Shown piece by piece: positions 1 to 59,603 of a stretch of 59,603 bases of DNA (position 1 is the stretch's first letter; every line of letters starts with the position of its first letter). The notes below the pieces were generated by a model. That model was not told the origin of the DNA. It made no database searches and saw nothing but the letters and a program-made list of their open reading frames with translations. Location of the stretch: NCBI GenBank assembly GCA_944389545.1, contig CALXMT010000013.1, forward strand, positions 1 to 59,603, written 5' to 3'. The stretch is from an uncultured Kiritimatiellota bacterium (GTDB lineage Bacteria; Verrucomicrobiota; Kiritimatiellia; RFP12; DVOR01). A program made the position numbers and the translations under genes.

Positions 1-334
1 CATTTTCCGGACACCTAATCGCGCACCCCCGCGTATTTACCCGTCTTTTGTCGCAATTACTTCTAGATTTGACCGTTGGATACGGCCTCACGCTGCGCGG
101 CTACCACAAAGGACACAAGGAACCACAAAGAGACACAAAGTGCTAAACAAGCGAGCGTGGCGGGCTTCGCACGCCACGCTTTGGGGCGTTGGGGATTTGG
201 CGGCGTTAACCCATCTGCCTTCGCGCGCACTGGCGTCCTTGCGGAAAAGAAGGCTTACCATTTTCCCCGGACAGTATTGGTCGGTCGTCATGTCACGAAG
301 TCTCTTCTGATGTTGTGCTATACTATTGGGCATC
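1..334. repeat. Intergenic repeat mosaic upstream of the glycan cluster
   Basis: No gene is supported here. Positions 88-138 hold a 9-10 bp tandem of the CACAAAGGA / CCACAAAGA type. The same kind of tract recurs near 20927-20965, 22253-22295 and 59482-59532. Positions 206-283 are an inverted copy of a mosaic element also seen at 21007-21150 and 32440-32550; it ends in the shared word TCCCCGGACA. A candidate extended -10 lies at 316-324. The short reading frames are low-complexity translations of the tandems. Confidence 0.75.
316..324 (+). promoter_or_regulatory. Extended -10 promoter of the glycan cluster
   Basis: TGC followed by TATACT matches an extended -10 (TGnTATAAT). No good -35 is visible. 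Transcription would start near 331, only a few bases before the ATG at 335, so the first gene may have an almost leaderless mRNA. The same word TGCTATACT precedes the AAA protein gene at 41625. Confidence 0.5.
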
Positions 335-1615
335 ATGGCATGGATGAAGAGTAAGAAACAAGACGGACAGACCCAGAAGGGTTTGCCCCGTTTGGCTGAT
401 CGCCGGGACTGCACCGGTTGCTCAGCCTGTTTCGCCGCTTGTCCGCGCAACGCCATCGCCATGAAAGCGGATGTCGAGGGGTTTCTGCGCCCTGTCATCA
501 ATGCGGCGCAGTGTGTCCGCTGCGGTGCGTGTTCACGGGTCTGCCCCGTCTTGGCCCCCGGCACGCCCAGCCTTGCTCCCACGTGTTTTGCCGCGCGGAG
601 CAAGGATTTGGACTTGCGTCTGACCAGTTCCTCTGGAGGGCTTTTCACAGAGTTGTCCCGGACGGTTCTGACTGAGGGAGGTCTTGTTTTTGGCGTCGTC
701 TTGGAGAAGCCTGCGCTCACGGCCATTCATGTCGCGGCTGAGACGGAGGAGGCGTTGGCCGCCATGCGCGGCTCCAAATATGTTCAGAGCGACCCCCGCC
801 ATACATTTCGCCAGGTGCGCGATGCGCTTCGCGCCGGTCGCCGCGTCCTTTATAGCGGCACGCCCTGCCAAATTGCCGGACTTCATCGTTTCTTGGGCAA
901 AGCCGATGCCAACCTCCTTACTGTGGAGCTGATTTGCCACGGCGTGCCCAGCCCTGCCGTCTTTGATGCCTTCAAAGCAGAATTGGCGGCTGAGCACGGG
1001 AGTGCCCCAACGAGCATCGCCGCCAGGAATAAGTTTTATTCCTGGCGGCGATTCTCGCTTGTGTCGACCTATGCCGACACAAGCGAGAATCGCGAGGATC
1101 TCTACACGAACCGCTACATCCGAGCCTTTCTCGCAGACCTTTGCCTACGCCCCAGTTGCTACCGTTGTCGGGCGCGCGAAGGCCGTTCCGGCGCCGACAT
1201 CACCCTGGCCGACTTCTGGGGCATCGAAAAGGTTTGCCCTGCGCTGGATGATGACCGCGGCACCTCGGCCGTCCTGCTCCACACCGAAGCCGGCCGCCGA
1301 GCGTGGGCGGCTTGCGCCGACGGCGTGGAGTCCGTTCCCGTCACGCTTGAACAAGTGACAGCCGGCAATGGTGCCTATCTGCGCCCTCCGAGCGAACCCT
1401 TTGGGCGTAAGCGCTACATGGCCCATTTCCGCGACTATCCGTTGGCTGCCGCGCTCGACCTCGCAACTCACAGAACCTGGTATGAACGCCTTGTGCGCCA
1501 CGGCCGCAACGCCGCTCGCCGCCTCATCGCGAGTTGCCGCAAACGATTGACCACAACTAGGGGGGGGGTAAGTAGTTATTTGTATCCCTGCAGGCCCCTC
1601 CCATTCCCCACCTAA
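335..1615 (+). CDS. FrhB-like iron-sulfur protein of a polysaccharide cluster
   Basis: Two ferredoxin-type 4Fe-4S motifs (CTGCSACFAACP near residue 26 and CVRCGACSRVCP near residue 60) precede a domain of the coenzyme F420 hydrogenase/dehydrogenase beta-subunit type. That domain ends in cysteine pairs and ADITLADFWG. Such proteins are frequent in exopolysaccharide loci, where they are thought to be flavin/FeS reductases; the substrate is unknown. ATG 335 is preferred over the TTG at 326 because the -10 box lies at 319-324; a further ATG is at 344. A run of nine G at 1560-1568 falls just before the C-terminus. Losing or gaining one G stops translation about 15 codons early, ahead of the ACP ribosome-binding site that overlaps the normal stop. 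First gene of an apparent operon with the ACP and acyl ligase. Confidence 0.8.
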   Translation: MAWMKSKKQDGQTQKGLPRLADRRDCTGCSACFAACPRNAIAMKADVEGFLRPVINAAQCVRCGACSRVCPVLAPGTPSLAPTCFAARSKDLDLRLTSSSGGLFTELSRTVLTEGGLVFGVVLEKPALTAIHVAAETEEALAAMRGSKYVQSDPRHTFRQVRDALRAGRRVLYSGTPCQIAGLHRFLGKADANLLTVELICHGVPSPAVFDAFKAELAAEHGSAPTSIAARNKFYSWRRFSLVSTYADTSENREDLYTNRYIRAFLADLCLRPSCYRCRAREGRSGADITLADFWGIEKVCPALDDDRGTSAVLLHTEAGRRAWAACADGVESVPVTLEQVTAGNGAYLRPPSEPFGRKRYMAHFRDYPLAAALDLATHRTWYERLVRHGRNAARRLIASCRKRLTTTRGGVSSYLYPCRPLPFPT

Positions 1616-1624
1616 GGAGGCTCC

Positions 1625-1855
1625 ATGCAGGACGAAATCAAGGATGTCATCGCCGATGTTTTGGGCGTGAGTGTGGCGTCGTTGACGGACGACCTCGCGC
1701 CCGGGGATATCCCGGAGTGGGATTCTCTGCGCCATGTGATGGTGCTGACGGCGTTGGAAAAGACGTTCAACATCAAGTTCCAGCGAGAGGAACTGTTGGA
1801 TGTCGAAGATTTGTCGGAGCTGGTTGCGCTGGTTGAGGAGAAGGCGCAACCATGA
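1625..1855 (+). CDS. Acyl carrier protein
   Basis: A 76-residue acidic helical protein of ACP size. The motif EWDSLRHV carries the serine that would take 4'-phosphopantetheine. The ribosome-binding site TAAGGAGG at 1613-1620 is perfect and overlaps the stop codon of the previous gene. Its stop overlaps the start of the acyl-AMP ligase by four bases (ATGA). It is not next to fatty-acid synthesis genes, so it is probably a dedicated carrier loaded by the ligase that follows, delivering an acyl or aminoacyl group for glycan decoration, as DltC does in teichoic acid alanylation. The cargo cannot be read from sequence. Confidence 0.9.
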   Translation: MQDEIKDVIADVLGVSVASLTDDLAPGDIPEWDSLRHVMVLTALEKTFNIKFQREELLDVEDLSELVALVEEKAQP

Positions 1856-3300
1856 GGACGCTGGAGGAGAGAATTTGGGAGAATGCCGCTCGGCTCCCTG
1901 ACAAGCCGGCGGTGAAGAGCGGCTCGCGGCAGGCAACGTATCGTGAGCTGACGCGGCGTATTGCGGCGGCCGCGCAATTCTATGCCACATTGCCAGGCTA
2001 TTCCCGGGGGCGGGCGGTGCTTTTGGCCGCCGGGAAGCAATTGGAGTTTTTGTACGCCTACTTCGGGGCCCATTTGGCGGGGTTGATCGCCGTTCCTTTG
2101 GCGGAGGATACGAACCCAACGCGCTTGGCCTATGTGCGGGAGACGCTGAAGCCCTTCGCCTCGATTGGATTCGCCCCGGGGATGGAGGGTGAGACGCTCC
2201 GTTTGGAGTGGTCGACGTTCGCATCGTTGGACGAGGTGGAGGCGACGCCCGACTTCCCTGCGCCCGAGGCGGTGGCGGACGTGCTCTTCACCACCGGGAC
2301 GACCGGTGCGCCGAAGGGTGTACCCTTGACCTTTGGGAACATTGCCGCCGCGGCGAGTCAAATTAACGCCTATATTCGCAACACCGAGGAAGATGTCGAA
2401 CTGCTGGCGTTGCCGATCAGTCACTCCTTTGGATTGGGGCGTGTGCGGTGCTGTCTGGCGAATGGACAGACGCTGATTTTGTTGGGAAGCTTCGCGAATG
2501 TGAAGCGCCTTTTCCGGTTGTTGCGTGAGGAGCGCGTGACAGGCTTCTCGATGGTGCCGGCCAGTTGGGCCCTGTTGCGCAAACTCTCGGGTGAGGCCTT
2601 GGCGGACTTCGCCGGCCAGTTGCGGTATATCGAGATGGGCAGTGCGCCGTTCAGCGCAGACGACAAACGGCATTTGGCCGAGCTCTTTCCCACCACGCGT
2701 GTCACGATGCACTATGGCCTTACCGAAGCCTCCCGCTCGGCCTTCATGGAGTTTCATGAGGATGACCGGGCGCTTGCGAGCGTGGGGCGTGCCTCTCCGA
2801 ACGTAGACATCGTGATTTGCGATGAGCAGGGCCATGCGTTGCCGCCCGGCGAAGAGGGCGAGATTTGCATCCGCGGGGCGCATGTCACCCGGGGCTACCT
2901 GAATGTTCCCAACGATGCCACCTTTTATGGTGATTATTTCCGTACGGGGGACGTGGGACTCCTTTCCCAGGACGGCTATCTCTATCTGCGAAGCCGCCTG
3001 AAGGAACTCATCAATGTGGGCGGGAAGAAGGTCGCCCCGCAGGAGGTGGATGAGCAGATTCTGAAGGTCCCTGGGGTGAAAGACTGCGCGTGCGTCGGCG
3101 TGCCCGACCCGGATGGGATGCTAGGCGAGGTCGTCAAGGCTTGCGTGGTCAAGGAACCCGGTGCCGAGCTGACGTTCGAGGACATCGCCGCCGCGCTCTC
3201 GTCCCGTTTGGAGGCTTACAAAATCCCGACCGTTTGGGCGTGGATAGATGAGGTCCCGAGAACGCAAAACGGGAAGACGCAACGAGGGTTGCTGAAATGA
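1852..3300 (+). CDS. AMP-dependent acyl ligase (ANL superfamily)
   Basis: A 482-residue adenylate-forming enzyme. It has the phosphate-binding loop FTTGTTGAPKGVPLT (near residue 145), YGLTEAS, the TGD motif in YFRTGDVG, and the C-terminal catalytic lysine in RTQNGKTQRG. At this length it resembles ligases that act on a free-standing carrier protein more than long acyl-CoA synthetases. It overlaps both the ACP upstream and the FrhB-like gene downstream by four bases, so the three are probably translationally coupled. Likely role: ATP-dependent activation of a carboxylate and transfer to the ACP thiol. The acid could be fatty, aromatic or an amino acid. Confidence 0.87.
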   Translation: MRTLEERIWENAARLPDKPAVKSGSRQATYRELTRRIAAAAQFYATLPGYSRGRAVLLAAGKQLEFLYAYFGAHLAGLIAVPLAEDTNPTRLAYVRETLKPFASIGFAPGMEGETLRLEWSTFASLDEVEATPDFPAPEAVADVLFTTGTTGAPKGVPLTFGNIAAAASQINAYIRNTEEDVELLALPISHSFGLGRVRCCLANGQTLILLGSFANVKRLFRLLREERVTGFSMVPASWALLRKLSGEALADFAGQLRYIEMGSAPFSADDKRHLAELFPTTRVTMHYGLTEASRSAFMEFHEDDRALASVGRASPNVDIVICDEQGHALPPGEEGEICIRGAHVTRGYLNVPNDATFYGDYFRTGDVGLLSQDGYLYLRSRLKELINVGGKKVAPQEVDEQILKVPGVKDCACVGVPDPDGMLGEVVKACVVKEPGAELTFEDIAAALSSRLEAYKIPTVWAWIDEVPRTQNGKTQRGLLK

Positions 3301-5117
3301 TTCAGATTGTGGACAAGGCCAAGTGTTGCGGGTGTCAAGCCTGCGGGGACGTCTGCCCCAAAGGCGCCATTACGTTTGAGACGGACGAAGAGGGCTTTTG
3401 GTATCCCAAGGTGAATGCCGGGCTCTGTGTGTCGTGCGGCCTGTGCGAGAAGGTTTGCCCGATGACGCACCTGGAGGTCATCAAGGGCCACGGACAGAAA
3501 GAGCCGAAGGTCTATGGCGGCTTCCATAAGAATCTGGCCATTCGATTCGACTCCACCTCGGGCGGAGCCTTCAGCGCCCTCGCGAACGTGATGTACAAGC
3601 AGGGCGGTTATGTGACGGGCGCCGTGCAGAGCACGGACGACTGGCGTGTCTCCACCTTTGTCAGCTCCAGCAAGCGCGATTTGTCGCGCTTGCGCTCCTC
3701 GAAGTACGTCCAAAGTTCGGCGGAGGGACTCTATCGGCAGATCAAGGAGCTTTTAGAGCAGGGGAAGTCGGTTTTGGCCTGTGGGGCACCTTGTCAGATG
3801 GCCGCGCTTCGCAGTTTCCTTGGCAAAGACTACGACAACCTGGTCATCGTGGACTTCATCTGCCGCGCGACCAATTCGCCTCTGGCCTATGCGAAGTATG
3901 TGGACTGGCTTGAGCGGACGCATAATTCTAAGATTGTCTCCATCAAGGCGAAGAATAAGGAGCACGGGTGGCGTTCGTTGGCCCGCAAGGTCGTCTTCGA
4001 ATCGGGTGAGATCTACTACGGCGAGGGGGAAGAAGACCCTTATCGCAGGGGATACCACTGGAATTACTATGAGCGTCCCTCCTGCCATCAGTGCCCCTTC
4101 AAGGGATTCCCACGGTGCGCGGATATCTCGTTGGGCGATTTCTGGGGTATCGACCGCATCGCGCCGGATCTCGACCATAACCTTGGCACCTCTTGTATCT
4201 TTGTGAACACCGCCAAGGGCGCGGCCTTCTTTGAGCGTGCCAAGGCCTTGATGGAGTTGCGGGAGTTCCCGTTGGAGGCCGTTCTCAGAGGGAATCGCGA
4301 GCCTTTGATGACTCCCGCGCCGATGCCGAACTACGACCGCGCCGCCTTCTTCGCCGATTTGCGTGAGTTGCCCTTTGAGCAGACGGCCGCGAAGTGGTTC
4401 CCGGTGCGGAAGGCACCGCGCTCGTTCAAGAGCAAGGTGAAGGGACTGCTTCGGTTGTTGCTTCGCTTTGGCAAACAGACACTCCACAATCCTGCGCAAG
4501 CCTGGCGGCAGATTCGCTGGAACTTGCTTTGCCCGCAGGTGAAGAGCGGGTGGTTCCGTGGCATCATGCTGAATGTCTACAGCCATTGCTCAATCGATTT
4601 GCGCAAGCGTGGACGGATTGTGGTGGAAAGCGGCACGTTTAGTCTTGGCGCGAAACGTAACCGGAAGTCTCGTTTGGAGACGCGGCTCATGGTTGAGGAT
4701 GGCGCGGAGCTCCGCGTCAAAGGACAGTGCGGCATTGTCTCGGGCGCCGACATTCAGCTCTTCGCCGGCGCGAAGCTGGAACTCGGTGCGAAGTGCGGAT
4801 TCAACCAAGGCTTGCAAATCGTCTGCGCCGAGCGTATCACCATTGGCGAAGATGTGCATATCGGGCGCGATGTTTGGATTCGCGACAACAATGGCGAGCA
4901 CTACATCATCCAGCCCGGCTATACGTGGAAGGCCCCTGTTGTCATCGGCGACCGCTGTTGGATTGGTTCCAACACTGCCATCATGAAGGGCGTTACCATT
5001 GGCGAAGGCACGGTCATTGCCGCCAATTCCGTGGTGACCCATTCCCTTCCCGCGCACTGCCTGGCCTCCGGTAATCCCGCCGAAGTCATCGCCGAAAACA
5101 TCTTCTGGAGACCCTGA
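3297..5117 (+). CDS. FrhB-like iron-sulfur reductase fused to a hexapeptide acyltransferase
   Basis: Residues 1-60 carry two 4Fe-4S motifs (CCGCQACGDVCP, CVSCGLCEKVCP). Residues to about 385 form an FrhB-type domain with a cysteine cluster and ADISLGDFWG. After a basic linker, about residues 440-606 are a left-handed beta-helix transferase of the WcaB/maltose-acetyltransferase type. Its hexapeptide repeats include VVIGDRCWIGSNTAIMKGV and it ends GNPAEVIAENIF. At 606 residues it is clearly a fusion; its paralogue at 335 lacks the transferase. The start overlaps the ligase by four bases. Neighbours suggest that reduction and O- or N-acylation happen on the same glycan or lipid-linked sugar. This is inference; no donor is identifiable. 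Confidence 0.82.
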   Translation: MIQIVDKAKCCGCQACGDVCPKGAITFETDEEGFWYPKVNAGLCVSCGLCEKVCPMTHLEVIKGHGQKEPKVYGGFHKNLAIRFDSTSGGAFSALANVMYKQGGYVTGAVQSTDDWRVSTFVSSSKRDLSRLRSSKYVQSSAEGLYRQIKELLEQGKSVLACGAPCQMAALRSFLGKDYDNLVIVDFICRATNSPLAYAKYVDWLERTHNSKIVSIKAKNKEHGWRSLARKVVFESGEIYYGEGEEDPYRRGYHWNYYERPSCHQCPFKGFPRCADISLGDFWGIDRIAPDLDHNLGTSCIFVNTAKGAAFFERAKALMELREFPLEAVLRGNREPLMTPAPMPNYDRAAFFADLRELPFEQTAAKWFPVRKAPRSFKSKVKGLLRLLLRFGKQTLHNPAQAWRQIRWNLLCPQVKSGWFRGIMLNVYSHCSIDLRKRGRIVVESGTFSLGAKRNRKSRLETRLMVEDGAELRVKGQCGIVSGADIQLFAGAKLELGAKCGFNQGLQIVCAERITIGEDVHIGRDVWIRDNNGEHYIIQPGYTWKAPVVIGDRCWIGSNTAIMKGVTIGEGTVIAANSVVTHSLPAHCLASGNPAEVIAENIFWRP

Positions 5118-5169
5118 TTCATTAGGGTAGGGCTTAGACAATCACGATTTGTTGTAAAAGGAGACAAAG

Positions 5170-6306
5170 ATGTTTCAGAAAGCCAAGAGGATCATTTGGC
5201 AACAGCTTCAGAGGTTCGCCGAACGAAAGCAGTGGCGTGAGGTATTGCAGGAGAGTCGATCTGAGGAGAGGCTCATTCTGAGATCGGTCGATACATCGTG
5301 CATGGACAGTCTTACACAAGCAGAGAAGGAGGCCTATGACCGTCAGTGGGGGTGGTTGGGGTTGCCGCCTTCCTATCGTGAGGTAGAGGTCTTCAAGCAT
5401 TTCAATGGTTTTGACCCCCGCTATCTTTCTCACTACCATTATTTGCCGTTGATTGCGCGTCGCTTGAACGACTATTCCTGGACCAAGCGTTTTGAGTACA
5501 AGGCATTGTTGGGCAGGTTCTCCAACGAGGTTTTGCGACCTCCGCGAACCTTTGCCTGGGCTCTCAATGGAGAATGGTATGATGCGGACTTCCACCAGAT
5601 TCCCTTCGAGGAGGCTGTGCGGCGTTGTGTTGCTCATGACGCGTTTGTCTGCAAGCCCTCGGCTGAAAGTGGGGATGGACGTGGTGTTAAATTGCTCAAA
5701 CGGGGGGGGGTAAACAAGGAGAAATGGGACGCGACTGTTTCTACGATACTTGCTCAATGTTCCAAAGACGCGGTGGTTCAGGAAGTTATCCGACAGTCGC
5801 CGGAGATGGCGCAGTTCAATCCTTCATCTCTTAATACGTTGCGCGTGACGAGCCTGTACTTGAACGGTCGCTTTTCTATCTGTTCAATTATACTTCGAAT
5901 GGGGAAGAGCGGTTCGGTCGTGGACAATTGGAACGCGGGCGGTATTCTATTGGGTGTGTCGCTGGATGGGCAATTGCATGAGTTTGGCTATGATGTCGCG
6001 TATAATCGATTTGCGGATGTCAATGGTATCCGATTTGCGGAGACACGGTTGGCGTGCGTCCCAGCCTTGCTTCGTTTGATTGAAGATGCTCACACGACTC
6101 GCTTTTCCCTATGTAAGCTCATTGGATGGGATATTGCCTATGAAGAAGGAGGGCGGCCTGTGCTTATTGAAGTCAACAGTTCCCAACCTGGCGTATTCGG
6201 CGAACAATTTTGTACCGGCCCGATTTTCGGGGATCGTACGGACGAGGTGATCGCCTATTGCCGTTCCAAGACATTTTCGTATGGCCGGGCCCTGGCAAGT
6301 TATTGA
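5170..6306 (+). CDS. Sugar-transfer-associated ATP-grasp protein
   Basis: A 378-residue protein resembling the ATP-grasp family found in capsule and exopolysaccharide loci. Visible features are FVCKPSAESGDGRGVKLL (nucleotide-binding lysine and glycine-rich loop), SLNTLRVTSL, VDNWNAGGI and the C-terminal metal-binding region GGRPVLIEVNSSQPG. ATP-grasp enzymes join a carboxylate to an amine or thiol through an acyl phosphate, so this one may attach an amino acid or similar group to a sugar acid. A ribosome-binding site AAAGGAG lies 8 bases before the ATG. Nine G at 5702-5710 lie mid-gene, and loss of one gives an immediate TAA near residue 180. GC content is lower than downstream housekeeping genes. 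Confidence 0.78.
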   Translation: MFQKAKRIIWQQLQRFAERKQWREVLQESRSEERLILRSVDTSCMDSLTQAEKEAYDRQWGWLGLPPSYREVEVFKHFNGFDPRYLSHYHYLPLIARRLNDYSWTKRFEYKALLGRFSNEVLRPPRTFAWALNGEWYDADFHQIPFEEAVRRCVAHDAFVCKPSAESGDGRGVKLLKRGGVNKEKWDATVSTILAQCSKDAVVQEVIRQSPEMAQFNPSSLNTLRVTSLYLNGRFSICSIILRMGKSGSVVDNWNAGGILLGVSLDGQLHEFGYDVAYNRFADVNGIRFAETRLACVPALLRLIEDAHTTRFSLCKLIGWDIAYEEGGRPVLIEVNSSQPGVFGEQFCTGPIFGDRTDEVIAYCRSKTFSYGRALASY

Positions 6307-6316
6307 GGGGCGTTTG

Positions 6317-8320
6317 ATGAGACGTTCCAGGATCCTAAAGGCTTGTATCGCGCTGATTGTGCTAGGAGGAGTCTTTCTAGCCGGTCTTTTGGCGCGTCCT
6401 TGGGTTGAGCCGTTTGCACGGAAGGTGTGGCATCGGATTGAGCGGATATTCTGCCCTCCCCCGCCGCCTCCGGAGCAATATCCAATCTGGCCGGTGATGA
6501 CGCCTGAACAAGAAGCGCAGGTGGCAGACGCGGTGAAGTTGACGTTTGTGGGAGATTTGATTTTGCTGCGCGATGGCGTTGAGTTCGGATATGACGCAAC
6601 GTACGGAACATTCTCTTACGAAGAGGTCTTTGAGCGCGTAAGGCATTTTTGGGAAACGGACGATTTGACGATAGGTGTCTTTGAGGGACCCATGGCAGGG
6701 ACTTCACGGCCGTGGAGCACGAGCGACTATCATGACATGGATCGTGTTCCGCTTTATCTCAATTTCCCGGATGCCTTTGGCGAGGCGGTGGCGGAGGCCG
6801 GGATGGATGTGGTGACGCTGGCCAACAATCATTTGTTGGATTGCGGCGTTGAGGGGGTGATGCGAACCTTGGAACTTCTGCCGAAACAAGGAATGACCGC
6901 AGTGGGCGCTTATCGTACGCCCGATGAGCGCAATCGAATTGAGATTGTGGAGGTGAAAGGCCTTCGTTTGGCGTTGCTTCCTTACACCTACGGAAGCAAT
7001 TATTGGCCGGAGAGCGCGTTCTTTGGGGAAGGGGAGATGCGTTCGCTCACACGTGTCTTGGCAACACCGGAATCGCCGTATTTGGAGGAGTCGTTGCATC
7101 AGGTGGAGGCAGATTTCGCCCGTGCGCGAGAGTCCGGCGCTAACCTGATTGTGGCCTTGCCGCATATGGGGGAACAGTTCCTGCACGCTCCGGACGAGAT
7201 GCAGCGTTATTGGTGCGATGTGTTTGTGCGTTTGGGTGCTGATTTGGTGCTCTCCGATCATCCGCATGCGGCTCAACCCATCGAATGGCGCAAGCGTGGA
7301 ACGGAAGATGTCTTGGTGGTGCATTGTCCTGGCAACTTCGTCAATTCCTATTCGCCTCATGATGGGGACGCCTCGATGATGGTGGAGATTTATCTTTCCA
7401 AGACAGGGGGATCACCTCTTGCTGCAACGTGTATTCCGCTTTATGGCTATGGGGTCCCAGGAGGAAACTATCAGGCGGTTCCTACCCATGATGTATTGAC
7501 GGACACTGCGCTGTGGGATACCATGAGCCGCAATGATCAACGTCGATTGCGGGAAGTGCAAGCCTTGGTGACGAGACATGCACTGGGGAATCCCATCCTT
7601 TTGGAGAACGCCGAGCCGCGTCATTTCACATTTCCGGGCGTGGGTTATGTACGGCAACGCGTGCAACCTCTGGAGCTCTCCCCGCGCCAACGTACATCGA
7701 CACTCTGGCGTACGTTGGAGGCGGCGGGAAGCATTTGCTTTGTGGGGGATAGCATCACAGAGGGGACGCGTAATGGCGGCGTGGGTTGGTATGAGCCCTT
7801 GGCGGAGAGCTTGAAGGGCAAAACCATCACGCGTTTCGCCAAGGGGAGCATGACCTCGCGATATTTTGAAGAGAATGTGGTGACTTTGGCGGCACAACGG
7901 GCGGATGTCTACGTTATGGCCTATGGGTGCAATGATATTCGCTATCGGGATCCTGCTCGGTGTGCGATGACACCGGAGGACTTTGTCGCTTCTTGTGAGC
8001 GTGTGGTGGCAGGGATTCGTGCGCAGGTGTCTCAGGCACGATTTGTCTTTGTCGCGCCGTGGCGAAGCCGTTTTTACGACCATAATTGGAAGGGAACAGA
8101 AGCAGAAAAGTGGGCGCTTTACGATGCATATGACCATGCGTTGGAGACGTTCTGCAAAGCGTCTGGACATCTCTTCATAAATCCTAATAGAGATTCGGAT
8201 TACAACGCGTTGTTTACTTCTCCAACATGGGGGGGGGTGCGCTTTGTCGATGGCATTCACCCAGGCGCAGCCTTGGGCGTCCGAGCGTATAGCAAGGCCT
8301 GTCTGGAAGTATCGCCATGA
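6317..8320 (+). CDS. CapA-type metallophosphatase fused to an SGNH hydrolase
   Basis: An N-terminal signal anchor (residues 1-27) is followed by a CapA/PgsA-type calcineurin-like domain with LTFVGDLILL, ANNHLLDCG, LPHMGEQF and LSDHPHAAQP. From about residue 450 there is an SGNH/GDSL hydrolase with block I FVGDSITEG, block III YGCNDIRYRD and block V VDGIHPG. The protein is therefore probably envelope-facing. ATG 6317 is chosen because GAGGGG precedes it and it begins the hydrophobic anchor; the ATG at 6281 would overlap the previous gene by 26 bases. Nine G at 8229-8237 lie just before block V, so slippage would delete the catalytic Asp-His. It overlaps the acyltransferase gene by four bases. 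The pairing suggests placing or removing acyl groups on a surface polymer. Confidence 0.8.
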   Translation: MRRSRILKACIALIVLGGVFLAGLLARPWVEPFARKVWHRIERIFCPPPPPPEQYPIWPVMTPEQEAQVADAVKLTFVGDLILLRDGVEFGYDATYGTFSYEEVFERVRHFWETDDLTIGVFEGPMAGTSRPWSTSDYHDMDRVPLYLNFPDAFGEAVAEAGMDVVTLANNHLLDCGVEGVMRTLELLPKQGMTAVGAYRTPDERNRIEIVEVKGLRLALLPYTYGSNYWPESAFFGEGEMRSLTRVLATPESPYLEESLHQVEADFARARESGANLIVALPHMGEQFLHAPDEMQRYWCDVFVRLGADLVLSDHPHAAQPIEWRKRGTEDVLVVHCPGNFVNSYSPHDGDASMMVEIYLSKTGGSPLAATCIPLYGYGVPGGNYQAVPTHDVLTDTALWDTMSRNDQRRLREVQALVTRHALGNPILLENAEPRHFTFPGVGYVRQRVQPLELSPRQRTSTLWRTLEAAGSICFVGDSITEGTRNGGVGWYEPLAESLKGKTITRFAKGSMTSRYFEENVVTLAAQRADVYVMAYGCNDIRYRDPARCAMTPEDFVASCERVVAGIRAQVSQARFVFVAPWRSRFYDHNWKGTEAEKWALYDAYDHALETFCKASGHLFINPNRDSDYNALFTSPTWGGVRFVDGIHPGAALGVRAYSKACLEVSP

Positions 8321-9384
8321 GTGTCGCCAGAACACCTTGCCGGATTTCGTCGGACCTCTCTTCGCGGATGGCCAACATGGGCGTGCTTTGTGCGCTCTTG
8401 GTTGTGTTGATTCATTGTTATGTGCCATCAGAGACGTGGTCGGGTTTTTGGTGGTTCACGGAGATTGTTGGGGGAGGCGAGTGGTTGCATGGTTGTTTCA
8501 TTCGGTGTGCGGTTCCTTATTTCTTTCTGGCTGCGGGATTCTTCCTCGCTGGACACGTCGCGGATGGGCAGGGGTGGTGGCGGCGTGCCGTTCTCAAACG
8601 GTGCCGAACGTTGGTCGTGCCCTATCTTGTGTGGTCGACTGTGGCAGCGGTATTGGTCGGGACACTCATGGTGGTCTGGAAAGGTGAGAGCCTGACGGTG
8701 GGTTGGTTTTTACGGGCCTTTGGCGTGAATCCTTTTTCCTTACCTTTGTTGAAACAACTGTGGTTCCTGCAGAGCCTCTTCTTGCTTGTATTTCTCTCAC
8801 CTATTCTGGTGCGGGCGCTTTCGCCGATGTCGTTGGTGGTGACGGCAGGTCTGTACCTGATTTACGTGTTGAGACCCTTTGAATGGCCGTGGCAAGTCTA
8901 TGCGCTCTTTGGGTTGTCCTGCTCGTTGGAGGGGCTTTTCTACTTTTCGCTTGGGATGTGGTTGCGTCTACATCCAATGAAGATGCCTCGGCGGGGAACG
9001 TTGTTGGCGATAGCGTTGCCGATTTTTCTTGCGATTGCCTTTGCCTATGCGTATTGCGATGGACTTGGCAGGTCTGTTGCAGCAAATCTCTTGAAGACGG
9101 TTTCCGTGCCTTGTGCGATGGGGGTGGTATGGGCGCTGACACCGGCATGTCGGTGGCCTCGTTGGCTGACGCAGAACGCCTTTCCCATCTTTTTGCTTCA
9201 TCTTTTTCCGTTGATTGCCATTCGCAGAGCGGCAGGGCCCGGATGGGGGGCTCCGCCGACGGGCAATTTATTTTTGGTTTTGATCGGCTGTTGGTTGGTG
9301 GCGGTGGTCTTTGCACTGATTGCCACAGAAGGCCTGAGGCGTCTTTTCCCACGTGTGGCGGACTTTGTTTTCGGAGGACGATGA
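8317..9384 (+). CDS. Acyltransferase 3 family membrane protein
   Basis: A 355-residue polytopic protein with about ten hydrophobic segments. The first helix has the family pattern LVVLIHCYVPSE, where the histidine is the presumed catalytic residue; VPYFFLAAGFFLAG and CRTLVVPYLVW follow in the expected order. Such proteins move acetyl or other acyl groups across the membrane onto surface sugars. In many systems an SGNH domain finishes the transfer, and here SGNH-type proteins lie on both sides. The ATG overlaps the upstream stop by four bases. The substrate is not predictable. Confidence 0.85.
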   Translation: MSVARTPCRISSDLSSRMANMGVLCALLVVLIHCYVPSETWSGFWWFTEIVGGGEWLHGCFIRCAVPYFFLAAGFFLAGHVADGQGWWRRAVLKRCRTLVVPYLVWSTVAAVLVGTLMVVWKGESLTVGWFLRAFGVNPFSLPLLKQLWFLQSLFLLVFLSPILVRALSPMSLVVTAGLYLIYVLRPFEWPWQVYALFGLSCSLEGLFYFSLGMWLRLHPMKMPRRGTLLAIALPIFLAIAFAYAYCDGLGRSVAANLLKTVSVPCAMGVVWALTPACRWPRWLTQNAFPIFLLHLFPLIAIRRAAGPGWGAPPTGNLFLVLIGCWLVAVVFALIATEGLRRLFPRVADFVFGGR

Positions 9385-9401
9385 GAGGGATTGTGTAATC
9401 T

Positions 9402-9430
9402 TTGGCTGATGCACTGGTCTATCTTAGATT
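9402..9430 (+). promoter_or_regulatory. Sigma-70-like promoter before the DltD-like gene
   Basis: TTGGCT at 9402-9407 and TAGATT at 9425-9430 are exactly 17 bp apart. The predicted start near 9437 leaves only about 8 bases before the ATG at 9445. It would allow the last two genes of the cluster to be transcribed separately. Confidence 0.5.
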
Positions 9431-9444
9431 AAGGGATAAAACAA

Positions 9445-10440
9445 ATGACTTTCTTCAAGAAAATCGTTCGACGAGTGGTCGAGGCCTTCTTTTGTTATCC
9501 GAACGCACTTATTCGACGAACAGCATGGTGGCGAGGCCTTTTCGTGGATTATGGCCACACGCGTTATCCGGACAACGTGTGGTATCGTGAACATGATGAA
9601 CGCAATTATGCCTGTGTCAATCTGGGTTCATCGGCTGCTTACTGGTGTTTCGACTACACCGGGACGGATGTGCGCGGAATGAACTGGGCAAATGTGCCGC
9701 AAACGCTCTTGGACGATTTCAGATTGTTGCAGAACTTCCACTCCATTTTGCGGCAAGGAGGCAAAATCTTTATCGTTATCATGCCTTTCACGGGGCTTAA
9801 CAAAAGAACCGGATGGATGGATACGTTCAAGTATCTGGGTACGTTAGATTATACGTTATTAGACCCAACGTGGCGTTCGAAGGCTTATCGCTTCAATGCA
9901 ATGCCTATCTTTTTTGGACGTTCCGCGTTGCGTGCGGTCATTCGCTATTTGCTGAAGAAAGAGCGGGTTTCTGTACCGCCGGCGGGTGCTACCCAAGAGG
10001 AGAACCCGATGGGCCCACAGGCGCTCGAGAAGGATGCCGAGAGGTGGGTGGCCGGGTGGCAGGCGCAATTCGGCATCCAAGATTTGGAGGCGCCGTTGAC
10101 TGCGGAGAACCTCGAGGGACGGGCTATCCGCGTAAAGGTGATGCGTGAACTTGTCGATTTCGCCCGTGAGCGTGGTTATGAACCGATCTACGTCATTCCT
10201 CCCATGACTGCGGCCTTGGCAAACCGTCTTACGCCCGTCTTCTGGGAGCAGTATGTTGCTAGTTTCCTGCGGGAAGTGGATCGGGATGTGCGCACGTTGG
10301 ATTATTTGCGCCAACCTAAGTGGCAAGATGCTTCGCTGTTCTTCAATAGCTTTTTCATGAACGCCAAAGGTCGGCGTTTGTTCACAAAGCAAGTCCTGAT
10401 GGATTGCGGGCTTTGCCCCCTTGCGGATGGCGTACCTTAA
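9445..10440 (+). CDS. DltD/SGNH-like protein of the glycan cluster, function unclear
   Basis: A 331-residue protein I do not recognise firmly. The N-terminal part has NLGSSAAYWCFDY, resembling the block I glycine-serine loop of SGNH proteins. A central segment, GGKIFIVIMPFTGLN, looks like the second strand. The end, SFFMNAKGRRLFTKQ, occupies the place where DltD-like acyltransferases usually have a DxxH motif followed by LN-x-x-G, but Asp and His appear to be replaced (NSFF). It may be an inactive relative or a member of a divergent family. No signal peptide is obvious; the N-terminus is basic and amphipathic. It lies between the acyltransferase and the SDR and has its own promoter candidate. 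Confidence 0.5.
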   Translation: MTFFKKIVRRVVEAFFCYPNALIRRTAWWRGLFVDYGHTRYPDNVWYREHDERNYACVNLGSSAAYWCFDYTGTDVRGMNWANVPQTLLDDFRLLQNFHSILRQGGKIFIVIMPFTGLNKRTGWMDTFKYLGTLDYTLLDPTWRSKAYRFNAMPIFFGRSALRAVIRYLLKKERVSVPPAGATQEENPMGPQALEKDAERWVAGWQAQFGIQDLEAPLTAENLEGRAIRVKVMRELVDFARERGYEPIYVIPPMTAALANRLTPVFWEQYVASFLREVDRDVRTLDYLRQPKWQDASLFFNSFFMNAKGRRLFTKQVLMDCGLCPLADGVP

Positions 10441-10504
10441 GGGCGTGATGGAAACTCTTGGGCAGAAGATGTTGCAAGGTGAGAATTCAAAGAAAGGTTC
10501 AGAC

Positions 10505-11668
10505 ATGAAGGTGTTGATTATCGGTGGAACCGGATGCGTGAGTGGATCCGTTGTTCGCGAGGCGGTCAAACAGGGGATTCAAGTGACTTGTATCAACCGT
10601 GGGTTGAGTAAAGCCCCTGGTATTCTTGAGGGCGTGGAAACACTCATCGCAGATAAAAATGATACGGAGCGAATCAAGGATTTGCTGAGGGGGCGGATGT
10701 ATGACACGGTCGTGGATTTCCTCTGTTATACGGCCGTGGATGCAGAGAAGAGTTTTGCTCTCTACTCCCAGTTCGCAACGCAGTATGTCTTCATTTCTTC
10801 CAGAGCCGTTTATACGCAGGACCAAAATTACGCACCCTTTTCCGAAGACGCTCCCAAGTTGCGAGTGTCGTGGAGTTACAGTAAGGAGAAATGGGCATCC
10901 GAAGAGCGGTTACGGATTATGGCACGGACTAGCTCATGCGCACTCACAATCATCCGCCCAAGTATCGTCTATGACAACTCATGGTTCCCGTATGGGTTCG
11001 AGACGGTAGGCTATGGGTATTACTGGACCTTTGCAGCTCGTGTTTTGGCGGGAAAACCGTTGATTCGATGGGACAAAGGTCTCATGCGTACCAATATGCT
11101 TCGGGCGGAAGACTTTGCGGTTGGGGCGGTGGGATTGTTGGGTAATTCCCGTGCTTATGGGGAGGCTTTCAATATCTGTGGCGATATCGTCTATTCGTGG
11201 AACGATGTGTTCGCTGCGTTGTCGAAAGCACTTGGAAAGCCCATCGTGACGGTGGATATAACGAGCCAATTCTATGCTCGTCAACTGCCTCACAAGGAGG
11301 TCATTCTTGCCGGGTGGTCCATCGATGGCATTTCCAGTAACGCCAAGGTGAAGACGTTGGTGCCGAATTTCAAGCAGACGATTTCCCTTGAAGAGGGAGT
11401 CGCAAAAACCATCAAGGCTTACCGGGAGAACAATTACCAGAAAGGGATTGATTGGGCGTGGGATGGTATAATGGATCGTATCATTGCGGCTTGGTGTGCC
11501 GAACAGGGCCAATCCACCGAAGGCCTTAATTTACGGTTTGTGGACTATTTGGGGACTGCGAATTGGAAGTCTCGCTTGAAATATTATCGAGAACGGTATC
11601 GCAACACGAAATTTGGGCGTTTCTTGTACGCGGTGAAAGCCTTCTGTCAAGCCTGGAAGACGAGGTGA
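10505..11668 (+). CDS. NAD-dependent epimerase/dehydratase (extended SDR)
   Basis: A 387-residue SDR with the nucleotide-binding motif IIGGTGCVSGSVV at the N-terminus and the catalytic YxxxK as YSKEKW near residue 122, with the upstream serines in VFISSRAVY. It is likely to act on a nucleotide sugar or lipid-linked sugar of the cluster, but family members also act on other substrates. ATG 10505 is chosen because it begins the Rossmann strand directly and is preceded by AAAGAAAGG; a longer frame to 10421 overlaps the previous gene and adds no recognisable sequence. Last gene of the lower-GC cluster. Confidence 0.8.
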   Translation: MKVLIIGGTGCVSGSVVREAVKQGIQVTCINRGLSKAPGILEGVETLIADKNDTERIKDLLRGRMYDTVVDFLCYTAVDAEKSFALYSQFATQYVFISSRAVYTQDQNYAPFSEDAPKLRVSWSYSKEKWASEERLRIMARTSSCALTIIRPSIVYDNSWFPYGFETVGYGYYWTFAARVLAGKPLIRWDKGLMRTNMLRAEDFAVGAVGLLGNSRAYGEAFNICGDIVYSWNDVFAALSKALGKPIVTVDITSQFYARQLPHKEVILAGWSIDGISSNAKVKTLVPNFKQTISLEEGVAKTIKAYRENNYQKGIDWAWDGIMDRIIAAWCAEQGQSTEGLNLRFVDYLGTANWKSRLKYYRERYRNTKFGRFLYAVKAFCQAWKTR

Positions 11669-12053
11669 AGGCTAGATAGTCTTACATGACGTGAAGAGAC
11701 ATCCAGGAGTTTCCAAATGATATGTCTTTTGCGAAGGTGACGTGATGCAATTGATAAGCATTCGATTGATCGTTGACAACTGAATTGTTGAACGTTTGGG
11801 GCGAGGTTGGCCTTATTTATATAAGGTATCGTTCGCCTTTATGCCTGAATGTTTGACCGGTGGTGTTCTTAGTCATCGAGGTAGGACCTATAGGACGCAT
11901 AGGACCAATAGGACGGTAGCCCCATCCATCGCCCCGCAGTACGCTTTTTTCGGGTGTAATAGCGCTTCTTGGTCCTGCGTACGGGAGTGCGCCTTTAATC
12001 TGCCAAACCTGTAGAGTCTGTGGTTCTCTTGTGGGATTTGGTAGACTGTGGGT
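11669..12053. other. Intergenic region before the GH123 gene
   Basis: No gene is supported. Positions 11880-11921 hold about four units of a 9-bp tandem of the ATAGGACCN type; an inverted relative lies at 52167-52201. CCTTATTTATATAAGG near 11810 is an imperfect palindrome. A candidate extended -10 for the next gene ends at 12047. Confidence 0.6.
12039..12047 (+). promoter_or_regulatory. Extended -10 directly before the GH123 gene
   Basis: TGG followed by TAGACT fits an extended -10. Its end is 6 bases before ATG 12054, so transcription could begin at the ATG and give a leaderless message. No Shine-Dalgarno sequence is visible, which supports this reading. Confidence 0.4.
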
Positions 12054-13775
12054 ATGAAAACGTTGCTTTCGCTGTTGTCGTTGTTTGCCGTGGGGGCGGT
12101 GTTGGCTGAGCCGCCGCGGCATCCTGTTTATGAACCTGACGGGAAGGACCCGCAGGGGCGGGCGGTTGCGAAACTTGAGGCGGGGGCCAAGCCGTGGTTG
12201 ACGCCGGTCTCCATGCGGCAGCGGTTCGGGCGCGATGCGTTGAGCGGGGTCGCCGTGCCCAAGCGCTTCGGCATCGGGTTCCGCGGGTGGCGCGGCGAAC
12301 GGGTCTCTGCGCAGGTCCTTATTGAGAGCCCCGCCGGCTTCGCCGAGCTCCGTCTTGACCCGTGCACGCTACGCACCGAGGACGGCCGCGAAATCCCCGT
12401 CCGCCTGGACCTGGTGCGTTACACGACGGGCGCGGGGGTCCTCTTTGCCGACATCCTCGACGGCACCGCGCAACCGAGCCTCAAGGGCGTGGTGCGTCCC
12501 CTCGTGCTGACGGTGGACATCCCGGCGGACGTTGCGCCGGGCCGGGCCACGGGCACGCTCTCCCTCCGCGTGAACGGCACGCCCCTCTCCGCGTCCGTCG
12601 GCTTGACGATTGATCCCGAGACCTTGCCGCCGCCGCGCGAATGGAAGTGTCACCTGGACATCTGGCAGCATCCGGACGCCGTGGCGCAGTGGCACGACGT
12701 GCCGCTGTGGTCGGACGCCCATTTCGCCTTGATGCGCCCCTACATGGAGCGTTTGGCTGACGCGGGGCAGAAGACCATCACCGCCACGCTCATCGATGAG
12801 GCGTGGGACCGGCAGACTTACGGCGCCTTCGGCCCGATGGTTCGCGTCACCAAGCGCGCGGACGGTTCGTGGGCTTACGATTTCTCTGTCTTCGATCGAT
12901 GGGTCTCCTTCATGAGCGAGGAGATTGGCCTGGCCGATGCCACGGTGAGTTGCTATGGGTTGCTTCCGTGGTCGCTGACCTTTGCCTATCACGATGAGGC
13001 GCAGGGGCGGACGGTCGCACCCAGGCTGACGCCCGGTTCGCCGGACTACGAGGCTTTCTGGGGGCCTTACCTCGAGGCCCTGGTGGCGCACGTGCGCGCG
13101 AAGGGGTGGGAGAACCGTGTGCGTCTGGCGATGGACGAACGGCCCGACGCGCTCTTTCGGCCTACGCTGGAGGTGGTGCGCCGCCATGCGCCCTCGCTGA
13201 AGATTGTGGCGGCCTGCGATGCGCCCAGCGCCATCACCGCGGACTTCGACGATTGCTCCTATGGCCTGAACATCTGCGAACGGCTCGTGCCCTTGGCCAA
13301 GGAGCGTCGCGCCCAGGGCAAGCTCACCACCTTCTACGTCTGCTGCGCCCAGCCTCGGCCCAACACCTTCGCGCACTCCGCCCTCGCCGAGGCCGAATGG
13401 CTCCTGCCCGCCGCCGCGCACTATGGGCTGGACGGTTTCCTGCGCTGGGCCTACCAGTCGTGGCCGGAGAATCCTTTCATGAGCCAAGATTACCGCCCCG
13501 CCAACTGGCCCGCCGCGGACACGTCGCTCGTCTATCCCGGCAATCGGTCGAGTCTGCGCTGGGAGGCCCTTCGCAACGGTGTCGAGACCTTCGAGAAGAT
13601 TCGTCTGCTCCGCGAAAAGGCCGCGCGCCTGGGCCGTCCTGAGGCGCTCAAGCCGCTTGATGCCGCCCTCGGCGCCTTCACCGTCGCCCGCGGCATGGGC
13701 CCCAACTGCCCCTACGAAGCTGACCTCCGCGCCCTCGACGAAGCCCTCCTCCAAGCCGCCGAAGCGCTTCGTTGA
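12054..13775 (+). CDS. Secreted GH123-like glycoside hydrolase
   Basis: A 573-residue protein with a clear signal peptide (MKTLLSLLSLFAVGAVLA). It has an N-terminal beta-sandwich (to about residue 190) and then a TIM-barrel region of the DUF4091/GH123 type. Family features are the Asp-Glu pair in RLAMDERPD, the candidate catalytic dyad for substrate-assisted cleavage of N-acetylgalactosaminides, and GLDGFLRWAYQSWPENP near the C-terminus. Length fits the family. Likely role: release of beta-linked GalNAc from host or dietary glycans outside the cytoplasm. It is transcribed alone. ATG 12054 is preferred to the GTG at 12048, which lies against the -10 box. Confidence 0.83.
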   Translation: MKTLLSLLSLFAVGAVLAEPPRHPVYEPDGKDPQGRAVAKLEAGAKPWLTPVSMRQRFGRDALSGVAVPKRFGIGFRGWRGERVSAQVLIESPAGFAELRLDPCTLRTEDGREIPVRLDLVRYTTGAGVLFADILDGTAQPSLKGVVRPLVLTVDIPADVAPGRATGTLSLRVNGTPLSASVGLTIDPETLPPPREWKCHLDIWQHPDAVAQWHDVPLWSDAHFALMRPYMERLADAGQKTITATLIDEAWDRQTYGAFGPMVRVTKRADGSWAYDFSVFDRWVSFMSEEIGLADATVSCYGLLPWSLTFAYHDEAQGRTVAPRLTPGSPDYEAFWGPYLEALVAHVRAKGWENRVRLAMDERPDALFRPTLEVVRRHAPSLKIVAACDAPSAITADFDDCSYGLNICERLVPLAKERRAQGKLTTFYVCCAQPRPNTFAHSALAEAEWLLPAAAHYGLDGFLRWAYQSWPENPFMSQDYRPANWPAADTSLVYPGNRSSLRWEALRNGVETFEKIRLLREKAARLGRPEALKPLDAALGAFTVARGMGPNCPYEADLRALDEALLQAAEALR

Positions 13776-14040
13776 CGCGAGGAGGAACCGCAGATTGTTC
13801 CGTCGCTTCGCTAGGAAGACCCTTGGTAACACAGATTTTGGCAGATTAAGGGCGTGCTAGCGCACGCAGGACTGCCAGCGAGGTTTTCCGCGAAGACACA
13901 AGGGGCGCTACGCGCCCCGGAGAACGGAGAACAGAGAACGGAGAACAGAAGGCCCCTGCGGGGCGACGGAAAACCGAGGGTGTGGGGCGGAGCCCCATCG
14001 CAAAGACCAAACCTCTAAACCTCCAAACTTCCCTTCCCTT

Positions 14041-14156
14041 TTGAGTGCTCCTTCAGGGGCACGATAGCGTGGAAATCCCAAGGGCGGCGCGACTGAAAGG
14101 AGCGATGGAGCCTGCCGGGTTTCCACGCAAGACCGTCTTCGCGGTAAAACTTCCCC
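14041..14156 (+). repeat. 112-bp dispersed element, copy 1
   Basis: It begins TTGAGTGCTCCTTCAGGGG, contains GATAGCGTGGAAATCCCAAG and ends around ACGCAAGACCGTCTTCGCGG. Three further copies on the same strand lie at 18059-18172, 21234-21347 and 30331-30445. The two arms CGTGGAAA and TTTCCACG are inverted repeats about 45 bp apart, so the element can fold into a long stem. No reading frame is conserved between copies. Confidence 0.85.
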
Positions 14157-14533
14157 TAATAGATAGTATTGGGCTGGAAAGTAAGCGGTCGGGGGCGTTT
14201 CAAGGGCCTGGGCACTTCACCGTTCGGCCCTGCGGGCCTCACTCCCTATCCCCATCCCTTGCGTTTTTGTGACTTCCTGTAACGCACGCTCGGCGACGCG
14301 TTAGGACGAGTAGGGCAAGGGGCGCTGGCGTGCCCCAGAGAACAGAGCGTGTAGCCCGAAGGGTAAACCTTCCACGGCTATCAGTCAATCAGCAGGCGCT
14401 CCGACAGAGCGGAGCGCCTACGTCTTTGCGGTCCCTCTCTTTTTCCGGACACTACTGGGGCGGCGGGTGAAATCGCCGCATGGCGAACCAGACTTTTAGG
14501 CATCCCAAGGGCTGATTTTGACCCTCTTTTTGA

Positions 14534-14660
14534 GACCCTATAGGGGTCGACCTCAGACCCTTAAGGGTTTCGCCCCCGACCACTATAGGGTCTCACCCTC
14601 GACCCCTATAGTGGTTGACCTCGGACCCTTATAGGGTCTCAGAAAGACCCCTTTTGGGGC
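14534..14660 (-). repeat. Phased palindrome array 1 (GACCCTATAGGGTC type)
   Basis: Units start at 14534, 14556, 14578, 14601 and 14624, with a decayed sixth at 14645. Each is a 14-16 bp palindrome such as GACCCTATAGGGGTC or GACCCTTATAGGGTC. The step is 21-23 bp, close to two DNA turns. Linkers of about 7 bp are related (GTCTCACC, GTTGACCTC) and are the reverse complement of those in arrays 2 and 3. It lies between two plus-strand genes, and its orientation relative to their transcription matches the other arrays. Confidence 0.9.
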
Positions 14661-14874
14661 CTTCGGAAGAGGGGGGGGGGAGGCCCTCTGTATCTGTTAT
14701 ATAATAAGGTAGGGGGAGGGGCGCTGGCGCGCCCCAGAGAACGGAGAACAGAGAACGGAGAACAGAACGCCCCTGCGGGGCGACGGATAGACCGAGGGGT
14801 GTGGGGCGCAGCTCCACCAAGAGCACCAATCAGCTAATCAGCTGGCAACTCGGGGCGGCTGCCGCCGCCCCGAG

Positions 14875-14903
14875 TTGCGGTGCGGGAAGGAATCGGGTAT
14901 ACT
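14875..14903 (+). promoter_or_regulatory. Promoter of the [FeFe]-hydrogenase operon
   Basis: TTGCGG at 14875-14880 and TATACT at 14898-14903 are separated by exactly 17 bp. A start near 14910 gives a leader of about 43 bases to ATG 14953. Confidence 0.7.
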
Positions 14904-14952
14904 ATGGTCACAGTCTTTCGTTGTTTCAGAGAACATTTGCGGAGAGAGCACA

Positions 14953-15213
14953 ATGTCCGATCGCATCACCGTGGAGATCTGCATGGGCACCACGTGTTAC
15001 GTCATGGGCGGCGCCCAGCTTGCAGGTATCGCAGACCGCCTTCCCGAGGAATGGAAAGACCGCGTTGCCGTGAAGGGCATGCGTTGCAGCGGCGCATGTC
15101 AGCAGGGCGACCGTCTGGGCCGCGCACCGTTCGTGCGGGTGAATGGCGAATTGATCGCAGAGGCCGACGAGGGCAAGGTCCTCACGGCCATTCGCGCGGC
15201 GTTGGGTGAATAA
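14953..15213 (+). CDS. Thioredoxin-like [2Fe-2S] ferredoxin
   Basis: An 86-residue protein with paired cysteine motifs ICMGTTCYVMG and RCSGACQQG, the four-cysteine pattern of thioredoxin-like [2Fe-2S] ferredoxins (NuoE/HydC type). ATG 14953 follows GGAGAGAG with good spacing and starts directly in the first beta strand; the longer frame upstream runs through the promoter. It is 15 bases upstream of the hydrogenase gene and probably passes electrons to or from it. Confidence 0.83.
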   Translation: MSDRITVEICMGTTCYVMGGAQLAGIADRLPEEWKDRVAVKGMRCSGACQQGDRLGRAPFVRVNGELIAEADEGKVLTAIRAALGE

Positions 15214-15228
15214 CAAGGAGTTACCGAT

Positions 15229-16674
15229 ATGGCAATCCCGATGATCAGCGAAGCCGACCGTTTGCGCCGCGAGGTGCTGGCCTACGTCATCAAGGCCGTC
15301 AAGGAGGGGAAGTACGAGGACATCGACCGTATCCCCATCAAGATCCGCCCCAAAGGTCAGCCCTTCTCGCGTTGCTGCATCTACAAGGACCGCGCGGCGC
15401 TTCGTTATCGCTGCATGTCGGCCCTCGGTTTCCGCGTGGAGGACGAGACCGACGAGCTCAAGACGCTGAAGAGCTACGCCGAGGACGCGGAGACCAATCC
15501 GCCGGCGTCCGACCCCTTCCTCACCATCTTCCCGGACGCGTGCTCCGCGTGCATGGAGTCGCAGATCATGGTGACGAACATGTGCCGCGGGTGCTTGGCG
15601 CGCCCCTGTACGAACATCTGCCCCCGTCACGCCATCCAGGTGCGCAACGGCCGTGCGATGATCGCCCATGACCTCTGCGTGAACTGCGGCAAGTGCGCCG
15701 AGGTCTGCCGTTACCACGCCATCATCCAGGTGCCGCTGGCCTGCGCCGACGCGTGCCCCGTGGGCGCCATCGGCAAGACCGAGGACGGCCGCGTCACCGT
15801 CGATCACGAGAAGTGCATCCGTTGCGGCAAGTGCATCAAGGCCTGCCCCTTCGCGGCCATCATGCAGAGCAACCAGGTGGCCCACGTGGTCCACGCCATC
15901 GCCAAGGGCAAGAAGGTCATCGCCCTCGTCGCCCCGGCCATCAACGGCTTCTTCCCCACCGAGCCCGGCAAGCTCTACGCCGCGCTCAAGCAGATGGGCT
16001 TCGCCCACGTCTACGAAGTGGCCCGCGGCGGCGACGACACCGCCGAGCACGAGGCCGCCGAGTGGGCCGAGCGCAAGGCCCACGGCGCGCCCTTCATGAC
16101 CACCAGCTGCTGCCCGGCCTGGATCGAGTGCGTGGAGCGTCACCTCCCCGAGATGAAGCCCTACGTCTCCGACACGCCCACGCCGATGGGCTTCGCCGAG
16201 ATGCGCGCCAAGAAGGACCACCCCGACTGCGTCACCGTCTTCATCGGCCCCTGCATGGCCAAGCGCACCGAGGCCCACAAGCACGGCGGCCCAGACTACG
16301 TCATCACCGCCGAGGAGCTCGGCGCCTGGCTCATGGCCGACAACATCCAGCTGGATGACCTGGAGGCTATCGAACCCGAGGTCGCCGGCACGCAGTATGG
16401 CGCCGAGTTCGCCGTCAGCGGCGGCGTCGCCAACGCCGTGGCGCACTACCTGCCCGAGGGCACGCCCAAGCCGTCCGTCTTCAAGATCAACGGCCTCAAC
16501 AAGAAGAACGTCGCCCTCCTGCGCGTCTTCGCCAAGACCAAGAAGGCCCCCGCCGACATCATCGAGGTGATGGTCTGCCCCGGCGGCTGCGTCGGTGGCC
16601 CCTGCGCCATCTCCCCCGCCGAGGACGCGGCGAAGATCATCCAGAAGCGTCGCCCCGAAGGGTTCGAGGCGTGA
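15229..16674 (+). CDS. Monomeric [FeFe]-hydrogenase, group B-like
   Basis: A 481-residue protein. The N-terminal half has cysteine-rich 4Fe-4S segments (CSACMES, CRGCLARPCTNICP, CVNCGKCAEVC, CIRCGKCIKACP). The C-terminal half is an H-cluster domain with P1 TTSCCPAW, P2 IGPCMAKR and P3 VCPGGCVGGPC. Alanine in TSCCPAW, where group A enzymes usually have glycine, points to group B. Reaction: reversible reduction of protons with ferredoxin, in the cytoplasm. The ribosome-binding site AAGGAG precedes the ATG. The HydE, HydF and HydG maturases needed for the H-cluster are not in this window. Confidence 0.88.
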   Translation: MAIPMISEADRLRREVLAYVIKAVKEGKYEDIDRIPIKIRPKGQPFSRCCIYKDRAALRYRCMSALGFRVEDETDELKTLKSYAEDAETNPPASDPFLTIFPDACSACMESQIMVTNMCRGCLARPCTNICPRHAIQVRNGRAMIAHDLCVNCGKCAEVCRYHAIIQVPLACADACPVGAIGKTEDGRVTVDHEKCIRCGKCIKACPFAAIMQSNQVAHVVHAIAKGKKVIALVAPAINGFFPTEPGKLYAALKQMGFAHVYEVARGGDDTAEHEAAEWAERKAHGAPFMTTSCCPAWIECVERHLPEMKPYVSDTPTPMGFAEMRAKKDHPDCVTVFIGPCMAKRTEAHKHGGPDYVITAEELGAWLMADNIQLDDLEAIEPEVAGTQYGAEFAVSGGVANAVAHYLPEGTPKPSVFKINGLNKKNVALLRVFAKTKKAPADIIEVMVCPGGCVGGPCAISPAEDAAKIIQKRRPEGFEA

Positions 16675-17138
16675 GCGACGACCTCGGCGAAACCTGCGGC
16701 GGGGAGGCCGAGCGCCTCTTCCGCCAAGGGTACACCTGCGCGCAGTCCGTGCTTGCGGCCTGCGCGCCTCAGTGTTCCGACATTGATGCCGAGACGGCCC
16801 TGCGCCTGGCTTCCGGGCTTGGCGCGGGTGTCGGCGGTTTGCGCGAGACTTGCGGGGCCGTCCTCTCGATGGCCGCCATCCTCGGACTCCGCCACGGGCC
16901 TTCCGAGCCCATGGACGACACCCGCAAGGCCGCGCTCTACGGCGAGGTCCAGGCCGCCATCGCCGACTTCGATGCCGCCTTCGGTTGCCACGGCTGTCAA
17001 GCGCTCTTGGCCAAGGCCGGCATCGAGAAACAGCCCGGCGACCGTCCCGAGCCGCGCACCCAAGCATATTACGACAAGCGCCCCTGCACCGCCTTTGTGC
17101 GCTTCTGCGCCGCGCGCGCCATGCGGCAGACCCCGTGA
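16671..17138 (+). CDS. C_GCAxxG_C_C family redox protein
   Basis: A 155-residue cysteine-rich protein. It has GYTCAQSVLAAC near the N-terminus, then GLGAGVGGLRETCGAVLSMA and later FGCHGCQALL and CTAFVRFC. This order fits the C_GCAxxG_C_C family, a poorly characterised group thought to be redox active and often next to FeS oxidoreductases. The start is a GTG that overlaps the hydrogenase stop by four bases (GTGA), which implies translational coupling. Confidence 0.75.
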   Translation: MSDDLGETCGGEAERLFRQGYTCAQSVLAACAPQCSDIDAETALRLASGLGAGVGGLRETCGAVLSMAAILGLRHGPSEPMDDTRKAALYGEVQAAIADFDAAFGCHGCQALLAKAGIEKQPGDRPEPRTQAYYDKRPCTAFVRFCAARAMRQTP

Positions 17139-17614
17139 AGCCCGCCAAGAAGACCAACGTCGAGCGTATCCTCGAGGCCGCCGGCCTCCCTTACGTCCCG
17201 CATACCTTTGACGGGCGCGGCGGACAGGCCGAGGCCTCCGAGATCGCCGCCCAACTTGGCATCTCCCCCTCCATCGTCTTCAAGACCCTCGTCACCGAGA
17301 CCGAGCGCCACGAGGCCTTTGTCTTCGTCATCCCCGCCGATGGCCGCCTGGACCTCAAGAAGGCCGCCAAGGCCGCCGGCGTCAAGGCCCTGGCCATGCT
17401 CCCCCTCGCCAAGCTTTTCCCGCTCACCGGCTACCGCCACGGCGGCTGTTCGCCCCTGGGCATGAAGAAGCACCTCCCCACCTTCATCGACGCCTCCGCC
17501 GAGGCCCTCCCCGAGCTCTACGTCAGCGGCGGGCAAATCGGCCTCAACGTCTCCCTCGCGCCCAAGCCCCTCGCGGCCCTCATCCCCGCCGCCTTCGTCC
17601 CCCTCACGCAGTGA
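17135..17614 (+). CDS. ybaK: YbaK/EbsC-type Cys-tRNA(Pro) deacylase
   Basis: A 159-residue protein of the YbaK/ProX fold. Visible are SIVFKTLV with the conserved lysine, FVFVIPADGRLDLKKAAKA, and the C-terminal YVSGGQIGLNVSLAP. Family members hydrolyse mischarged Cys-tRNA(Pro) or Cys-tRNA(Cys). The GTG start at 17135 overlaps the previous stop as GTGA, the same arrangement as the gene before it. Its place at the end of a hydrogenase operon has no obvious functional logic, so co-transcription may be incidental. Confidence 0.85.
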   Translation: MKPAKKTNVERILEAAGLPYVPHTFDGRGGQAEASEIAAQLGISPSIVFKTLVTETERHEAFVFVIPADGRLDLKKAAKAAGVKALAMLPLAKLFPLTGYRHGGCSPLGMKKHLPTFIDASAEALPELYVSGGQIGLNVSLAPKPLAALIPAAFVPLTQ

Positions 17615-18058
17615 AGTGCGTTTCCCACGAAGACACAAAATAAACGCAAGGGCCTGGGCACTTCACCGTTCGGCCCTGTGGGCCTCACTACCGTGCCCAT
17701 CCCTTGCGTTTTTGCGACTTCCTGTAACGCACGCACAAGCAATGCGGTAGGGTGAATAGGATAAGGGGCGCTGGTATGTCTCGGAGAACGGAGCGCGCAG
17801 GCCCTCATCCCCGCCGCCTTCGTCCCCCTCACGCAGTGAAGCGTTTTTCCGCAAAGACGCGGGGGGCGGCTTGCGCCGCCCCGGAGAACAGAGAACGGAG
17901 AACGGAAAACAGAACGCGCGGCAAGCGCGCGACAAGTGAGGCCGTTTCCAAACTTTCAAACCATTAAGCTTCCAAACTTCCCAGATGGGGGTAGGGCAAC
18001 ACCTCACTAAGAACGCCAATTAGCGAATCAGCCAATCAGCTAAGCTTCCACTTTCCCA

Positions 18059-18172
18059 TTGAGCGCCCCTTCAGGGGCGCGATAGCGTGGAAATCCCAAG
18101 GGCGGGCGACGGAAGGAGCGATGGAGCCCACCGGGTTTCCACGCAAGACCGTCTTTGCGGTAAGATTTTCCT
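18059..18172 (+). repeat. 112-bp dispersed element, copy 2
   Basis: It matches copy 1 over nearly its whole length, from TTGAGCGCCCCTTCAGGGG to ACGCAAGACCGTCTTTGCGG. Most differences lie in the middle between the two CGTGGAAA/TTTCCACG arms. It ends about 85 bases before the tRNA-Asp promoter. Confidence 0.85.
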
Positions 18173-18258
18173 GGTCAGTGTTGCAAACTTCCATCACGAC
18201 AGTGGCAAGGGGTTATTTGCCTTCTTGCGAGTTTTTTACGTGAAATGCAAAAAAGGGC

Positions 18259-18287
18259 TTGCGCGGCAGGTACAGATATGGTATCTT
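18259..18287 (+). promoter_or_regulatory. Promoter of the tRNA-Asp pair
   Basis: TTGCGC at 18259-18264, a 17-bp spacer and TATCTT at 18282-18287, with TGG just upstream of the -10 (extended -10). Transcription would start near 18294, shortly before the first tRNA. Confidence 0.65.
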
Positions 18288-18306
18288 ATGCGTGCTTTCT
18301 TGATCC

Positions 18307-18383
18307 GGGGAGGTAGCTCAATTGGTTAGAGCTCCGGACTGTCGATCCGGAGGTCGCGGGTTCGAGCCCCGTCCTTCCCGCCA
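18307..18383 (+). tRNA. tRNA-Asp (GTC), copy 1
   Basis: A complete cloverleaf. The acceptor stem GGGGAGG pairs with CCTTCCC, the D arm is GCTCAATTGGTTAGAGC, the anticodon stem CCGGA/TCCGG encloses GTC, the T arm is GCGGGTTCGAGCCCCGT, and CCA is encoded. GTC reads aspartate codons. Confidence 0.97.
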
Positions 18384-18411
18384 TTTTCCAGGATAGAAAG
18401 CCCTCTTTTTC

Positions 18412-18488
18412 GGGGAGGTAGCTCAATTGGTTAGAGCTCCGGACTGTCGATCCGGAGGTCGCGGGTTCGAGCCCCGTCCTTCCCGCCA
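18412..18488 (+). tRNA. tRNA-Asp (GTC), copy 2
   Basis: Identical in sequence to the first copy, 28 bases downstream, with encoded CCA. The spacer is T-rich and has no promoter, so the two are probably processed from one transcript that ends at the hairpin at 18527. Confidence 0.97.
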
Positions 18489-18979
18489 TCTTTTGTGTGA
18501 GTTCACACTCCTTTCGTGTTGTTGTGACCGCGCGGCTCCCTACGCCGCGCGGTTCTTTTTTTGTTTGGAGGTTTGGAGGTTTAGAAGCTTGGAGGCTTGG
18601 AGGAGCCCCGGAGGTTGGAGCCCGGGCCGCCGCCTCCGGCGGCGATGAGACCGGAAGGGCGCTGGCGCGCCCCGGAGAACGGAGCGTGCAGGCCCAGAGG
18701 GCCAAACCTTCCACGGCCACAGAGAACGGAGAACGGAACGCCCCTGCGGGGCGACGGATGGGCAGTAATGTCCGGGGAAAACGGGAACCGCAAAGACGCA
18801 AGGGTGGGCGCGAACCGCTTCGGGCGCCATCGGTCGCTCTGCGGCTTCGCCGCTGACCGCGACCGCCGCCCTCCGTTTCGCGCCTTGTAGCCTTTCCTAA
18901 AGAAGAAAGGTCGGGGTGTGGGGCGGAGCCCCACCCGATTAAGCCAAGCCTCTAAACTTCTAAACTTCCAAACTTCCCT
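18489..18979. repeat. Intergenic repeat mosaic between the tRNAs and bioB
   Basis: After the terminator there are TTTGGAGG/CTTGGAGG octamers (18565-18604), a 55-bp AGCCCCGGAGGTTGGAGCCC module (18603-18655; copies at 22199 and 59430), a hairpin plus heptamer block (18656-18760), and a ~130-bp mosaic element (18763-18892) shared with 30128-30256. GTGTGGGGCGGAGCCCCAC (18917-18935) and CCTCTAAACTTC octamers (18951-18978) follow. No gene is supported. Confidence 0.7.
18527..18562 (+). terminator. Rho-independent terminator of the tRNA-Asp unit
   Basis: ACCGCGCGGC and GCCGCGCGGT form a 10-bp stem with a 7-base loop, followed by a run of T. Confidence 0.85.
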
Positions 18980-19912
18980 TTAGCAGGGAAGGGCGTAGCC
19001 GGCGGCGAGGAGGTGGGCGCGGTCTTGGGCGACGGTGTTGCCGACGGTGGTGAGGAGGTCACCTTCGATGGCGGCGTTGACGCCGAGGCGGAGGGCCGCG
19101 TCGAGGGTCTGCGGGGAGAGGCGTTTGCGGCCGCCGGCGAAGCGGAGGTAGGCCGCGGGGTGGGCCAGGCGGAAGAGGGCAACGGCGCGGAGGATGTCGC
19201 GCTCGGGGAGGAGCGGGAGGTCGGCGAGGGGCGTGCCGGGGATGGGGGCCAGGATGTTGATGGGGATGGAGCGGACGCCGAGGTCGCGGAGGGTGAGGGC
19301 GAGGTCGATGCGGTCGGTTTCGCTCTCGCCCATGCCAATGATGCCGCCGGAGCAGACGTCCATGCCCACACGGCGGGCGGCGCGGAGGGTCTCAATCTTC
19401 TCGGCCTGGGTGTGGGTGGTGCAGAGGGTGGGGAAGAAGGCGGGGGAGGATTCCAGGTTGCAGTGGTAGCGCGTGACGCCGGCCTCGAAGAGGCGCCGCA
19501 GGGCGGGCTCATCGAGCAGGCCGAGCGAGGCGCAGAGCTCCAGGGAGGTCTCGCGGCGGAGGAGGCGGACGAGGTCGCAGACGCCGTCGAGCTCGGCCGG
19601 GGTGGGGCGGCGACCGGAGTTGACGATGGAGAAGCGGCGGATGCCGGCGGCCTCGTTGGCGCGCGCGTGGCGGAGGCACTCCTCGGGGGAGATGAGGCCG
19701 TGGATGTCGCAGGCGGCGCGGTGGTGGGCGGACTGGGCGCACCACTTGCAGTCCTCGGGGCAACGGCCGCCCTTGCCGTTGACGATGGAGCAACGGTCAA
19801 AGAGGCGGGGGGCGCAGTCGCGGGTGAGGCGTTCGGCCTCAGCGAAGAGGGCCTCTTCGGGGCCGGCGGCCCAGGTCAGGAGATCGTCACGGGAGTAAAG
19901 GGGCGCGGTCAT
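18980..19912 (-). CDS. bioB: Biotin synthase
   Basis: A 310-residue radical-SAM enzyme. GRCPEDCKWCAQS near residue 47 holds the CxxxCxxC cluster in the form typical of BioB rather than HydE. YHCNLESS, CSGGIIGMGE and the C-terminal EGDLLTTVGN support this, covering residues for the auxiliary [2Fe-2S] cluster and dethiobiotin binding. It inserts sulfur into dethiobiotin. The ATG at 19912 overlaps the stop of the upstream coiled-coil gene by four bases. Other biotin genes are absent from the window. Confidence 0.92.
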   Translation of the reverse strand: MTAPLYSRDDLLTWAAGPEEALFAEAERLTRDCAPRLFDRCSIVNGKGGRCPEDCKWCAQSAHHRAACDIHGLISPEECLRHARANEAAGIRRFSIVNSGRRPTPAELDGVCDLVRLLRRETSLELCASLGLLDEPALRRLFEAGVTRYHCNLESSPAFFPTLCTTHTQAEKIETLRAARRVGMDVCSGGIIGMGESETDRIDLALTLRDLGVRSIPINILAPIPGTPLADLPLLPERDILRAVALFRLAHPAAYLRFAGGRKRLSPQTLDAALRLGVNAAIEGDLLTTVGNTVAQDRAHLLAAGYALPC

Positions 19913-20697
19913 GGCGCGGCAGGGGGCGGGGGCTGGTTGTTGGCGCGTGCGGCGGGGGCCATCATCGGGGCGGGCGGCATGCTGCCGGTGAAGTCGTAGA
20001 CCTCTTTGATGACGTTGATGAAGGTATCGGTCTCTTCGCCGGCCTGAAGGCCCATGGAGGTGGCAACGGCGCTGAGGAGGGCGTCGCGCTCGGCGCCCTG
20101 CAACCCGCGAACCAGACGGAAGGATTCGCGGATGGCGGCGCGGTCCTCTTCGGTGGCCTCCTCGCTGGACTCGGCCAGCGCGCGCATGCGGTCGATGGCG
20201 GCTTGCTGCTTGGCGAGGGCCTCGGTGTACTGGAAGTGCATCTCCTGCTGCGTGGGGGTCAGGAGCTCGAGGTCGATGTTGGCGAAGAAGTCCTCGCGGC
20301 GGGCCTGGAAGGCCTCCATGTTGGCCTGGAACTCCTGGCGGCGGCGCTCCATTTCGGCGTAACGCTCGGGGTTCTCGCGCTTGAGTTGCTCCATGCGCTC
20401 CTGGCGGGTCATACGGCGCGGCGGCTCCTCGGCCGCAGGCTCCGGCGCGGGGGCCTCGGCAGCGGCTTGGAGCTTTGCGAGCTCGGCACGGAGGTTGTCG
20501 AGTTGGGTCTTGAGCGCGGCGTTCTCGGCTTGGAGCGGGGCCAGGTCGGCAGGGGCGCCGTCGCCTTGGTAGACGGTCTTGGTGACGGTCTCGGCGGTGT
20601 AGGAGCGCGGGGCGAGGAGACGGCCGGTGGCATAGCCGCCGCCGGCAAGCAGAGCGGCCACTACGACCGCGAATCCAATCAAAAGGGACTTGTTCAT
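19909..20697 (-). CDS. Membrane-anchored coiled-coil protein with an LTxxQ motif
   Basis: A 262-residue protein. One N-terminal hydrophobic segment (residues 3-25) is followed by a predicted coiled coil (APLQAENAALKTQLDNLRAE), an Ala/Pro/Glu-rich linker and a highly charged helical domain with ELLTPTQQEMHFQY. The LTPTQQ word recalls the LTxxQ motif of Spy/CpxP-type periplasmic proteins, but the similarity is only local. The C-terminus is Pro-rich. ATG 20697 starts the hydrophobic segment. It is translationally coupled to bioB (ATGA), with no obvious functional link. Confidence 0.6.
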   Translation of the reverse strand: MNKSLLIGFAVVVAALLAGGGYATGRLLAPRSYTAETVTKTVYQGDGAPADLAPLQAENAALKTQLDNLRAELAKLQAAAEAPAPEPAAEEPPRRMTRQERMEQLKRENPERYAEMERRRQEFQANMEAFQARREDFFANIDLELLTPTQQEMHFQYTEALAKQQAAIDRMRALAESSEEATEEDRAAIRESFRLVRGLQGAERDALLSAVATSMGLQAGEETDTFINVIKEVYDFTGSMPPAPMMAPAARANNQPPPPAAP

Positions 20698-21233
20698 GAC
20701 GCAATAGTGTAACATATCGCGGACGCTGCAGAGTCAATCGTGTCTGAAGAGGTGTGGATGTGGACAGTGCTAAGCAGGAGGACGGAAGGGACGGCGTTGC
20801 CGCCCAAGAGAACAGAGAACAGAGCGTGCAGCCCGAAGGGCAAACCTTCCACGGCCACAGAACGCCCCTGCGGGGCGACGGGCGGAGGGGTGGGGGAACA
20901 GTGGAGGATTTGCCCTGCGGGGCTGACACGAAGGACACGAAGAACCACGAAGAGGCACGAAGAGCGCGCAATGGAAGTTTGGAAGTTTGGAGGCTTGGAA
21001 GCTTGGACAATAGTGTCCGGGGAAAGCAGTAAGCCTCCTTCTCCCGCAAAGACGCCAGTGTGCGCGAAGCCAGATGGGCTAACGCCGGTCGCTTTGCGGG
21101 CTAAACGCCCTCTAATCGCTCCCTCCCGCCCATCAGCTTCGCGCTTGGAGGAGAGACGTAGGGGTGTGGGGCGGAGCCCCACCAAGAATGCCAATCAGCT
21201 AATCAGCCAATCAGCTAAGCTTCCACTTCCCCA

Positions 21234-21347
21234 TTGAGCGCCCCTTCAGGGGCGCGATAGCGTGGAAATCCCAAGGGTTGCGTGACCAAAGGGAACGACG
21301 GAGCCCGTAGGGTTTCCACGCAAGACCGTCTTTGCGGAAAAACTTTC
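21234..21347 (+). repeat. 112-bp dispersed element, copy 3
   Basis: It runs from TTGAGCGCCCCTTCAGGGG to ACGCAAGACCGTCTTTGCGG and is followed by TTTCCCAGGACACTGTTGG. Like copies 2 and 4 it sits directly upstream of a plus-strand promoter. Confidence 0.85.
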
Positions 21348-21382
21348 CCAGGACACTGTTGGCAGGATTGACACCGTAGGGA

Positions 21383-21391
21383 TGGTATGAT
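21383..21391 (+). promoter_or_regulatory. Extended -10 upstream of the lipoprotein gene
   Basis: TGG followed by TATGAT. A TTGACA at 21368-21373 is 12 bp upstream of this -10, which is too close, but it is 17 bp from TAAGGT at 21391-21396, so two overlapping readings are possible. The leader to ATG 21480 is about 80 bases. Confidence 0.4.
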
Positions 21392-21479
21392 AAGGTTTTG
21401 TCAGTTCTGGCAAGGGTTTGAGTAAGGCTTGCGTCGGGATGAGTATTGTCGTTAGGTATGTAGAAAGGATGCGTGCGTC

Positions 21480-22147
21480 ATGTCTATCTTTCGTCCATGG
21501 ATTCTGCCCATTGTTTTGTTAGGCCTCGTCGTGTGCGGGTGCTCCCATGAGTTGGAAGTGACGAACGAGGAGGACTTCCCGAGCGTTTCCCCCTTTGAGT
21601 CCACAAAACGTGGGCTCCGCGTTGCGCTTGCCGTGAGCGGCGACAACGAGATGAAAGACGCCATTGGCCAGGCCATCCCGGGTCGCTCGTCGCCTTGGGG
21701 GGCTACCAACTCGTCGACTCCATGGCCAACGCCGATGTCGTCGCCCGGGTTACCGTCGGGGCCTGCGACAAGAGCGGGCGGTTGAGCAATGTTGTCATCG
21801 CCTTCCCCGGCATCGCGGTCTTTGCGCACGCTTGGCTGGGTTATGGCTATGAAGTCGATTTCCCCATTGAGTGCACGGTGACCGCGGCCAAGTCCGGACG
21901 GGAGTTGTACAAAAAGCGTCAGCCGATTGAATTGAATCTCCGTCATGCCGACTTCGGGCGCACCTGGATGAATTTCTTGGCCCCCACGGTGATGCTCACC
22001 ATCGCCAACGGCCTGTACTGCATCTCTTATGATGAGGACATCGACGCGGAACTCCCGCAGAAGGCCGCGCCGTGGGTCGGCGTCTATGTCGCCTCCGAGA
22101 TGATCCGCGCGCTGAATGATGCCCCCGTGGCGCCGGTGAAACATTGA
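21480..22147 (+). pseudogene. Lipoprotein gene with a frameshift
   Basis: The first part (MSIFRPWILPIVLLGLVVCGC) is a lipoprotein signal with a cysteine after V-C-G, then about 45 plausible residues ending EMKDAIGQA. Around 21677-21690 the sensible sequence moves to another frame (SLVALGGYQLVDSMANADVV) and continues to 22147 through GYGYEVDFPIECTVTAAKSG and YVASEMIRAL. One single-base insertion or deletion near 21680 explains this. It could be a real mutation or an assembly error. The restored product would be a lipoprotein of about 220 residues of unknown function. A Shine-Dalgarno AGAAAGGA precedes ATG 21480. Confidence 0.75.
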
Positions 22148-22710
22148 AATCGGGTGTCTCCATGGAAGCTTAGAAGTTTGGAGGCTTGGAAGCTTGGAGG
22201 AGCCCCGGAGGTTGAAGCCCGGGCCGCCGCCCCCTGCGGCGATGAGACCGGACGCTGCGCGGCAGTCACAAAGAACACGAAGAACCACAAAGGGCCACAA
22301 AGGGGATGGCACGGTGCTGGGGGCGGGCCGGACGTGCGCGCAAGGCGCACGTCCGGCCCGAAGGGTCTGAGAGCATGGCGGGCTGCGCACGCCATGCTCT
22401 TGGGAGTTAGAAATCGAGCGGCGTTAGCCGCCTTCTTGGTCGTCCTACTACACCGCCTGCCAATCAGCTAATCAGCCAATCAACGGCTCGACAACACCAC
22501 CCCTTGTCCTACCGCGAAGCCTGGTGGCGTTCCAAGAAAACGCAGAGGCGCAAGGGATGGGCACGTTAGTGAGGCCCAAAGGGCCGAACGGTGAAGTGCC
22601 CAGGCCCTTGCGCCCCTTCGTGTCTTCGTGGGAACTTGCCCCGGCAGTATTGGGGTGGGGAAGGCGGGGGCGGGATGTGGTATAATGGGGGGCGATTGAA
22701 AGGATTTGAG
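22148..22710. repeat. Intergenic repeat mosaic before cysS
   Basis: TTTGGAGGCTTGG octamers (22165-22199), the 55-bp AGCCCCGGAGGTT module (22199-22250), CACGAAGAAC tandems (22262-22300), a hairpin formed by GGGCCGGACGTGCG and CGCACGTCCGGCCC (22323-22358), AATCAGCT octamers (22460-22487), an inverted 65-bp module (22553-22612) and the cysS promoter. No gene is supported. Confidence 0.7.
22678..22686 (+). promoter_or_regulatory. Extended -10 promoter of the cysS operon
   Basis: TGG directly before a perfect TATAAT (22681-22686); no matching -35. The start near 22693 leaves a leader of about 18 bases that includes GAAAGGA. Confidence 0.65.
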
Positions 22711-24117
22711 ATGGAATTGCGGTTTTACAATTCGATGACGCGGCATTTGGAGCCGTTTGAGACGTTGGCGCCCGGCAAGGTGGGGATGTACACGTGCGGG
22801 CCGACGGTCTATAACTTCGCGCATATCGGCAACTTCCGTGCGTATCTCTTCGAGGACTTCCTGCGGCGGACGCTGGAGTTCGCGGGCTATGAGGTGCGGC
22901 AGGTGATGAACCTGACGGACGTGGACGACAAGACGATCCGCGGTTCGCAGCAGGCGGGCAAGGCGTTGAAGGACTACACGGCGCCTTACATCGCGGCCTT
23001 CTTCGAGGACCTCAAGGCGCTGAACGTGGAGCCGGCGGCGGTCTATCCCGCGGCGACGGACCACATCCCCGAGATGCAGGCGTTGATCCAGTCGCTCTTC
23101 GAGAAGGGCATCGCCTACAAGAGCGAGGATGGCTCGGTCTACTTCAGCGTGGACAAGTTCCCGGGCTACGGCAAGCTGGCGCACCTGGACCGTTCGGCCC
23201 TGCGCAGCGGCGTGCGCATCGACGCCGATGAGTACGATAAGGAAGGCGTGGGCGACTTTGCGCTCTGGAAAGCGTGGGACGAGCGCGACGGCGACGTGGT
23301 GTGGGACGCCCCGTGGGGCCGCGGCCGCCCGGGTTGGCACCTGGAGTGCTCGGCCATGAGCATGAAGTATCTGGGCGAGAGCTTCGACCTGCACACCGGC
23401 GGCATCGACAACCTCTTCCCCCACCACGAGAACGAAATCGCCCAGGCCGAGGCCGTGACCGGCAAGCCCTTTGTGCGGACGTGGATGCACTGCGCCCACC
23501 TGCGCGTGAACGGGCAGAAGATGTCCAAGAGCTTGGGCAACTTCTTCACGTTGCGCGACCTGCAGGCCAAGGGCTGGGCCGGCCGCGAAATCCGCTACGT
23601 GCTGCTCAACGCGCAGTATCGCCAGCCGCTGAACTTCACCTTCGAGGCCCTCGCCGCGGCCCGTACGGCCCTCGCCCGCATCGATGAGTGCGTGGACGCC
23701 CTCACCGCCCGCGCGGCGCAGTCCGCCGAGGATACCGGCGTGCGTGTGGAGAGCCATCTGGACGCCTTCGGCGCGGCGTTGGCCGACGACCTGAACGCCC
23801 CCGAGGCCTTTGCGGCCCTCTTCGCCTTTGTGCGCGCCGCCAACGCGGCCCTCAACGCGGGTCTGCCCCCCGCCGGCGCCGCCGCGGCGCTCGAGGAACT
23901 GAAGCGTATGGACCGCGTGCTCGGCTTCGTCTTCTTCGGCCGCGCGGCCAAGGAAGAGATTCCCGCCGACATCCAGGTCCTGGCCGACGCTCGCGCGAAG
24001 GCCCGCGCCGAGAAGAACTGGGCCGAGAGCGACCGTCTGCGCGACGAGCTTGCCGCCAAGGGCTGGCAGGTCCGCGACGGCAAGGAAGGTCAAACCTTGA
24101 AGCCCCTGGCGAAGTGA
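22711..24117 (+). CDS. cysS: Cysteinyl-tRNA synthetase
   Basis: A 468-residue class I synthetase of normal length. It has YTCGPTVYNFAHIGN (zinc-ligand Cys and the HIGH-type signature), GWHLECSAM and HHENEIAQ (further zinc ligands), and KMSKSLGNF (KMSKS loop). It charges tRNA-Cys in the cytoplasm. ATG 22711 is chosen because it follows GAAAGGA and starts in the typical N-terminal strand; the frame open further upstream passes through the promoter. The stop overlaps the tmk start (TGATG). Confidence 0.96.
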   Translation: MELRFYNSMTRHLEPFETLAPGKVGMYTCGPTVYNFAHIGNFRAYLFEDFLRRTLEFAGYEVRQVMNLTDVDDKTIRGSQQAGKALKDYTAPYIAAFFEDLKALNVEPAAVYPAATDHIPEMQALIQSLFEKGIAYKSEDGSVYFSVDKFPGYGKLAHLDRSALRSGVRIDADEYDKEGVGDFALWKAWDERDGDVVWDAPWGRGRPGWHLECSAMSMKYLGESFDLHTGGIDNLFPHHENEIAQAEAVTGKPFVRTWMHCAHLRVNGQKMSKSLGNFFTLRDLQAKGWAGREIRYVLLNAQYRQPLNFTFEALAAARTALARIDECVDALTARAAQSAEDTGVRVESHLDAFGAALADDLNAPEAFAALFAFVRAANAALNAGLPPAGAAAALEELKRMDRVLGFVFFGRAAKEEIPADIQVLADARAKARAEKNWAESDRLRDELAAKGWQVRDGKEGQTLKPLAK

Positions 24118-24761
24118 TGGCACGGGGCCGGTTCATCACGTTGGAGGGGCCCGAGGGCGCGGGCAAGAGCACGCACCTGGCGCTCCTGGCCGAGCGGCTT
24201 CGCGCGGAAGGCATCGCCGTCCGCACCACGCGCGAGCCCGGCGGCACCAAGTTGGGCGAGGCCGTGCGCGGGCTGTTGCAGTATGACGCGGCGGGCGAGG
24301 CCCCCGTGCCGCGCGCCGAGTTGCTCCTCTTTTTGGCGAGCCGTGCGCAACTGGTGCAGGAGTTGATTCTGCCGGCGTTGCGCCGCGGCGAATGGGTGCT
24401 CTGCGACCGTTTCTGCGACTCCACCTTCGCCTATCAAGGTTATGGGCGGGGGATGGACTTGGCCGCGTTGCACGCGCTCAACGCCTTCGCCACCGACCGT
24501 CTGGAGCCGGACTTGACGTTGCTTTTGGACATTCCGCAGGCCGAGAGCCGCGCCCGTGTGGCCGGCCGCGACGGCCCCGCCGACCGTTTCGAACGCGAGC
24601 GCGACGACTTCCACCGCCGCCTCGCCGAAGGGTTCCGCGCCATGGCCCGCGAGTGCGGGCGCATCCGGCGCATCGACAGCTCGGGCACGCCCGAGCAGAC
24701 CGCGGAGGCCGTCTGGGCCGCCGTGAGCCCATTTTTGCAGAAGGAGAGAGAAGATGCTTGA
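24117..24761 (+). CDS. tmk: Thymidylate kinase
   Basis: A 214-residue P-loop kinase with ITLEGPEGAGKSTH (Walker A), the TREPGGT segment, CDRFCDSTFAYQG (DR motif and substrate loop) and a C-terminal lid DRFERE. It phosphorylates dTMP to dTDP. The ATG overlaps the cysS stop by one base, and the gene overlaps fhs by 8 bases, so it is part of a tight housekeeping operon. Confidence 0.95.
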   Translation: MARGRFITLEGPEGAGKSTHLALLAERLRAEGIAVRTTREPGGTKLGEAVRGLLQYDAAGEAPVPRAELLLFLASRAQLVQELILPALRRGEWVLCDRFCDSTFAYQGYGRGMDLAALHALNAFATDRLEPDLTLLLDIPQAESRARVAGRDGPADRFERERDDFHRRLAEGFRAMARECGRIRRIDSSGTPEQTAEAVWAAVSPFLQKEREDA

Positions 24762-26523
24762 CCCCACCAAGATGAAGGATTGGCAGATTGCCGAGGCCGC
24801 CGAGGAAACCATGCGGCCCATCGCCGACGTCGCCGCCGAGCTCGGCGCCACGCCCGCCGAGACCATCCCCCACGGCAACGCCTACGCCAAGCTGGACGCG
24901 CACGCCATCCTGGCCCGCACCGGCGGAAAGCAGCGCGCGAAGTACATCGACGTCACCGCCATCACCCCCACGCCGTTGGGCGAGGGCAAGACCACCACCA
25001 CCGTGGGCCTGCTCGAGGGCCTCGGGCGCCTGGGCAAGCGTTGCTGCGGCACGCTCCGTCAGCCTTCCGGCGGCCCCACCTTCAACATCAAGGGCGGCGC
25101 GGCCGGCGGCGGCCTGGCGCAGGTCATCCCCCTGGCGCCCCTCTCGCTCGGCCTGACCGGCGACTTCGACGCCGTGGAGAAGGCCAACAACCTCTGCATG
25201 GTGGCCCTCAACGCCCGTATGCAACACGAGCGCAACCACGACGACGCCTGGCTGGCCACCAAGCACCTCACCCGCCTGGACATCGACCCTGCGCGCGTGC
25301 AGATGAAGTGGGCGCTCGACTTCTGCGCCCAGGGCCTCCGTCAGATCCGCATCGGCATGGGCGCCGGCCCGCTCAACGGCTTCGAGATGGACAGCGGTTT
25401 CTACATCACCGTGGCCTCCGAGGTCATGGCCATCCTCGCGGTGGCGAGCGACCTGGCCGACCTGCGCCGCCGCATCGGCAAGATTGTCGTGGCCTACTCC
25501 AAGAGCGGCACGCCCATCACCGCCGACGACCTGGAAGTGGCCGGCGCCATGACCGCCTGGATGGTCCGCGCCCTCAATCCCACCCTGATGCAGACCGTCG
25601 AGGGCCAGCCCGTGCTCGTGCACGCCGGCCCCTTCGCCAACATCGCCATCGGGCAGAACTCCGTCATCGCCGACCGCGTGGCCTGCGCCCTCGCCGACTA
25701 CGCCGTCACGGAGAGCGGCTTCGCCGCGGACATGGGCTACGAGAAGTTCTGGAACATCAAGTGCCGTTGCTCCGGCCTCCGCCCCGACGCGGTGGTGCTC
25801 GTGGCCACCGTGCGCGCCCTCAAGCGCCACGGCGGCGGCCCCGACGTCAAGCCCGGCACGCCCCTTGACGCGGCCTACACCCAGGAGAACCTCGAGCTCC
25901 TCGAGGCCGGGTGCCGCACCAACCTGCTCGCCCACATCGACATCATCCGCCGCTCGGGCATCCGCCCCGTCGTCTGCCTCAACCACTTCTACACCGACAC
26001 TGACGCCGAGGTCGCCCTCGTCCGCAAGGTCGTCGAGGAGGCCGGTTGCCGCTTCGCCCTCTCCAAGCACTGGGAGAAGGGCGGCGAAGGCGCCGAGGAG
26101 CTCGCCCGCCAGGTCATCGCCGCCTGCGAGGAGCCCAACGACTTCGCCTATCTCTGCGACCTCAACGAAGAGCCCCTCTCCGTGCGCCTGGACAAGCAGG
26201 TGCGCGAGGTCTACGGCGGCGACGGCGTGGATTACGAGCCCGCCGCACTCGAGAAGATGCGCGCCTACGAGAATAACCCCGACACCGCCCACCTGCCCAT
26301 CTGCGTCGCCAAGACGCAATACTCGCTCTCCGACGACGCCACGCGTATCGGCCGCCCCACCGGCTGGCGCCTGAAGGTGCAGGACGTGCTCCTCTACCAG
26401 GGCGCGGGCTTTGTCGTGCCCGTCTCCGGCAAGATTCAGCTCATGCCCGGCACCTCGGCCAACCCGGCCTATCGCCGCATCGACGTGGACGTCGAGACCG
26501 GCAAGGTGCGCGGCCTCTTCTAA
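24754..26523 (+). CDS. fhs: Formate--tetrahydrofolate ligase
   Basis: A 589-residue enzyme of the family's usual size or slightly longer. Features are the P-loop TPTPLGEGKTTTTVGL, the segment SGGPTFNIKGGAAGGG, and LALNARMQHE-like VALNARMQHERNHDD. It makes 10-formyl-THF from formate and ATP for one-carbon metabolism. The Shine-Dalgarno sequence GGAGAGAG lies inside the end of tmk. In this operon it sits next to panB, which also uses a folate one-carbon donor (methylene-THF). Confidence 0.95.
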   Translation: MLDPTKMKDWQIAEAAEETMRPIADVAAELGATPAETIPHGNAYAKLDAHAILARTGGKQRAKYIDVTAITPTPLGEGKTTTTVGLLEGLGRLGKRCCGTLRQPSGGPTFNIKGGAAGGGLAQVIPLAPLSLGLTGDFDAVEKANNLCMVALNARMQHERNHDDAWLATKHLTRLDIDPARVQMKWALDFCAQGLRQIRIGMGAGPLNGFEMDSGFYITVASEVMAILAVASDLADLRRRIGKIVVAYSKSGTPITADDLEVAGAMTAWMVRALNPTLMQTVEGQPVLVHAGPFANIAIGQNSVIADRVACALADYAVTESGFAADMGYEKFWNIKCRCSGLRPDAVVLVATVRALKRHGGGPDVKPGTPLDAAYTQENLELLEAGCRTNLLAHIDIIRRSGIRPVVCLNHFYTDTDAEVALVRKVVEEAGCRFALSKHWEKGGEGAEELARQVIAACEEPNDFAYLCDLNEEPLSVRLDKQVREVYGGDGVDYEPAALEKMRAYENNPDTAHLPICVAKTQYSLSDDATRIGRPTGWRLKVQDVLLYQGAGFVVPVSGKIQLMPGTSANPAYRRIDVDVETGKVRGLF

Positions 26524-26536
26524 GGCAAGGACACCC

Positions 26537-27343
26537 ATGCGTACTTGGACCCCACAGAAGATCCGCGCCCTCAAGGGCGTCCGCCGCTTCGCCACCGTCA
26601 CGTGCTACGACTCCACCTCCGCGGCGATTGTTGAGTCCCTCGGCCCCGAGACCATCCCGCTCGTCCTCATCGGCGACTCCCTGGGCATGACCATGCAGGG
26701 CCACGACTCCACCTTGCCCGTGACGATGGACGAGATGGTCTACCACACCCGTTGCGTCGGGCGCGTCCTGCGCACGGCCTTCCTCCTCGCCGACCTCCCC
26801 TTCGGGGCCTATCAGGCCGACGACGCCGAGGGCCTGCGCAACGCCTTCCGCCTCGTCAAAGAGGGCGGCGCCGACGGCGTGAAGATCGAGGGCGGCGAAC
26901 GCGTCGTTCCTCTTGTCCGCCGCTTGGTCGAGGCCGGCGTGCCCGTCTGTGCCCACCTGGGCCTCACCCCCCAGAGCTGTCTGGCGATGGGCGGCTTCAA
27001 GGTGCAGGGCCGCGACCCCGAGGCCGCCGAGCGCCTCCTGCGCGACGCTCGCGCCCTGGAGTCCGCCGGGTGCTTCGCCCTCGTGGCCGAAGGCGTCCCT
27101 GCCGCGCTCGGCGCCCGTCTTACCGCCGAACTCAAAATCCCCGTCATCGGCATTGGCGCCGGCAACGCCACCGATGGTCAGATTCTCGTGTGGCAGGACT
27201 TCCTGGGTCTGAACCTCGGCCGCGTGCCTAAGTTCGTCCGGCGCTTCGGCAATTTGGGGGAGGCCACCCAAACCGCCCTCAACGACTACGCAGCAGCCGT
27301 CGCCTCGGGTGACTTCCCCGGCCCCGCCGAATCCTATTCATGA
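26537..27343 (+). CDS. panB: 3-methyl-2-oxobutanoate hydroxymethyltransferase
   Basis: A 268-residue TIM-barrel enzyme with VLIGDSLGMTMQGHDSTLP, LLADLPFGAYQ, GADGVKIEGG and VIGIGAG, the standard PanB blocks including the metal-binding Asp residues. It makes ketopantoate in the pathway to pantothenate and CoA. ATG 26537 is preceded by AAGGCAAGG; the longer frame overlaps fhs. panC lies 7 kb away on the other strand, so the two pathway genes are split. Confidence 0.94.
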   Translation: MRTWTPQKIRALKGVRRFATVTCYDSTSAAIVESLGPETIPLVLIGDSLGMTMQGHDSTLPVTMDEMVYHTRCVGRVLRTAFLLADLPFGAYQADDAEGLRNAFRLVKEGGADGVKIEGGERVVPLVRRLVEAGVPVCAHLGLTPQSCLAMGGFKVQGRDPEAAERLLRDARALESAGCFALVAEGVPAALGARLTAELKIPVIGIGAGNATDGQILVWQDFLGLNLGRVPKFVRRFGNLGEATQTALNDYAAAVASGDFPGPAESYS

Positions 27344-29829
27344 TTCTTCGACTCCGCCGTCAAGGCTACGCCCTTACCCTCTGGGGCGAGGCCCAGGGGC
27401 GGCCGCTCCCCGACGAGGCCCTCGCCGCGCACCTCCGCTTTCTCTTCCGCGGTTGGCGCGCGCCCATTCTCGAGGGACGCGGCGTCCTGCAGGTGTTGCA
27501 GGGCCTTGACGCCGGTCTGGAGTCGCCCCTTGTCATTCTCTCCCCCGAGGTCCAAGAGGCCCTCGCCGTCTGGCGGTGTGTTGTGCGCCTCGTCGCCGCC
27601 GGCCGCGTCGCGCCCATCTATGACGCCGCCGGCGAGGCCCGTTGGCAGGCCACCCTCCTGCCCGAGGGACGCGACCCCGGGCTCGTCCACGCGCTGACCG
27701 ACCTCTGGATGCGCACCTGCGCCAGCACCACCCTCACCCGCGCACAGGCCGCCAAGGCCCGCTTCCTCACCGCCGACGATTCCTGGCTCGCCGCCCTCCG
27801 CGCGCCTAACGCCGCCCTTCTGTTTACAGACCCCGCCCTGGCCGCCGCCCTCCGCGTCTGGTCCGCCCCGCTCTTCGAAGGTGGCCGCGCCGCGCTTGTC
27901 TTTCGCCCTGTCCATGCCGAGGACGGTTGGCGTCTCGATCTCCCCGACTTGGAGGCTTGGCGCCGTGGCGAGGCCGTTGAGCCGCCCGTTGCCACGCTTC
28001 GTCTGCTTGGACAGGCCGTTGCCGTCTCTCCTCTCTTGGCGTTGCCGCAGCCCTGGGACGCCGCCACTCTGGCCCGCTTCCTCCGCGAAGGCGTCCCCGC
28101 CCTCCGCGCCGCCGCCTTTGTCGTCGACCTGCCGCCCGCCCTCGAACCCGCCGTCCCCGAACTTCACGAGACCGCCGTCGAGATGGTCGGCGAGCAAATC
28201 CGCGTTGAGCGTACGGTCGTCCTCGGCGGCATCGAGATTCCCGAGGCCGAGGCCCGCGCCATTCTGGACGCCGGCGAACCCCTCGCCCTCATCCAGGGTG
28301 AATGGCGCTACATCGATCTCGACGCCCTTCGTCGCGCCCTCGATGCCCTCGGTCCGGCCTTCCTGCCCAAACGCGGCGCCCTGCCGCTCCTGCTCGCCGG
28401 CGCCCTTCGCGTCGCCCCCGGCGCCCAAGCCGTGCAGGACTTCCTGCGCGAGATGACCTCGCCGCCCGCCGGCGATTTGCCCCTCCGCAAGGTGCTTCGT
28501 CCTTATCAGGCCCAAGGCGTCTGCTGGCTCATGCAGGCCGCCGCGCATGGCCTTGGTGTCTGCCTTGCCGACGATATGGGCCTCGGCAAGACCCTGCAGA
28601 CCATCGCCTTTCTCCTCACGCGCCCCGCGCCCGCCCTCATCGTGGCCCCCCTCACCGTTTTGCCCGTGTGGGAACGCGAGCTCGCCCACTGGGCCCCCGG
28701 CCTTCGCGTCCACCGCCACGGCGGTCCCGATCGACCCCTCCGCGACACCTTTGTACGTCGCGCCGGTGAGGTCGATGTCGTCCTCACCGCCTATGGCTAT
28801 CTCTGGCGCGACTACCCCAGCCTCCGTCGCGTCCGGTGGCAGACGTTGGTCCTCGACGAAGCCCAGCTCATCAAGAACCCTTCCACCCGTCAGTCCCAGG
28901 CCGCCCGCTCCCTCCCCGCCGCGCACCGTCTCGCCCTCACCGGCACCCCCATCGAAAACCGACTCGACGACCTCTGGTCCATCCTCGACTTCCTCAACCC
29001 CGACCTCTTCGGCCCTCGCCGCGACTTCGCCGAGCGCTATGCCGACCCCGAGCGTCTCCGCCGCGCCGTCTCCCACTTCCTCCTCCGTCGCCTCAAGACC
29101 GACCCCGCCATTCTTCCCGACCTGCCCCCCCGCATCACCCAGGAGCACTACGCCCCCCTCACCGATGCCCAGGCCGCCGCCTACGACCTCGCCCTCGCCC
29201 AGCACGCACGCGCCGCCGACGATCGTCATGGCGCCGTCCTCGCCCTCCTCACTCGCCTCAAACTCATCTGCGACGGCTCCGGGGACGGCCTCGACGACGC
29301 CCCCTCCGGCAAACTCCTCACCCTCCTGCCCCTCCTCGACGACATTCTCGCCCGCGGCGAATCCGTCCTCCTCTTCACCCAATACGCCCGCGTCGGCGCC
29401 GCCCTCCAGGCCACCCTCTCCGAACGTCTCGGCCGCCCCGTCCCCTTCCTTCACGGTGGCCTCACCCCCACGCAACGCCGCGCCCAGGTCGAGACCTTCA
29501 CCGGCGACCCGCGCCCCGGCCTCCTCATCCTCTCCCTTCGCGCCGGCGCCTTCGGCCTCACCCTCACCAAGGCCTCCCACGTCATCCACTACGACCGTTG
29601 GTGGAACCCCGCCGTCGAGAACCAAGCCACCGACCGCGCCCACCGCATCGGCCAGACGCGTACCGTTGTCGCCCACCACCTCATCTGCAAAGGCACCCTC
29701 GAGGAGCGCATTGACCATCTCCTTCGTCATAAACGCCTCCTCGCCGATCAAATCGTCGCGCCCACCCCCGCCGCCCTCCTCGCCAAACTCCCCACCGACA
29801 CCCTCCTCTCCCTTCTCCGCCGCGAATAG
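27340..29829 (+). CDS. SNF2/SWI2-type DNA-dependent ATPase (RapA-like helicase)
   Basis: An 829-residue protein. About the first 380 residues form a poorly conserved N-terminal region. A complete SNF2 motor follows: LADDMGLGKTLQT (motif I), LVLDEAQLIKNP (motif II, DEAQ), LTGTPIENRLDDLWS (motif III) and, in the second lobe, LFTQYARV, FLHGGLTP, LSLRAGAFGLTL and ATDRAHRIGQT. Such bacterial proteins translocate on DNA; roles include transcription recycling. It overlaps panB by four bases (ATGA) and is the last gene of this run. Its codon use is extremely C-ending, which gives long spurious frames on the other strand. Confidence 0.92.
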   Translation: MILRLRRQGYALTLWGEAQGRPLPDEALAAHLRFLFRGWRAPILEGRGVLQVLQGLDAGLESPLVILSPEVQEALAVWRCVVRLVAAGRVAPIYDAAGEARWQATLLPEGRDPGLVHALTDLWMRTCASTTLTRAQAAKARFLTADDSWLAALRAPNAALLFTDPALAAALRVWSAPLFEGGRAALVFRPVHAEDGWRLDLPDLEAWRRGEAVEPPVATLRLLGQAVAVSPLLALPQPWDAATLARFLREGVPALRAAAFVVDLPPALEPAVPELHETAVEMVGEQIRVERTVVLGGIEIPEAEARAILDAGEPLALIQGEWRYIDLDALRRALDALGPAFLPKRGALPLLLAGALRVAPGAQAVQDFLREMTSPPAGDLPLRKVLRPYQAQGVCWLMQAAAHGLGVCLADDMGLGKTLQTIAFLLTRPAPALIVAPLTVLPVWERELAHWAPGLRVHRHGGPDRPLRDTFVRRAGEVDVVLTAYGYLWRDYPSLRRVRWQTLVLDEAQLIKNPSTRQSQAARSLPAAHRLALTGTPIENRLDDLWSILDFLNPDLFGPRRDFAERYADPERLRRAVSHFLLRRLKTDPAILPDLPPRITQEHYAPLTDAQAAAYDLALAQHARAADDRHGAVLALLTRLKLICDGSGDGLDDAPSGKLLTLLPLLDDILARGESVLLFTQYARVGAALQATLSERLGRPVPFLHGGLTPTQRRAQVETFTGDPRPGLLILSLRAGAFGLTLTKASHVIHYDRWWNPAVENQATDRAHRIGQTRTVVAHHLICKGTLEERIDHLLRHKRLLADQIVAPTPAALLAKLPTDTLLSLLRRE

Positions 29830-30330
29830 GCGGGGGACGGCTTACGCCGCCCCGGAGAACGGAAAACGGAGCGTGCAGGCGCAGAGCGCCAAACCTTCCA
29901 CGGCCACGGAGCGTGCAGGCCCAAAGGGCCAAACCTTCCACGGCTACGGAACGCGCGACAAGCGCGACGGGCGAGACCTCTGAGAGAACCTAAGCCTCCA
30001 AGCTTCTAAACTTCCAAACTTCTAATCTGGCACTTCACCGCTCGGCCCTCCTGGCCTCACTATCGTGCCCATCCCTTGCGTTTTTGTTGCTTTCTTGGGA
30101 AACCTCCTTCATGGCGCGCTCTGTTCTCAATACTGTCCGGGAAAAATGAGGACCGCAAAGACGCAACAATAGGCGCGAACCGCTTCGGGCTCCATCGGTC
30201 GCTCTGCGGCTTCGCCGCTGACCGCGACCGCCGCCCTCCGTTTCGCGCCGTGAGATAAGAAGTAAGGGTGTGGGGTAAAGCCCTACCAACAACACTAACC
30301 TTCCAAGCCTCTAAACTTATCAATTCCCCT

Positions 30331-30445
30331 TTGAGCGCACCTTCAGGGGCGCGATAGCGTGGAAACCCCAAGGGCGGCGCGACCGACGGGAACGATGGCG
30401 GCCGTAGGGGTGCCACGCAAAACCTTCTTTACGGAAAACGTTCCT
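30331..30445 (+). repeat. 112-bp dispersed element, copy 4
   Basis: It runs from TTGAGCGCACCTTCAGGGG to AAACCTTCTTTACGG, with more substitutions in the distal half than the other copies. It is again followed within 30 bases by a promoter. Confidence 0.8.
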
Positions 30446-30460
30446 CAGACATTATTGATG

Positions 30461-30489
30461 TTGCAGATTCTGCACCATTTTGACATAAT
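30461..30489 (+). promoter_or_regulatory. Promoter of the toxin-antitoxin operon
   Basis: TTGCAG at 30461-30466 and CATAAT at 30484-30489 with a 17-bp spacer. The start near 30496 gives a leader of about 36 bases containing GGGAGG. Confidence 0.55.
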
Positions 30490-30531
30490 AAGTGCACAAC
30501 AACACACAAAAGAAGGGAGGATGCTCGTCCA

Positions 30532-30894
30532 ATGGACAATGCCAAGCCATACGCCATCGATTATCAATACATGGATAAGAGACGGCTGGAGACCTTTTTC
30601 AAGAAACACCAAGCCGAGACCATCTCTTGTATCGATGAGTTGAAGTTGACGGCAGAGCGGTTGGGAGAAGGTCATCCGCTTGGCTCTTTCAGCAGAAGCC
30701 AAATCCGAAGCGAGGGCGGTGACCTGTGGCGCGTGGCGCCGCGCCTAGCCAAGCGGGGCAGAGCCGAAATTCGTCTCTATTTTTGGTTTTGCCTCATCGG
30801 GAAGACGCTCTATCCCCTCACCATTGGAGACAAACAGACACAAGAAAAGGACATCGTTGCCTGCAAACGCCACATCAAAGCTCTCAGAAGTTAA
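30532..30894 (+). CDS. RelE/HigB-like toxin
   Basis: A 120-residue basic protein. The segment GGDLWRVAPRLAKRGRAEIRLYFWFCLIGK resembles the central strands of RelE/HigB-type mRNA interferases, followed by a C-terminal helix KDIVACKRHIKAL. The toxin-first order and the Xre-type protein 45 bases downstream fit a HigBA-like pair. The likely action is ribosome-dependent mRNA cleavage. The ATG follows GGGAGG at 11 bases. Confidence 0.72.
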   Translation: MDNAKPYAIDYQYMDKRRLETFFKKHQAETISCIDELKLTAERLGEGHPLGSFSRSQIRSEGGDLWRVAPRLAKRGRAEIRLYFWFCLIGKTLYPLTIGDKQTQEKDIVACKRHIKALRS

Positions 30895-30939
30895 CTTGCC
30901 AAAGCGTGGAGTCAAATCAGTAAAAAAGGAGTCTGCATC

Positions 30940-31509
30940 ATGTACATCACTCAAAAAGAAGAGGAACGAGTCAGTCATCTCGTCTCCGTTTTGGGGGAAG
31001 AGGCCAAATCGGCCTTCGTCAAGGAGGTGGTCGGCACGCGTTTTGTCAACGCCCTTGAGCAAGCTCGTCTCAAGGCAGGACTCCCCGAGGCCGAGGTCGC
31101 CCGCCGTATGGGGGTCAGTCGCAGTAAGGTATCGCGGATGACCGCCACCTATGACGACAACCTCACCTGGGGCGATATCCGTGCCTATGCCGAAGCCGTT
31201 GGCCTCTCCATCTCTGTCCTCTTTGACACGGCGGACGACACGGCTACGAAGATCAAACATTGCGTCTTTGAGGTCGGCCGGATGCTTTCTCACCTGGTCG
31301 AGCTTGCCAAAGAGTCCAAGGAGGATCCGGCGATTATCGAGGGCATTGACCGCTTTCATCGCGAAGTGCTCCTCAATATGCTTATCCGCATCGATGCTTC
31401 TTACCGCGACCTCCCTCGCCTCCAAACCCATCCCGTCAAAGAGTCTGCGCCCAAGCCTGTTGCCGCGCCTACCACGCGTAAAAAAGGGCGAGCCAAGGCG
31501 CACGCCTAA
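30940..31509 (+). CDS. Xre-family antitoxin/regulator
   Basis: A 189-residue protein with a helix-turn-helix of the Xre type (AEVARRMGVSRSKVSRMTA, about residues 50-70) after an N-terminal helical part. A helical middle and a basic Ala/Pro/Lys-rich tail (PTTRKKGRAKAHA) follow. It is longer than minimal antitoxins. It probably neutralises the toxin upstream and represses the pair's promoter. AAGGAG precedes the ATG by 8 bases. A strong terminator lies 30 bases after the stop. Confidence 0.78.
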   Translation: MYITQKEEERVSHLVSVLGEEAKSAFVKEVVGTRFVNALEQARLKAGLPEAEVARRMGVSRSKVSRMTATYDDNLTWGDIRAYAEAVGLSISVLFDTADDTATKIKHCVFEVGRMLSHLVELAKESKEDPAIIEGIDRFHREVLLNMLIRIDASYRDLPRLQTHPVKESAPKPVAAPTTRKKGRAKAHA

Positions 31510-31537
31510 AATCGCACGCTTTGTCGCCAGTCAATTA

Positions 31538-31566
31538 AAAAGCCCCGCGGGAGCGGGGCTTTTTTA
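31538..31566. terminator. Bidirectional terminator between the antitoxin and PEP-CTERM genes
   Basis: AAAAAGCCCCGC and GCGGGGCTTTTTT form a stem with a GGGA loop, with A-rich and T-rich flanks on the two sides. It can serve the converging antitoxin and PEP-CTERM genes. Confidence 0.88.
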
Positions 31567-31582
31567 TGGGGTGGGGGAGGGG

Positions 31583-32314
31583 TTAGGCCACGCGACGGCG
31601 GAGGGCCACGCCGGCCACGCCGAGGGCCAAGAGCGCCAGGGCCGTCGGCTCGGGGATGGACTCCGTGGAATCCGTGCGCTGACCCGCCACCAGGGCCGCG
31701 ATGTCTTCCTCCGTGAGCGTCTCGTTATAGCCGGAGATCGCTTCGAGGGAGTAGAAGGTGTCCGGGAAATCCTTGAAGCTGTCCTTGCCGAATTTCACTT
31801 CTCCAATCATCGGGTGAGAGCCGGTAGGCGCGCCGATGGCGCTGATGTCCGAGAAGATGAGTGTATTGTTCACGTAGCAGAACTGGCGGGTCTCGTTGGC
31901 CTCCGCGTCCCACTGGTAGACCAGAGAGACGATGTAGGTGTTGCCGGCCTCCAGCGTGAAACGATTGGCCACCCCGCCATTGGAGCTCGTGGCCCACGTA
32001 TTGTTATTACCATGCACCACACCGAGCGAGAGGCCAGAGCCATCCCCGTTGTTTTCTGCCGCGATGCGCAACTTGGTGCCGCCGAAACCATCGCTGTTCG
32101 CGATGAAGAGATTGGCCATGTTCGCGGAGGCGGCTTCCGGGATGGAGAGCTTGAGGACGATGGAGCCGCAGCCGTTCGAGAACTTGGAGGTTACGCTGGT
32201 GTTGTCGGGGACGGGGGTGATGTCGTTCCCGACGTTCGTCCAGTCGGCGGAGGCCGCCTGCGCGGCACCGAGGGTAAGTGCGGCAATCGCCGCGGTGAAA
32301 AGCAAACGTTTCAT
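31583..32314 (-). CDS. PEP-CTERM sorting domain protein
   Basis: A 243-residue secreted protein with a signal peptide (MKRLLFTAAIAALTLGAAQA), an Asn/Gly/Ser-rich beta-type body and the C-terminal signal PEPTALALLALGVAGVALRR. This directs processing by an exosortase and export to the envelope or exopolysaccharide matrix. The body has one LamG-like segment (GNTYIVSLVYQWD) and ends with NETLTEEDIAAL. No exosortase gene lies in the window. The last 23 residues match those of the protein at 38914 although the codons differ. AAAGGAG precedes the ATG. Confidence 0.88.
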   Translation of the reverse strand: MKRLLFTAAIAALTLGAAQAASADWTNVGNDITPVPDNTSVTSKFSNGCGSIVLKLSIPEAASANMANLFIANSDGFGGTKLRIAAENNGDGSGLSLGVVHGNNNTWATSSNGGVANRFTLEAGNTYIVSLVYQWDAEANETRQFCYVNNTLIFSDISAIGAPTGSHPMIGEVKFGKDSFKDFPDTFYSLEAISGYNETLTEEDIAALVAGQRTDSTESIPEPTALALLALGVAGVALRRRVA

Positions 32315-32359
32315 GTGTCTATGCTCCTTTAGGACATTGGAATCCTAAAAATGGCACGA

Positions 32360-32387
32360 AGTTTAACATAACTGACGGAAGGGGCAA
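32360..32387 (-). promoter_or_regulatory. Promoter of the first PEP-CTERM gene
   Basis: On the minus strand: TTGCCC (32387-32382), a 16-bp spacer and an extended -10 TGT-TAAACT (32368-32360). The block AAGCGCAACAAATA just upstream and the promoter layout are shared with the second PEP-CTERM gene at 39588. Confidence 0.6.
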
Positions 32388-32666
32388 GGGCTATTTGTTG
32401 CGCTTGGACGTAATAAAGAAGGTTTGGAGGCTTGGTTTTGTTTCCTGCCAAGACGCGAGTGCACGCGAAGCCAGATGAGTCCATGTCGGTCGCTTTGCGG
32501 GCTAAACGCCCGTTGATCGCCCCTTCCACCCATCGTCTTCGCGCCTTATCGTTTTTTCGGAGTCTCACTCATCGCCCCGCAGGTGCGTTCTGTAGCTGTG
32601 GAAGGTTGTGGCTTTGCCGCTACACGCTCCGTGGCCGTGGAAGGTTTGGCGCTCTGCGCCTGCACG

Positions 32667-32699
<33 letters not shown>

Positions 32700-32721
32700 G
32701 GGCGCGTCAGCGCCCCTTGTG

Positions 32722-32850
32722 AAACCCTATAGGGTCCGCGGTGAGACCCTATAGGGGTCCGTGGTCAACCACTATAGGGGTCGATGGTGAGACCCTATAA
32801 GGGTCGGGGTCGAGACCCTATAGGGGTCGGAGGCGGACCCTTATAGGGTT
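32722..32850 (+). repeat. Phased palindrome array 2 (GACCCTATAGGGTC type)
   Basis: Six units start near 32722, 32745, 32768, 32791, 32814 and 32836, a step of 22-23 bp. Cores include AACCCTATAGGGTC, GACCCTATAGGGGTC and GACCCTTATAGGGTT. Linkers such as CGGTGA and GATGGTGA resemble those of array 3. It lies downstream of the coiled-coil gene and upstream of the PEP-CTERM gene, both on the minus strand. Confidence 0.92.
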
Positions 32851-32926
32851 CGCGCGGGAGGGTTGGGGGGTGGGGGAGCGTCTAGTTAGCGTGATGTTCC
32901 TTTTTGCAGGGGCGGATATTGGGGAA

Positions 32927-32959
32927 ACAAAAAAAGCGGCCGTCCAATGGACGGCCGCG
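32927..32959 (-). terminator. Terminator of the coiled-coil gene
   Basis: GCGGCCGTCC and GGACGGCCGC form a 10-bp perfect stem. On the minus strand it is followed by seven T. Confidence 0.9.
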
Positions 32960-32986
32960 AGGAGTTGTGGAGGGAGGAAAGCTATC

Positions 32987-34132
32987 TTAGTCGAGGTAGA
33001 AGACTTCGTCGCCCATCTGGATGTCGTTGAGCTTCCAGTCGACGGGGATGTCGCAGATGATGGCGCTCTGGTCCTTGACGAGGGTGCGGACCTTGATCTT
33101 GCCAACGATGGCATCCTTCTTGCCGGGGCGGCTGACGAGGAAGTCGATTTCGGGGAGGGGACGGTCGCCGGCTTCGCCGATGAGCTCGGTGAGGGCCTCG
33201 GGGGTGAGCTTGACGATGGCGAAGTTGTAGTGGTTGTCGACGCGGGCGATGGTGCCCTTGACGCCGGCGGTGACGTTGGCGATGGCGGCGACGCCGTTGG
33301 CATTGGCGTTGGCGCCCTGGCCGCTCTGGGCGATCATCTCGAGGGTCTTCTTGAGGTTTTCAACCTCATCGGCGAGGGTGTCGCGCTCTTCGGTGACGGC
33401 ATCGAGGTCGCCCTGGAGGACGGCTTTTTCCTCTTCGAGCGAGGCAATCTGCTGGTCGCGGTCGGCGACCTGGCCTTCGAGGTTGGCCTTGTCGGCTTCG
33501 AGGCCGGAGATGGTGTTGTCGCGGTCGATGATGGTCTGGGCGCGCTGGCGGGACTCTTCCTTGAGGGTGTGGATCTGCGGGACGAGCGCTTCGTATTCCT
33601 CGCGGAGGGCGGTGAGTTGGCCGCGGACCTTGGTGTAGTAGTCGCGCTGGGCCTCGGACTTGGCGACGATTTCGTTGAGGGCGACGTCCATCTTGGAGCC
33701 GGTGGTGATGGCCTTGCCGCGGGAGTCGAGCTTGGCCTTCTTTTCGGCGTCCAGGACGTAGACTTCCTCGAGGTCCTTGGGTTCGGGGCCCTTGTAGAAC
33801 TCGGGGGTGGACTCGTATTCGATGTGGTATCCGCCTTCGCCTTCGGTCCAGAAGCTGCGGACTTCGAGATCGGTGAGGGCCTTGCCCGCGTGCTCGGCAT
33901 CGGTGCTTTCCATATCGATGACGGGCATCTCGGCGAGCGCGGCCTTGTCGTCTTCGGTCTGCTCGGGTTGGGCGCCTTCGAGGGTCTTTGCAATCTCGAT
34001 GGTGAACGATTCAAAGCGGTCGTTACGGTCTTTGAGCAACTCGCGTTTGCCGTAGAGCGCGTAAGTGAACCAGAATGCGACCCCGTTGAGGACGAGGGTC
34101 AAGATGACCAGGATACGCAGCAGAATGTTCAT
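32987..34132 (-). CDS. Membrane-anchored coiled-coil protein, function unknown
   Basis: A 381-residue acidic protein. One N-terminal membrane segment (NILLRILVILTLVLNGVAFW) is followed by a charged linker and a long coiled coil (about residues 135-275, with many Glu/Lys/Leu heptads such as NTISGLEADKANLEGQVA). The compact C-terminal domain begins GVKGTIARVDNHYNFAIVKL and ends MGDEVFYL; it looks like a small beta barrel. I do not recognise the family. ATG 34132 starts the membrane segment and is preceded by GAGGAAC. It is transcribed alone. Confidence 0.68.
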   Translation of the reverse strand: MNILLRILVILTLVLNGVAFWFTYALYGKRELLKDRNDRFESFTIEIAKTLEGAQPEQTEDDKAALAEMPVIDMESTDAEHAGKALTDLEVRSFWTEGEGGYHIEYESTPEFYKGPEPKDLEEVYVLDAEKKAKLDSRGKAITTGSKMDVALNEIVAKSEAQRDYYTKVRGQLTALREEYEALVPQIHTLKEESRQRAQTIIDRDNTISGLEADKANLEGQVADRDQQIASLEEEKAVLQGDLDAVTEERDTLADEVENLKKTLEMIAQSGQGANANANGVAAIANVTAGVKGTIARVDNHYNFAIVKLTPEALTELIGEAGDRPLPEIDFLVSRPGKKDAIVGKIKVRTLVKDQSAIICDIPVDWKLNDIQMGDEVFYLD

Positions 34133-34247
34133 GTCTGTTCCTCGATGTGTCGATTGCAATCTCTCACAACACCCTTTAGTTTAGCGGAATGTCGGCGCGG
34201 TTGCAAGAGAGAAATGCAAGTCGGTGGAAAATTGTTTCGTTTCCGGG

Positions 34248-35087
34248 TCAGAGGAGGGTGTTGTCGATCAGGCGGAGACCGTCTTTTCGAGCGGCAAGAA
34301 GGAGCGCGGAAGCGCCTGGGAGAACGGTTTGGATGGGGATGAGGGTCTCCGCGTCGATGACGGTGGCGTAGTCCGGGGCCCAGCCTGCGGCGGTGAGGGT
34401 TTCCTTCGCGGCGGCCTCGATCGCGGCGGCGTCGCGCTCACCCGCCGCGACGGCGTCCTGGGCTTGGCGGACGGCGCGGGAGAGGCAGAGTGCGGTGGCG
34501 CGGTTCTCGGGGGTGAGGTAGGCGTTGCGCGAGGAGAGGGCGAGGCCGTCGGTGTCGCGGACGATGGGGGCGCGGACGATTTCGATGGGGAAGTTGAGGT
34601 CGCGGACCATGCGACGGATGACGGCGACCTGCTGGAAATCCTTCTGGCCGAAGACGGCGATGTCGGGCTGGACGATGTTGAAGAGCTTGGCGACGACGGT
34701 GCAGACGCCGCGGAAGTGGGTGGGGCGCTGGGCGCCTTCGAGGGTCTTGGCGAGGAGGGTTTCCTCGACCCAGGCGGAGTGGTCCTGCGCGTAGAGGTCG
34801 GCGGGGCGGGGGAGGAAGACGGCGTCGGCGCCTTCGGCCTGGCAGAGGGCGAGGTCGTCCTGCTCGCGGCGGGGGTAGGCGTCGTAGTCTTCGTTGGGGG
34901 CGAATTGGGTGGGATTGACGAAGATGGAGACGACGACGCGGTCGCAACGCTCCTTGGCCAGGCGGATGAGGGAAAGGTGGCCCTGGTGGAGGCAGCCCAT
35001 GGTGGGGACGAGGCCGATGACGCGGCCGAGGCGTTTCTCGGCGGCGCACCAGGCGTGGAGTTCGGCGGGATTGTGGAAGGTGTTCAT
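34248..35087 (-). CDS. panC: Pantothenate synthetase
   Basis: A 279-residue enzyme with LVPTMGCLHQGHLSLIR (HIGH-like motif), VSIFVNPTQFAPNEDY, FGQKDFQQVAVIRRMV and ALSSRNAYL, all standard PanC blocks in order. It joins pantoate and beta-alanine with ATP. The gene is 37 bases downstream of metG and is probably co-transcribed with it; the short gap contains GATTGGCTGA octamers. Confidence 0.95.
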   Translation of the reverse strand: MNTFHNPAELHAWCAAEKRLGRVIGLVPTMGCLHQGHLSLIRLAKERCDRVVVSIFVNPTQFAPNEDYDAYPRREQDDLALCQAEGADAVFLPRPADLYAQDHSAWVEETLLAKTLEGAQRPTHFRGVCTVVAKLFNIVQPDIAVFGQKDFQQVAVIRRMVRDLNFPIEIVRAPIVRDTDGLALSSRNAYLTPENRATALCLSRAVRQAQDAVAAGERDAAAIEAAAKETLTAAGWAPDYATVIDAETLIPIQTVLPGASALLLAARKDGLRLIDNTLL

Positions 35088-35124
35088 GATTGATTGGCTG
35101 AATTTGGCTGATTGGTGGTAGGGG

Positions 35125-37191
35125 TCAGTGGAGGCGGGCGCCGTTGGGGAGGGCGGCGGTGGGGCGCAGGAGGGCGAGGGTGCCGTCGGGGCCTTGCGCG
35201 GCGAGAATCATGCCCTCGGAGACGCCGAAGCGCATCTTGCGGGGGGCGAGGTTGGCGACCATGAGGACCTGGGTGCCGACGAGGGTCTCTGGCGGGCAGT
35301 GCTTCTTGATGCCGGCGAAGACGGTGCGGGGCTTGGCTTCGCCGACGTCGAGGGTCAGGCGCAGGAGCTTGTCGGATTCCGGGACGGGCTCTGCGGTGAG
35401 GACGGTGGCGAGGCGGAGGTCCACCTTGGCGAGGTCGTCGATGGCGATGGTCTCGGCGGGGGGCTCGGGGAAGGCGGTGGAGACGGGGGCCTGCGTGAGC
35501 TGGCGGACGCCCTTCTTGATGTCCTTCTCGGAGAGTTTGGGGGCGGGCTTGGCGGCGGATTGGGCCTTGGTCTCGGCGACCATGGCCTCGACGGCCTTGG
35601 GGTCGATGCGGGCGGCGAGGTGCTCGTAGGGGGCGATGGCGCGGTCCTCAAGGTCGCGGGCGGCGTCGGCGAAGGTGTAGGGTTGCTCGCCGAAGAGGGC
35701 CTCGACCTTGGCGGCGTAGGCCGGGAGGATGGGCTTGAGGGCGATGGCCATGAGGCGGAAGAGGTTGAGGGTGCCGGTGAGGACGGCGCGGGTGGCCTCG
35801 GGGTCTTCCTTGACGAGCTTCCAGGGCATCTTGGCGTCGAAGAGCTGGTTGGCCTTGTCGGCCCACTCGCGGACGATGACCATGGCGCGGCAGAAGTCGC
35901 GGCGCTCGTAGGCCTCGCAGAGCTCGGGGAGCTGGGCACGGCAGGCGGCGAGGAGGTCGCGGCTCTCGGGATCCATGGCGCCGAGGCGGCCGCCGCAGTT
36001 CTTGTTGAGCATCTGGGCGCCGCGGGAGGCGAGGTTGGTGATCTTGCCGACGAGGTCGGAGTTGACGCGGCCGACGAAGTCCTTGAGGTCCAGGTTCATG
36101 TCGTCGACGGAGCCGTTGAGCTTGCAGGCGTAGTAGAAGCGGAGGGCCTGGGCGGGGAGGTGCTTGAGGTAGGTGGCGGCGGAGATGAAGGTGCCCTCGC
36201 TCTTGGACATCTTGGCGCCGTTGACCATCAGGAAGCCGTGGACGAAGACCTGCGTGGGCGTGCGGTAGCCGGCGTTCTCGAGCTCGGAGGGCCAGAAGAG
36301 GCAGTGGAAGCGGACGATGTCTTTGCCGATGAAGTGGTAGATCTCGGCCTTGGGGTCCTGCCACCAGTCCTCGAGGGTTTGGCCGCGTTCCTTGGCCCAG
36401 GCCCAGAGGGTGGCCATGTAGCCGATGGGGGCGTCGAGCCAGACGTAGAAATACTTGTCGTCGTAGCCGGGGATTTTGAAGCCGAAGTAGGGGGCGTCGC
36501 GGGAGATGTTCCAGCCGCGGAGGGGTTCGTTGAACCACTCGAGGAGCTTGTCGGCGGTGCCCTTGTCGGTGTGGTTGGGGAGCCACTGCTTGAGGAAGTC
36601 GCGGCAGGGCTCGAGCTCGACGAAGAGCTGCTCGCTCTGGCGCATGACGGGCGTGCCGCCGCAGATGGCGCAGTGGGGGTCTTTGAGGTCGGTGGTGTTG
36701 TAGGTGGCGCCGCAGACCGAGCAGTTGTCGCCGTCGCGGTCGGGCGCGCCGCAGCGGGGGCAGGTGCCCTTGACGAAGCGGTCGGGCAGGAACATGCCGC
36801 AGTGCTCGCAGTAGAGCTGGTTGACGGGGCGTGAGGAGATGAGGCCGCGCTCCTTGAGGCGTAGGTAAATCTGCTCGGAGAGGATGCGGTTTTCCTTGCA
36901 GTTGGTGGAGCCGTAGCGGTCGAAGCCCATCTCGAAGGCGCCGAACTCCTTCACGCGGGCCTCGTAGGAACGGGCGATGACGGCCTCGGGCGTGGTGCCC
37001 TCCTGGCGGGCGCGGATCATGATGGGCGTGCCGTGGGTGTCGTCGGCGCAGACGTAGACCACGTCGTGGCCCATCATGCGCTGGTAACGCGCCCAGAAGT
37101 CGGTCTGCAAATATTCCACCAGGTGGCCCAGGTGGAGCGCGCCGTTCGCATACGGCAACGCACTCGTCACGATGATTTTTCGCTTGTCCAT
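35125..37191 (-). CDS. metG: Methionyl-tRNA synthetase
   Basis: A 688-residue class I synthetase. It has [12 protein letters not shown] (HIGH-type motif) and a zinc region with two CxxC pairs on each side (CEHCGM, CPRCGA, CSVCGA, CAICGG). [11 protein letters not shown] is the KMSKS loop. A C-terminal tRNA-binding OB-fold domain from about residue 585 begins [16 protein letters not shown] linker of Ala/Lys/Pro residues separates the anticodon domain and OB fold. It charges tRNA-Met and initiator tRNA. Confidence 0.96.
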
Positions 37192-37329
37192 AGTCAGTCT
37201 TCGCTTTCCTTTAGGGCAGGTTGGGCACGTCGCAGACGTGCCGGGGGTGCAGGGAGAACTTCTCCCTGCCGGGGTGTGGGGCGGCGCCCCACGGCATTCC
37301 CTGCCTTTCCTTTTCCATTCTTCTGTTCT

Positions 37330-38577
37330 TTATTTAGCGAGCATCAAAGAGCCTTGCGCCTTGCGGCTGGCCTCGGCGGCGAAGGCGATGCGGTGGCTTT
37401 CCAACGAGGCCTCGAAGATGGCCGGGAAAGTCGCGGGGTCGCCCTCGGTGAGCAGACGCACGAGCTCGTCCATCAAGCCATAGTCGCCGCCGCCATGACC
37501 GGAACCCTGCGCCAGGCCGGCCTCCAGCACGCTGTCCCACAGCTCGGTGGTGCGCGTGTCAAAGTGGTGGATGGTGAGCGTGCGGCCGTCGCCGACGATT
37601 TCGCCGCGCGTGCCGAAGATCTTGGTCTTGCGTCCGCCGGCGTAGGTGAAGCTCTCCATCTGGTGTGCCACGGTCACGCCGCCCTCGAACCGCAGGTTCA
37701 CCACTTGGTGATCCACGGCGTCGTTGTCGCACGCGTAGACGCAGCGGCCATAGGGGCCTTCGCGGAGCATCTGCTCCATCGCCGCGTCGGACTTGTCCAC
37801 AAAGGGATAACGCCAGTCCTGACGCTCCAGGTAAATCTTGCGCGCGGAGAAGGGGCACTTGCGCTCGATGGCCGCCGGGCAATCCAGGCAACGATCCGTC
37901 GCGCCCTCTGGGCGGTGCGCCGCGTTGAAGAGCGAGGTCTCGCCGAAACTCGATACGCCCGTGCACTTGCGCCCGCCCAACCACCAGACGAACTGGTCGA
38001 AGTCGTGGCAGCACTTCTGCAGGATCATCGGCGTGGCGCGCTCGGTGTTGCCCCAGTTGCCGCGACAGAAACTGTGTGCCGCGTGCATGTAGCCCACCTG
38101 CTCCAGGTGCTGAATGCTCACCACATCGCCGATCGCCCCCGCTGCGATGAGGTCGTGAATCTTGCGGAAATAGACCGTGTAGCGCAACACATGGCCCACC
38201 ATCACCAGACGGTCACCCTTCTCGCGCACCTTCGCGGCCAACTCCTCGCAGGAGGCCCAACGCCGCGCCATCGGCTTTTCCAACAACAAATGATAACCCA
38301 AATCCAGACACGCCAGCGCCGGCTCCAGGTGGATCGCGTCCGGCATCGAGATGACCATCACGTCGCAATCCGGCTTCACCGCCACCGCCTCCGTCCAATC
38401 GCCCCAGACCGCCGTTGACGGCAGATTGTGGGCCTTCGCCACCGCCTGTGCCGCGGCCGGATTGATGTCCGCCACGCCCACCACGCGTGCCTTGTCCGGA
38501 TACGCCGCCGCGTACGAGGCGTACGTCCTGCCGCGGTCGCCCGCGCCCAAAATGACCAACCGAATCGGTGCTTTCAT
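37330..38577 (-). CDS. Gfo/Idh/MocA family oxidoreductase
   Basis: A 415-residue protein. The Rossmann strand LVILGAGDRGRTYAS is followed by the EKP motif in LLLEKPMARRW and a GVTVAHQMESF-type C-terminal sheet. A cysteine-rich insert (DRCLDCPAAIERKCPFSARK) in the C-terminal half could bind zinc or be structural; it is typical of one subgroup in PVC genomes as far as I recall. It probably oxidises or modifies a sugar or inositol derivative with NAD(P). GGAGGC precedes the ATG, and the gene stands alone. Confidence 0.85.
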   Translation of the reverse strand: MKAPIRLVILGAGDRGRTYASYAAAYPDKARVVGVADINPAAAQAVAKAHNLPSTAVWGDWTEAVAVKPDCDVMVISMPDAIHLEPALACLDLGYHLLLEKPMARRWASCEELAAKVREKGDRLVMVGHVLRYTVYFRKIHDLIAAGAIGDVVSIQHLEQVGYMHAAHSFCRGNWGNTERATPMILQKCCHDFDQFVWWLGGRKCTGVSSFGETSLFNAAHRPEGATDRCLDCPAAIERKCPFSARKIYLERQDWRYPFVDKSDAAMEQMLREGPYGRCVYACDNDAVDHQVVNLRFEGGVTVAHQMESFTYAGGRKTKIFGTRGEIVGDGRTLTIHHFDTRTTELWDSVLEAGLAQGSGHGGGDYGLMDELVRLLTEGDPATFPAIFEASLESHRIAFAAEASRKAQGSLMLAK

Positions 38578-38606
38578 GCTCTGTGCCTCCGAAAAACTGT
38601 TCCATT

Positions 38607-38615
38607 ATTGTAGCA
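38607..38615 (-). promoter_or_regulatory. Extended -10 promoter of the Gfo/Idh/MocA gene
   Basis: TGC followed by TACAAT on the minus strand; no matching -35. The leader is about 25 bases and includes GGAGGC. Confidence 0.5.
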
Positions 38616-38868
38616 CACGACGGCGGAAGTTTGGAGGTTTCGTTTCCCACGAAGACACAGGGGCGGCGGTGCCGCCCCGCTGATTGGCTGATTAGCTGAT
38701 TCGCTGATTGGAAAGCGAAGTACGACCGTTCGGTCTTACGGCGTCTCTAACGTGCCCATCCCTTGCGTTTCTGTGTTCTCGGGAAAGGTCTCCCAGACGT
38801 TACGGTAAAGCCAATGGGATGAGGTGGCCAAATCATAAAAGTTCATAAAAGTACAGGAGGCGGGGCAA

Positions 38869-38897
38869 AGAAAAAGCCCCGCGGGGCGGGGCTTTTT
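38869..38897 (-). terminator. Terminator of the second PEP-CTERM gene
   Basis: AAAAAGCCCCGC and GCGGGGCTTTTT are complementary around a short GG-rich loop. The hairpin has almost the same sequence as the one at 31538, which ends the other PEP-CTERM gene. Confidence 0.88.
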
Positions 38898-38913
38898 GGG
38901 GATGGGCGGGAGC

Positions 38914-39588
38914 TTAGGCCACGCGGCGGCGGAGTGCCACGCCGGCCACGCCAAGCGCCAGCAACGCCAACGCCGTCGGCTCAGGCAGGGTCGCAATGGC
39001 GTCCCCGACCTCGTCGTAGGTCATCCCATTGACGTACGCGATGTCCATCGACCATTCGCCGGGAAGCGCCTTGAAGGTGCTTCCGTCGTTGTTGACGCGT
39101 TGGCAACCCCACGTGACGGCGGAGATGTCGGCCACACGAGCGTCTGTGATGGAGCCCAAGAGCTGGCCATCGTAGTAGTAGCTCAGCGTGTTGCCGTCGG
39201 CGCAGATGGCAACCTCGTGGGTGCCGTTTGTCAGCACAGGGGCGTTTTGGACGGAGGCATCCGTCGCGCCAATCGTATTGGGACCACCATTAACCAAGAC
39301 GCGCCAGGGGCTTTGCAAGTTACCGTTGGTTCCGTTATCCACGTTGGTGGAGACACCTAGGACTCCCGGCCAATCGCTGGTGATGGCGCTCACGTTCTCG
39401 AAGGTGACGTTGGCCAGGACGGTCCACTTGGTGCCAAGCGTGATATTCTGCTGGCGACCGGCGGTGGTCTTCGTGCCGAGGGAGGTGTAGCCATCGACTT
39501 CCGGGAGGTAGGCCCAATTGAGGCCAGCCGCCTGGGCGGTGCCGAGGGCGAGGGCGGCGCAAGCCGCGATAAGGAAGGATTTCTTCAT
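38914..39588 (-). CDS. PEP-CTERM sorting domain protein with a LamG-like body
   Basis: A 224-residue secreted protein. Signal peptide MKKSFLIAACAALALGTAQA; the body resembles a concanavalin-like lectin domain (TWTVLANVTFE-type strands, HEVAICADGNTLSYYYDGQL); and the C-terminus is PEPTALALLALGVAGVALRR. Export and exosortase processing are expected. ATG 39588 follows GAAAGGAG and starts the signal peptide; upstream codons in frame are not signal-like. The promoter contains a nine-base poly-C tract in its spacer, so expression may switch. Confidence 0.86.
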   Translation of the reverse strand: MKKSFLIAACAALALGTAQAAGLNWAYLPEVDGYTSLGTKTTAGRQQNITLGTKWTVLANVTFENVSAITSDWPGVLGVSTNVDNGTNGNLQSPWRVLVNGGPNTIGATDASVQNAPVLTNGTHEVAICADGNTLSYYYDGQLLGSITDARVADISAVTWGCQRVNNDGSTFKALPGEWSMDIAYVNGMTYDEVGDAIATLPEPTALALLALGVAGVALRRRVA

Positions 39589-39694
39589 GTGTGTGCGTTT
39601 CTCCTTTCTCGCCCCATGAGGGACCGAAGGAACCGGGGCGGGAAAGGATAGGGGTACCTTCGGCTTGTGCGCCAAACCTTGACGCGACATCAAT

Positions 39695-39723
39695 ACATTA
39701 GCATAACCAACGGGGGGGGGCAA
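39695..39723 (-). promoter_or_regulatory. Promoter of the second PEP-CTERM gene with a poly-C spacer
   Basis: On the minus strand: TTGCCC (39723-39718), a 17-bp spacer and an extended -10 TGC-TAATGT (39703-39695). Nine C (39720-39712) span the end of the -35 and the first part of the spacer. Gain or loss of one C would change the spacing to 18 or 16 bp. The first PEP-CTERM gene has the same layout without the homopolymer. Confidence 0.6.
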
Positions 39724-40018
39724 GTGTTATTTGTTGCGCTTGGGCGCAACAAAGGAAGTTTGGAAGTTTAGAGGCTTGGAGGCTTGGCTTTCTTGGTGGG
39801 GCTTCGCCCCACACCCCTGCGATTAGGAAGTTTGGAAGTTTAGAGGCTTGGTTTTGTTTCCACAAAGACACAGGGGCGGCGGTGCCACCCCGCTGATTGG
39901 CTGATTCGCTGATTGGAAAGTAAAGTGCGACCGTTCGACCTTACGGCCTCTCTCCCTCCCCATCCCACGCGTTTTTGGTGTTTCTTGGCATACAAAGCGT
40001 GTAGGAATGGAAGCTTTA

Positions 40019-40047
40019 AGAGGGGGCCGTGGAGGCCCCTTTTGGGA
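40019..40047 (-). terminator. Possible terminator of the AAA/PD-(D/E)XK gene
   Basis: GGGGCC and GGCCCC flanked by AAG/CTT-type pairs form a hairpin four bases after the stop. The T-run on the minus strand is weak. Confidence 0.4.
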
Positions 40048-40050
40048 GGC

Positions 40051-41625
40051 TTAGGCGAGGGGCTCGGAGGCGGTGCCGGTGAGGCGACGGGTGGCGCCGT
40101 CGAAGGAGAGGCCGATGAGGTAGACCTCCTTGCCGCTGTGACGATAGGGTTCGGCGTAGCCCTTCTCTTTGATTTGAGCAAGGGCCTCTTGAGGCGTGCC
40201 GTCGACTTTCAATTCAAACACGAAGACGCGCTCGGGCGTTTCGGCAATGAGGTCCGCGCGGCCATGGGTCTGCCGGTCCTCGGCGGTGACGCGGAAGGAG
40301 CCGTCTGAGGTCAGCAGGACGTAGAGGATGCGTTGATAGGAAAACTCGTGGATGCTATCCTCTTGAGGGCCGTAGGCAAGGTGGGCATAGAGGTCGGAGA
40401 GACGTCCGAGGAAGGTCACGACATCGCCCTTCATCAGCGCCAAGCAGGTGAGGTTGCGGTAGTCGTTGTCTTCCTTCCCGGTAAACTTTTGGACGAGCTG
40501 GGTGTTGAAAGCGCGGCGAACCTCCTCGTCCGGGAAACCGAGCGTGAAGTAGGGGTCGCGAAAATCCTTGATGGTGAGGTAACCGCTCTGGTAAAGCATG
40601 GCCACGGGGCGGATATTTTCCAATCCGCAGACATCCAAATCTTCCTCGGTAACACCCTCGACGTTCTCGTAGTCCCGCTCAACGAGTTGGTTGTTTGTGA
40701 AGTAGTTGATGACGGTGGAGGTCTGACCGGTGGCAATCCAGGTGCCGGTGAAACGACGCTTCAATGCACCGAGGGTTTGTCCAATGGCAAAGGGATTGTA
40801 GACTTTATCCTCGCAATCCGGAGAGAAACGGTAGCCGTTGAACCACCAGCGGAGTTTCTCACGGTAGTCCTCGTAGGAGAGTCCCATGACCTCGGCGTGG
40901 CGGTGCAACGTCTTGCTGAAGTTAGCCTCCAGTTCCTCATCGGTATAGCCGAGGAGCGTGGCGTAGCGGCTATCCATCGTCAGGTCGGTGAGGTTGTTGA
41001 GCGCCGAGAAGACGGAGAGCTGCGTGAAACGCGTCACGCCGGTCATCAGCATGAAGCGGATGTTGCCGACGTTGTTCTTGATCTCGCCGTAAAAGGCGGA
41101 GAGTTTGGCGCGGATGGCCGTAGCCTTCTTGATGTCATTCAATGCGTGGCCTACAGGCGCGTCGTACTCGTCGATAAGAATAACCACGGGTTTGCCGCGG
41201 TCTCGGGCAAGAAAACGAATGGCGTTGGAAAAGTTGTCATTTGGGGCCAACGCAGGATCATAGACGACTCCGACATTTTCGAAGGCCTGTTTCACACGTG
41301 TCACCAACCCTGCATAGAAACTCTCAAGGGTCGTCACATCCATCGTGCCGAAGTTGAAGTGCAGGATGGGATACTCCGCCCAGTCGTAGTCCATCTTGTC
41401 GATGGCCAGGCCCTTGAAGAGCTCGCGTTGACCGCGGAAAAGGCACTCCAATGTGGAGAGCATCAGCGACTTGCCGAAACGCCGAGGACGCGAGATGAAG
41501 AAGAAGGAATCTCTCCCGCGCGTGACGAGGGGATAGAGCAATGCGGTCTTGTCCACATAACGGAATCCATCCTCCCGCATAACGCGGAAGTCGTAGGTTC
41601 CTTGCGCAATCTTCTCTTCTTCCAT
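40051..41625 (-). CDS. AAA-ATPase-like / PD-(D/E)XK nuclease family protein
   Basis: A 524-residue protein of a family expanded in anaerobic gut bacteria. N-terminal GFRYVDKTALLYPLV precedes a Walker A-like FISRPRRFGKSLMLSTLE and Walker B VVILIDEYDAPVGHAL. The C-terminal PD-(D/E)XK region is HGRADLIAETPERVFVFELK, with the D...ExK signature. The biological role is unknown; proposals include defence or mobile-element control. ATG 41625 is chosen because AAGGA lies 9 bases upstream and an extended -10 lies at 41645-41653; the TTG at 41631 is less well placed. Confidence 0.85.
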   Translation of the reverse strand: MEEEKIAQGTYDFRVMREDGFRYVDKTALLYPLVTRGRDSFFFISRPRRFGKSLMLSTLECLFRGQRELFKGLAIDKMDYDWAEYPILHFNFGTMDVTTLESFYAGLVTRVKQAFENVGVVYDPALAPNDNFSNAIRFLARDRGKPVVILIDEYDAPVGHALNDIKKATAIRAKLSAFYGEIKNNVGNIRFMLMTGVTRFTQLSVFSALNNLTDLTMDSRYATLLGYTDEELEANFSKTLHRHAEVMGLSYEDYREKLRWWFNGYRFSPDCEDKVYNPFAIGQTLGALKRRFTGTWIATGQTSTVINYFTNNQLVERDYENVEGVTEEDLDVCGLENIRPVAMLYQSGYLTIKDFRDPYFTLGFPDEEVRRAFNTQLVQKFTGKEDNDYRNLTCLALMKGDVVTFLGRLSDLYAHLAYGPQEDSIHEFSYQRILYVLLTSDGSFRVTAEDRQTHGRADLIAETPERVFVFELKVDGTPQEALAQIKEKGYAEPYRHSGKEVYLIGLSFDGATRRLTGTASEPLA

Positions 41626-41644
41626 GGCCAAATTCCTTACTCAC

Positions 41645-41653
41645 AGTATAGCA
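41645..41653 (-). promoter_or_regulatory. Extended -10 promoter of the AAA/PD-(D/E)XK gene
   Basis: TGC followed by TATACT, identical to the word at 316-324. No -35 is visible. The leader is about 13 bases and includes AAGGA. A heptamer/hairpin repeat block (41654-41760) lies directly upstream. Confidence 0.55.
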
Positions 41654-41779
41654 TAAGGGGCGCTGACGCGCCCAGAAAACAGAGCGTGCAGGCCCGAAGG
41701 GCCAAACCTTCCACGGCTACAGAGAACGGAGAACAGAGCGCCCCTGCGGGGCGACGGAGAGAGCAAAGGTGAGTGGGAA

Positions 41780-41811
41780 CAAAAGAAGCGCCGGCGCGTG
41801 TCGCCGGCGTT
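41780..41811 (-). terminator. Terminator of the RND efflux operon
   Basis: Two CGCCGGCG palindromes (41789-41796, 41802-41809) pair into a stem, followed on the minus strand by CTTCTTTTGTT. Confidence 0.7.
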
Positions 41812-41845
41812 CATTCACGAATTACGCTGCTTCAAGGGCGTGGGG

Positions 41846-42340
41846 TCACTCGGCGGGGAGTTCGTCGACGGAGACGAGGGAGGAGGGTTCGCCGGAGTGG
41901 GGGAGGGGGCGGTGGATGATGACGGCGTAGCGGGTGCGGCCGTCTTCAGAGGTGCAGAGGTATTTGTAGTTGAGGCCGTTGACGACCTGGATGGCGACGG
42001 ATTGGGGGCGGAGGTTTTGGGCCTTGGTGCCGCGGGTGGCGGCGGAGAAGACGTCGCGGTGCTCGGGGTCGAGGACTTGGTAATCGGAGTAGGCGCCGAG
42101 GCGGGCGACTTCATCGCCCGCCGGCTGATTGGCTGATTGGCTGATTTGCTGATTGGCGGGTTGGTCAGGCGTTGCCGCGGGCTGTTCGGCGGCTTCGGCA
42201 GGGGCGGGTTGCGCGGGGGTGGCGGGAACAAGCTCGGCGGCGGGGGTGGGCACGGCAGAGGGATCGGTGTTCCAGAGAGTGCCGGTGCATCCGGTGAGGG
42301 CGAGTGCGGCGGCGAGGGGGAGGAGTGTGGAGTTGCGCAT
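41846..42340 (-). CDS. Lipoprotein with a cystatin-like domain
   Basis: A 164-residue lipoprotein with signal and lipobox MRNSTLLPLAAALALTGC. Residues to about 85 are an Ala/Pro/Gln-rich linker that includes a translated GATTGGCTGATT octamer tract (NQQISQSANQ), so an intergenic-type repeat has entered the coding region. The C-terminal about 75 residues contain VAIQVVNGLNYKYLC, then RYAVIIHRPLPHSGEPSSLV. QVVNG followed by an LP hairpin is the layout of cystatins (QxVxG and LP/PW loops). It is the last gene of the RND operon, 70 bases after the outer-membrane component. It might protect the envelope from cysteine proteases; this is inference. Confidence 0.6.
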   Translation of the reverse strand: MRNSTLLPLAAALALTGCTGTLWNTDPSAVPTPAAELVPATPAQPAPAEAAEQPAATPDQPANQQISQSANQPAGDEVARLGAYSDYQVLDPEHRDVFSAATRGTKAQNLRPQSVAIQVVNGLNYKYLCTSEDGRTRYAVIIHRPLPHSGEPSSLVSVDELPAE

Positions 42341-42410
42341 GGTCGTTCCTCGTGGGGGTTGCGGTTTGGGGGAAAGGGGCGCGCGGAGGGGGCGCCTCCG
42401 CGCGGGTGTG

Positions 42411-44147
42411 TCAGCGGGCCTGGGTGGCGCCGTCGGGGGAGGGGGAGACGCCATCGGGGGTGGGCTTCTCCTCGGTGGAGGGGGCGGCGGTGGCCTCAGC
42501 GGCGGGGGCCGGGGCCTGCTTGGCCGGGGTGAGGGGCACGGCGGGTGCGGCGGCGGGGGCCTCGGGCTGGGCGAGGGGCGCGAGGAGGGGTTCGCTGGGG
42601 GCGTTGCCGCCGAAGAGGGCGGCGGGGGTGTCCTCGTTTTCCTCGCCTTGCCAGCCGCCGCAGAGGGCGCGGTAGAGGGCGATTTGCTGCTTGGCGATCT
42701 CGCCTTCGGAGGAGACGCGGGCATCGTCAAGGCTGAGGACCTGGCGCTGGGCGTCGAGGAGGTCGAAGAAGTCGCCGATGCCGGCGTCGTAGGAGTTGCC
42801 GGCGATCTCGTAGGCGTCCTGGGCAGCGCGGACGCCCTGGCGGAGCTCGCTGAGGCGCTGGCGCTCCTGGGTGCAGCCGGAGAGGGCGTCGCGGATGTCG
42901 GCGAGGGCGGAGATGACGGTGTGCTCGTAGTCGGCGAGGGCGGCCTTCTGCTGCTCGGTGCGGATGTCGATGTTGGCGACGATCTGACCGCCGTGGAAGA
43001 TGGGGAGGGTGACGCCGGGGCCGATGCCGTAGACGTGGCTGTCCCAATCGAAGAGGTCGCCGAGGTGGACGGAGTCGAGGCCGAAGTTGCCGGAGATGTA
43101 GACGGTGGGGTAGCGCTCAGCCTTGGCGGAACCGAGGGTGTCGGTGGCGGCCTTGAGGCGGCGCTCGGAGGCGTAGACGTCGGGGCGGCGGCGGATGGCG
43201 TTGGCGGGGATGCCGTTGTCCAGGTTGAGGTCCTTGGCGGCGGGGATGGCGGTGGGGCGGAGACCGATGGCCTTGCGGCCCTCTTCGCGGGCATCGTCGG
43301 GCTGGGCCTGGGTGGCCATGAAGTCGGGAATGTCGACGATCTCCGGGGGGAGGGTGCCGGGGGCGACGCCGCAGAGGAGGGCGATGGCGTCTTCGGCGGC
43401 GGTGATCTGGGCCTTGAGGGCGGGGATGGTGGCGGCGGTGTTGTGGAGGTCGTACTCGGCTTGGGAGAGGACGAGGGCGGTGGTGAGGCCGCTGGCGTGA
43501 CGATCGGCGAGAAGGTCGTAGTTGTCCTGCTGGAGGCGGAGGTTGTCCTGCGCGACCATGAGGCGACCCTGGAGGGTGCGGAGCTCGACGTAGTAGGTGG
43601 CGAGGTCCGCGGAGACGGCGACCCACATGGCCTTGAGGTCGGCCTCGGAGGCCTGGGCCTCGGCTTCGGCGGCGTCGACGAGGTAGGTGTTCTTGCCGAA
43701 GAGGTCGAGCTCCCAACGGGCGGAGGCGTTGAGGGTGTAGTTGGAGTAGCGGTCGTAACCGGCGCGGCCGTAGTGGGAGGTACGGTTACGGGAGACGTCG
43801 GCGCCGAGGTCGGCCTGGGGCCAGAGGGCGCCTTCCTGGTAACGCCAGGTGGCGCGCGCGGCGGCGAGGTTAGCGCGTGCGGCGGCGAGGTTGCGGTTGG
43901 CGGCGTAGGCCTTGGCGAGGAGGCGGTTGAGGGGCTCATCGGCGAAGGCCTGCCACCAAGCATCGAGCTCGGGGGCGGGGGCGTCGCGGAGGAGGCCGGG
44001 GAGGGCCTCCTTGCGGGTGTCCTTGGCGACGGAGGCGGCGTCAAGGACGTCGGTGACGGGGCGCTCCGCGTAGGGCTTGTGGTTGGGGATGGTGCACCCG
44101 GCGGCGAGCGTCAGGATGAGACAGAGGGTGAGGGTGGAGGTTTTCAT
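42411..44147 (-). CDS. Outer-membrane efflux lipoprotein (OprM/NodT family)
   Basis: A 578-residue lipoprotein (lipobox LTLAAGC). It shows the two related halves of TolC-like channels: [20 protein letters not shown], then [20 protein letters not shown] in repeat 1 and [20 protein letters not shown] with [14 protein letters not shown] in repeat 2. It ends with an Ala/Pro/Glu-rich tail of about 75 residues that is longer than usual. It forms the outer-membrane duct of the RND system. The start overlaps the transporter stop by four bases. Confidence 0.93.
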
Positions 44148-47100
44148 TTGGTCTCGCGCTTGGTGGATTTGCCAAAGAGGGAGTAGGTGCCCTCGCGCAT
44201 CTTCTCGAAGAGGGAGTAGAGCGCGGGGATCATGATCATGCCGGCGGTGGTGGCCGCAAGCATGCCGCTGTAGACGGTCGCGCCGAGGTGGACGCGGCTG
44301 GCGGCGCCGGCGCCGGTGGCGTAGACCATCGGGAGCACGCCGAGGATGAAGGTGAGGGCCGTCATGAGAACGGCGCGGAGACGCTCGGAGGCGCCTTCAC
44401 CGGCGGCGTCGATGATGCCGAGGCCCTGCTCGCGGCGCTGGGCGGCGAACTCGACCACGAGGATGGCGCTCTTGGCGGCGAGGGCGATGAGGAGGAGGAG
44501 GCCGACCTGGGCGTAAATCGACAGGGAGATGTCGAAGTAGATGATGCCGAGGAAGGCGCCCACGACGCCGACGGTGATGGAGGTCATCACGGGGAGCGGG
44601 AGGGTCCAGCTTTCGTATTGGGCGACCAGGAAGAGGTAGCCGAAGACGAAGGCCGCGAGGACGAGGAGGCTGGTTTGGCCTTCGACGATGGACTCCTGAT
44701 AGGAGAGGTCGGTCCAGGCGAAGGAGAAGTCGCGGGAGAGGGATTCGCCGGCGACGCGCTTGACGGCGGCCATGGCCTCGCCGGAGGAGAAGCCCTCGGT
44801 GGCGTTGGCGGTGATACGCGCGGCCGGGAAGAGGTTGAAGCGGTTGTAGTTACGCACGCCGCCGACGGTCTCGGTGTCCGCGATGGCGGAGACGGGGACG
44901 AGGTTGCCTTCGGTGGAGCGGACGTAGAGGCGGCCGATGTCGTCGCGCGTGGCGCGGCCGGACCAGTCAGACTGCACGATGACCTGGTTGACCTGCGTGC
45001 CGAGGTTGATGTCGTTCACGTAGTAAGAACCGAGGTAGTTCTGCAGGGTCGAGAAGACGGTGGCGACGGGGACCTTGTAGGACTCAGCCTTGGTGCGGTC
45101 GACCGAGAGCTCGAGGTGGGGCGTGCCGGAGGTGTAGGGCGAGAAGGCCGTGGAGACCTCGGGGGCCTGGTTGAGGGAGGCGAGGAAGGACTTCAGGTTC
45201 TGCTCGATGATCTCGGGGTCGGTGGAGGAGAGCGACTGGAAGTAGAGGCTCATGCCGCCGGAGACGCCGAGGCCCTGGATGGAGGGCGGCACCATGGCAA
45301 GGAACTTACCTTCGTGGTAGCGCGCGGCAATCTCCTGAACCTTCTTCTGGATGGACCAGACGGATTGGTCGGGATCGGTGCGCTCAGCCCAAGGCTTGAG
45401 GGCGACGATGACCATGCCGGTGCTTTCGGCGTTGCCGGAGATCATGGCCCAGCCGATGACGGACATGGTGCTCTTGACGCCGGGGATCTGGCGGACCTCG
45501 CTGTCGAAGCGCTTGATGAAGTCGTCGGTGACGGCGCGGTTGGTGCCCTCACGCAGGGCGACGTCAACGAAGACGACGCCTTGGTCTTCCTCGGGGAGGA
45601 AGGAGGTCGGGGTCATGTTGTAGCTCACGGCCACGCCGGCAAAGCAGAGGAGCAGGAGCATGAGGGTGAGCAGGCGCCGGGCGGCGAAGAAGCGGGCCAG
45701 CGCGCCGTAGCGCAGACGCACCCAGTCAAGGGCCTTGTTGAACCACGTGAAGGGGTCCCACCACTTGGTGTGCGGCTTGGGGGCGCCGAGAATGGTGGCG
45801 CAGATGGCCGGGGAGAGGGTGAGCGCGTTGACGGACGAGAAGAGGATGGCCATCGACATGGTGATGGCGAACTGCGAGTAGATGCGGCCGGTGATGCCGC
45901 CGACGAAGCCGACCGGCGCGAAGATGGCCAGCAACACCAGCGTGGTGGCGACGACCGGGCCCGTCACCTCGTGCATGGAGAGGAGGGTTGCGGTCTTGCG
46001 GTCGAGCTTGTTCTTGTCCATGTGGTGCTGGACGCGCTCCACCACGACGATGGCGTCGTCCACCACCGAGCCGATGGCCAAGACCAGGGCGAAGAGGGAG
46101 ATGGTGTTGATGGTGTAGCCGAAGAGCTTCAGCATCAAGAAGGTGCAGAGCAGCGACACGGGGATGGCGCAGAGGGGCACGAAGGTGGCGCGGATGTCCT
46201 GCAAGAAGACGTAGCAGACGATCAACACGAGGACGAAGGTCTCGATGAGGGTCTTGACGATTTCGTCGATGGAGACCTGCACGAACTCGGTGGAGTCGTA
46301 GGCGATGACGTACTCGAGGTCGCCGGGGAAGGTGGGCTCGAGCTCTTTGAGGGTCTTGCGGACATTCTCCATGGCCTCGATGGCGTTGGTGCCCGGGGTC
46401 TGCTCGATGCCCATGGAGACGGCGTCCAGGCCGTTGAAGTAGCCGGTGTTGGAGTAGCTCTGCTCTCCGAGCTCGACGCGGGCGACGTCGCGGATGCGGA
46501 CGAGACCGCCTTCGTCGGCGGAGCGGACGACGATGTCCTCGAACTCGCGGACGGTGCTCAGGCGGCCCTGGGCGATGATGGAGAAGGTGTCTTGGACGTT
46601 GACGTCAAGGACGGGAGAGGCGCCGACGGAGCCGAGGGCGGCCTGGAGGTTCTGCGCCTCGATGGCGGAGATGACGTCGGAGGCGTCGAGGCCCTGGGCG
46701 GCCAGGCGCTCGGGGTCGAGCCAAATGCGCATGGCCATACGGGCGCCGTGGACGTCCGCGCCGCCCACGCCGTGCACGCGCAGGATGGCGTCGCGCACGT
46801 TGGAGTAAAGGAAGTCGGAGATTTCCAGCTTGCTCAGCTCACCGCTGGGGGAGCGGAAGGAGATGAAGCCGAGGGTGGAGTCGGAGCGGGTCTCGACGTT
46901 CACGCCCTGCTGGGTGACTTCCTTGGGGAGCTTGGACTCGGCCTGGGCCACGCGGTTCTGCACGCGGACCTGGGCGATGTCGCGGTCCGTGCCCACGGCG
47001 AAGGTCACGTTCAGGCGGTAACGGCCCGAGTCCGTGCAGGAGGAGCTCATGTAGAGCATGTCTTCGACGCCGTTGACCGCCGACTCGATCGGGATGGCCA

Positions 47101-47380
47101 CGGAGTTCGCCAGGTCCACGGCGTTGGCGCCGGGGTAGGTGCAGCTCACGCTCACGGAGGGCGGGGTGACCTCCGGGTACTGCGCGATCGGCAGGGACTG
47201 GATGGCGATGACGCCGACGATGGACATCACCAGGGCGATGACCACCGCGAAGCGCGGGCGATTGATGAAGATGCGCGAGAAGATGCTCTGCTTGGGCAAC
47301 TCCTCGACCATCTTGCGGACGGACTCGCGCTCATTCGCCTCGAGCTCCTCGAGGCTCATGATCCTTTCTTGCTCGGCCAT
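44144..47380 (-). CDS. RND multidrug efflux transporter (HAE1/AcrB family)
   Basis: A 1078-residue inner-membrane pump of standard size with 12 expected membrane helices and two large periplasmic loops. Proton relay residues are visible in helix 4 ([17 protein letters not shown], the Asp pair) and helix 10 ([16 protein letters not shown], the Lys). [20 protein letters not shown] and the [13 protein letters not shown] segment are typical. The N-terminus has about 25 extra residues before the first helix. It exports drugs or other amphiphiles with the adaptor and the outer-membrane channel encoded on either side. Confidence 0.95.
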
Positions 47381-47404
47381 GGTTGGGGCTCCTCCTGCGT
47401 GACC

Positions 47405-48625
47405 TTACTTCGCGAGGGTGACGGCCGCCGTCTGGGGCTGGGCGTTCGGCGAGGGGTTCACCACGTTCAGGTTCGCGCCCTCGATGACGTTCACGACACC
47501 TTCGGTCACCACTTCGTCGCCGACCTGCAGACCGGACTTGACCTCGACCATGCCATCGATGCGGGCGCCGATGACGATGGCGCGACGGGCGGCCTTGCCG
47601 TTCTCATTGATGTAGACATAGTCGCCGGTGGCGTTGGCCAGGACGGCGTTGGCGGGGATGGTCATCGCCTCCGTGGGCTTGGCCTCGCTGAGGAGGACGG
47701 TGACGTAGGCGTTGGAGAGGAGGAGCTGGTCGGGGTTCGCGAAGGCGTAGCGCACGGGCAGCGAGGCCGTCTCCATGCTCATCTCGTTGCCGATGAAGTC
47801 GGCCTTGCCGTCGTGGGCGTAGATGGAGCCGTCGGCCAGGCGAATCTGGGCGCGGATGGCGTCGGAGGCCAGGCCCTGCGTGCCGGCGATCGTCTTGCCC
47901 TGCAGGTAGGCGCGGTCAGGCACGGAGAAGACCACGCGCACGGGGTCCATTTGCACGATGCGCGCCAGCGTGCCCATGGAGGGCGAGACGTAGTCGCCCT
48001 TCTTCAGGAGGCTCTGGCCGATGCGGCCGGAGATGGGCGCGCGGATCTCGCAGTAGCCCAGGTTGATCTCGGCGCTCTTGAGGTCGGCTTTGCACTGCTC
48101 GATGGAGGCTTGGGCCTCGAGCTTGTCGGCGTAGGCCTGGTCGACCTCCGCCTCGGTGACGGAGCGCTTGTCCACCTTGCTGATACGCTCATAGTAGCGG
48201 TTCGCGTTCTCGCTGCGGGCCTCGGCCTCGGCGAGGGCGGCCTTCGCCTGGGCCACGCGGGCCTCGTAGACGCGCGGGTCGATGCGGTAGAGCAGGTCGC
48301 CTTCCTTCACCATGGCGCCTTCCTGGAAGGCCACGGCGTCGATGGTGCCGTCGATCTGCGCGCGCAGGTCCACGTCCTGGATGGGCTCCACGTGGCCCAT
48401 GAAGCTCTGGGGCGGGTTGATGGCCTTCAGCGTCACTTGGGCGGTCTCCACCGTCACGGGCTTGACGGCGGCGGCTGCGGCGGCCTCTTCAACGGCCTTT
48501 GCCTGCGCCTTCTTGGCCTGGCTGCTGGCATAGATGGAGTGGGCGAACCAGCCCAGACCCATCGCCACAATCACGCTCAGCAACAGACCGATCGTCGCGC
48601 TCAACGGATTCTTTTTCTCTTCCAT
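47405..48625 (-). CDS. RND efflux periplasmic adaptor (AcrA/MexA family)
   Basis: A 406-residue membrane-fusion protein. After an N-terminal anchor (LSATIGLLLSVIVAMGLGWF) come a lipoyl half (PIQDVDLRAQIDGTIDAVAF), an alpha-hairpin (AKAALAEAEARSENANRYYE), the second lipoyl half (GYCEIRAPISGRIGQSLL) and beta-barrel domains. ATG 48625 is preferred because AGGAG is 9 bases upstream. The ATG at 48631 overlaps the tetR stop as ATGA and is a possible alternative adding two residues. It links the pump to the outer-membrane channel. Confidence 0.93.
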   Translation of the reverse strand: MEEKKNPLSATIGLLLSVIVAMGLGWFAHSIYASSQAKKAQAKAVEEAAAAAAVKPVTVETAQVTLKAINPPQSFMGHVEPIQDVDLRAQIDGTIDAVAFQEGAMVKEGDLLYRIDPRVYEARVAQAKAALAEAEARSENANRYYERISKVDKRSVTEAEVDQAYADKLEAQASIEQCKADLKSAEINLGYCEIRAPISGRIGQSLLKKGDYVSPSMGTLARIVQMDPVRVVFSVPDRAYLQGKTIAGTQGLASDAIRAQIRLADGSIYAHDGKADFIGNEMSMETASLPVRYAFANPDQLLLSNAYVTVLLSEAKPTEAMTIPANAVLANATGDYVYINENGKAARRAIVIGARIDGMVEVKSGLQVGDEVVTEGVVNVIEGANLNVVNPSPNAQPQTAAVTLAK

Positions 48626-48627
48626 GA

Positions 48628-49236
48628 TCATTTGCTCCTGATGCCTTGAACAATGAAATCCAAACCTGCCGTCACCGTCGCCACGACGTCGATCGGCATC
48701 TTGTAAAGCCAAGCCTCCCGGAGGGTCCCGAAGAAGGCCCCGGTCATCAACGTCGTCACCTGCTCCACGGAGAGCGGCGTTTCGATGATGCCGTTATCCT
48801 TCATCCAGCGCAAGCGCTCGCGCAACCGCTCAAAGGGGTCGGTCACCAGCAGGCCTTCCAGCTTCTTCGCCAGGCTCTGCTTCAGGGCCTCGCCCCATTC
48901 CACGCGGCTCATCATGAAGACCGTGAAGCGCTTCAGCTCCCGGTGCGACGCCACCGCCTCCGCCCACGCCACAAAGGCGTCGCGGATGTCTTCCGGCGTC
49001 TGCGCCGTTTCCACGCCCTTCAGCGGCTCATAGATCGAGTGCTCGCGCTCGATGAGCTCCGCCAGCAAGTCTTCTTTCGACTTGAAGTGCCAGAAGACCG
49101 CACCCTTCGTCAAGTGGATGCGCTTGGCGATGTCGCTGAACGTCGTCAGCGCGTAACCACGCTTGGAAAAGCAGTCCAGGGCCACCGACAGGATGGCCCT
49201 CCGCGTTTCCATGGCTTCTTCTTTCGTTCTGCGCAT
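48628..49236 (-). CDS. TetR-family repressor of the efflux operon
   Basis: A 202-residue regulator. The N-terminal helix-turn-helix region includes FSDIAKRIHLTKGAVFWHFK, the conserved TetR pattern, and the C-terminal ligand domain resembles AcrR-type repressors (VTTLMTGAFFGTLREAWL). ATG 49236 is chosen because it begins the usual MRRTKEEA lead-in; the frame upstream runs through the promoter. First gene of the tetR-adaptor-RND-outer membrane-lipoprotein operon, so it is likely autoregulated. Confidence 0.92.
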   Translation of the reverse strand: MRRTKEEAMETRRAILSVALDCFSKRGYALTTFSDIAKRIHLTKGAVFWHFKSKEDLLAELIEREHSIYEPLKGVETAQTPEDIRDAFVAWAEAVASHRELKRFTVFMMSRVEWGEALKQSLAKKLEGLLVTDPFERLRERLRWMKDNGIIETPLSVEQVTTLMTGAFFGTLREAWLYKMPIDVVATVTAGLDFIVQGIRSK

Positions 49237-49266
49237 GACTCTGTTTTCCGGATAAAGATGCCGCGT

Positions 49267-49295
49267 ATTATACAAACCTTCCAAAAGGTATGCAA
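49267..49295 (-). promoter_or_regulatory. Promoter and possible operator of the tetR-RND operon
   Basis: On the minus strand: TTGCAT (49295-49290), a 17-bp spacer and a perfect TATAAT (49272-49267). Inside the spacer ACCTT-CCAA-AAGGT (49276-49289) is an inverted repeat with 5-bp arms, a plausible repressor half-site pair. The leader is about 25 bases. Confidence 0.65.
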
Positions 49296-49622
49296 GCCTT
49301 TTTCGGACCTCTTACCCCCGCGCTGTGCACCCCTGTGCGCACCTTCAAGGGGTGGCTAGCGCCACCCCGGAGAACGGAGAACGGGGAACAGAGAACGGAG
49401 AACAGAGAACAGAGAACAGAGAACAGAGAACAGAGCGCCCCTGCGGGGCGACGGGCGAGACCTCTGAGAGAACCCAAGCCTCCAAGCTTCTGAACTTCCA
49501 AACTTCCAATCTGGCACTTCACCGTTCGGCCTTATGGGCCTCTCTACCGTGCCTCTCCCTTGCGATTCTGGCGTTCCGCCAGAACACAAAAGTCTGTATG
49601 GGAAATCACCGTTTATGGGCAT

Positions 49623-49647
49623 GAAAAAAGCCCCTGAGCAGGGGCTT
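49623..49647 (-). terminator. Terminator of tRNA-His
   Basis: GCCCCTG and CAGGGGC pair around a short loop, followed on the minus strand by six T. It is 8 bases after the tRNA 3' end. Confidence 0.88.
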
Positions 49648-49654
49648 GGGAAAT

Positions 49655-49731
49655 TGGGGCGAAAGACGGGGCACGATCCCGCGACAACCAGATCCACAAT
49701 CTGGGGCTCTACCAACTGAGCTACTTTCGCC
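49655..49731 (-). tRNA. tRNA-His (GTG)
   Basis: A complete cloverleaf on the minus strand. The acceptor stem GGCGAAAG pairs with CTTTCGCC over eight base pairs, which includes the extra G at -1 opposite C73 that marks tRNA-His. The anticodon loop TTGTGGA carries GTG. CCA is encoded. Confidence 0.96.
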
Positions 49732-49746
49732 ATCAAGTAGGCCAAT

Positions 49747-49776
49747 AAAGTACCATAATCGCTTGGCCGTGGTCAA
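49747..49776 (-). promoter_or_regulatory. Promoter of tRNA-His
   Basis: TTGACC (49776-49771), an 18-bp spacer and TACTTT (49752-49747) with TGG just upstream of the -10. Transcription would start about 10 bases before the tRNA. Confidence 0.6.
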
Positions 49777-49937
49777 GCACTTTTTCTGCAAATCCGAATT
49801 TCTCGCGAAAGCCTCAAAGATACACAGGAGATACAAGAGGTTCAGGAGATACAGGAAGCGTGCGCCGGCATGCCAAAATCTCCGGAAGCTGTGGTTTCTC
49901 TCTGCGTTGTGTGCTATTTCCACAAACAATCGCTTGA

Positions 49938-49981
49938 GCAAAAAGAAGGCGGGACGCCTTTTGGGCGCTCCGTCTTCTTTG
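49938..49981 (-). terminator. Probable terminator of the leuCD gene
   Basis: AAAGAAGGCGG and CCGTCTTCTTT pair, with an inner GACGCC/GGGCGC pairing around TTTT. The minus strand continues with TTCTTTTTGC. It lies about 80 bases after the stop, with a repeat block between. Confidence 0.6.
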
Positions 49982-50063
49982 TTATGGTTCCCGGTGTATC
50001 CGTCGCGCGCTTGTCGCGCGTTCCGTTCTCCGTTCTCCGTTCTCCGGGGCGCGATAGCGCCCC

Positions 50064-51992
50064 TTACTTCGCCATGCCGGTCTGGCGGGCGTAGTTGAAG
50101 AGGCCGCCGGCGGCGATGACGGGGGCAACGGCATCCGCGGCGGCGAGGGTGAAGACCTTGCCGTCGGAGAGACGCGTCAGGGTGCCCGCCGCGAGGTCGA
50201 GCGTCGCCTCGTCGCCGGTCTTGAAGGCATCCTTCAGCGGCTCGGCGCTTTCCAGCGGGAAGACCTCGCCGGAGGCGACGGCGTTGCGGAAGTAGATGCG
50301 CGCGTAGCTCTCCGCCACGACGGCCTTGCAACCCGCCGCGCCGATGGCGATGGGCGCGTGCTCACGCGAGGAGCCGCAGCCGAAGTTCTTGCCCGCCACG
50401 ATGATGGCGTAGGGCGTGGTGCCGTCGGGGTTGGAGGAGAAGACGGGGTAGCTGTCGGGCAGGCCGGCGAGGGCGTGCGACCCCAGCTTGCGGTATTCCT
50501 CGGGGATGGTCGGCACCAGGTTCAGATACATCGTGGGGATGATGAGGTCGGTGTCGATGTTGTCGCCCAGCACGTAGACCTTGCCGGTGACCTTGAAGTC
50601 CGAGACCGGCTCATCGGCGTGGTGGACGGGCGCGGTGGCGGGGCGGCCCTCAACCTTCGCGGGCGGCGTGCGCGGCGGCTCGGCGCGGTCGATGCCCAGG
50701 ATGGTCCAGGGGCTCTCGATGTGGCCGGCGATGGCGGTGGCCGCGGCGGTGGCCGGCGAGGCCAGATAGATGGGGGCTTCCTTGGAACCCATGCGCCCGA
50801 TGAAGTTGCGGTTGGTGGTGGAGACGACGACCTCGGTGCCCTTGGTGCGGGCGTAGGTGTCGACGGGGCCGCCCAGGCACGCGCCGCAGCTGGGGCGCTG
50901 AATGGGCTCACACCCGGCGTTGACGAAGATCTGCTCCAGCGTCTGGCCGTCGATGGTCAGCGTGGTGAGGTCGTGCATCACCTTGCAGGTCGCCGGCACC
51001 AGGCAGGTGCGGATGGAGACCTTGCGGCCCTTGAGCACCTTGGCCGCCCAGAGGAAGTCCTCCGTCTTGCCGCCGGTGCAGGAGCCGATGTAGACCTGGT
51101 CCACCTTCACGTCGCGGCAGGCCGAGGCCGGCGCGTAATTCTCCGGCAGGTGCGGCTTGGCCACGCACGGCACGAAGGTCGAGACGTCGTAGGTGTAGGT
51201 CGCCAGCACCGGCGCGTCCGGGTCGCCGTCGATCAGTTCGATGTCCTGTTCGCCGGTGTGCGCGCGGACATACTCCAACGTCTTGGCGTCCGGCGGCACG
51301 ATGCCGCTCTTGGCGCCGGCCTCGACCGCCATGTTGCAGATGGTCATGCGCTCTTCGATGCTCATGGCCGCGATGGCCTCGCCGCGGAACTCCATCGCGC
51401 AGTAGGTCGCCCCATCCACGCCGATGTCGCCGATGATGCGCAGGATCACGTCCTTGGCCGTCACGAAGGGCGGCAACGTCCCGTTCAGCACAAAGCGGAT
51501 CGTCTGCGGCACCTTCACCAACAACTTGCCCGTGCCCATCACGAAGCCCGCGTCCGTGTTGCCGATGCCGGTGGCGAACGCCCCCAGCGCGCCGTGCGTG
51601 CAGGTGTGCGAGTCCGTGCCAAAAATCACCATCCCGGGCTTCACGTGCCCCTTCTCGGGCAGGCCCACGTGGCAGACGCCCACGTAGTTCGGCGTGCCGG
51701 GGTCATAAAAGTGCGGCAGCCCCTGCTCCTTCACGAAGGCGCGGTCAATGTCGATGTTTCGGTGCGCCTTCTCATCCTTCGTATGGATGTAATGGTCGGG
51801 CATGATCACCACACCCTCCTTCGAGAAGACCTTTGCGTCCTCACCGAACTCGCGCTTGAAGACGCCGATGGTGCCCGGCCCGCACACATCGTGCGTCAGC
51901 AACACATCTGCCTTCACCCAAACGGATTCCCCGGGCGTGACCGACTCTTTTCCCGCCGCGCGGGCCAAAATCTTCTCAGTGATCGTCATCAT
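50064..51992 (-). CDS. Single-chain LeuC-LeuD type isopropylmalate isomerase
   Basis: A 642-residue aconitase-superfamily protein. Residues 1 to about 420 are a LeuC-type large domain with IFGTDSHTCTHGALGAFATG and cluster cysteines in YIGSCTGGKTEDF and PSCGACLGG. After an Ala/Pro linker, residues from about 470 are a LeuD-type small domain with LGDNIDTDLIIPTMYL and FGCGSSREHAPIAIG. Bacteria usually encode these as two proteins. GDNIDTD is more like isopropylmalate than citrate enzymes, but an Aquifex-type aconitase or a homoaconitase cannot be excluded; leuA and leuB are not nearby. ATG 51992 follows GAGAGAGGA. Confidence 0.82.
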   Translation of the reverse strand: MMTITEKILARAAGKESVTPGESVWVKADVLLTHDVCGPGTIGVFKREFGEDAKVFSKEGVVIMPDHYIHTKDEKAHRNIDIDRAFVKEQGLPHFYDPGTPNYVGVCHVGLPEKGHVKPGMVIFGTDSHTCTHGALGAFATGIGNTDAGFVMGTGKLLVKVPQTIRFVLNGTLPPFVTAKDVILRIIGDIGVDGATYCAMEFRGEAIAAMSIEERMTICNMAVEAGAKSGIVPPDAKTLEYVRAHTGEQDIELIDGDPDAPVLATYTYDVSTFVPCVAKPHLPENYAPASACRDVKVDQVYIGSCTGGKTEDFLWAAKVLKGRKVSIRTCLVPATCKVMHDLTTLTIDGQTLEQIFVNAGCEPIQRPSCGACLGGPVDTYARTKGTEVVVSTTNRNFIGRMGSKEAPIYLASPATAAATAIAGHIESPWTILGIDRAEPPRTPPAKVEGRPATAPVHHADEPVSDFKVTGKVYVLGDNIDTDLIIPTMYLNLVPTIPEEYRKLGSHALAGLPDSYPVFSSNPDGTTPYAIIVAGKNFGCGSSREHAPIAIGAAGCKAVVAESYARIYFRNAVASGEVFPLESAEPLKDAFKTGDEATLDLAAGTLTRLSDGKVFTLAAADAVAPVIAAGGLFNYARQTGMAK

Positions 51993-52020
51993 GGCATGAT
52001 CCTCTCTCGATAGTCCCCGC

Positions 52021-52029
52021 ATTATAGCA
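52021..52029 (-). promoter_or_regulatory. Extended -10 promoter of the leuCD gene
   Basis: TGC directly before a perfect TATAAT on the minus strand; no -35. The leader is about 22 bases and includes GAGAGAGGA. Confidence 0.62.
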
Positions 52030-52248
52030 TAATGGGGCGCCTTTGGCGCCCCGGAGAACGGAGGACGGAGAACGAAACGCGCAGGCGCGAAGCGCCAAAC
52101 CTTCCACGGCCACGGAAACGCCCCTGCGGGGCGACGGATAAAGTGAGGCCAAGCGGCGTTAGCAACCGTCCTATTCGTCCTATAGGTCCTATATGTCCTA
52201 CCGCATCGCTTATTGGCACGCCCCAAATCTGCGGAATCTGCGGGTTCT

Positions 52249-52292
52249 TCATAAGAAGAGGGCCGCCCACCCGGGCGGCCCTCTTCTTATGG
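52249..52292 (-). terminator. Terminator of the BACON/LamG protein gene
   Basis: CATAAGAAGAGGGCCGCC and its exact complement form an 18-bp stem with a short loop. The stem is much longer than a usual terminator and its outer part is A/T-rich. Confidence 0.8.
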
Positions 52293-52304
52293 ATGACGCG
52301 TTGC

Positions 52305-54821
52305 TTAAGGCTCGGAGTCAGTGGGCGTTTCCTCCTCCGGCTCCGGCGAGAGGAAACGATAGAAGGCCGCATTGCCTTCGCGAGGCAAGGTCACCGAGAT
52401 GACCCCTTCCGCGTCGGTTTCGGCGGCACTCGGCTTCACCGTCTCCCACGTCGGATTACCCGAAAGGGAACTCGCGGATTGCAGGCGGATGCCCACCTTC
52501 ACCGAATCTCCCTCCACGTCGATAATCGGCGCGCCGAAGGAGAGATCCTTCACCTGCTCCTTGGTGACATAGCCGCCCGCCTCGATGGCCGCCTCAACCT
52601 GCGCGTCCACCGCCGCTTGCGGCACGAAATGCGCCACCACGGACATTGCCCCCTCGGCCGTGAACGTCAAGGGATTGGCCGTCCCGGTCGCATCGCCGGT
52701 CCAATGCGAGAAGACGTATCCCTCCGCCGGGGTGGCCGTCAGCGTCACCTCCGTGTCGTCAGGCACCGTCCCGCCTCCGCTCACCGAGCCCTCGCCCACC
52801 GTCTCCACGGCAACGACCGATTCCGCGTTTTGCGTCACTGTGTGATACGAGCCGGAGACAATGATGAAGGCAGAGCGAGCCTCGCCGGTCTTGTTGGGCT
52901 CCACGGTGTAGGTGACCGTGCCGTGGCCGGTGCCGGGTTCGCTGGTCACCTTCACCCAATCTGCCGTGGCATCAATCGTCCATGGAATCCCATCGGCGAC
53001 ATTGACGTCGATTTCCCCGGAGCCGCCAGCACTCTTGTAGGTCGCCGTCAGAGGCGAGAGGGAGAGGTCGAAGTTGCGCTGAATCACATAGACCGTTTGC
53101 CCCGCGATGGTGAGCGTCCCCATGCGAGAGTAGCCGTTTGGCGCGTCCGTCACGGTATCGGTGATGATTTGCACGGTGCCATTGCCCATGCCGGTCGCAC
53201 CCGCTTCAATCTTAATCCAATCAGCATTGCTGACGGCTTCCCAGGCGATGTGGCTCGGGATGGTGACCGTGAAGACGCGCATGGCGGATCTCAGAGGAAC
53301 CGTCACCGGGGCGTTGGGTGTGACAGTGACGTCGTATTCCTGCGGCGCTTGGTTCACGGTATAGACGGCCTCCAAAGGCTTCTCCGCCTCATACAATGCC
53401 TTGACCTCTTCGGCAGTCAGGGCCTTCTTGAAGTGGGATAGGTCGTCATAAGCCTCCGGCACCACACGGTCGTAGATATACTCGACGGTTCTGCCGCCAC
53501 CGAGTTCCCAGAACTCAGGGTAGGCGGTGTCGAATGCCTCCCCAGTCGAGGTGAGAATCTGCTCGCCGTCCAGATAAAGCGTATAGGAATTCCCATCGAT
53601 TGCGACGGTCACCATGTACCAACGGTTGAGTTCGCACGCCACTTCAGCGAACGTGTCGAAGAGTCCCAAGTGACCGCTCTCATCCAGCGTCACGCAGGAC
53701 GTGACGGGCGGGTCCTGCTCCAGAGAGTCGTTCTTGTAGGCATAATAGGAGAAGACGGTGCCTGGGACAAAGCTATTCCAACGGCACCAGAACGAATACG
53801 TCGCGGATGTCGCGCGGTTTTCCGGATAGGGGTCTTTAATACTATCTCGATTCCAAGCGCGAACGCCGCCCTCATAAGCACCGCCATACCACCCAAAGCG
53901 ATCTTTGGCGAGATGGAGGTGGTGGTCATAGTAAATCTGGATATGCGCCCAAGAATCGAGCGAGTAAAACTCCGCCAAATCGGCGTAGGGCGCCTGCGTG
54001 GTATCTTTTGTGGCCCAAGGGCGCTCCGTACTTGTGATGGCGGTTTGGACTTCTGCTTCGGAGAGGGTTCGGTCCCAATAATCGATTGTGCCATTGGGGA
54101 CTGTATCTGGGTCAGCGTTCCCAGGTTCAGGATAAGAGGAACTACCGTATCCCGTCACGTCAAGGATCCCCGTACGGAAAAGTTTTTCCGCAGGGCCAAT
54201 CTTGTCCTTGCCAACGTAGATATCGGTGTTGTGCAAGTCTCTGACCAAAAAGACCTTGTATTGGATTCCGGGCTCAACTTTGTAGCTCGATACTTGAGGG
54301 CCATTCCTGTCCTGGAATACAACGCAGTCATTCTCGTTTACATAAAGTGAGGCGATCCCATTGTAAAAGTCGAACAAATGGTGAATGCCTTCTCGCTCAA
54401 CAATGGAAAACTGCATGGTCTCAGTGGAGTCAGTTTTCCATTCTCGGCCTAAGATTACGTCTCCATTGAAGATAGTGTCGGAGTCGTCGTTCCAGTCAAT
54501 GAGTCCGCGGGAGAGGTCGACTTCGGGCTCCGGGAGGTGGGCGGAGAGGCGGATTTTGGCGGAACGGGGGGCGGTGCGCGGATTGGGCTCGACTTGGTAG
54601 ATCACGCGACCGTCGCCGCTCCCGGCGGTGTCTTGGACGACCAGCCAGTTGTCCGTTACTTGGGAGACATCCCAGTCAAGGCCTTCGGTGGCTTCGACGT
54701 CAAATACGGCCTCGCCGCCTTGAGGCGGGGCATCGCCGGAGTCTGGTACGGCGAGTTGGAAGTCTGCCGCCCAGGCGGCGGTGGCACAGAGGGCCGTGGC
54801 AAAGAGAAGTGATGTTTTCAT
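52305..54821 (-). CDS. Large secreted protein with BACON-like, LamG and InlB-type repeats
   Basis: An 838-residue protein with signal peptide MKTSLLFATALCATAAWA. About residues 25-95 are a BACON-like Ig domain (DWDVSQVTDNWLVVQ). Residues about 105-260 and 280-490 look like two concanavalin/LamG domains (WYMVTVAIDGNSYTLYLDGE, LTAEEVKALYEA). Two more BACON-like domains follow (WEAVSNADWIKIEAG; WTIDATADWVKVTSEPG). Then comes an InlB-type repeat (TLTATPAEGYVFSHWTGDA) and an acidic C-terminus without a PEP-CTERM signal. It is probably a surface or released glycan-binding or adhesion protein; no catalytic domain is seen. The gene is lower in GC than its neighbours. Confidence 0.82.
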   Translation of the reverse strand: MKTSLLFATALCATAAWAADFQLAVPDSGDAPPQGGEAVFDVEATEGLDWDVSQVTDNWLVVQDTAGSGDGRVIYQVEPNPRTAPRSAKIRLSAHLPEPEVDLSRGLIDWNDDSDTIFNGDVILGREWKTDSTETMQFSIVEREGIHHLFDFYNGIASLYVNENDCVVFQDRNGPQVSSYKVEPGIQYKVFLVRDLHNTDIYVGKDKIGPAEKLFRTGILDVTGYGSSSYPEPGNADPDTVPNGTIDYWDRTLSEAEVQTAITSTERPWATKDTTQAPYADLAEFYSLDSWAHIQIYYDHHLHLAKDRFGWYGGAYEGGVRAWNRDSIKDPYPENRATSATYSFWCRWNSFVPGTVFSYYAYKNDSLEQDPPVTSCVTLDESGHLGLFDTFAEVACELNRWYMVTVAIDGNSYTLYLDGEQILTSTGEAFDTAYPEFWELGGGRTVEYIYDRVVPEAYDDLSHFKKALTAEEVKALYEAEKPLEAVYTVNQAPQEYDVTVTPNAPVTVPLRSAMRVFTVTIPSHIAWEAVSNADWIKIEAGATGMGNGTVQIITDTVTDAPNGYSRMGTLTIAGQTVYVIQRNFDLSLSPLTATYKSAGGSGEIDVNVADGIPWTIDATADWVKVTSEPGTGHGTVTYTVEPNKTGEARSAFIIVSGSYHTVTQNAESVVAVETVGEGSVSGGGTVPDDTEVTLTATPAEGYVFSHWTGDATGTANPLTFTAEGAMSVVAHFVPQAAVDAQVEAAIEAGGYVTKEQVKDLSFGAPIIDVEGDSVKVGIRLQSASSLSGNPTWETVKPSAAETDAEGVISVTLPREGNAAFYRFLSPEPEEETPTDSEP

Positions 54822-55016
54822 GGCGTATCCTCATGAATGGCCGAAACTATTCGGCGTGTTATAAAGGTGTACGTGGGAATTGGGAAAAGATGACAAAGAA
54901 AGTGAGGATATCTGGATTAATCTCACTTTGCGCGACTGTCATGAAGGCCACGAAGTGCTACGCCGTCACGCGAAGGAGTGCCAAAGACGCTCCTCACGGC
55001 TAAGGGGGTGTTCGGA

Positions 55017-55122
55017 GACCCTATAGTGGTCGGCGGTGAGACCCTATAGGGGTCGGGGATGAGACCCTATAAGGGTCCGAGGCGAGACCCTATAGTGGTC
55101 GGTGGTCAACCCTTATAGGGTC
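55017..55122 (+). repeat. Phased palindrome array 3 (GACCCTATAGGGTC type)
   Basis: Five units start at 55017, 55040, 55063, 55086 and 55108, a step of 22-23 bp. Cores are GACCCTATAGTGGTC, GACCCTATAGGGGTC, GACCCTATAAGGGTC and AACCCTTATAGGGTC. Linkers CGGCGGTGA and CGGTGGTCA match array 2. It is downstream of the aldolase gene and upstream of the BACON gene, both on the minus strand. Confidence 0.92.
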
Positions 55123-55235
55123 CGGCGGGCACGCTCTAGCATGGGACCTCGCCCGTCGCGCGCTTGCCGCGCGTTCTGTGGCCGTGGAAGGTTTGGCGCT
55201 TCGCGCCTGCACGCTCCGTTCTCTGTTCTCCGTTC

Positions 55236-55276
55236 TCTAAAAAATAAGGGCCGCCGAGGCGGCCCTTATTTTTGGG
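55236..55276 (-). terminator. Terminator of the DhaKL-aldolase operon
   Basis: AAAAATAAGGGCCGCC and GGCGGCCCTTATTTTT form a 16-bp perfect stem with a GAG loop, 14 bases after the aldolase stop. Confidence 0.92.
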
Positions 55277-55289
55277 GGATGTCGGCGCC

Positions 55290-56168
55290 TTACTTGGAGG
55301 CGGAGAGGTCCTGGAACATCTGGTAAGCCTCATCGGGCTTGAAGCCGCGGTGGATGACGGCGCCGACGGCGCGGATCATGGCGGCGGGGTTGGTGGACTG
55401 GAAGACGTTGCGGCCCATGTCCACACCGGCGGCGCCTTCGCTGATGGCGCGGTAGGCGAGCTCGAGGGCGTCGCGCTCGGGGACCTTCTTGCCGCCGGCG
55501 ATGACGATCGGGACGGGGCAGCCCGCGACGACGGTCTCGAAGCCTTCGGTGTAGTAGGTCTTGACGATGTTGGCGCCGTTCTCAGCGCAGATGCGGGTGG
55601 CGAGGCGGAAGTAGCGCGCGTCGCGGGTCATCTGCTTGCCGACGGCGGTGACGCCCATGACGGGGATGCCATAGCGCTGGCCGACGTCAACGGCGTGGTA
55701 GAGGTTGGCGACGGTCTTGGCCTCGGTGGCGGCGTCGCCGATGGCGACCATGACGGCCATGGCGGCGGCGTTGACGCGGACGGCGTCCTGCACGTCAATG
55801 ACGACGTTGTCGTTGAGCTCGGTGACGACGGAGGTGCCGGCGTCGGAGCGGAGGCAGACGGGGATGTCCTGCGTGGGGGGGATGACGGCGCGGAGCATGC
55901 CGCGTGTGCACATGAGGCAGTCGGCATACTTCAGCAGGGGGACGATGGAGAGGTCGATGCGCTCGACGCCACCGGTGGGGCCCATGATGAAGCCGTGGTC
56001 GCAGGCGAGCATGAGGGAGCGGCCGTCCTTGGGGTTGAAGATGCGCGCGAGGCGGTTCTTCATGCCCCAGTCCAGGTTGGAGCAGCCCTTGAGGGGGAAG
56101 CCGATGGTCTTCTGGGGGGTCTCGAGGCCGAAGGAGGCGGCTTCCTTGAAGTTGTCCATGTCAGGCAT
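55290..56168 (-). CDS. LsrF-like class I aldolase/thiolase (DeoC/FbaB superfamily)
   Basis: A 292-residue TIM barrel closely resembling LsrF, the enzyme that acts on phosphorylated autoinducer-2. Similar blocks are LKGCSNLDWGMKNRLARIFN, LACDHGFIMGPTGGVERID, DCLMCTRGMLRAVIPP, IVKTYYTEGFETVVAGCPVP (Schiff-base Lys) and GAAGVDMGRNVFQS. No other lsr gene is present; instead it ends an operon with DhaK and DhaL. It may therefore cleave or thiolyse a ketose phosphate made by that kinase. LsrF-type proteins are often named broadly, so the substrate is open. Confidence 0.82.
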   Translation of the reverse strand: MPDMDNFKEAASFGLETPQKTIGFPLKGCSNLDWGMKNRLARIFNPKDGRSLMLACDHGFIMGPTGGVERIDLSIVPLLKYADCLMCTRGMLRAVIPPTQDIPVCLRSDAGTSVVTELNDNVVIDVQDAVRVNAAAMAVMVAIGDAATEAKTVANLYHAVDVGQRYGIPVMGVTAVGKQMTRDARYFRLATRICAENGANIVKTYYTEGFETVVAGCPVPIVIAGGKKVPERDALELAYRAISEGAAGVDMGRNVFQSTNPAAMIRAVGAVIHRGFKPDEAYQMFQDLSASK

Positions 56169-56455
56169 AGGTGTGGTCCTTTTGTTGGCTGATTGGCTGA
56201 TTGGCTGATTGGTTCGGGGTGGGGCTCTGCCCCACGCCCCGTCTGTTAGCTGATTGGCTGATTAGCGGGTTGGCTGATTGGTTCGGGGTGGGGCTCTGCC
56301 CCACGCCCCGTCTGTTGGCTGATTGGAGGCTTGGTGGGGCCGCTTGGCGGCTTGCAACGGGCGGGGCTTGGGGGGTGGGCTTGTCTGCCGCCCGTCAGGG
56401 CGTGACCAAACCTCTAAGCCTCCAAGCGTCCAAGCCTCTCGAGGCGTTCGGCGGG
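56169..56455. repeat. Repeat-filled gap inside the DhaKL-aldolase operon
   Basis: GCTGATTGG octamers (56186-56212) lead into an exact 45-bp direct repeat at 56203-56247 and 56272-56316. Its core is a GGGGTGGGGC/GCCCCACGCCCC hairpin. A CTCCAAGC octamer tract (56405-56438) follows. No gene is present. The hairpins may weaken transcription of the aldolase gene. Confidence 0.75.
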
Positions 56456-57058
56456 TTAACCGACGAACGCCTCGAAGACGGTGGCCATGGAGGCCGAGCC
56501 GGCGTCGATGGCGCCGATGGAGCGCTCGCCGAGGTTCTTGGCACGGCCGAACTTGGCCTGGAGCTGCGCGGTGGCGTTGGAGCCTTCGCGGGCGGCCTTG
56601 GCGGCGGCGGCGAACATGGCGGCCTCGCCTTCGCCCTTGGCGGCGACGAGCGCCTCGGTGGCGGGCTGGAGGGCGTCCATCATCGTCTTGTCGCCCTGGC
56701 GGGCCTTGGTCATGCAGCAGATTTCGTCGAAACCGGCCTCGAAGACCTCGGCCAGCTGGTCGGCATCGAGCTCAGTGGCGCCCTTGGGGGCGGCATCGGC
56801 CATGCCCTCGAGCCAGGAGCCGTAGAGCGAGGAGGTGGAGCCGGAGGCCTCGGTCTCGAGCTTTTCGGCCATGTCGGCGAGGAGGGTGGGGAAGTCGTCG
56901 CCTTCGGCCTTGTTGATGGCGCGGACGGCGGCGACGATGGCGGTGCCGTGGTCGCCGTCACCGCCGGTGGCGGCGTCCAGTTCGGAGAAGTGCTTCTCGT
57001 TGGCTTCGATGGCGGCCTGGGCCTTCTGCCACACGGCCTTGAATTGTTCCAGTGTCAT
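56456..57058 (-). CDS. dhaL: DhaL-type kinase subunit
   Basis: A 200-residue all-helical protein. It has LDAATGGDGDHGTAIVAAVR (nucleotide/Mg-binding Asp residues), SGSTSSLYGSWL, and GDKTMMDALQPA, the standard DhaL blocks. DhaL carries the adenine nucleotide for phosphorylation of the DhaK-bound ketose. No PTS DhaM is present in the window, so the pair may use ATP directly, as two-domain kinases do. It is 79 bases downstream of dhaK. Confidence 0.9.
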   Translation of the reverse strand: MTLEQFKAVWQKAQAAIEANEKHFSELDAATGGDGDHGTAIVAAVRAINKAEGDDFPTLLADMAEKLETEASGSTSSLYGSWLEGMADAAPKGATELDADQLAEVFEAGFDEICCMTKARQGDKTMMDALQPATEALVAAKGEGEAAMFAAAAKAAREGSNATAQLQAKFGRAKNLGERSIGAIDAGSASMATVFEAFVG

Positions 57059-57137
57059 GGTGGGGAGGGAGGTTGAAGGGGTTAAGAAGGGGAAAAGGCG
57101 GAGGCTTGGAGGCGTGCGCCTCCAAGCCTCCGGGGCT

Positions 57138-58142
57138 TTAGCCGTTGCAGGTCCAGTAGGGGGTGTTGGCCTTGGCCTTGAGGAGGGCCTCGCAGGTGGG
57201 GCAGACCTTGGCGAGGATCATCTGGAAGCCGGCCATTTCCTGCACGGTGAGGAGCTCATCGGCGATGCCGTCCATCAGGGTGATGCCCTTCTCGGCGAGG
57301 CACTTGGCGGCCGCGCGGTAGCAGATGAGCATTTCCATGGTGGTGGTGGCGCCGGAGCCGTTGATGACGAGGAGGGCGCGGTCGCCGCTCTGCAGGCCGG
57401 TGGCCTGGACGAGGCGGTCGACCATGATGCGGGCGGTCTCGTCGGCGGTCTGCACCTTCATGATGCCGCCGCCGCCTTCGCCGTGCTGGCCCATGCCGAT
57501 TTCCATCTCGTCGTCGGCCAAGGCGCCGATGGGCTCGCCGTTCTGGGGGTGGGTGGCGACCTTGAGGGCGACGGAGAGGGTGGCCAGGTGGCTGTGGAAG
57601 GCCTTGCCGATCTCGAGCACTTCGTCGATGGACTTGCCTGCTTCGCAGGCGGCGCCCATGACCTTCATCAGCGGGATGCACCCGCCGAGGCCGCGACGGT
57701 CCTCGGGGTCGGCGTCGATGCCGGGGGCGATGTCTTCCTGGACGATGATTTCCTTGACGTTGAGGCCGGCCTTTTCGGCCAGACGCAACGCCTTGCGGGC
57801 GGACATGCGGTCACCGTTGTGGTTGAGGGTCAGGAGGATGACGCCGGCGGGGCGGTTGAGCATCTCCAGGGCCTCGAAGACCTTGGGGCCGCCGGGCGCG
57901 GCGAAGACGTCGCCCGCGACGGCGGCGTCGGCCATGCCTTCACCCACGAAGCCGTGCATGGCGGGCTCGTGGCCGGTGCCGCCGAAGCAGACCAGGGCGA
58001 CCTTGTCCTGCGCCTTGGGCTGGGCACGGACGACGATGCGCTCGTTGACGATCTTCACCTTGGAGCTGTAGGCGAGGGCGAGGCCCTCAAGCATCTCGGC
58101 GGTGAGATTGGCGGGGTCGTTGAGAAACTTCTTCATCGGCAT
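57138..58142 (-). CDS. dhaK: DhaK-type ketose kinase subunit
   Basis: A 334-residue DhaK protein. Visible are VCFGGTGHEPAMHGFVGEGM (substrate loop), LTLNHNGDRMSARKALRLAE and EIGMGQHGEGGGGI with the His that binds the ketone as a hemiaminal. GIHGEPG of classical DhaK is altered to GQHGEGG, and the N-terminal loop has GTGHEP instead of GSGHEP. This may mean a substrate other than dihydroxyacetone, such as a tetrulose. GAGGT precedes ATG 58142 by 8 bases; the ATG at 58136 is an alternative. It is 9 bases after the VOC gene. Confidence 0.9.
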   Translation of the reverse strand: MPMKKFLNDPANLTAEMLEGLALAYSSKVKIVNERIVVRAQPKAQDKVALVCFGGTGHEPAMHGFVGEGMADAAVAGDVFAAPGGPKVFEALEMLNRPAGVILLTLNHNGDRMSARKALRLAEKAGLNVKEIIVQEDIAPGIDADPEDRRGLGGCIPLMKVMGAACEAGKSIDEVLEIGKAFHSHLATLSVALKVATHPQNGEPIGALADDEMEIGMGQHGEGGGGIMKVQTADETARIMVDRLVQATGLQSGDRALLVINGSGATTTMEMLICYRAAAKCLAEKGITLMDGIADELLTVQEMAGFQMILAKVCPTCEALLKAKANTPYWTCNG

Positions 58143-58151
58143 GGTAGCACC

Positions 58152-58463
58152 TCACTGCTTGGGCTGGTAGAACTCGACGACGGTGTCGTTGTCGTAGACA
58201 AAGGCGATGTAGGCGCCGCCCACATCCATCTTGTTCCACAGGATGGACTTGCCTTCGAGGGCGGCATCGATGTCCTCGACCTCGTAGGCCACGTGGGGCT
58301 GCTCCTGGATGGCCGCGGCCATGGGGGAATCGACCTCGAAGTAGAGGAACTCGATGGAATACTTGTCCTTGGAGGCGTCGGTGACCCAGACCTTCAGGGG
58401 CTCCATGTAGATCATGTCGGGGAGCTTCTCGCCCACAATCATGCCGGTGTGCAGATACTTCAT
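58152..58463 (-). CDS. Small VOC/glyoxalase-fold protein
   Basis: A 103-residue protein. The strand-helix pattern PHVAYEVEDIDAALEGKSIL followed by GAYIAFVYDNDTVVEFYQ is typical of one glyoxalase/VOC domain; the final Glu could be a metal ligand. GAAAGGA precedes the ATG. It lies between the cupin lipoprotein and dhaK, tightly packed with dhaK. Role unknown; VOC proteins in sugar operons can be isomerases, epimerases or lyases. Confidence 0.72.
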   Translation of the reverse strand: MKYLHTGMIVGEKLPDMIYMEPLKVWVTDASKDKYSIEFLYFEVDSPMAAAIQEQPHVAYEVEDIDAALEGKSILWNKMDVGGAYIAFVYDNDTVVEFYQPKQ

Positions 58464-58526
58464 CTCGAAATCCTTTCGTGTGTCGGGGGACCGCGGCGGG
58501 GGTGGCCCACCGCGGCGAAAAACGGC

Positions 58527-59279
58527 TTAGAGGCTGGCGCCGGGGACGGTGAAGCGCAGGCCGTTGTTGTCGTGGAAGCAACCGAACTCGGTCACCACCG
58601 CGCCGTTGGGGCCGCCCATCATGAAGTGCCAGGTCTCCTTGACGGCGCCCTTCTCCTCAGGCACGTAGAGGCGGTGGAGCTTGCCGTCGGCCTCCCACTT
58701 CTCCACGTGGGTGCACTTGAGCACTTCGCGCTGCTTGTCGTTCAGGAGGGCCACCACCTCAGGGAACTCGTCGAGGTTGGGCTTGTTCTCCTTGCTGGCC
58801 TCGCTGAAGGCGTAGACCGAGCCGTGGCGGACCAGCCAGCTCTCGTGCTTGGCCTGCAGGGGACCCTTGTCGTCGGTGGTGGGCAGATGGCGGTGCTCGG
58901 CGATGGACTGGCCGGGGAGCAGGAAGATCTCGTGGCCGAAGTACTGGTGCTCGCGGTCGTTCACCCAGAAGACGCCGCCCATGCCGAAGCGCGCGAAGTC
59001 GCCCTGGCCGAAGTCGACCGTCCACAGGAAGCCGTCATCGGGCTTGTAGACGTCGTAGACCGGCGCACCGACCTTCTTCATCATCTCAAAGTAGGCGGCC
59101 TTGCACTTCTTGGTGTCCAGCTTGCCGTCGGTGTAGAAATCAGCGTTGTTCATCTGTACAATCTCCTGGGGGTTGACCGGCTGCTCGGCGGCGGGCGCAA
59201 AGCATCCGGAGGAAAGCGCAACTGTGGAGGCGGCCATCACGGCCATCGCGCCATGGCGCATCACCTTCATCGTATCCAT
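58527..59279 (-). CDS. Cupin-fold lipoprotein, possibly related to sugar isomerases
   Basis: A 250-residue protein with a lipoprotein signal (lipobox ALSSGC near residue 20). The cupin core FGHEIFLLPGQSIAEHRHLP carries a His-x-His metal motif, followed by HESWLVRHGSVYAFSE and later MGGPNGAVVTEFGCFHDNNG. This arrangement recalls cupin D-lyxose/sugar isomerases, but those are cytoplasmic and this one seems exported, so a periplasmic sugar-binding or isomerase role is only a suggestion. ATG 59279 is preceded by GAAAGGA. First gene of the DhaKL operon. Confidence 0.6.
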   Translation of the reverse strand: MDTMKVMRHGAMAVMAASTVALSSGCFAPAAEQPVNPQEIVQMNNADFYTDGKLDTKKCKAAYFEMMKKVGAPVYDVYKPDDGFLWTVDFGQGDFARFGMGGVFWVNDREHQYFGHEIFLLPGQSIAEHRHLPTTDDKGPLQAKHESWLVRHGSVYAFSEASKENKPNLDEFPEVVALLNDKQREVLKCTHVEKWEADGKLHRLYVPEEKGAVKETWHFMMGGPNGAVVTEFGCFHDNNGLRFTVPGASL

Positions 59280-59603
59280 CTTCTGTCCTTTCGTTTGTGG
59301 GCAAACGCCCAACATTGACAATGTATCCTTATTATAACCCTTCCGAGGCCCCACGCGCAAGCGGCAATTGGAAGTTTGGAAGTTTGGAAGCTTGGAGGTT
59401 TGGAAGCTTGGAGGTTTGGAAGCTTGGAGGAGCCCCGGAGGTTGAAGCCCGGGCTGTCGCCTACGGCGACGATGTGACTTCACGCTGCGCGGCTATCACG
59501 AAGTCCACGAAGAACCACGAAGGGACACAAAGACTGCCAGAATGGGGCGTGCAGGTGCGAAGCACCAAACCTTCCACGGCTACCGCAGTCAACTATATTC
59601 CTC
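59280..59603. repeat. Upstream region of the DhaKL operon and terminal repeat mosaic
   Basis: The promoter lies at 59331-59360. Beyond it come TTTGGAAGCTTGG octamers (59369-59427), the 55-bp AGCCCCGGAGGTT module (59429-59470), CACGAAGTC tandems (59482-59530) and the start of a CAAACCTTCCACGG module (59550-59585). No gene is supported. Confidence 0.7.
59331..59360 (-). promoter_or_regulatory. Promoter of the DhaKL operon
   Basis: TTGCGC (59360-59355), an 18-bp spacer and a perfect TATAAT (59336-59331). The leader of about 45 bases contains a GGGCGTTTGCCC inverted repeat (59300-59311) that could be an operator or a small hairpin. Confidence 0.6.

Follow-up and report, generated by a model that had tools for sequence, protein, structure and literature searches.

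The glycan cluster and its in-frame tracts

The window, meaning the whole stretch of 59,603 nucleotides that was analyzed, belongs to an uncultured Kiritimatiellota bacterium (assembly GCA_944389545.1, contig CALXMT010000013.1). It opens with a glycan cluster in which three genes carry a run of nine G (G9). The features of the cluster and one further run are:

326–1615, + strand: FrhB/FdhB-like iron-sulfur protein (4Fe-4S and FrhB_FdhB_N/C domains; Pfam PF04432, E 1.8e-17; PF04422; Fer4)
1560–1568, + strand: G9 tract, in frame, 14 codons ahead of the FrhB stop, which lies just 5' of the next start
1625–1855, + strand: acyl carrier protein (ACP; PF00550, E 2.7e-06), starting about 10 nt past the FrhB stop codon
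1852–3300, + strand: AMP-binding acyl-adenylating enzyme (AMP-forming ligase; PF00501, E 6e-67)
3297–5117, + strand: FrhB-like protein fused to a hexapeptide acyltransferase (PF04432, PF00132)
5170–6306, + strand: sugar-transfer associated ATP-grasp enzyme (PF14397, E 1e-29)
5702–5710, + strand: G9 tract, in frame, at ATP-grasp residues 178–181, in a loop where homologues have R-D-G
6281–8320, + strand: CapA-like (PGA_cap) protein fused to an SGNH/GDSL esterase (PF09587, E 1.7e-52; PF13472, E 3.5e-14)
8229–8237, + strand: G9 tract, in frame, directly 5' of the SGNH Asp-His block
8317–9384, + strand: acyltransferase 3 family protein, also part of the cluster but without a tract (PF01757, E 1.2e-21)
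14671–14680, + strand: intergenic G10 run beside short repeated palindromic DNA; neither a promoter nor a frame was found

The three G9 runs described in the initial annotation were recovered at exactly these positions, each in the frame of its host gene. They share the codon layout xGG GGG GGG GTx and encode R-G-G-V at 1560 and 5702 and W-G-G-V at 8229. The local consequences given there were also reproduced: loss of one G at 1560 or 5702 places a TAA immediately after the tract, and the tract at 8229 precedes the D-x-x-H block of the SGNH domain (VDGIH). The window holds five runs of at least nine G, the other two being 14671–14680 and 39712–39720 (G9). Both are extragenic, and the earlier statement that no further run of this length lies in coding DNA of the window stands to that extent; it had overlooked that 39712 is a promoter tract. 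The ACP gene at 1625–1855 was also absent from that annotation.

The tract at the end of FrhB

Slippage at 1560 would only trim the tail of FrhB, because the tract lies only 14 codons from the stop, and a plain on/off switch is unlikely here. The tract is old and kept, since a homologue in a relative (locus L174, genome G001), 50.6% identical over 350 residues, holds G9 at the same point (T-T-R-G-G). In both genes an in-frame stop follows 44 nt past the tract, slipped frames end 0–24 nt past it, and the next gene starts after 56 nt (window) or 57 nt (L174). The downstream genes differ, being ACP in one case and another protein in the other.

Slippage at 1560 may tune the C-terminus of FrhB or the translation of the next gene. 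The tract could act as a translation-coupling or tail switch if the ribosome, when in frame, stops just before the next start and, when out of frame, 40–44 nt earlier. The matching spacing of stop and next start in the window and L174, together with the earlier stops of the slipped frames, is what such coupling would need, and tracts near gene ends recur elsewhere (L013, L197, L198). The equal spacing may, however, just reflect the homology of two proteins that are 50% identical, and the L198 gene lacks the same geometry. The reverse strand of L174 also reads as a promoter of the C class described below, which would mean antisense transcription instead. A coupling or tail switch is thus put forward only tentatively and appears rather unlikely.

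Long G runs across the genome

Counted over both strands, the entire 2.53-Mb genome has 70 runs of seven G, 14 of eight and 35 of nine to fourteen. By our own estimate, the decay from 70 to 14 extrapolates to about 3–4 runs of nine or more, against the 35 seen. A homopolymer contingency system needs runs in genes or promoters that are long enough to slip, and these 35 runs meet that need. We sorted them into 15 promoter spacers, 10 tracts in genes and 10 without an assigned role. The gene tracts comprise the three of the window, two in a tandem pair of polytopic membrane proteins (one of which weakly matches a hexose-transferase family), one each in a GT2 glycosyltransferase, a GT8 glycosyltransferase and a secreted protein of 2190 residues, and two in copies of an HKD-SNF2 helicase. 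The coding tracts lie mainly in glycan genes.

Are the tracts unselected chance runs in a G+C-rich genome, with length differences that are ordinary drift at slippery DNA? In genes, codon usage alone predicts about 10.7 G or C runs of at least nine by synonymous recoding of 298 kb, a sample chosen for tracts, and 11 were observed. Because recoding predicts about the observed number, gene counts of these runs are not our main argument; what carries the case is where the tracts sit, how their lengths change and the alleles broken at them. The 10 of 35 tracts without a visible role also fit chance, as does an intergenic tract without a promoter (C21:41356) that varies in length too. Shorter runs tell against it: G or C runs of 7–8 in genes are strongly depleted, with 11 observed and 71 predicted by recoding 226 genes. 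The genome avoids these runs in its genes, yet long runs are kept, and the genome-wide count does not drop from eight to nine or more. In addition, the R-G-G tract of FrhB and the W-G-G-V tract of the membrane protein persist amid diverged surroundings, the latter being kept in genome G003 with flanks about 78% identical. With the promoter placement given in the next section, chance and drift are largely refuted for the promoter tracts, and for the system as a whole we give them very little credence.

The initial annotation had reckoned with one or two such runs per 60 kb from composition alone. This is a poor yardstick, as codon usage predicts far more runs of 7–8 than exist. Its use of three tracts in one cluster as a signal is by itself modest evidence, since 35 tracts placed at random would, by a rough scan estimate, yield about 0.14 triples within 6.7 kb; the signal is stronger among roughly ten gene-located tracts.

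Tracts in promoter spacers

Each promoter tract is flanked by TTGAC or TTGCC on one side and TAnnnT on the other, within a spacer of 16–18 bp. The tracts form a G class (TTGAC-n-G8..14-n-TAnnnT) and a C class (TTG-C8..10-n-TGnTAnnnT). They have the arrangement of porA/fetA-type promoters, in which a run sits between −35 and −10 with spacing near 17. A promoter score of at least 15 was reached by 13 of the 35 tracts, with 0.3 expected from shuffled flanks. In 12 sampled genomes of the genus, the G-class arrangement was found at 85 sites and its reversed control at none. By our tally, the rest of the order gave 23 sites versus 1 reversed, and the remaining classes of the phylum were at background. 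The spacer has its mode at 17, with 83% within 15–19, and an extended −10 (TGn) is present in 61 of 84. The negative correlation between tract length and the rest of the spacer was not significant (r −0.12, p 0.13). Read as promoters, the coding tracts of the window scored 10–12, at or below the shuffled-flank level; this reading was rejected for 5702 and 8229, and 1560 has a weak TTGACC without a proper −10.

One tract promoter and one promoter of the same type without a homopolymer stand upstream of PEP-CTERM genes in the window:

38914–39588, − strand: PEP-CTERM surface protein with a predicted lectin-like jelly roll, downstream of the tract promoter (TIGR02595 above cut-off, PF07589, AlphaFold model)
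39695–39723, − strand: promoter TTGCCC-17 bp-TAATGT, whose spacer holds a C9 tract (G9 on the + strand at 39712–39720)
31583–32314, − strand: second PEP-CTERM surface protein (PF07589)
32360–32387, − strand: fixed version of this promoter type (TTGCCCCTTCC...TAAACT), its spacer interrupted and not a homopolymer

The model of the protein at 38914–39588 is a predicted lectin-like jelly roll that matches lectin-bearing sialidases and a CBM40 domain; with a pLDDT of 79 and TM of about 0.4, it supports the fold class only. Proteins of this kind are expected to have a signal peptide, a C-terminal PEP motif with a hydrophobic helix and RRR, and an exosortase in the same genome. All of these are present, with the signal peptides judged by eye and the exosortase of the EpsH type (E 1.8e-38). 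One exosortase was found in each of the eight genomes searched.

The genome encodes 16 PEP-CTERM genes (PF07589). Upstream of 11 lies a tract promoter with a run of at least eight; one has C7, three have an interrupted run with the same boxes, and one has none. Across the genus, a PEP-CTERM tail follows within 2 kb of at least 29 of 34 C-class and at least 32 of 82 G-class promoters, where chance would give about 0.6%. Almost all of the tails listed lie 580–800 nt downstream of the promoter, those of the 29 C-class promoters at 580–750 nt.

Instead of switching, the promoter tracts could have a fixed role, as structural elements or as binding sites of a regulator (a G-rich element, for example). 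Such elements would account for the conservation of the flanks (AAATAA upstream in the C class), and PEP-CTERM promoters may share a regulator. They would not account for tracts that range from 8 to 14 and differ between near-identical orthologues. The same boxes also occur with an interrupted or short tract at the PEP-CTERM genes C13:31592, C19:13272, C18:32277 and C8:42139, and because such promoters exist, the run is dispensable for this promoter type. We regard fixed elements as very improbable.

Length changes and frame-broken alleles

Contingency loci are expected to vary in length between close relatives, and this was observed at near-identical loci of sister species, though not for the three coding tracts of the window themselves. 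Genomes G001 and G005 have tracts of 9 versus 10 (flanks equal at 398 of 400 bases), 10 versus 8 (equal at 394 of 400) and 12 versus 10. Between G000 and G003, the GT8 coding tract measures 12 versus 9 within 1911 bp at 97.1% identity, and an intergenic tract 10 versus 9 within 1798 bp at 97.8%. Two copies 1 kb apart inside the present genome have tracts of 8 and 9. Outside the tracts, the aligned kilobases of most pairs contain few indels. Judged from these alignments, the tracts change length far faster than the surrounding DNA.

The sequence compared consisted only of stretches around tracts. Within these, no CapA-SGNH homologue was found, and for the ATP-grasp gene of the window only homologues of about 30% identity were found in the genus. 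With no orthologue in a near-identical genome, length change of the window's own three coding tracts has not been shown.

Contingency loci should also exist in off-state alleles, and six were found (two of ATP-grasp, one of GT4 and three of HKD-SNF2). Genome G015 has two tandem homologues of the ATP-grasp gene at 5170–6306, both about 30% identical to it. A separate poly-G lies in each, and there the halves of the gene, which are in different frames, meet. A GT4 glycosyltransferase gene in G005 is split at its tract, with the Pfam match divided into 4–43 and 64–135. The HKD-SNF2 helicase is in frame with nine G in G005 and out of frame with ten in G003 and with eleven in both copies of the present genome.

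Assembly or sequencing error could in principle account for the length differences and broken frames. The compared genomes are at least partly, and apparently mostly, metagenome assemblies, in which homopolymers can be miscounted; homopolymers are error-prone in general, and the genus includes a metagenome bin. Error would, however, not explain why tracts sit in promoter spacers or in glycan genes, nor does it agree well with the few indels that most pairs show elsewhere in their aligned kilobases. The contigs of G015 carry SPAdes-style names (NODE_...), usual for short reads. Error as the full account is therefore seen as most unlikely.

The initial proposal that the three genes are contingency loci for surface decoration is well supported by the length differences and out-of-frame alleles in relatives and by the kept position of the FrhB tract. 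Loss of function by slippage at 1560 is unsupported, and the proposal was incomplete, as many tracts sit in promoters. The three-gene idea is right, yet it covers a small part of a genome-wide system.

A proposed slippage system

On sequence evidence alone, we hold with high confidence that runs of about 8–14 G or C are putative random switches in this Kiritimatiellota bacterium, where, as in its relatives, poly-G runs very probably flip genes on or off at random in single cells. The observations behind this are the enrichment of the tracts, their placement, their length change between close relatives and the out-of-frame alleles. Copying of a run would gain or lose bases; that this happens within one population is inferred, as there are no read data. 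In genes (ATP-grasp, CapA-SGNH, several glycosyltransferases and the HKD-SNF2 helicase), the frame would be thrown and the protein would end early. In promoters, the distance between −35 and −10 would shift around the optimum of 17 and set transcription of a PEP-CTERM surface protein, an effect on expression that is likewise inferred. Cells of one population would then differ in their combination of sugar coat and lectin-like surface proteins. The presumed benefit, also inferred, may be escape from phages or immunity, or altered adhesion. A wider form of the proposal seems likely: slippage may be a system of the whole Kiritimatiellota lineage, with a separate poly-G/C spacer promoter for most of the lectin-like surface proteins sorted by exosortase. 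Frame-shifting tracts would act alongside it in a defence helicase and in glycan genes, and each cell would have a combinatorial surface.

Relation to known systems

Slippage is an established mechanism, both for coding runs and for promoter spacers. Campylobacter and Helicobacter have frame-shifting poly-G/C contingency loci in surface and glycan genes. The present tracts lie in other gene families (ATP-grasp_ST, CapA-SGNH, FrhB-like) and in another phylum. According to the available part of one report, C-terminal sequences are switched in Helicobacter canadensis (PMC2823697). In Neisseria, promoter poly-G/C at porA, opc and fetA alters spacing and expression, and at fetA and porA it lies between −35 and −10 (van der Ende 1995, Sarkari 1994 and Carson 2000, as cited in the accessible portions of PMC5084427 and PMC5320596). 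The same portions list three transcriptionally phase-variable genes for one gonococcal strain. Here, in contrast, one genome of an unrelated phylum has 15 promoter tracts of at least nine, in two sequence classes and mostly at exosortase substrates.

The closest precedent is Akkermansia muciniphila, a gut bacterium of the Verrucomicrobia, close to Kiritimatiellota (PMC3048395). It likewise has coding tracts and a PEP-CTERM/exosortase system: tracts longer than 8 bp occur in 17 genes, including a capsule gene (G8) and an acyltransferase (C10), and 21 PEP-CTERM proteins and an exosortase are present. Phase variation was suggested, and the capsule-gene tracts and PEP-CTERM proteins were reported separately. 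In the parts of that report that were consulted, the tracts described are intragenic only; promoter-spacer tracts, a link between tracts and PEP-CTERM, a length comparison and broken alleles do not appear there. In gut bacteria, invertons also switch surface genes at random, and one inverton group lies near a PEP-CTERM protein (PMC11892184). They act by recombinase-driven DNA inversion, as opposed to homopolymer slippage here.

Searches of the open-licence literature returned nothing that connects phase variation with Kiritimatiellae, PEP-CTERM proteins with Kiritimatiellota, or phase-variable surface proteins with exosortase. Novelty seems to lie in the scale, in the exosortase link and in the lineage. 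To judge by the literature that was searched, the new element is a single lineage with numerous promoter-spacer switches at its exosortase substrates, beside coding switches in glycan genes. If the proposal is true, this uncultured and little-studied lineage has a set of slippage-controlled promoters that is among the larger ones known, and its exosortase substrates form a phase-variable surface repertoire; the role of such substrates is poorly understood. Gene prediction would then also report as broken those genes of these genomes that are merely switched off. Switching of the tracts is directly testable in existing metagenome reads. Beyond the lineage, a GTDB-wide scan with one form of the promoter gave 36 scattered loci in many phyla.

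HKD-SNF2 helicase genes

Poly-G lies close to the start codon of HKD-SNF2 helicase genes at four loci (L-numbers), with the helicase matched to PADLOC HKD+Snf2 (E 1.3e-66). On sequence grounds, this helicase is a candidate phase-variable defence gene.

Poly-G tracts in HKD-SNF2 genes
L002:6294-6304, G11, out of frame
L024:1128-1138, G11, out of frame, same genome as L002
L187:1066-1075, G10, out of frame
L134:1042-1050, G9, in frame

Tracts at other genes

At locus L017, two PEP-CTERM genes stand side by side. Promoter and signal peptide are common to both, while the mature domains and the promoter tract lengths differ, which suggests that these surface proteins arise by module shuffling.

L017:4964-4971, promoter tract, length 8
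L017:6016-6024, promoter tract, length 9

In two species, poly-C was observed directly 3' of the signal-peptide region in genes for large secreted proteins.

L014:7296-7304, poly-C
L167:1316-1325, poly-C

Short repeated palindromic sequences (GACCCTTATAGGGTCTC) adjoin intergenic G runs.

Window 14671-14680, intergenic G run
L001:6166-6174, intergenic G run

Read on the reverse strand, the tract at the FrhB gene end clearly resembles a C-class promoter (tract within the -35/-10 spacer) at L174:1009-1017 and only weakly at window 1560-1568; antisense transcription from these tracts is possible. Outside the lineage, isolated single TTGAC-N4-G9-TGGTAT promoters were seen as well, spread over genomes from groups such as Clostridia, Spirochaetes and Saccharibacteria (L033-L068).
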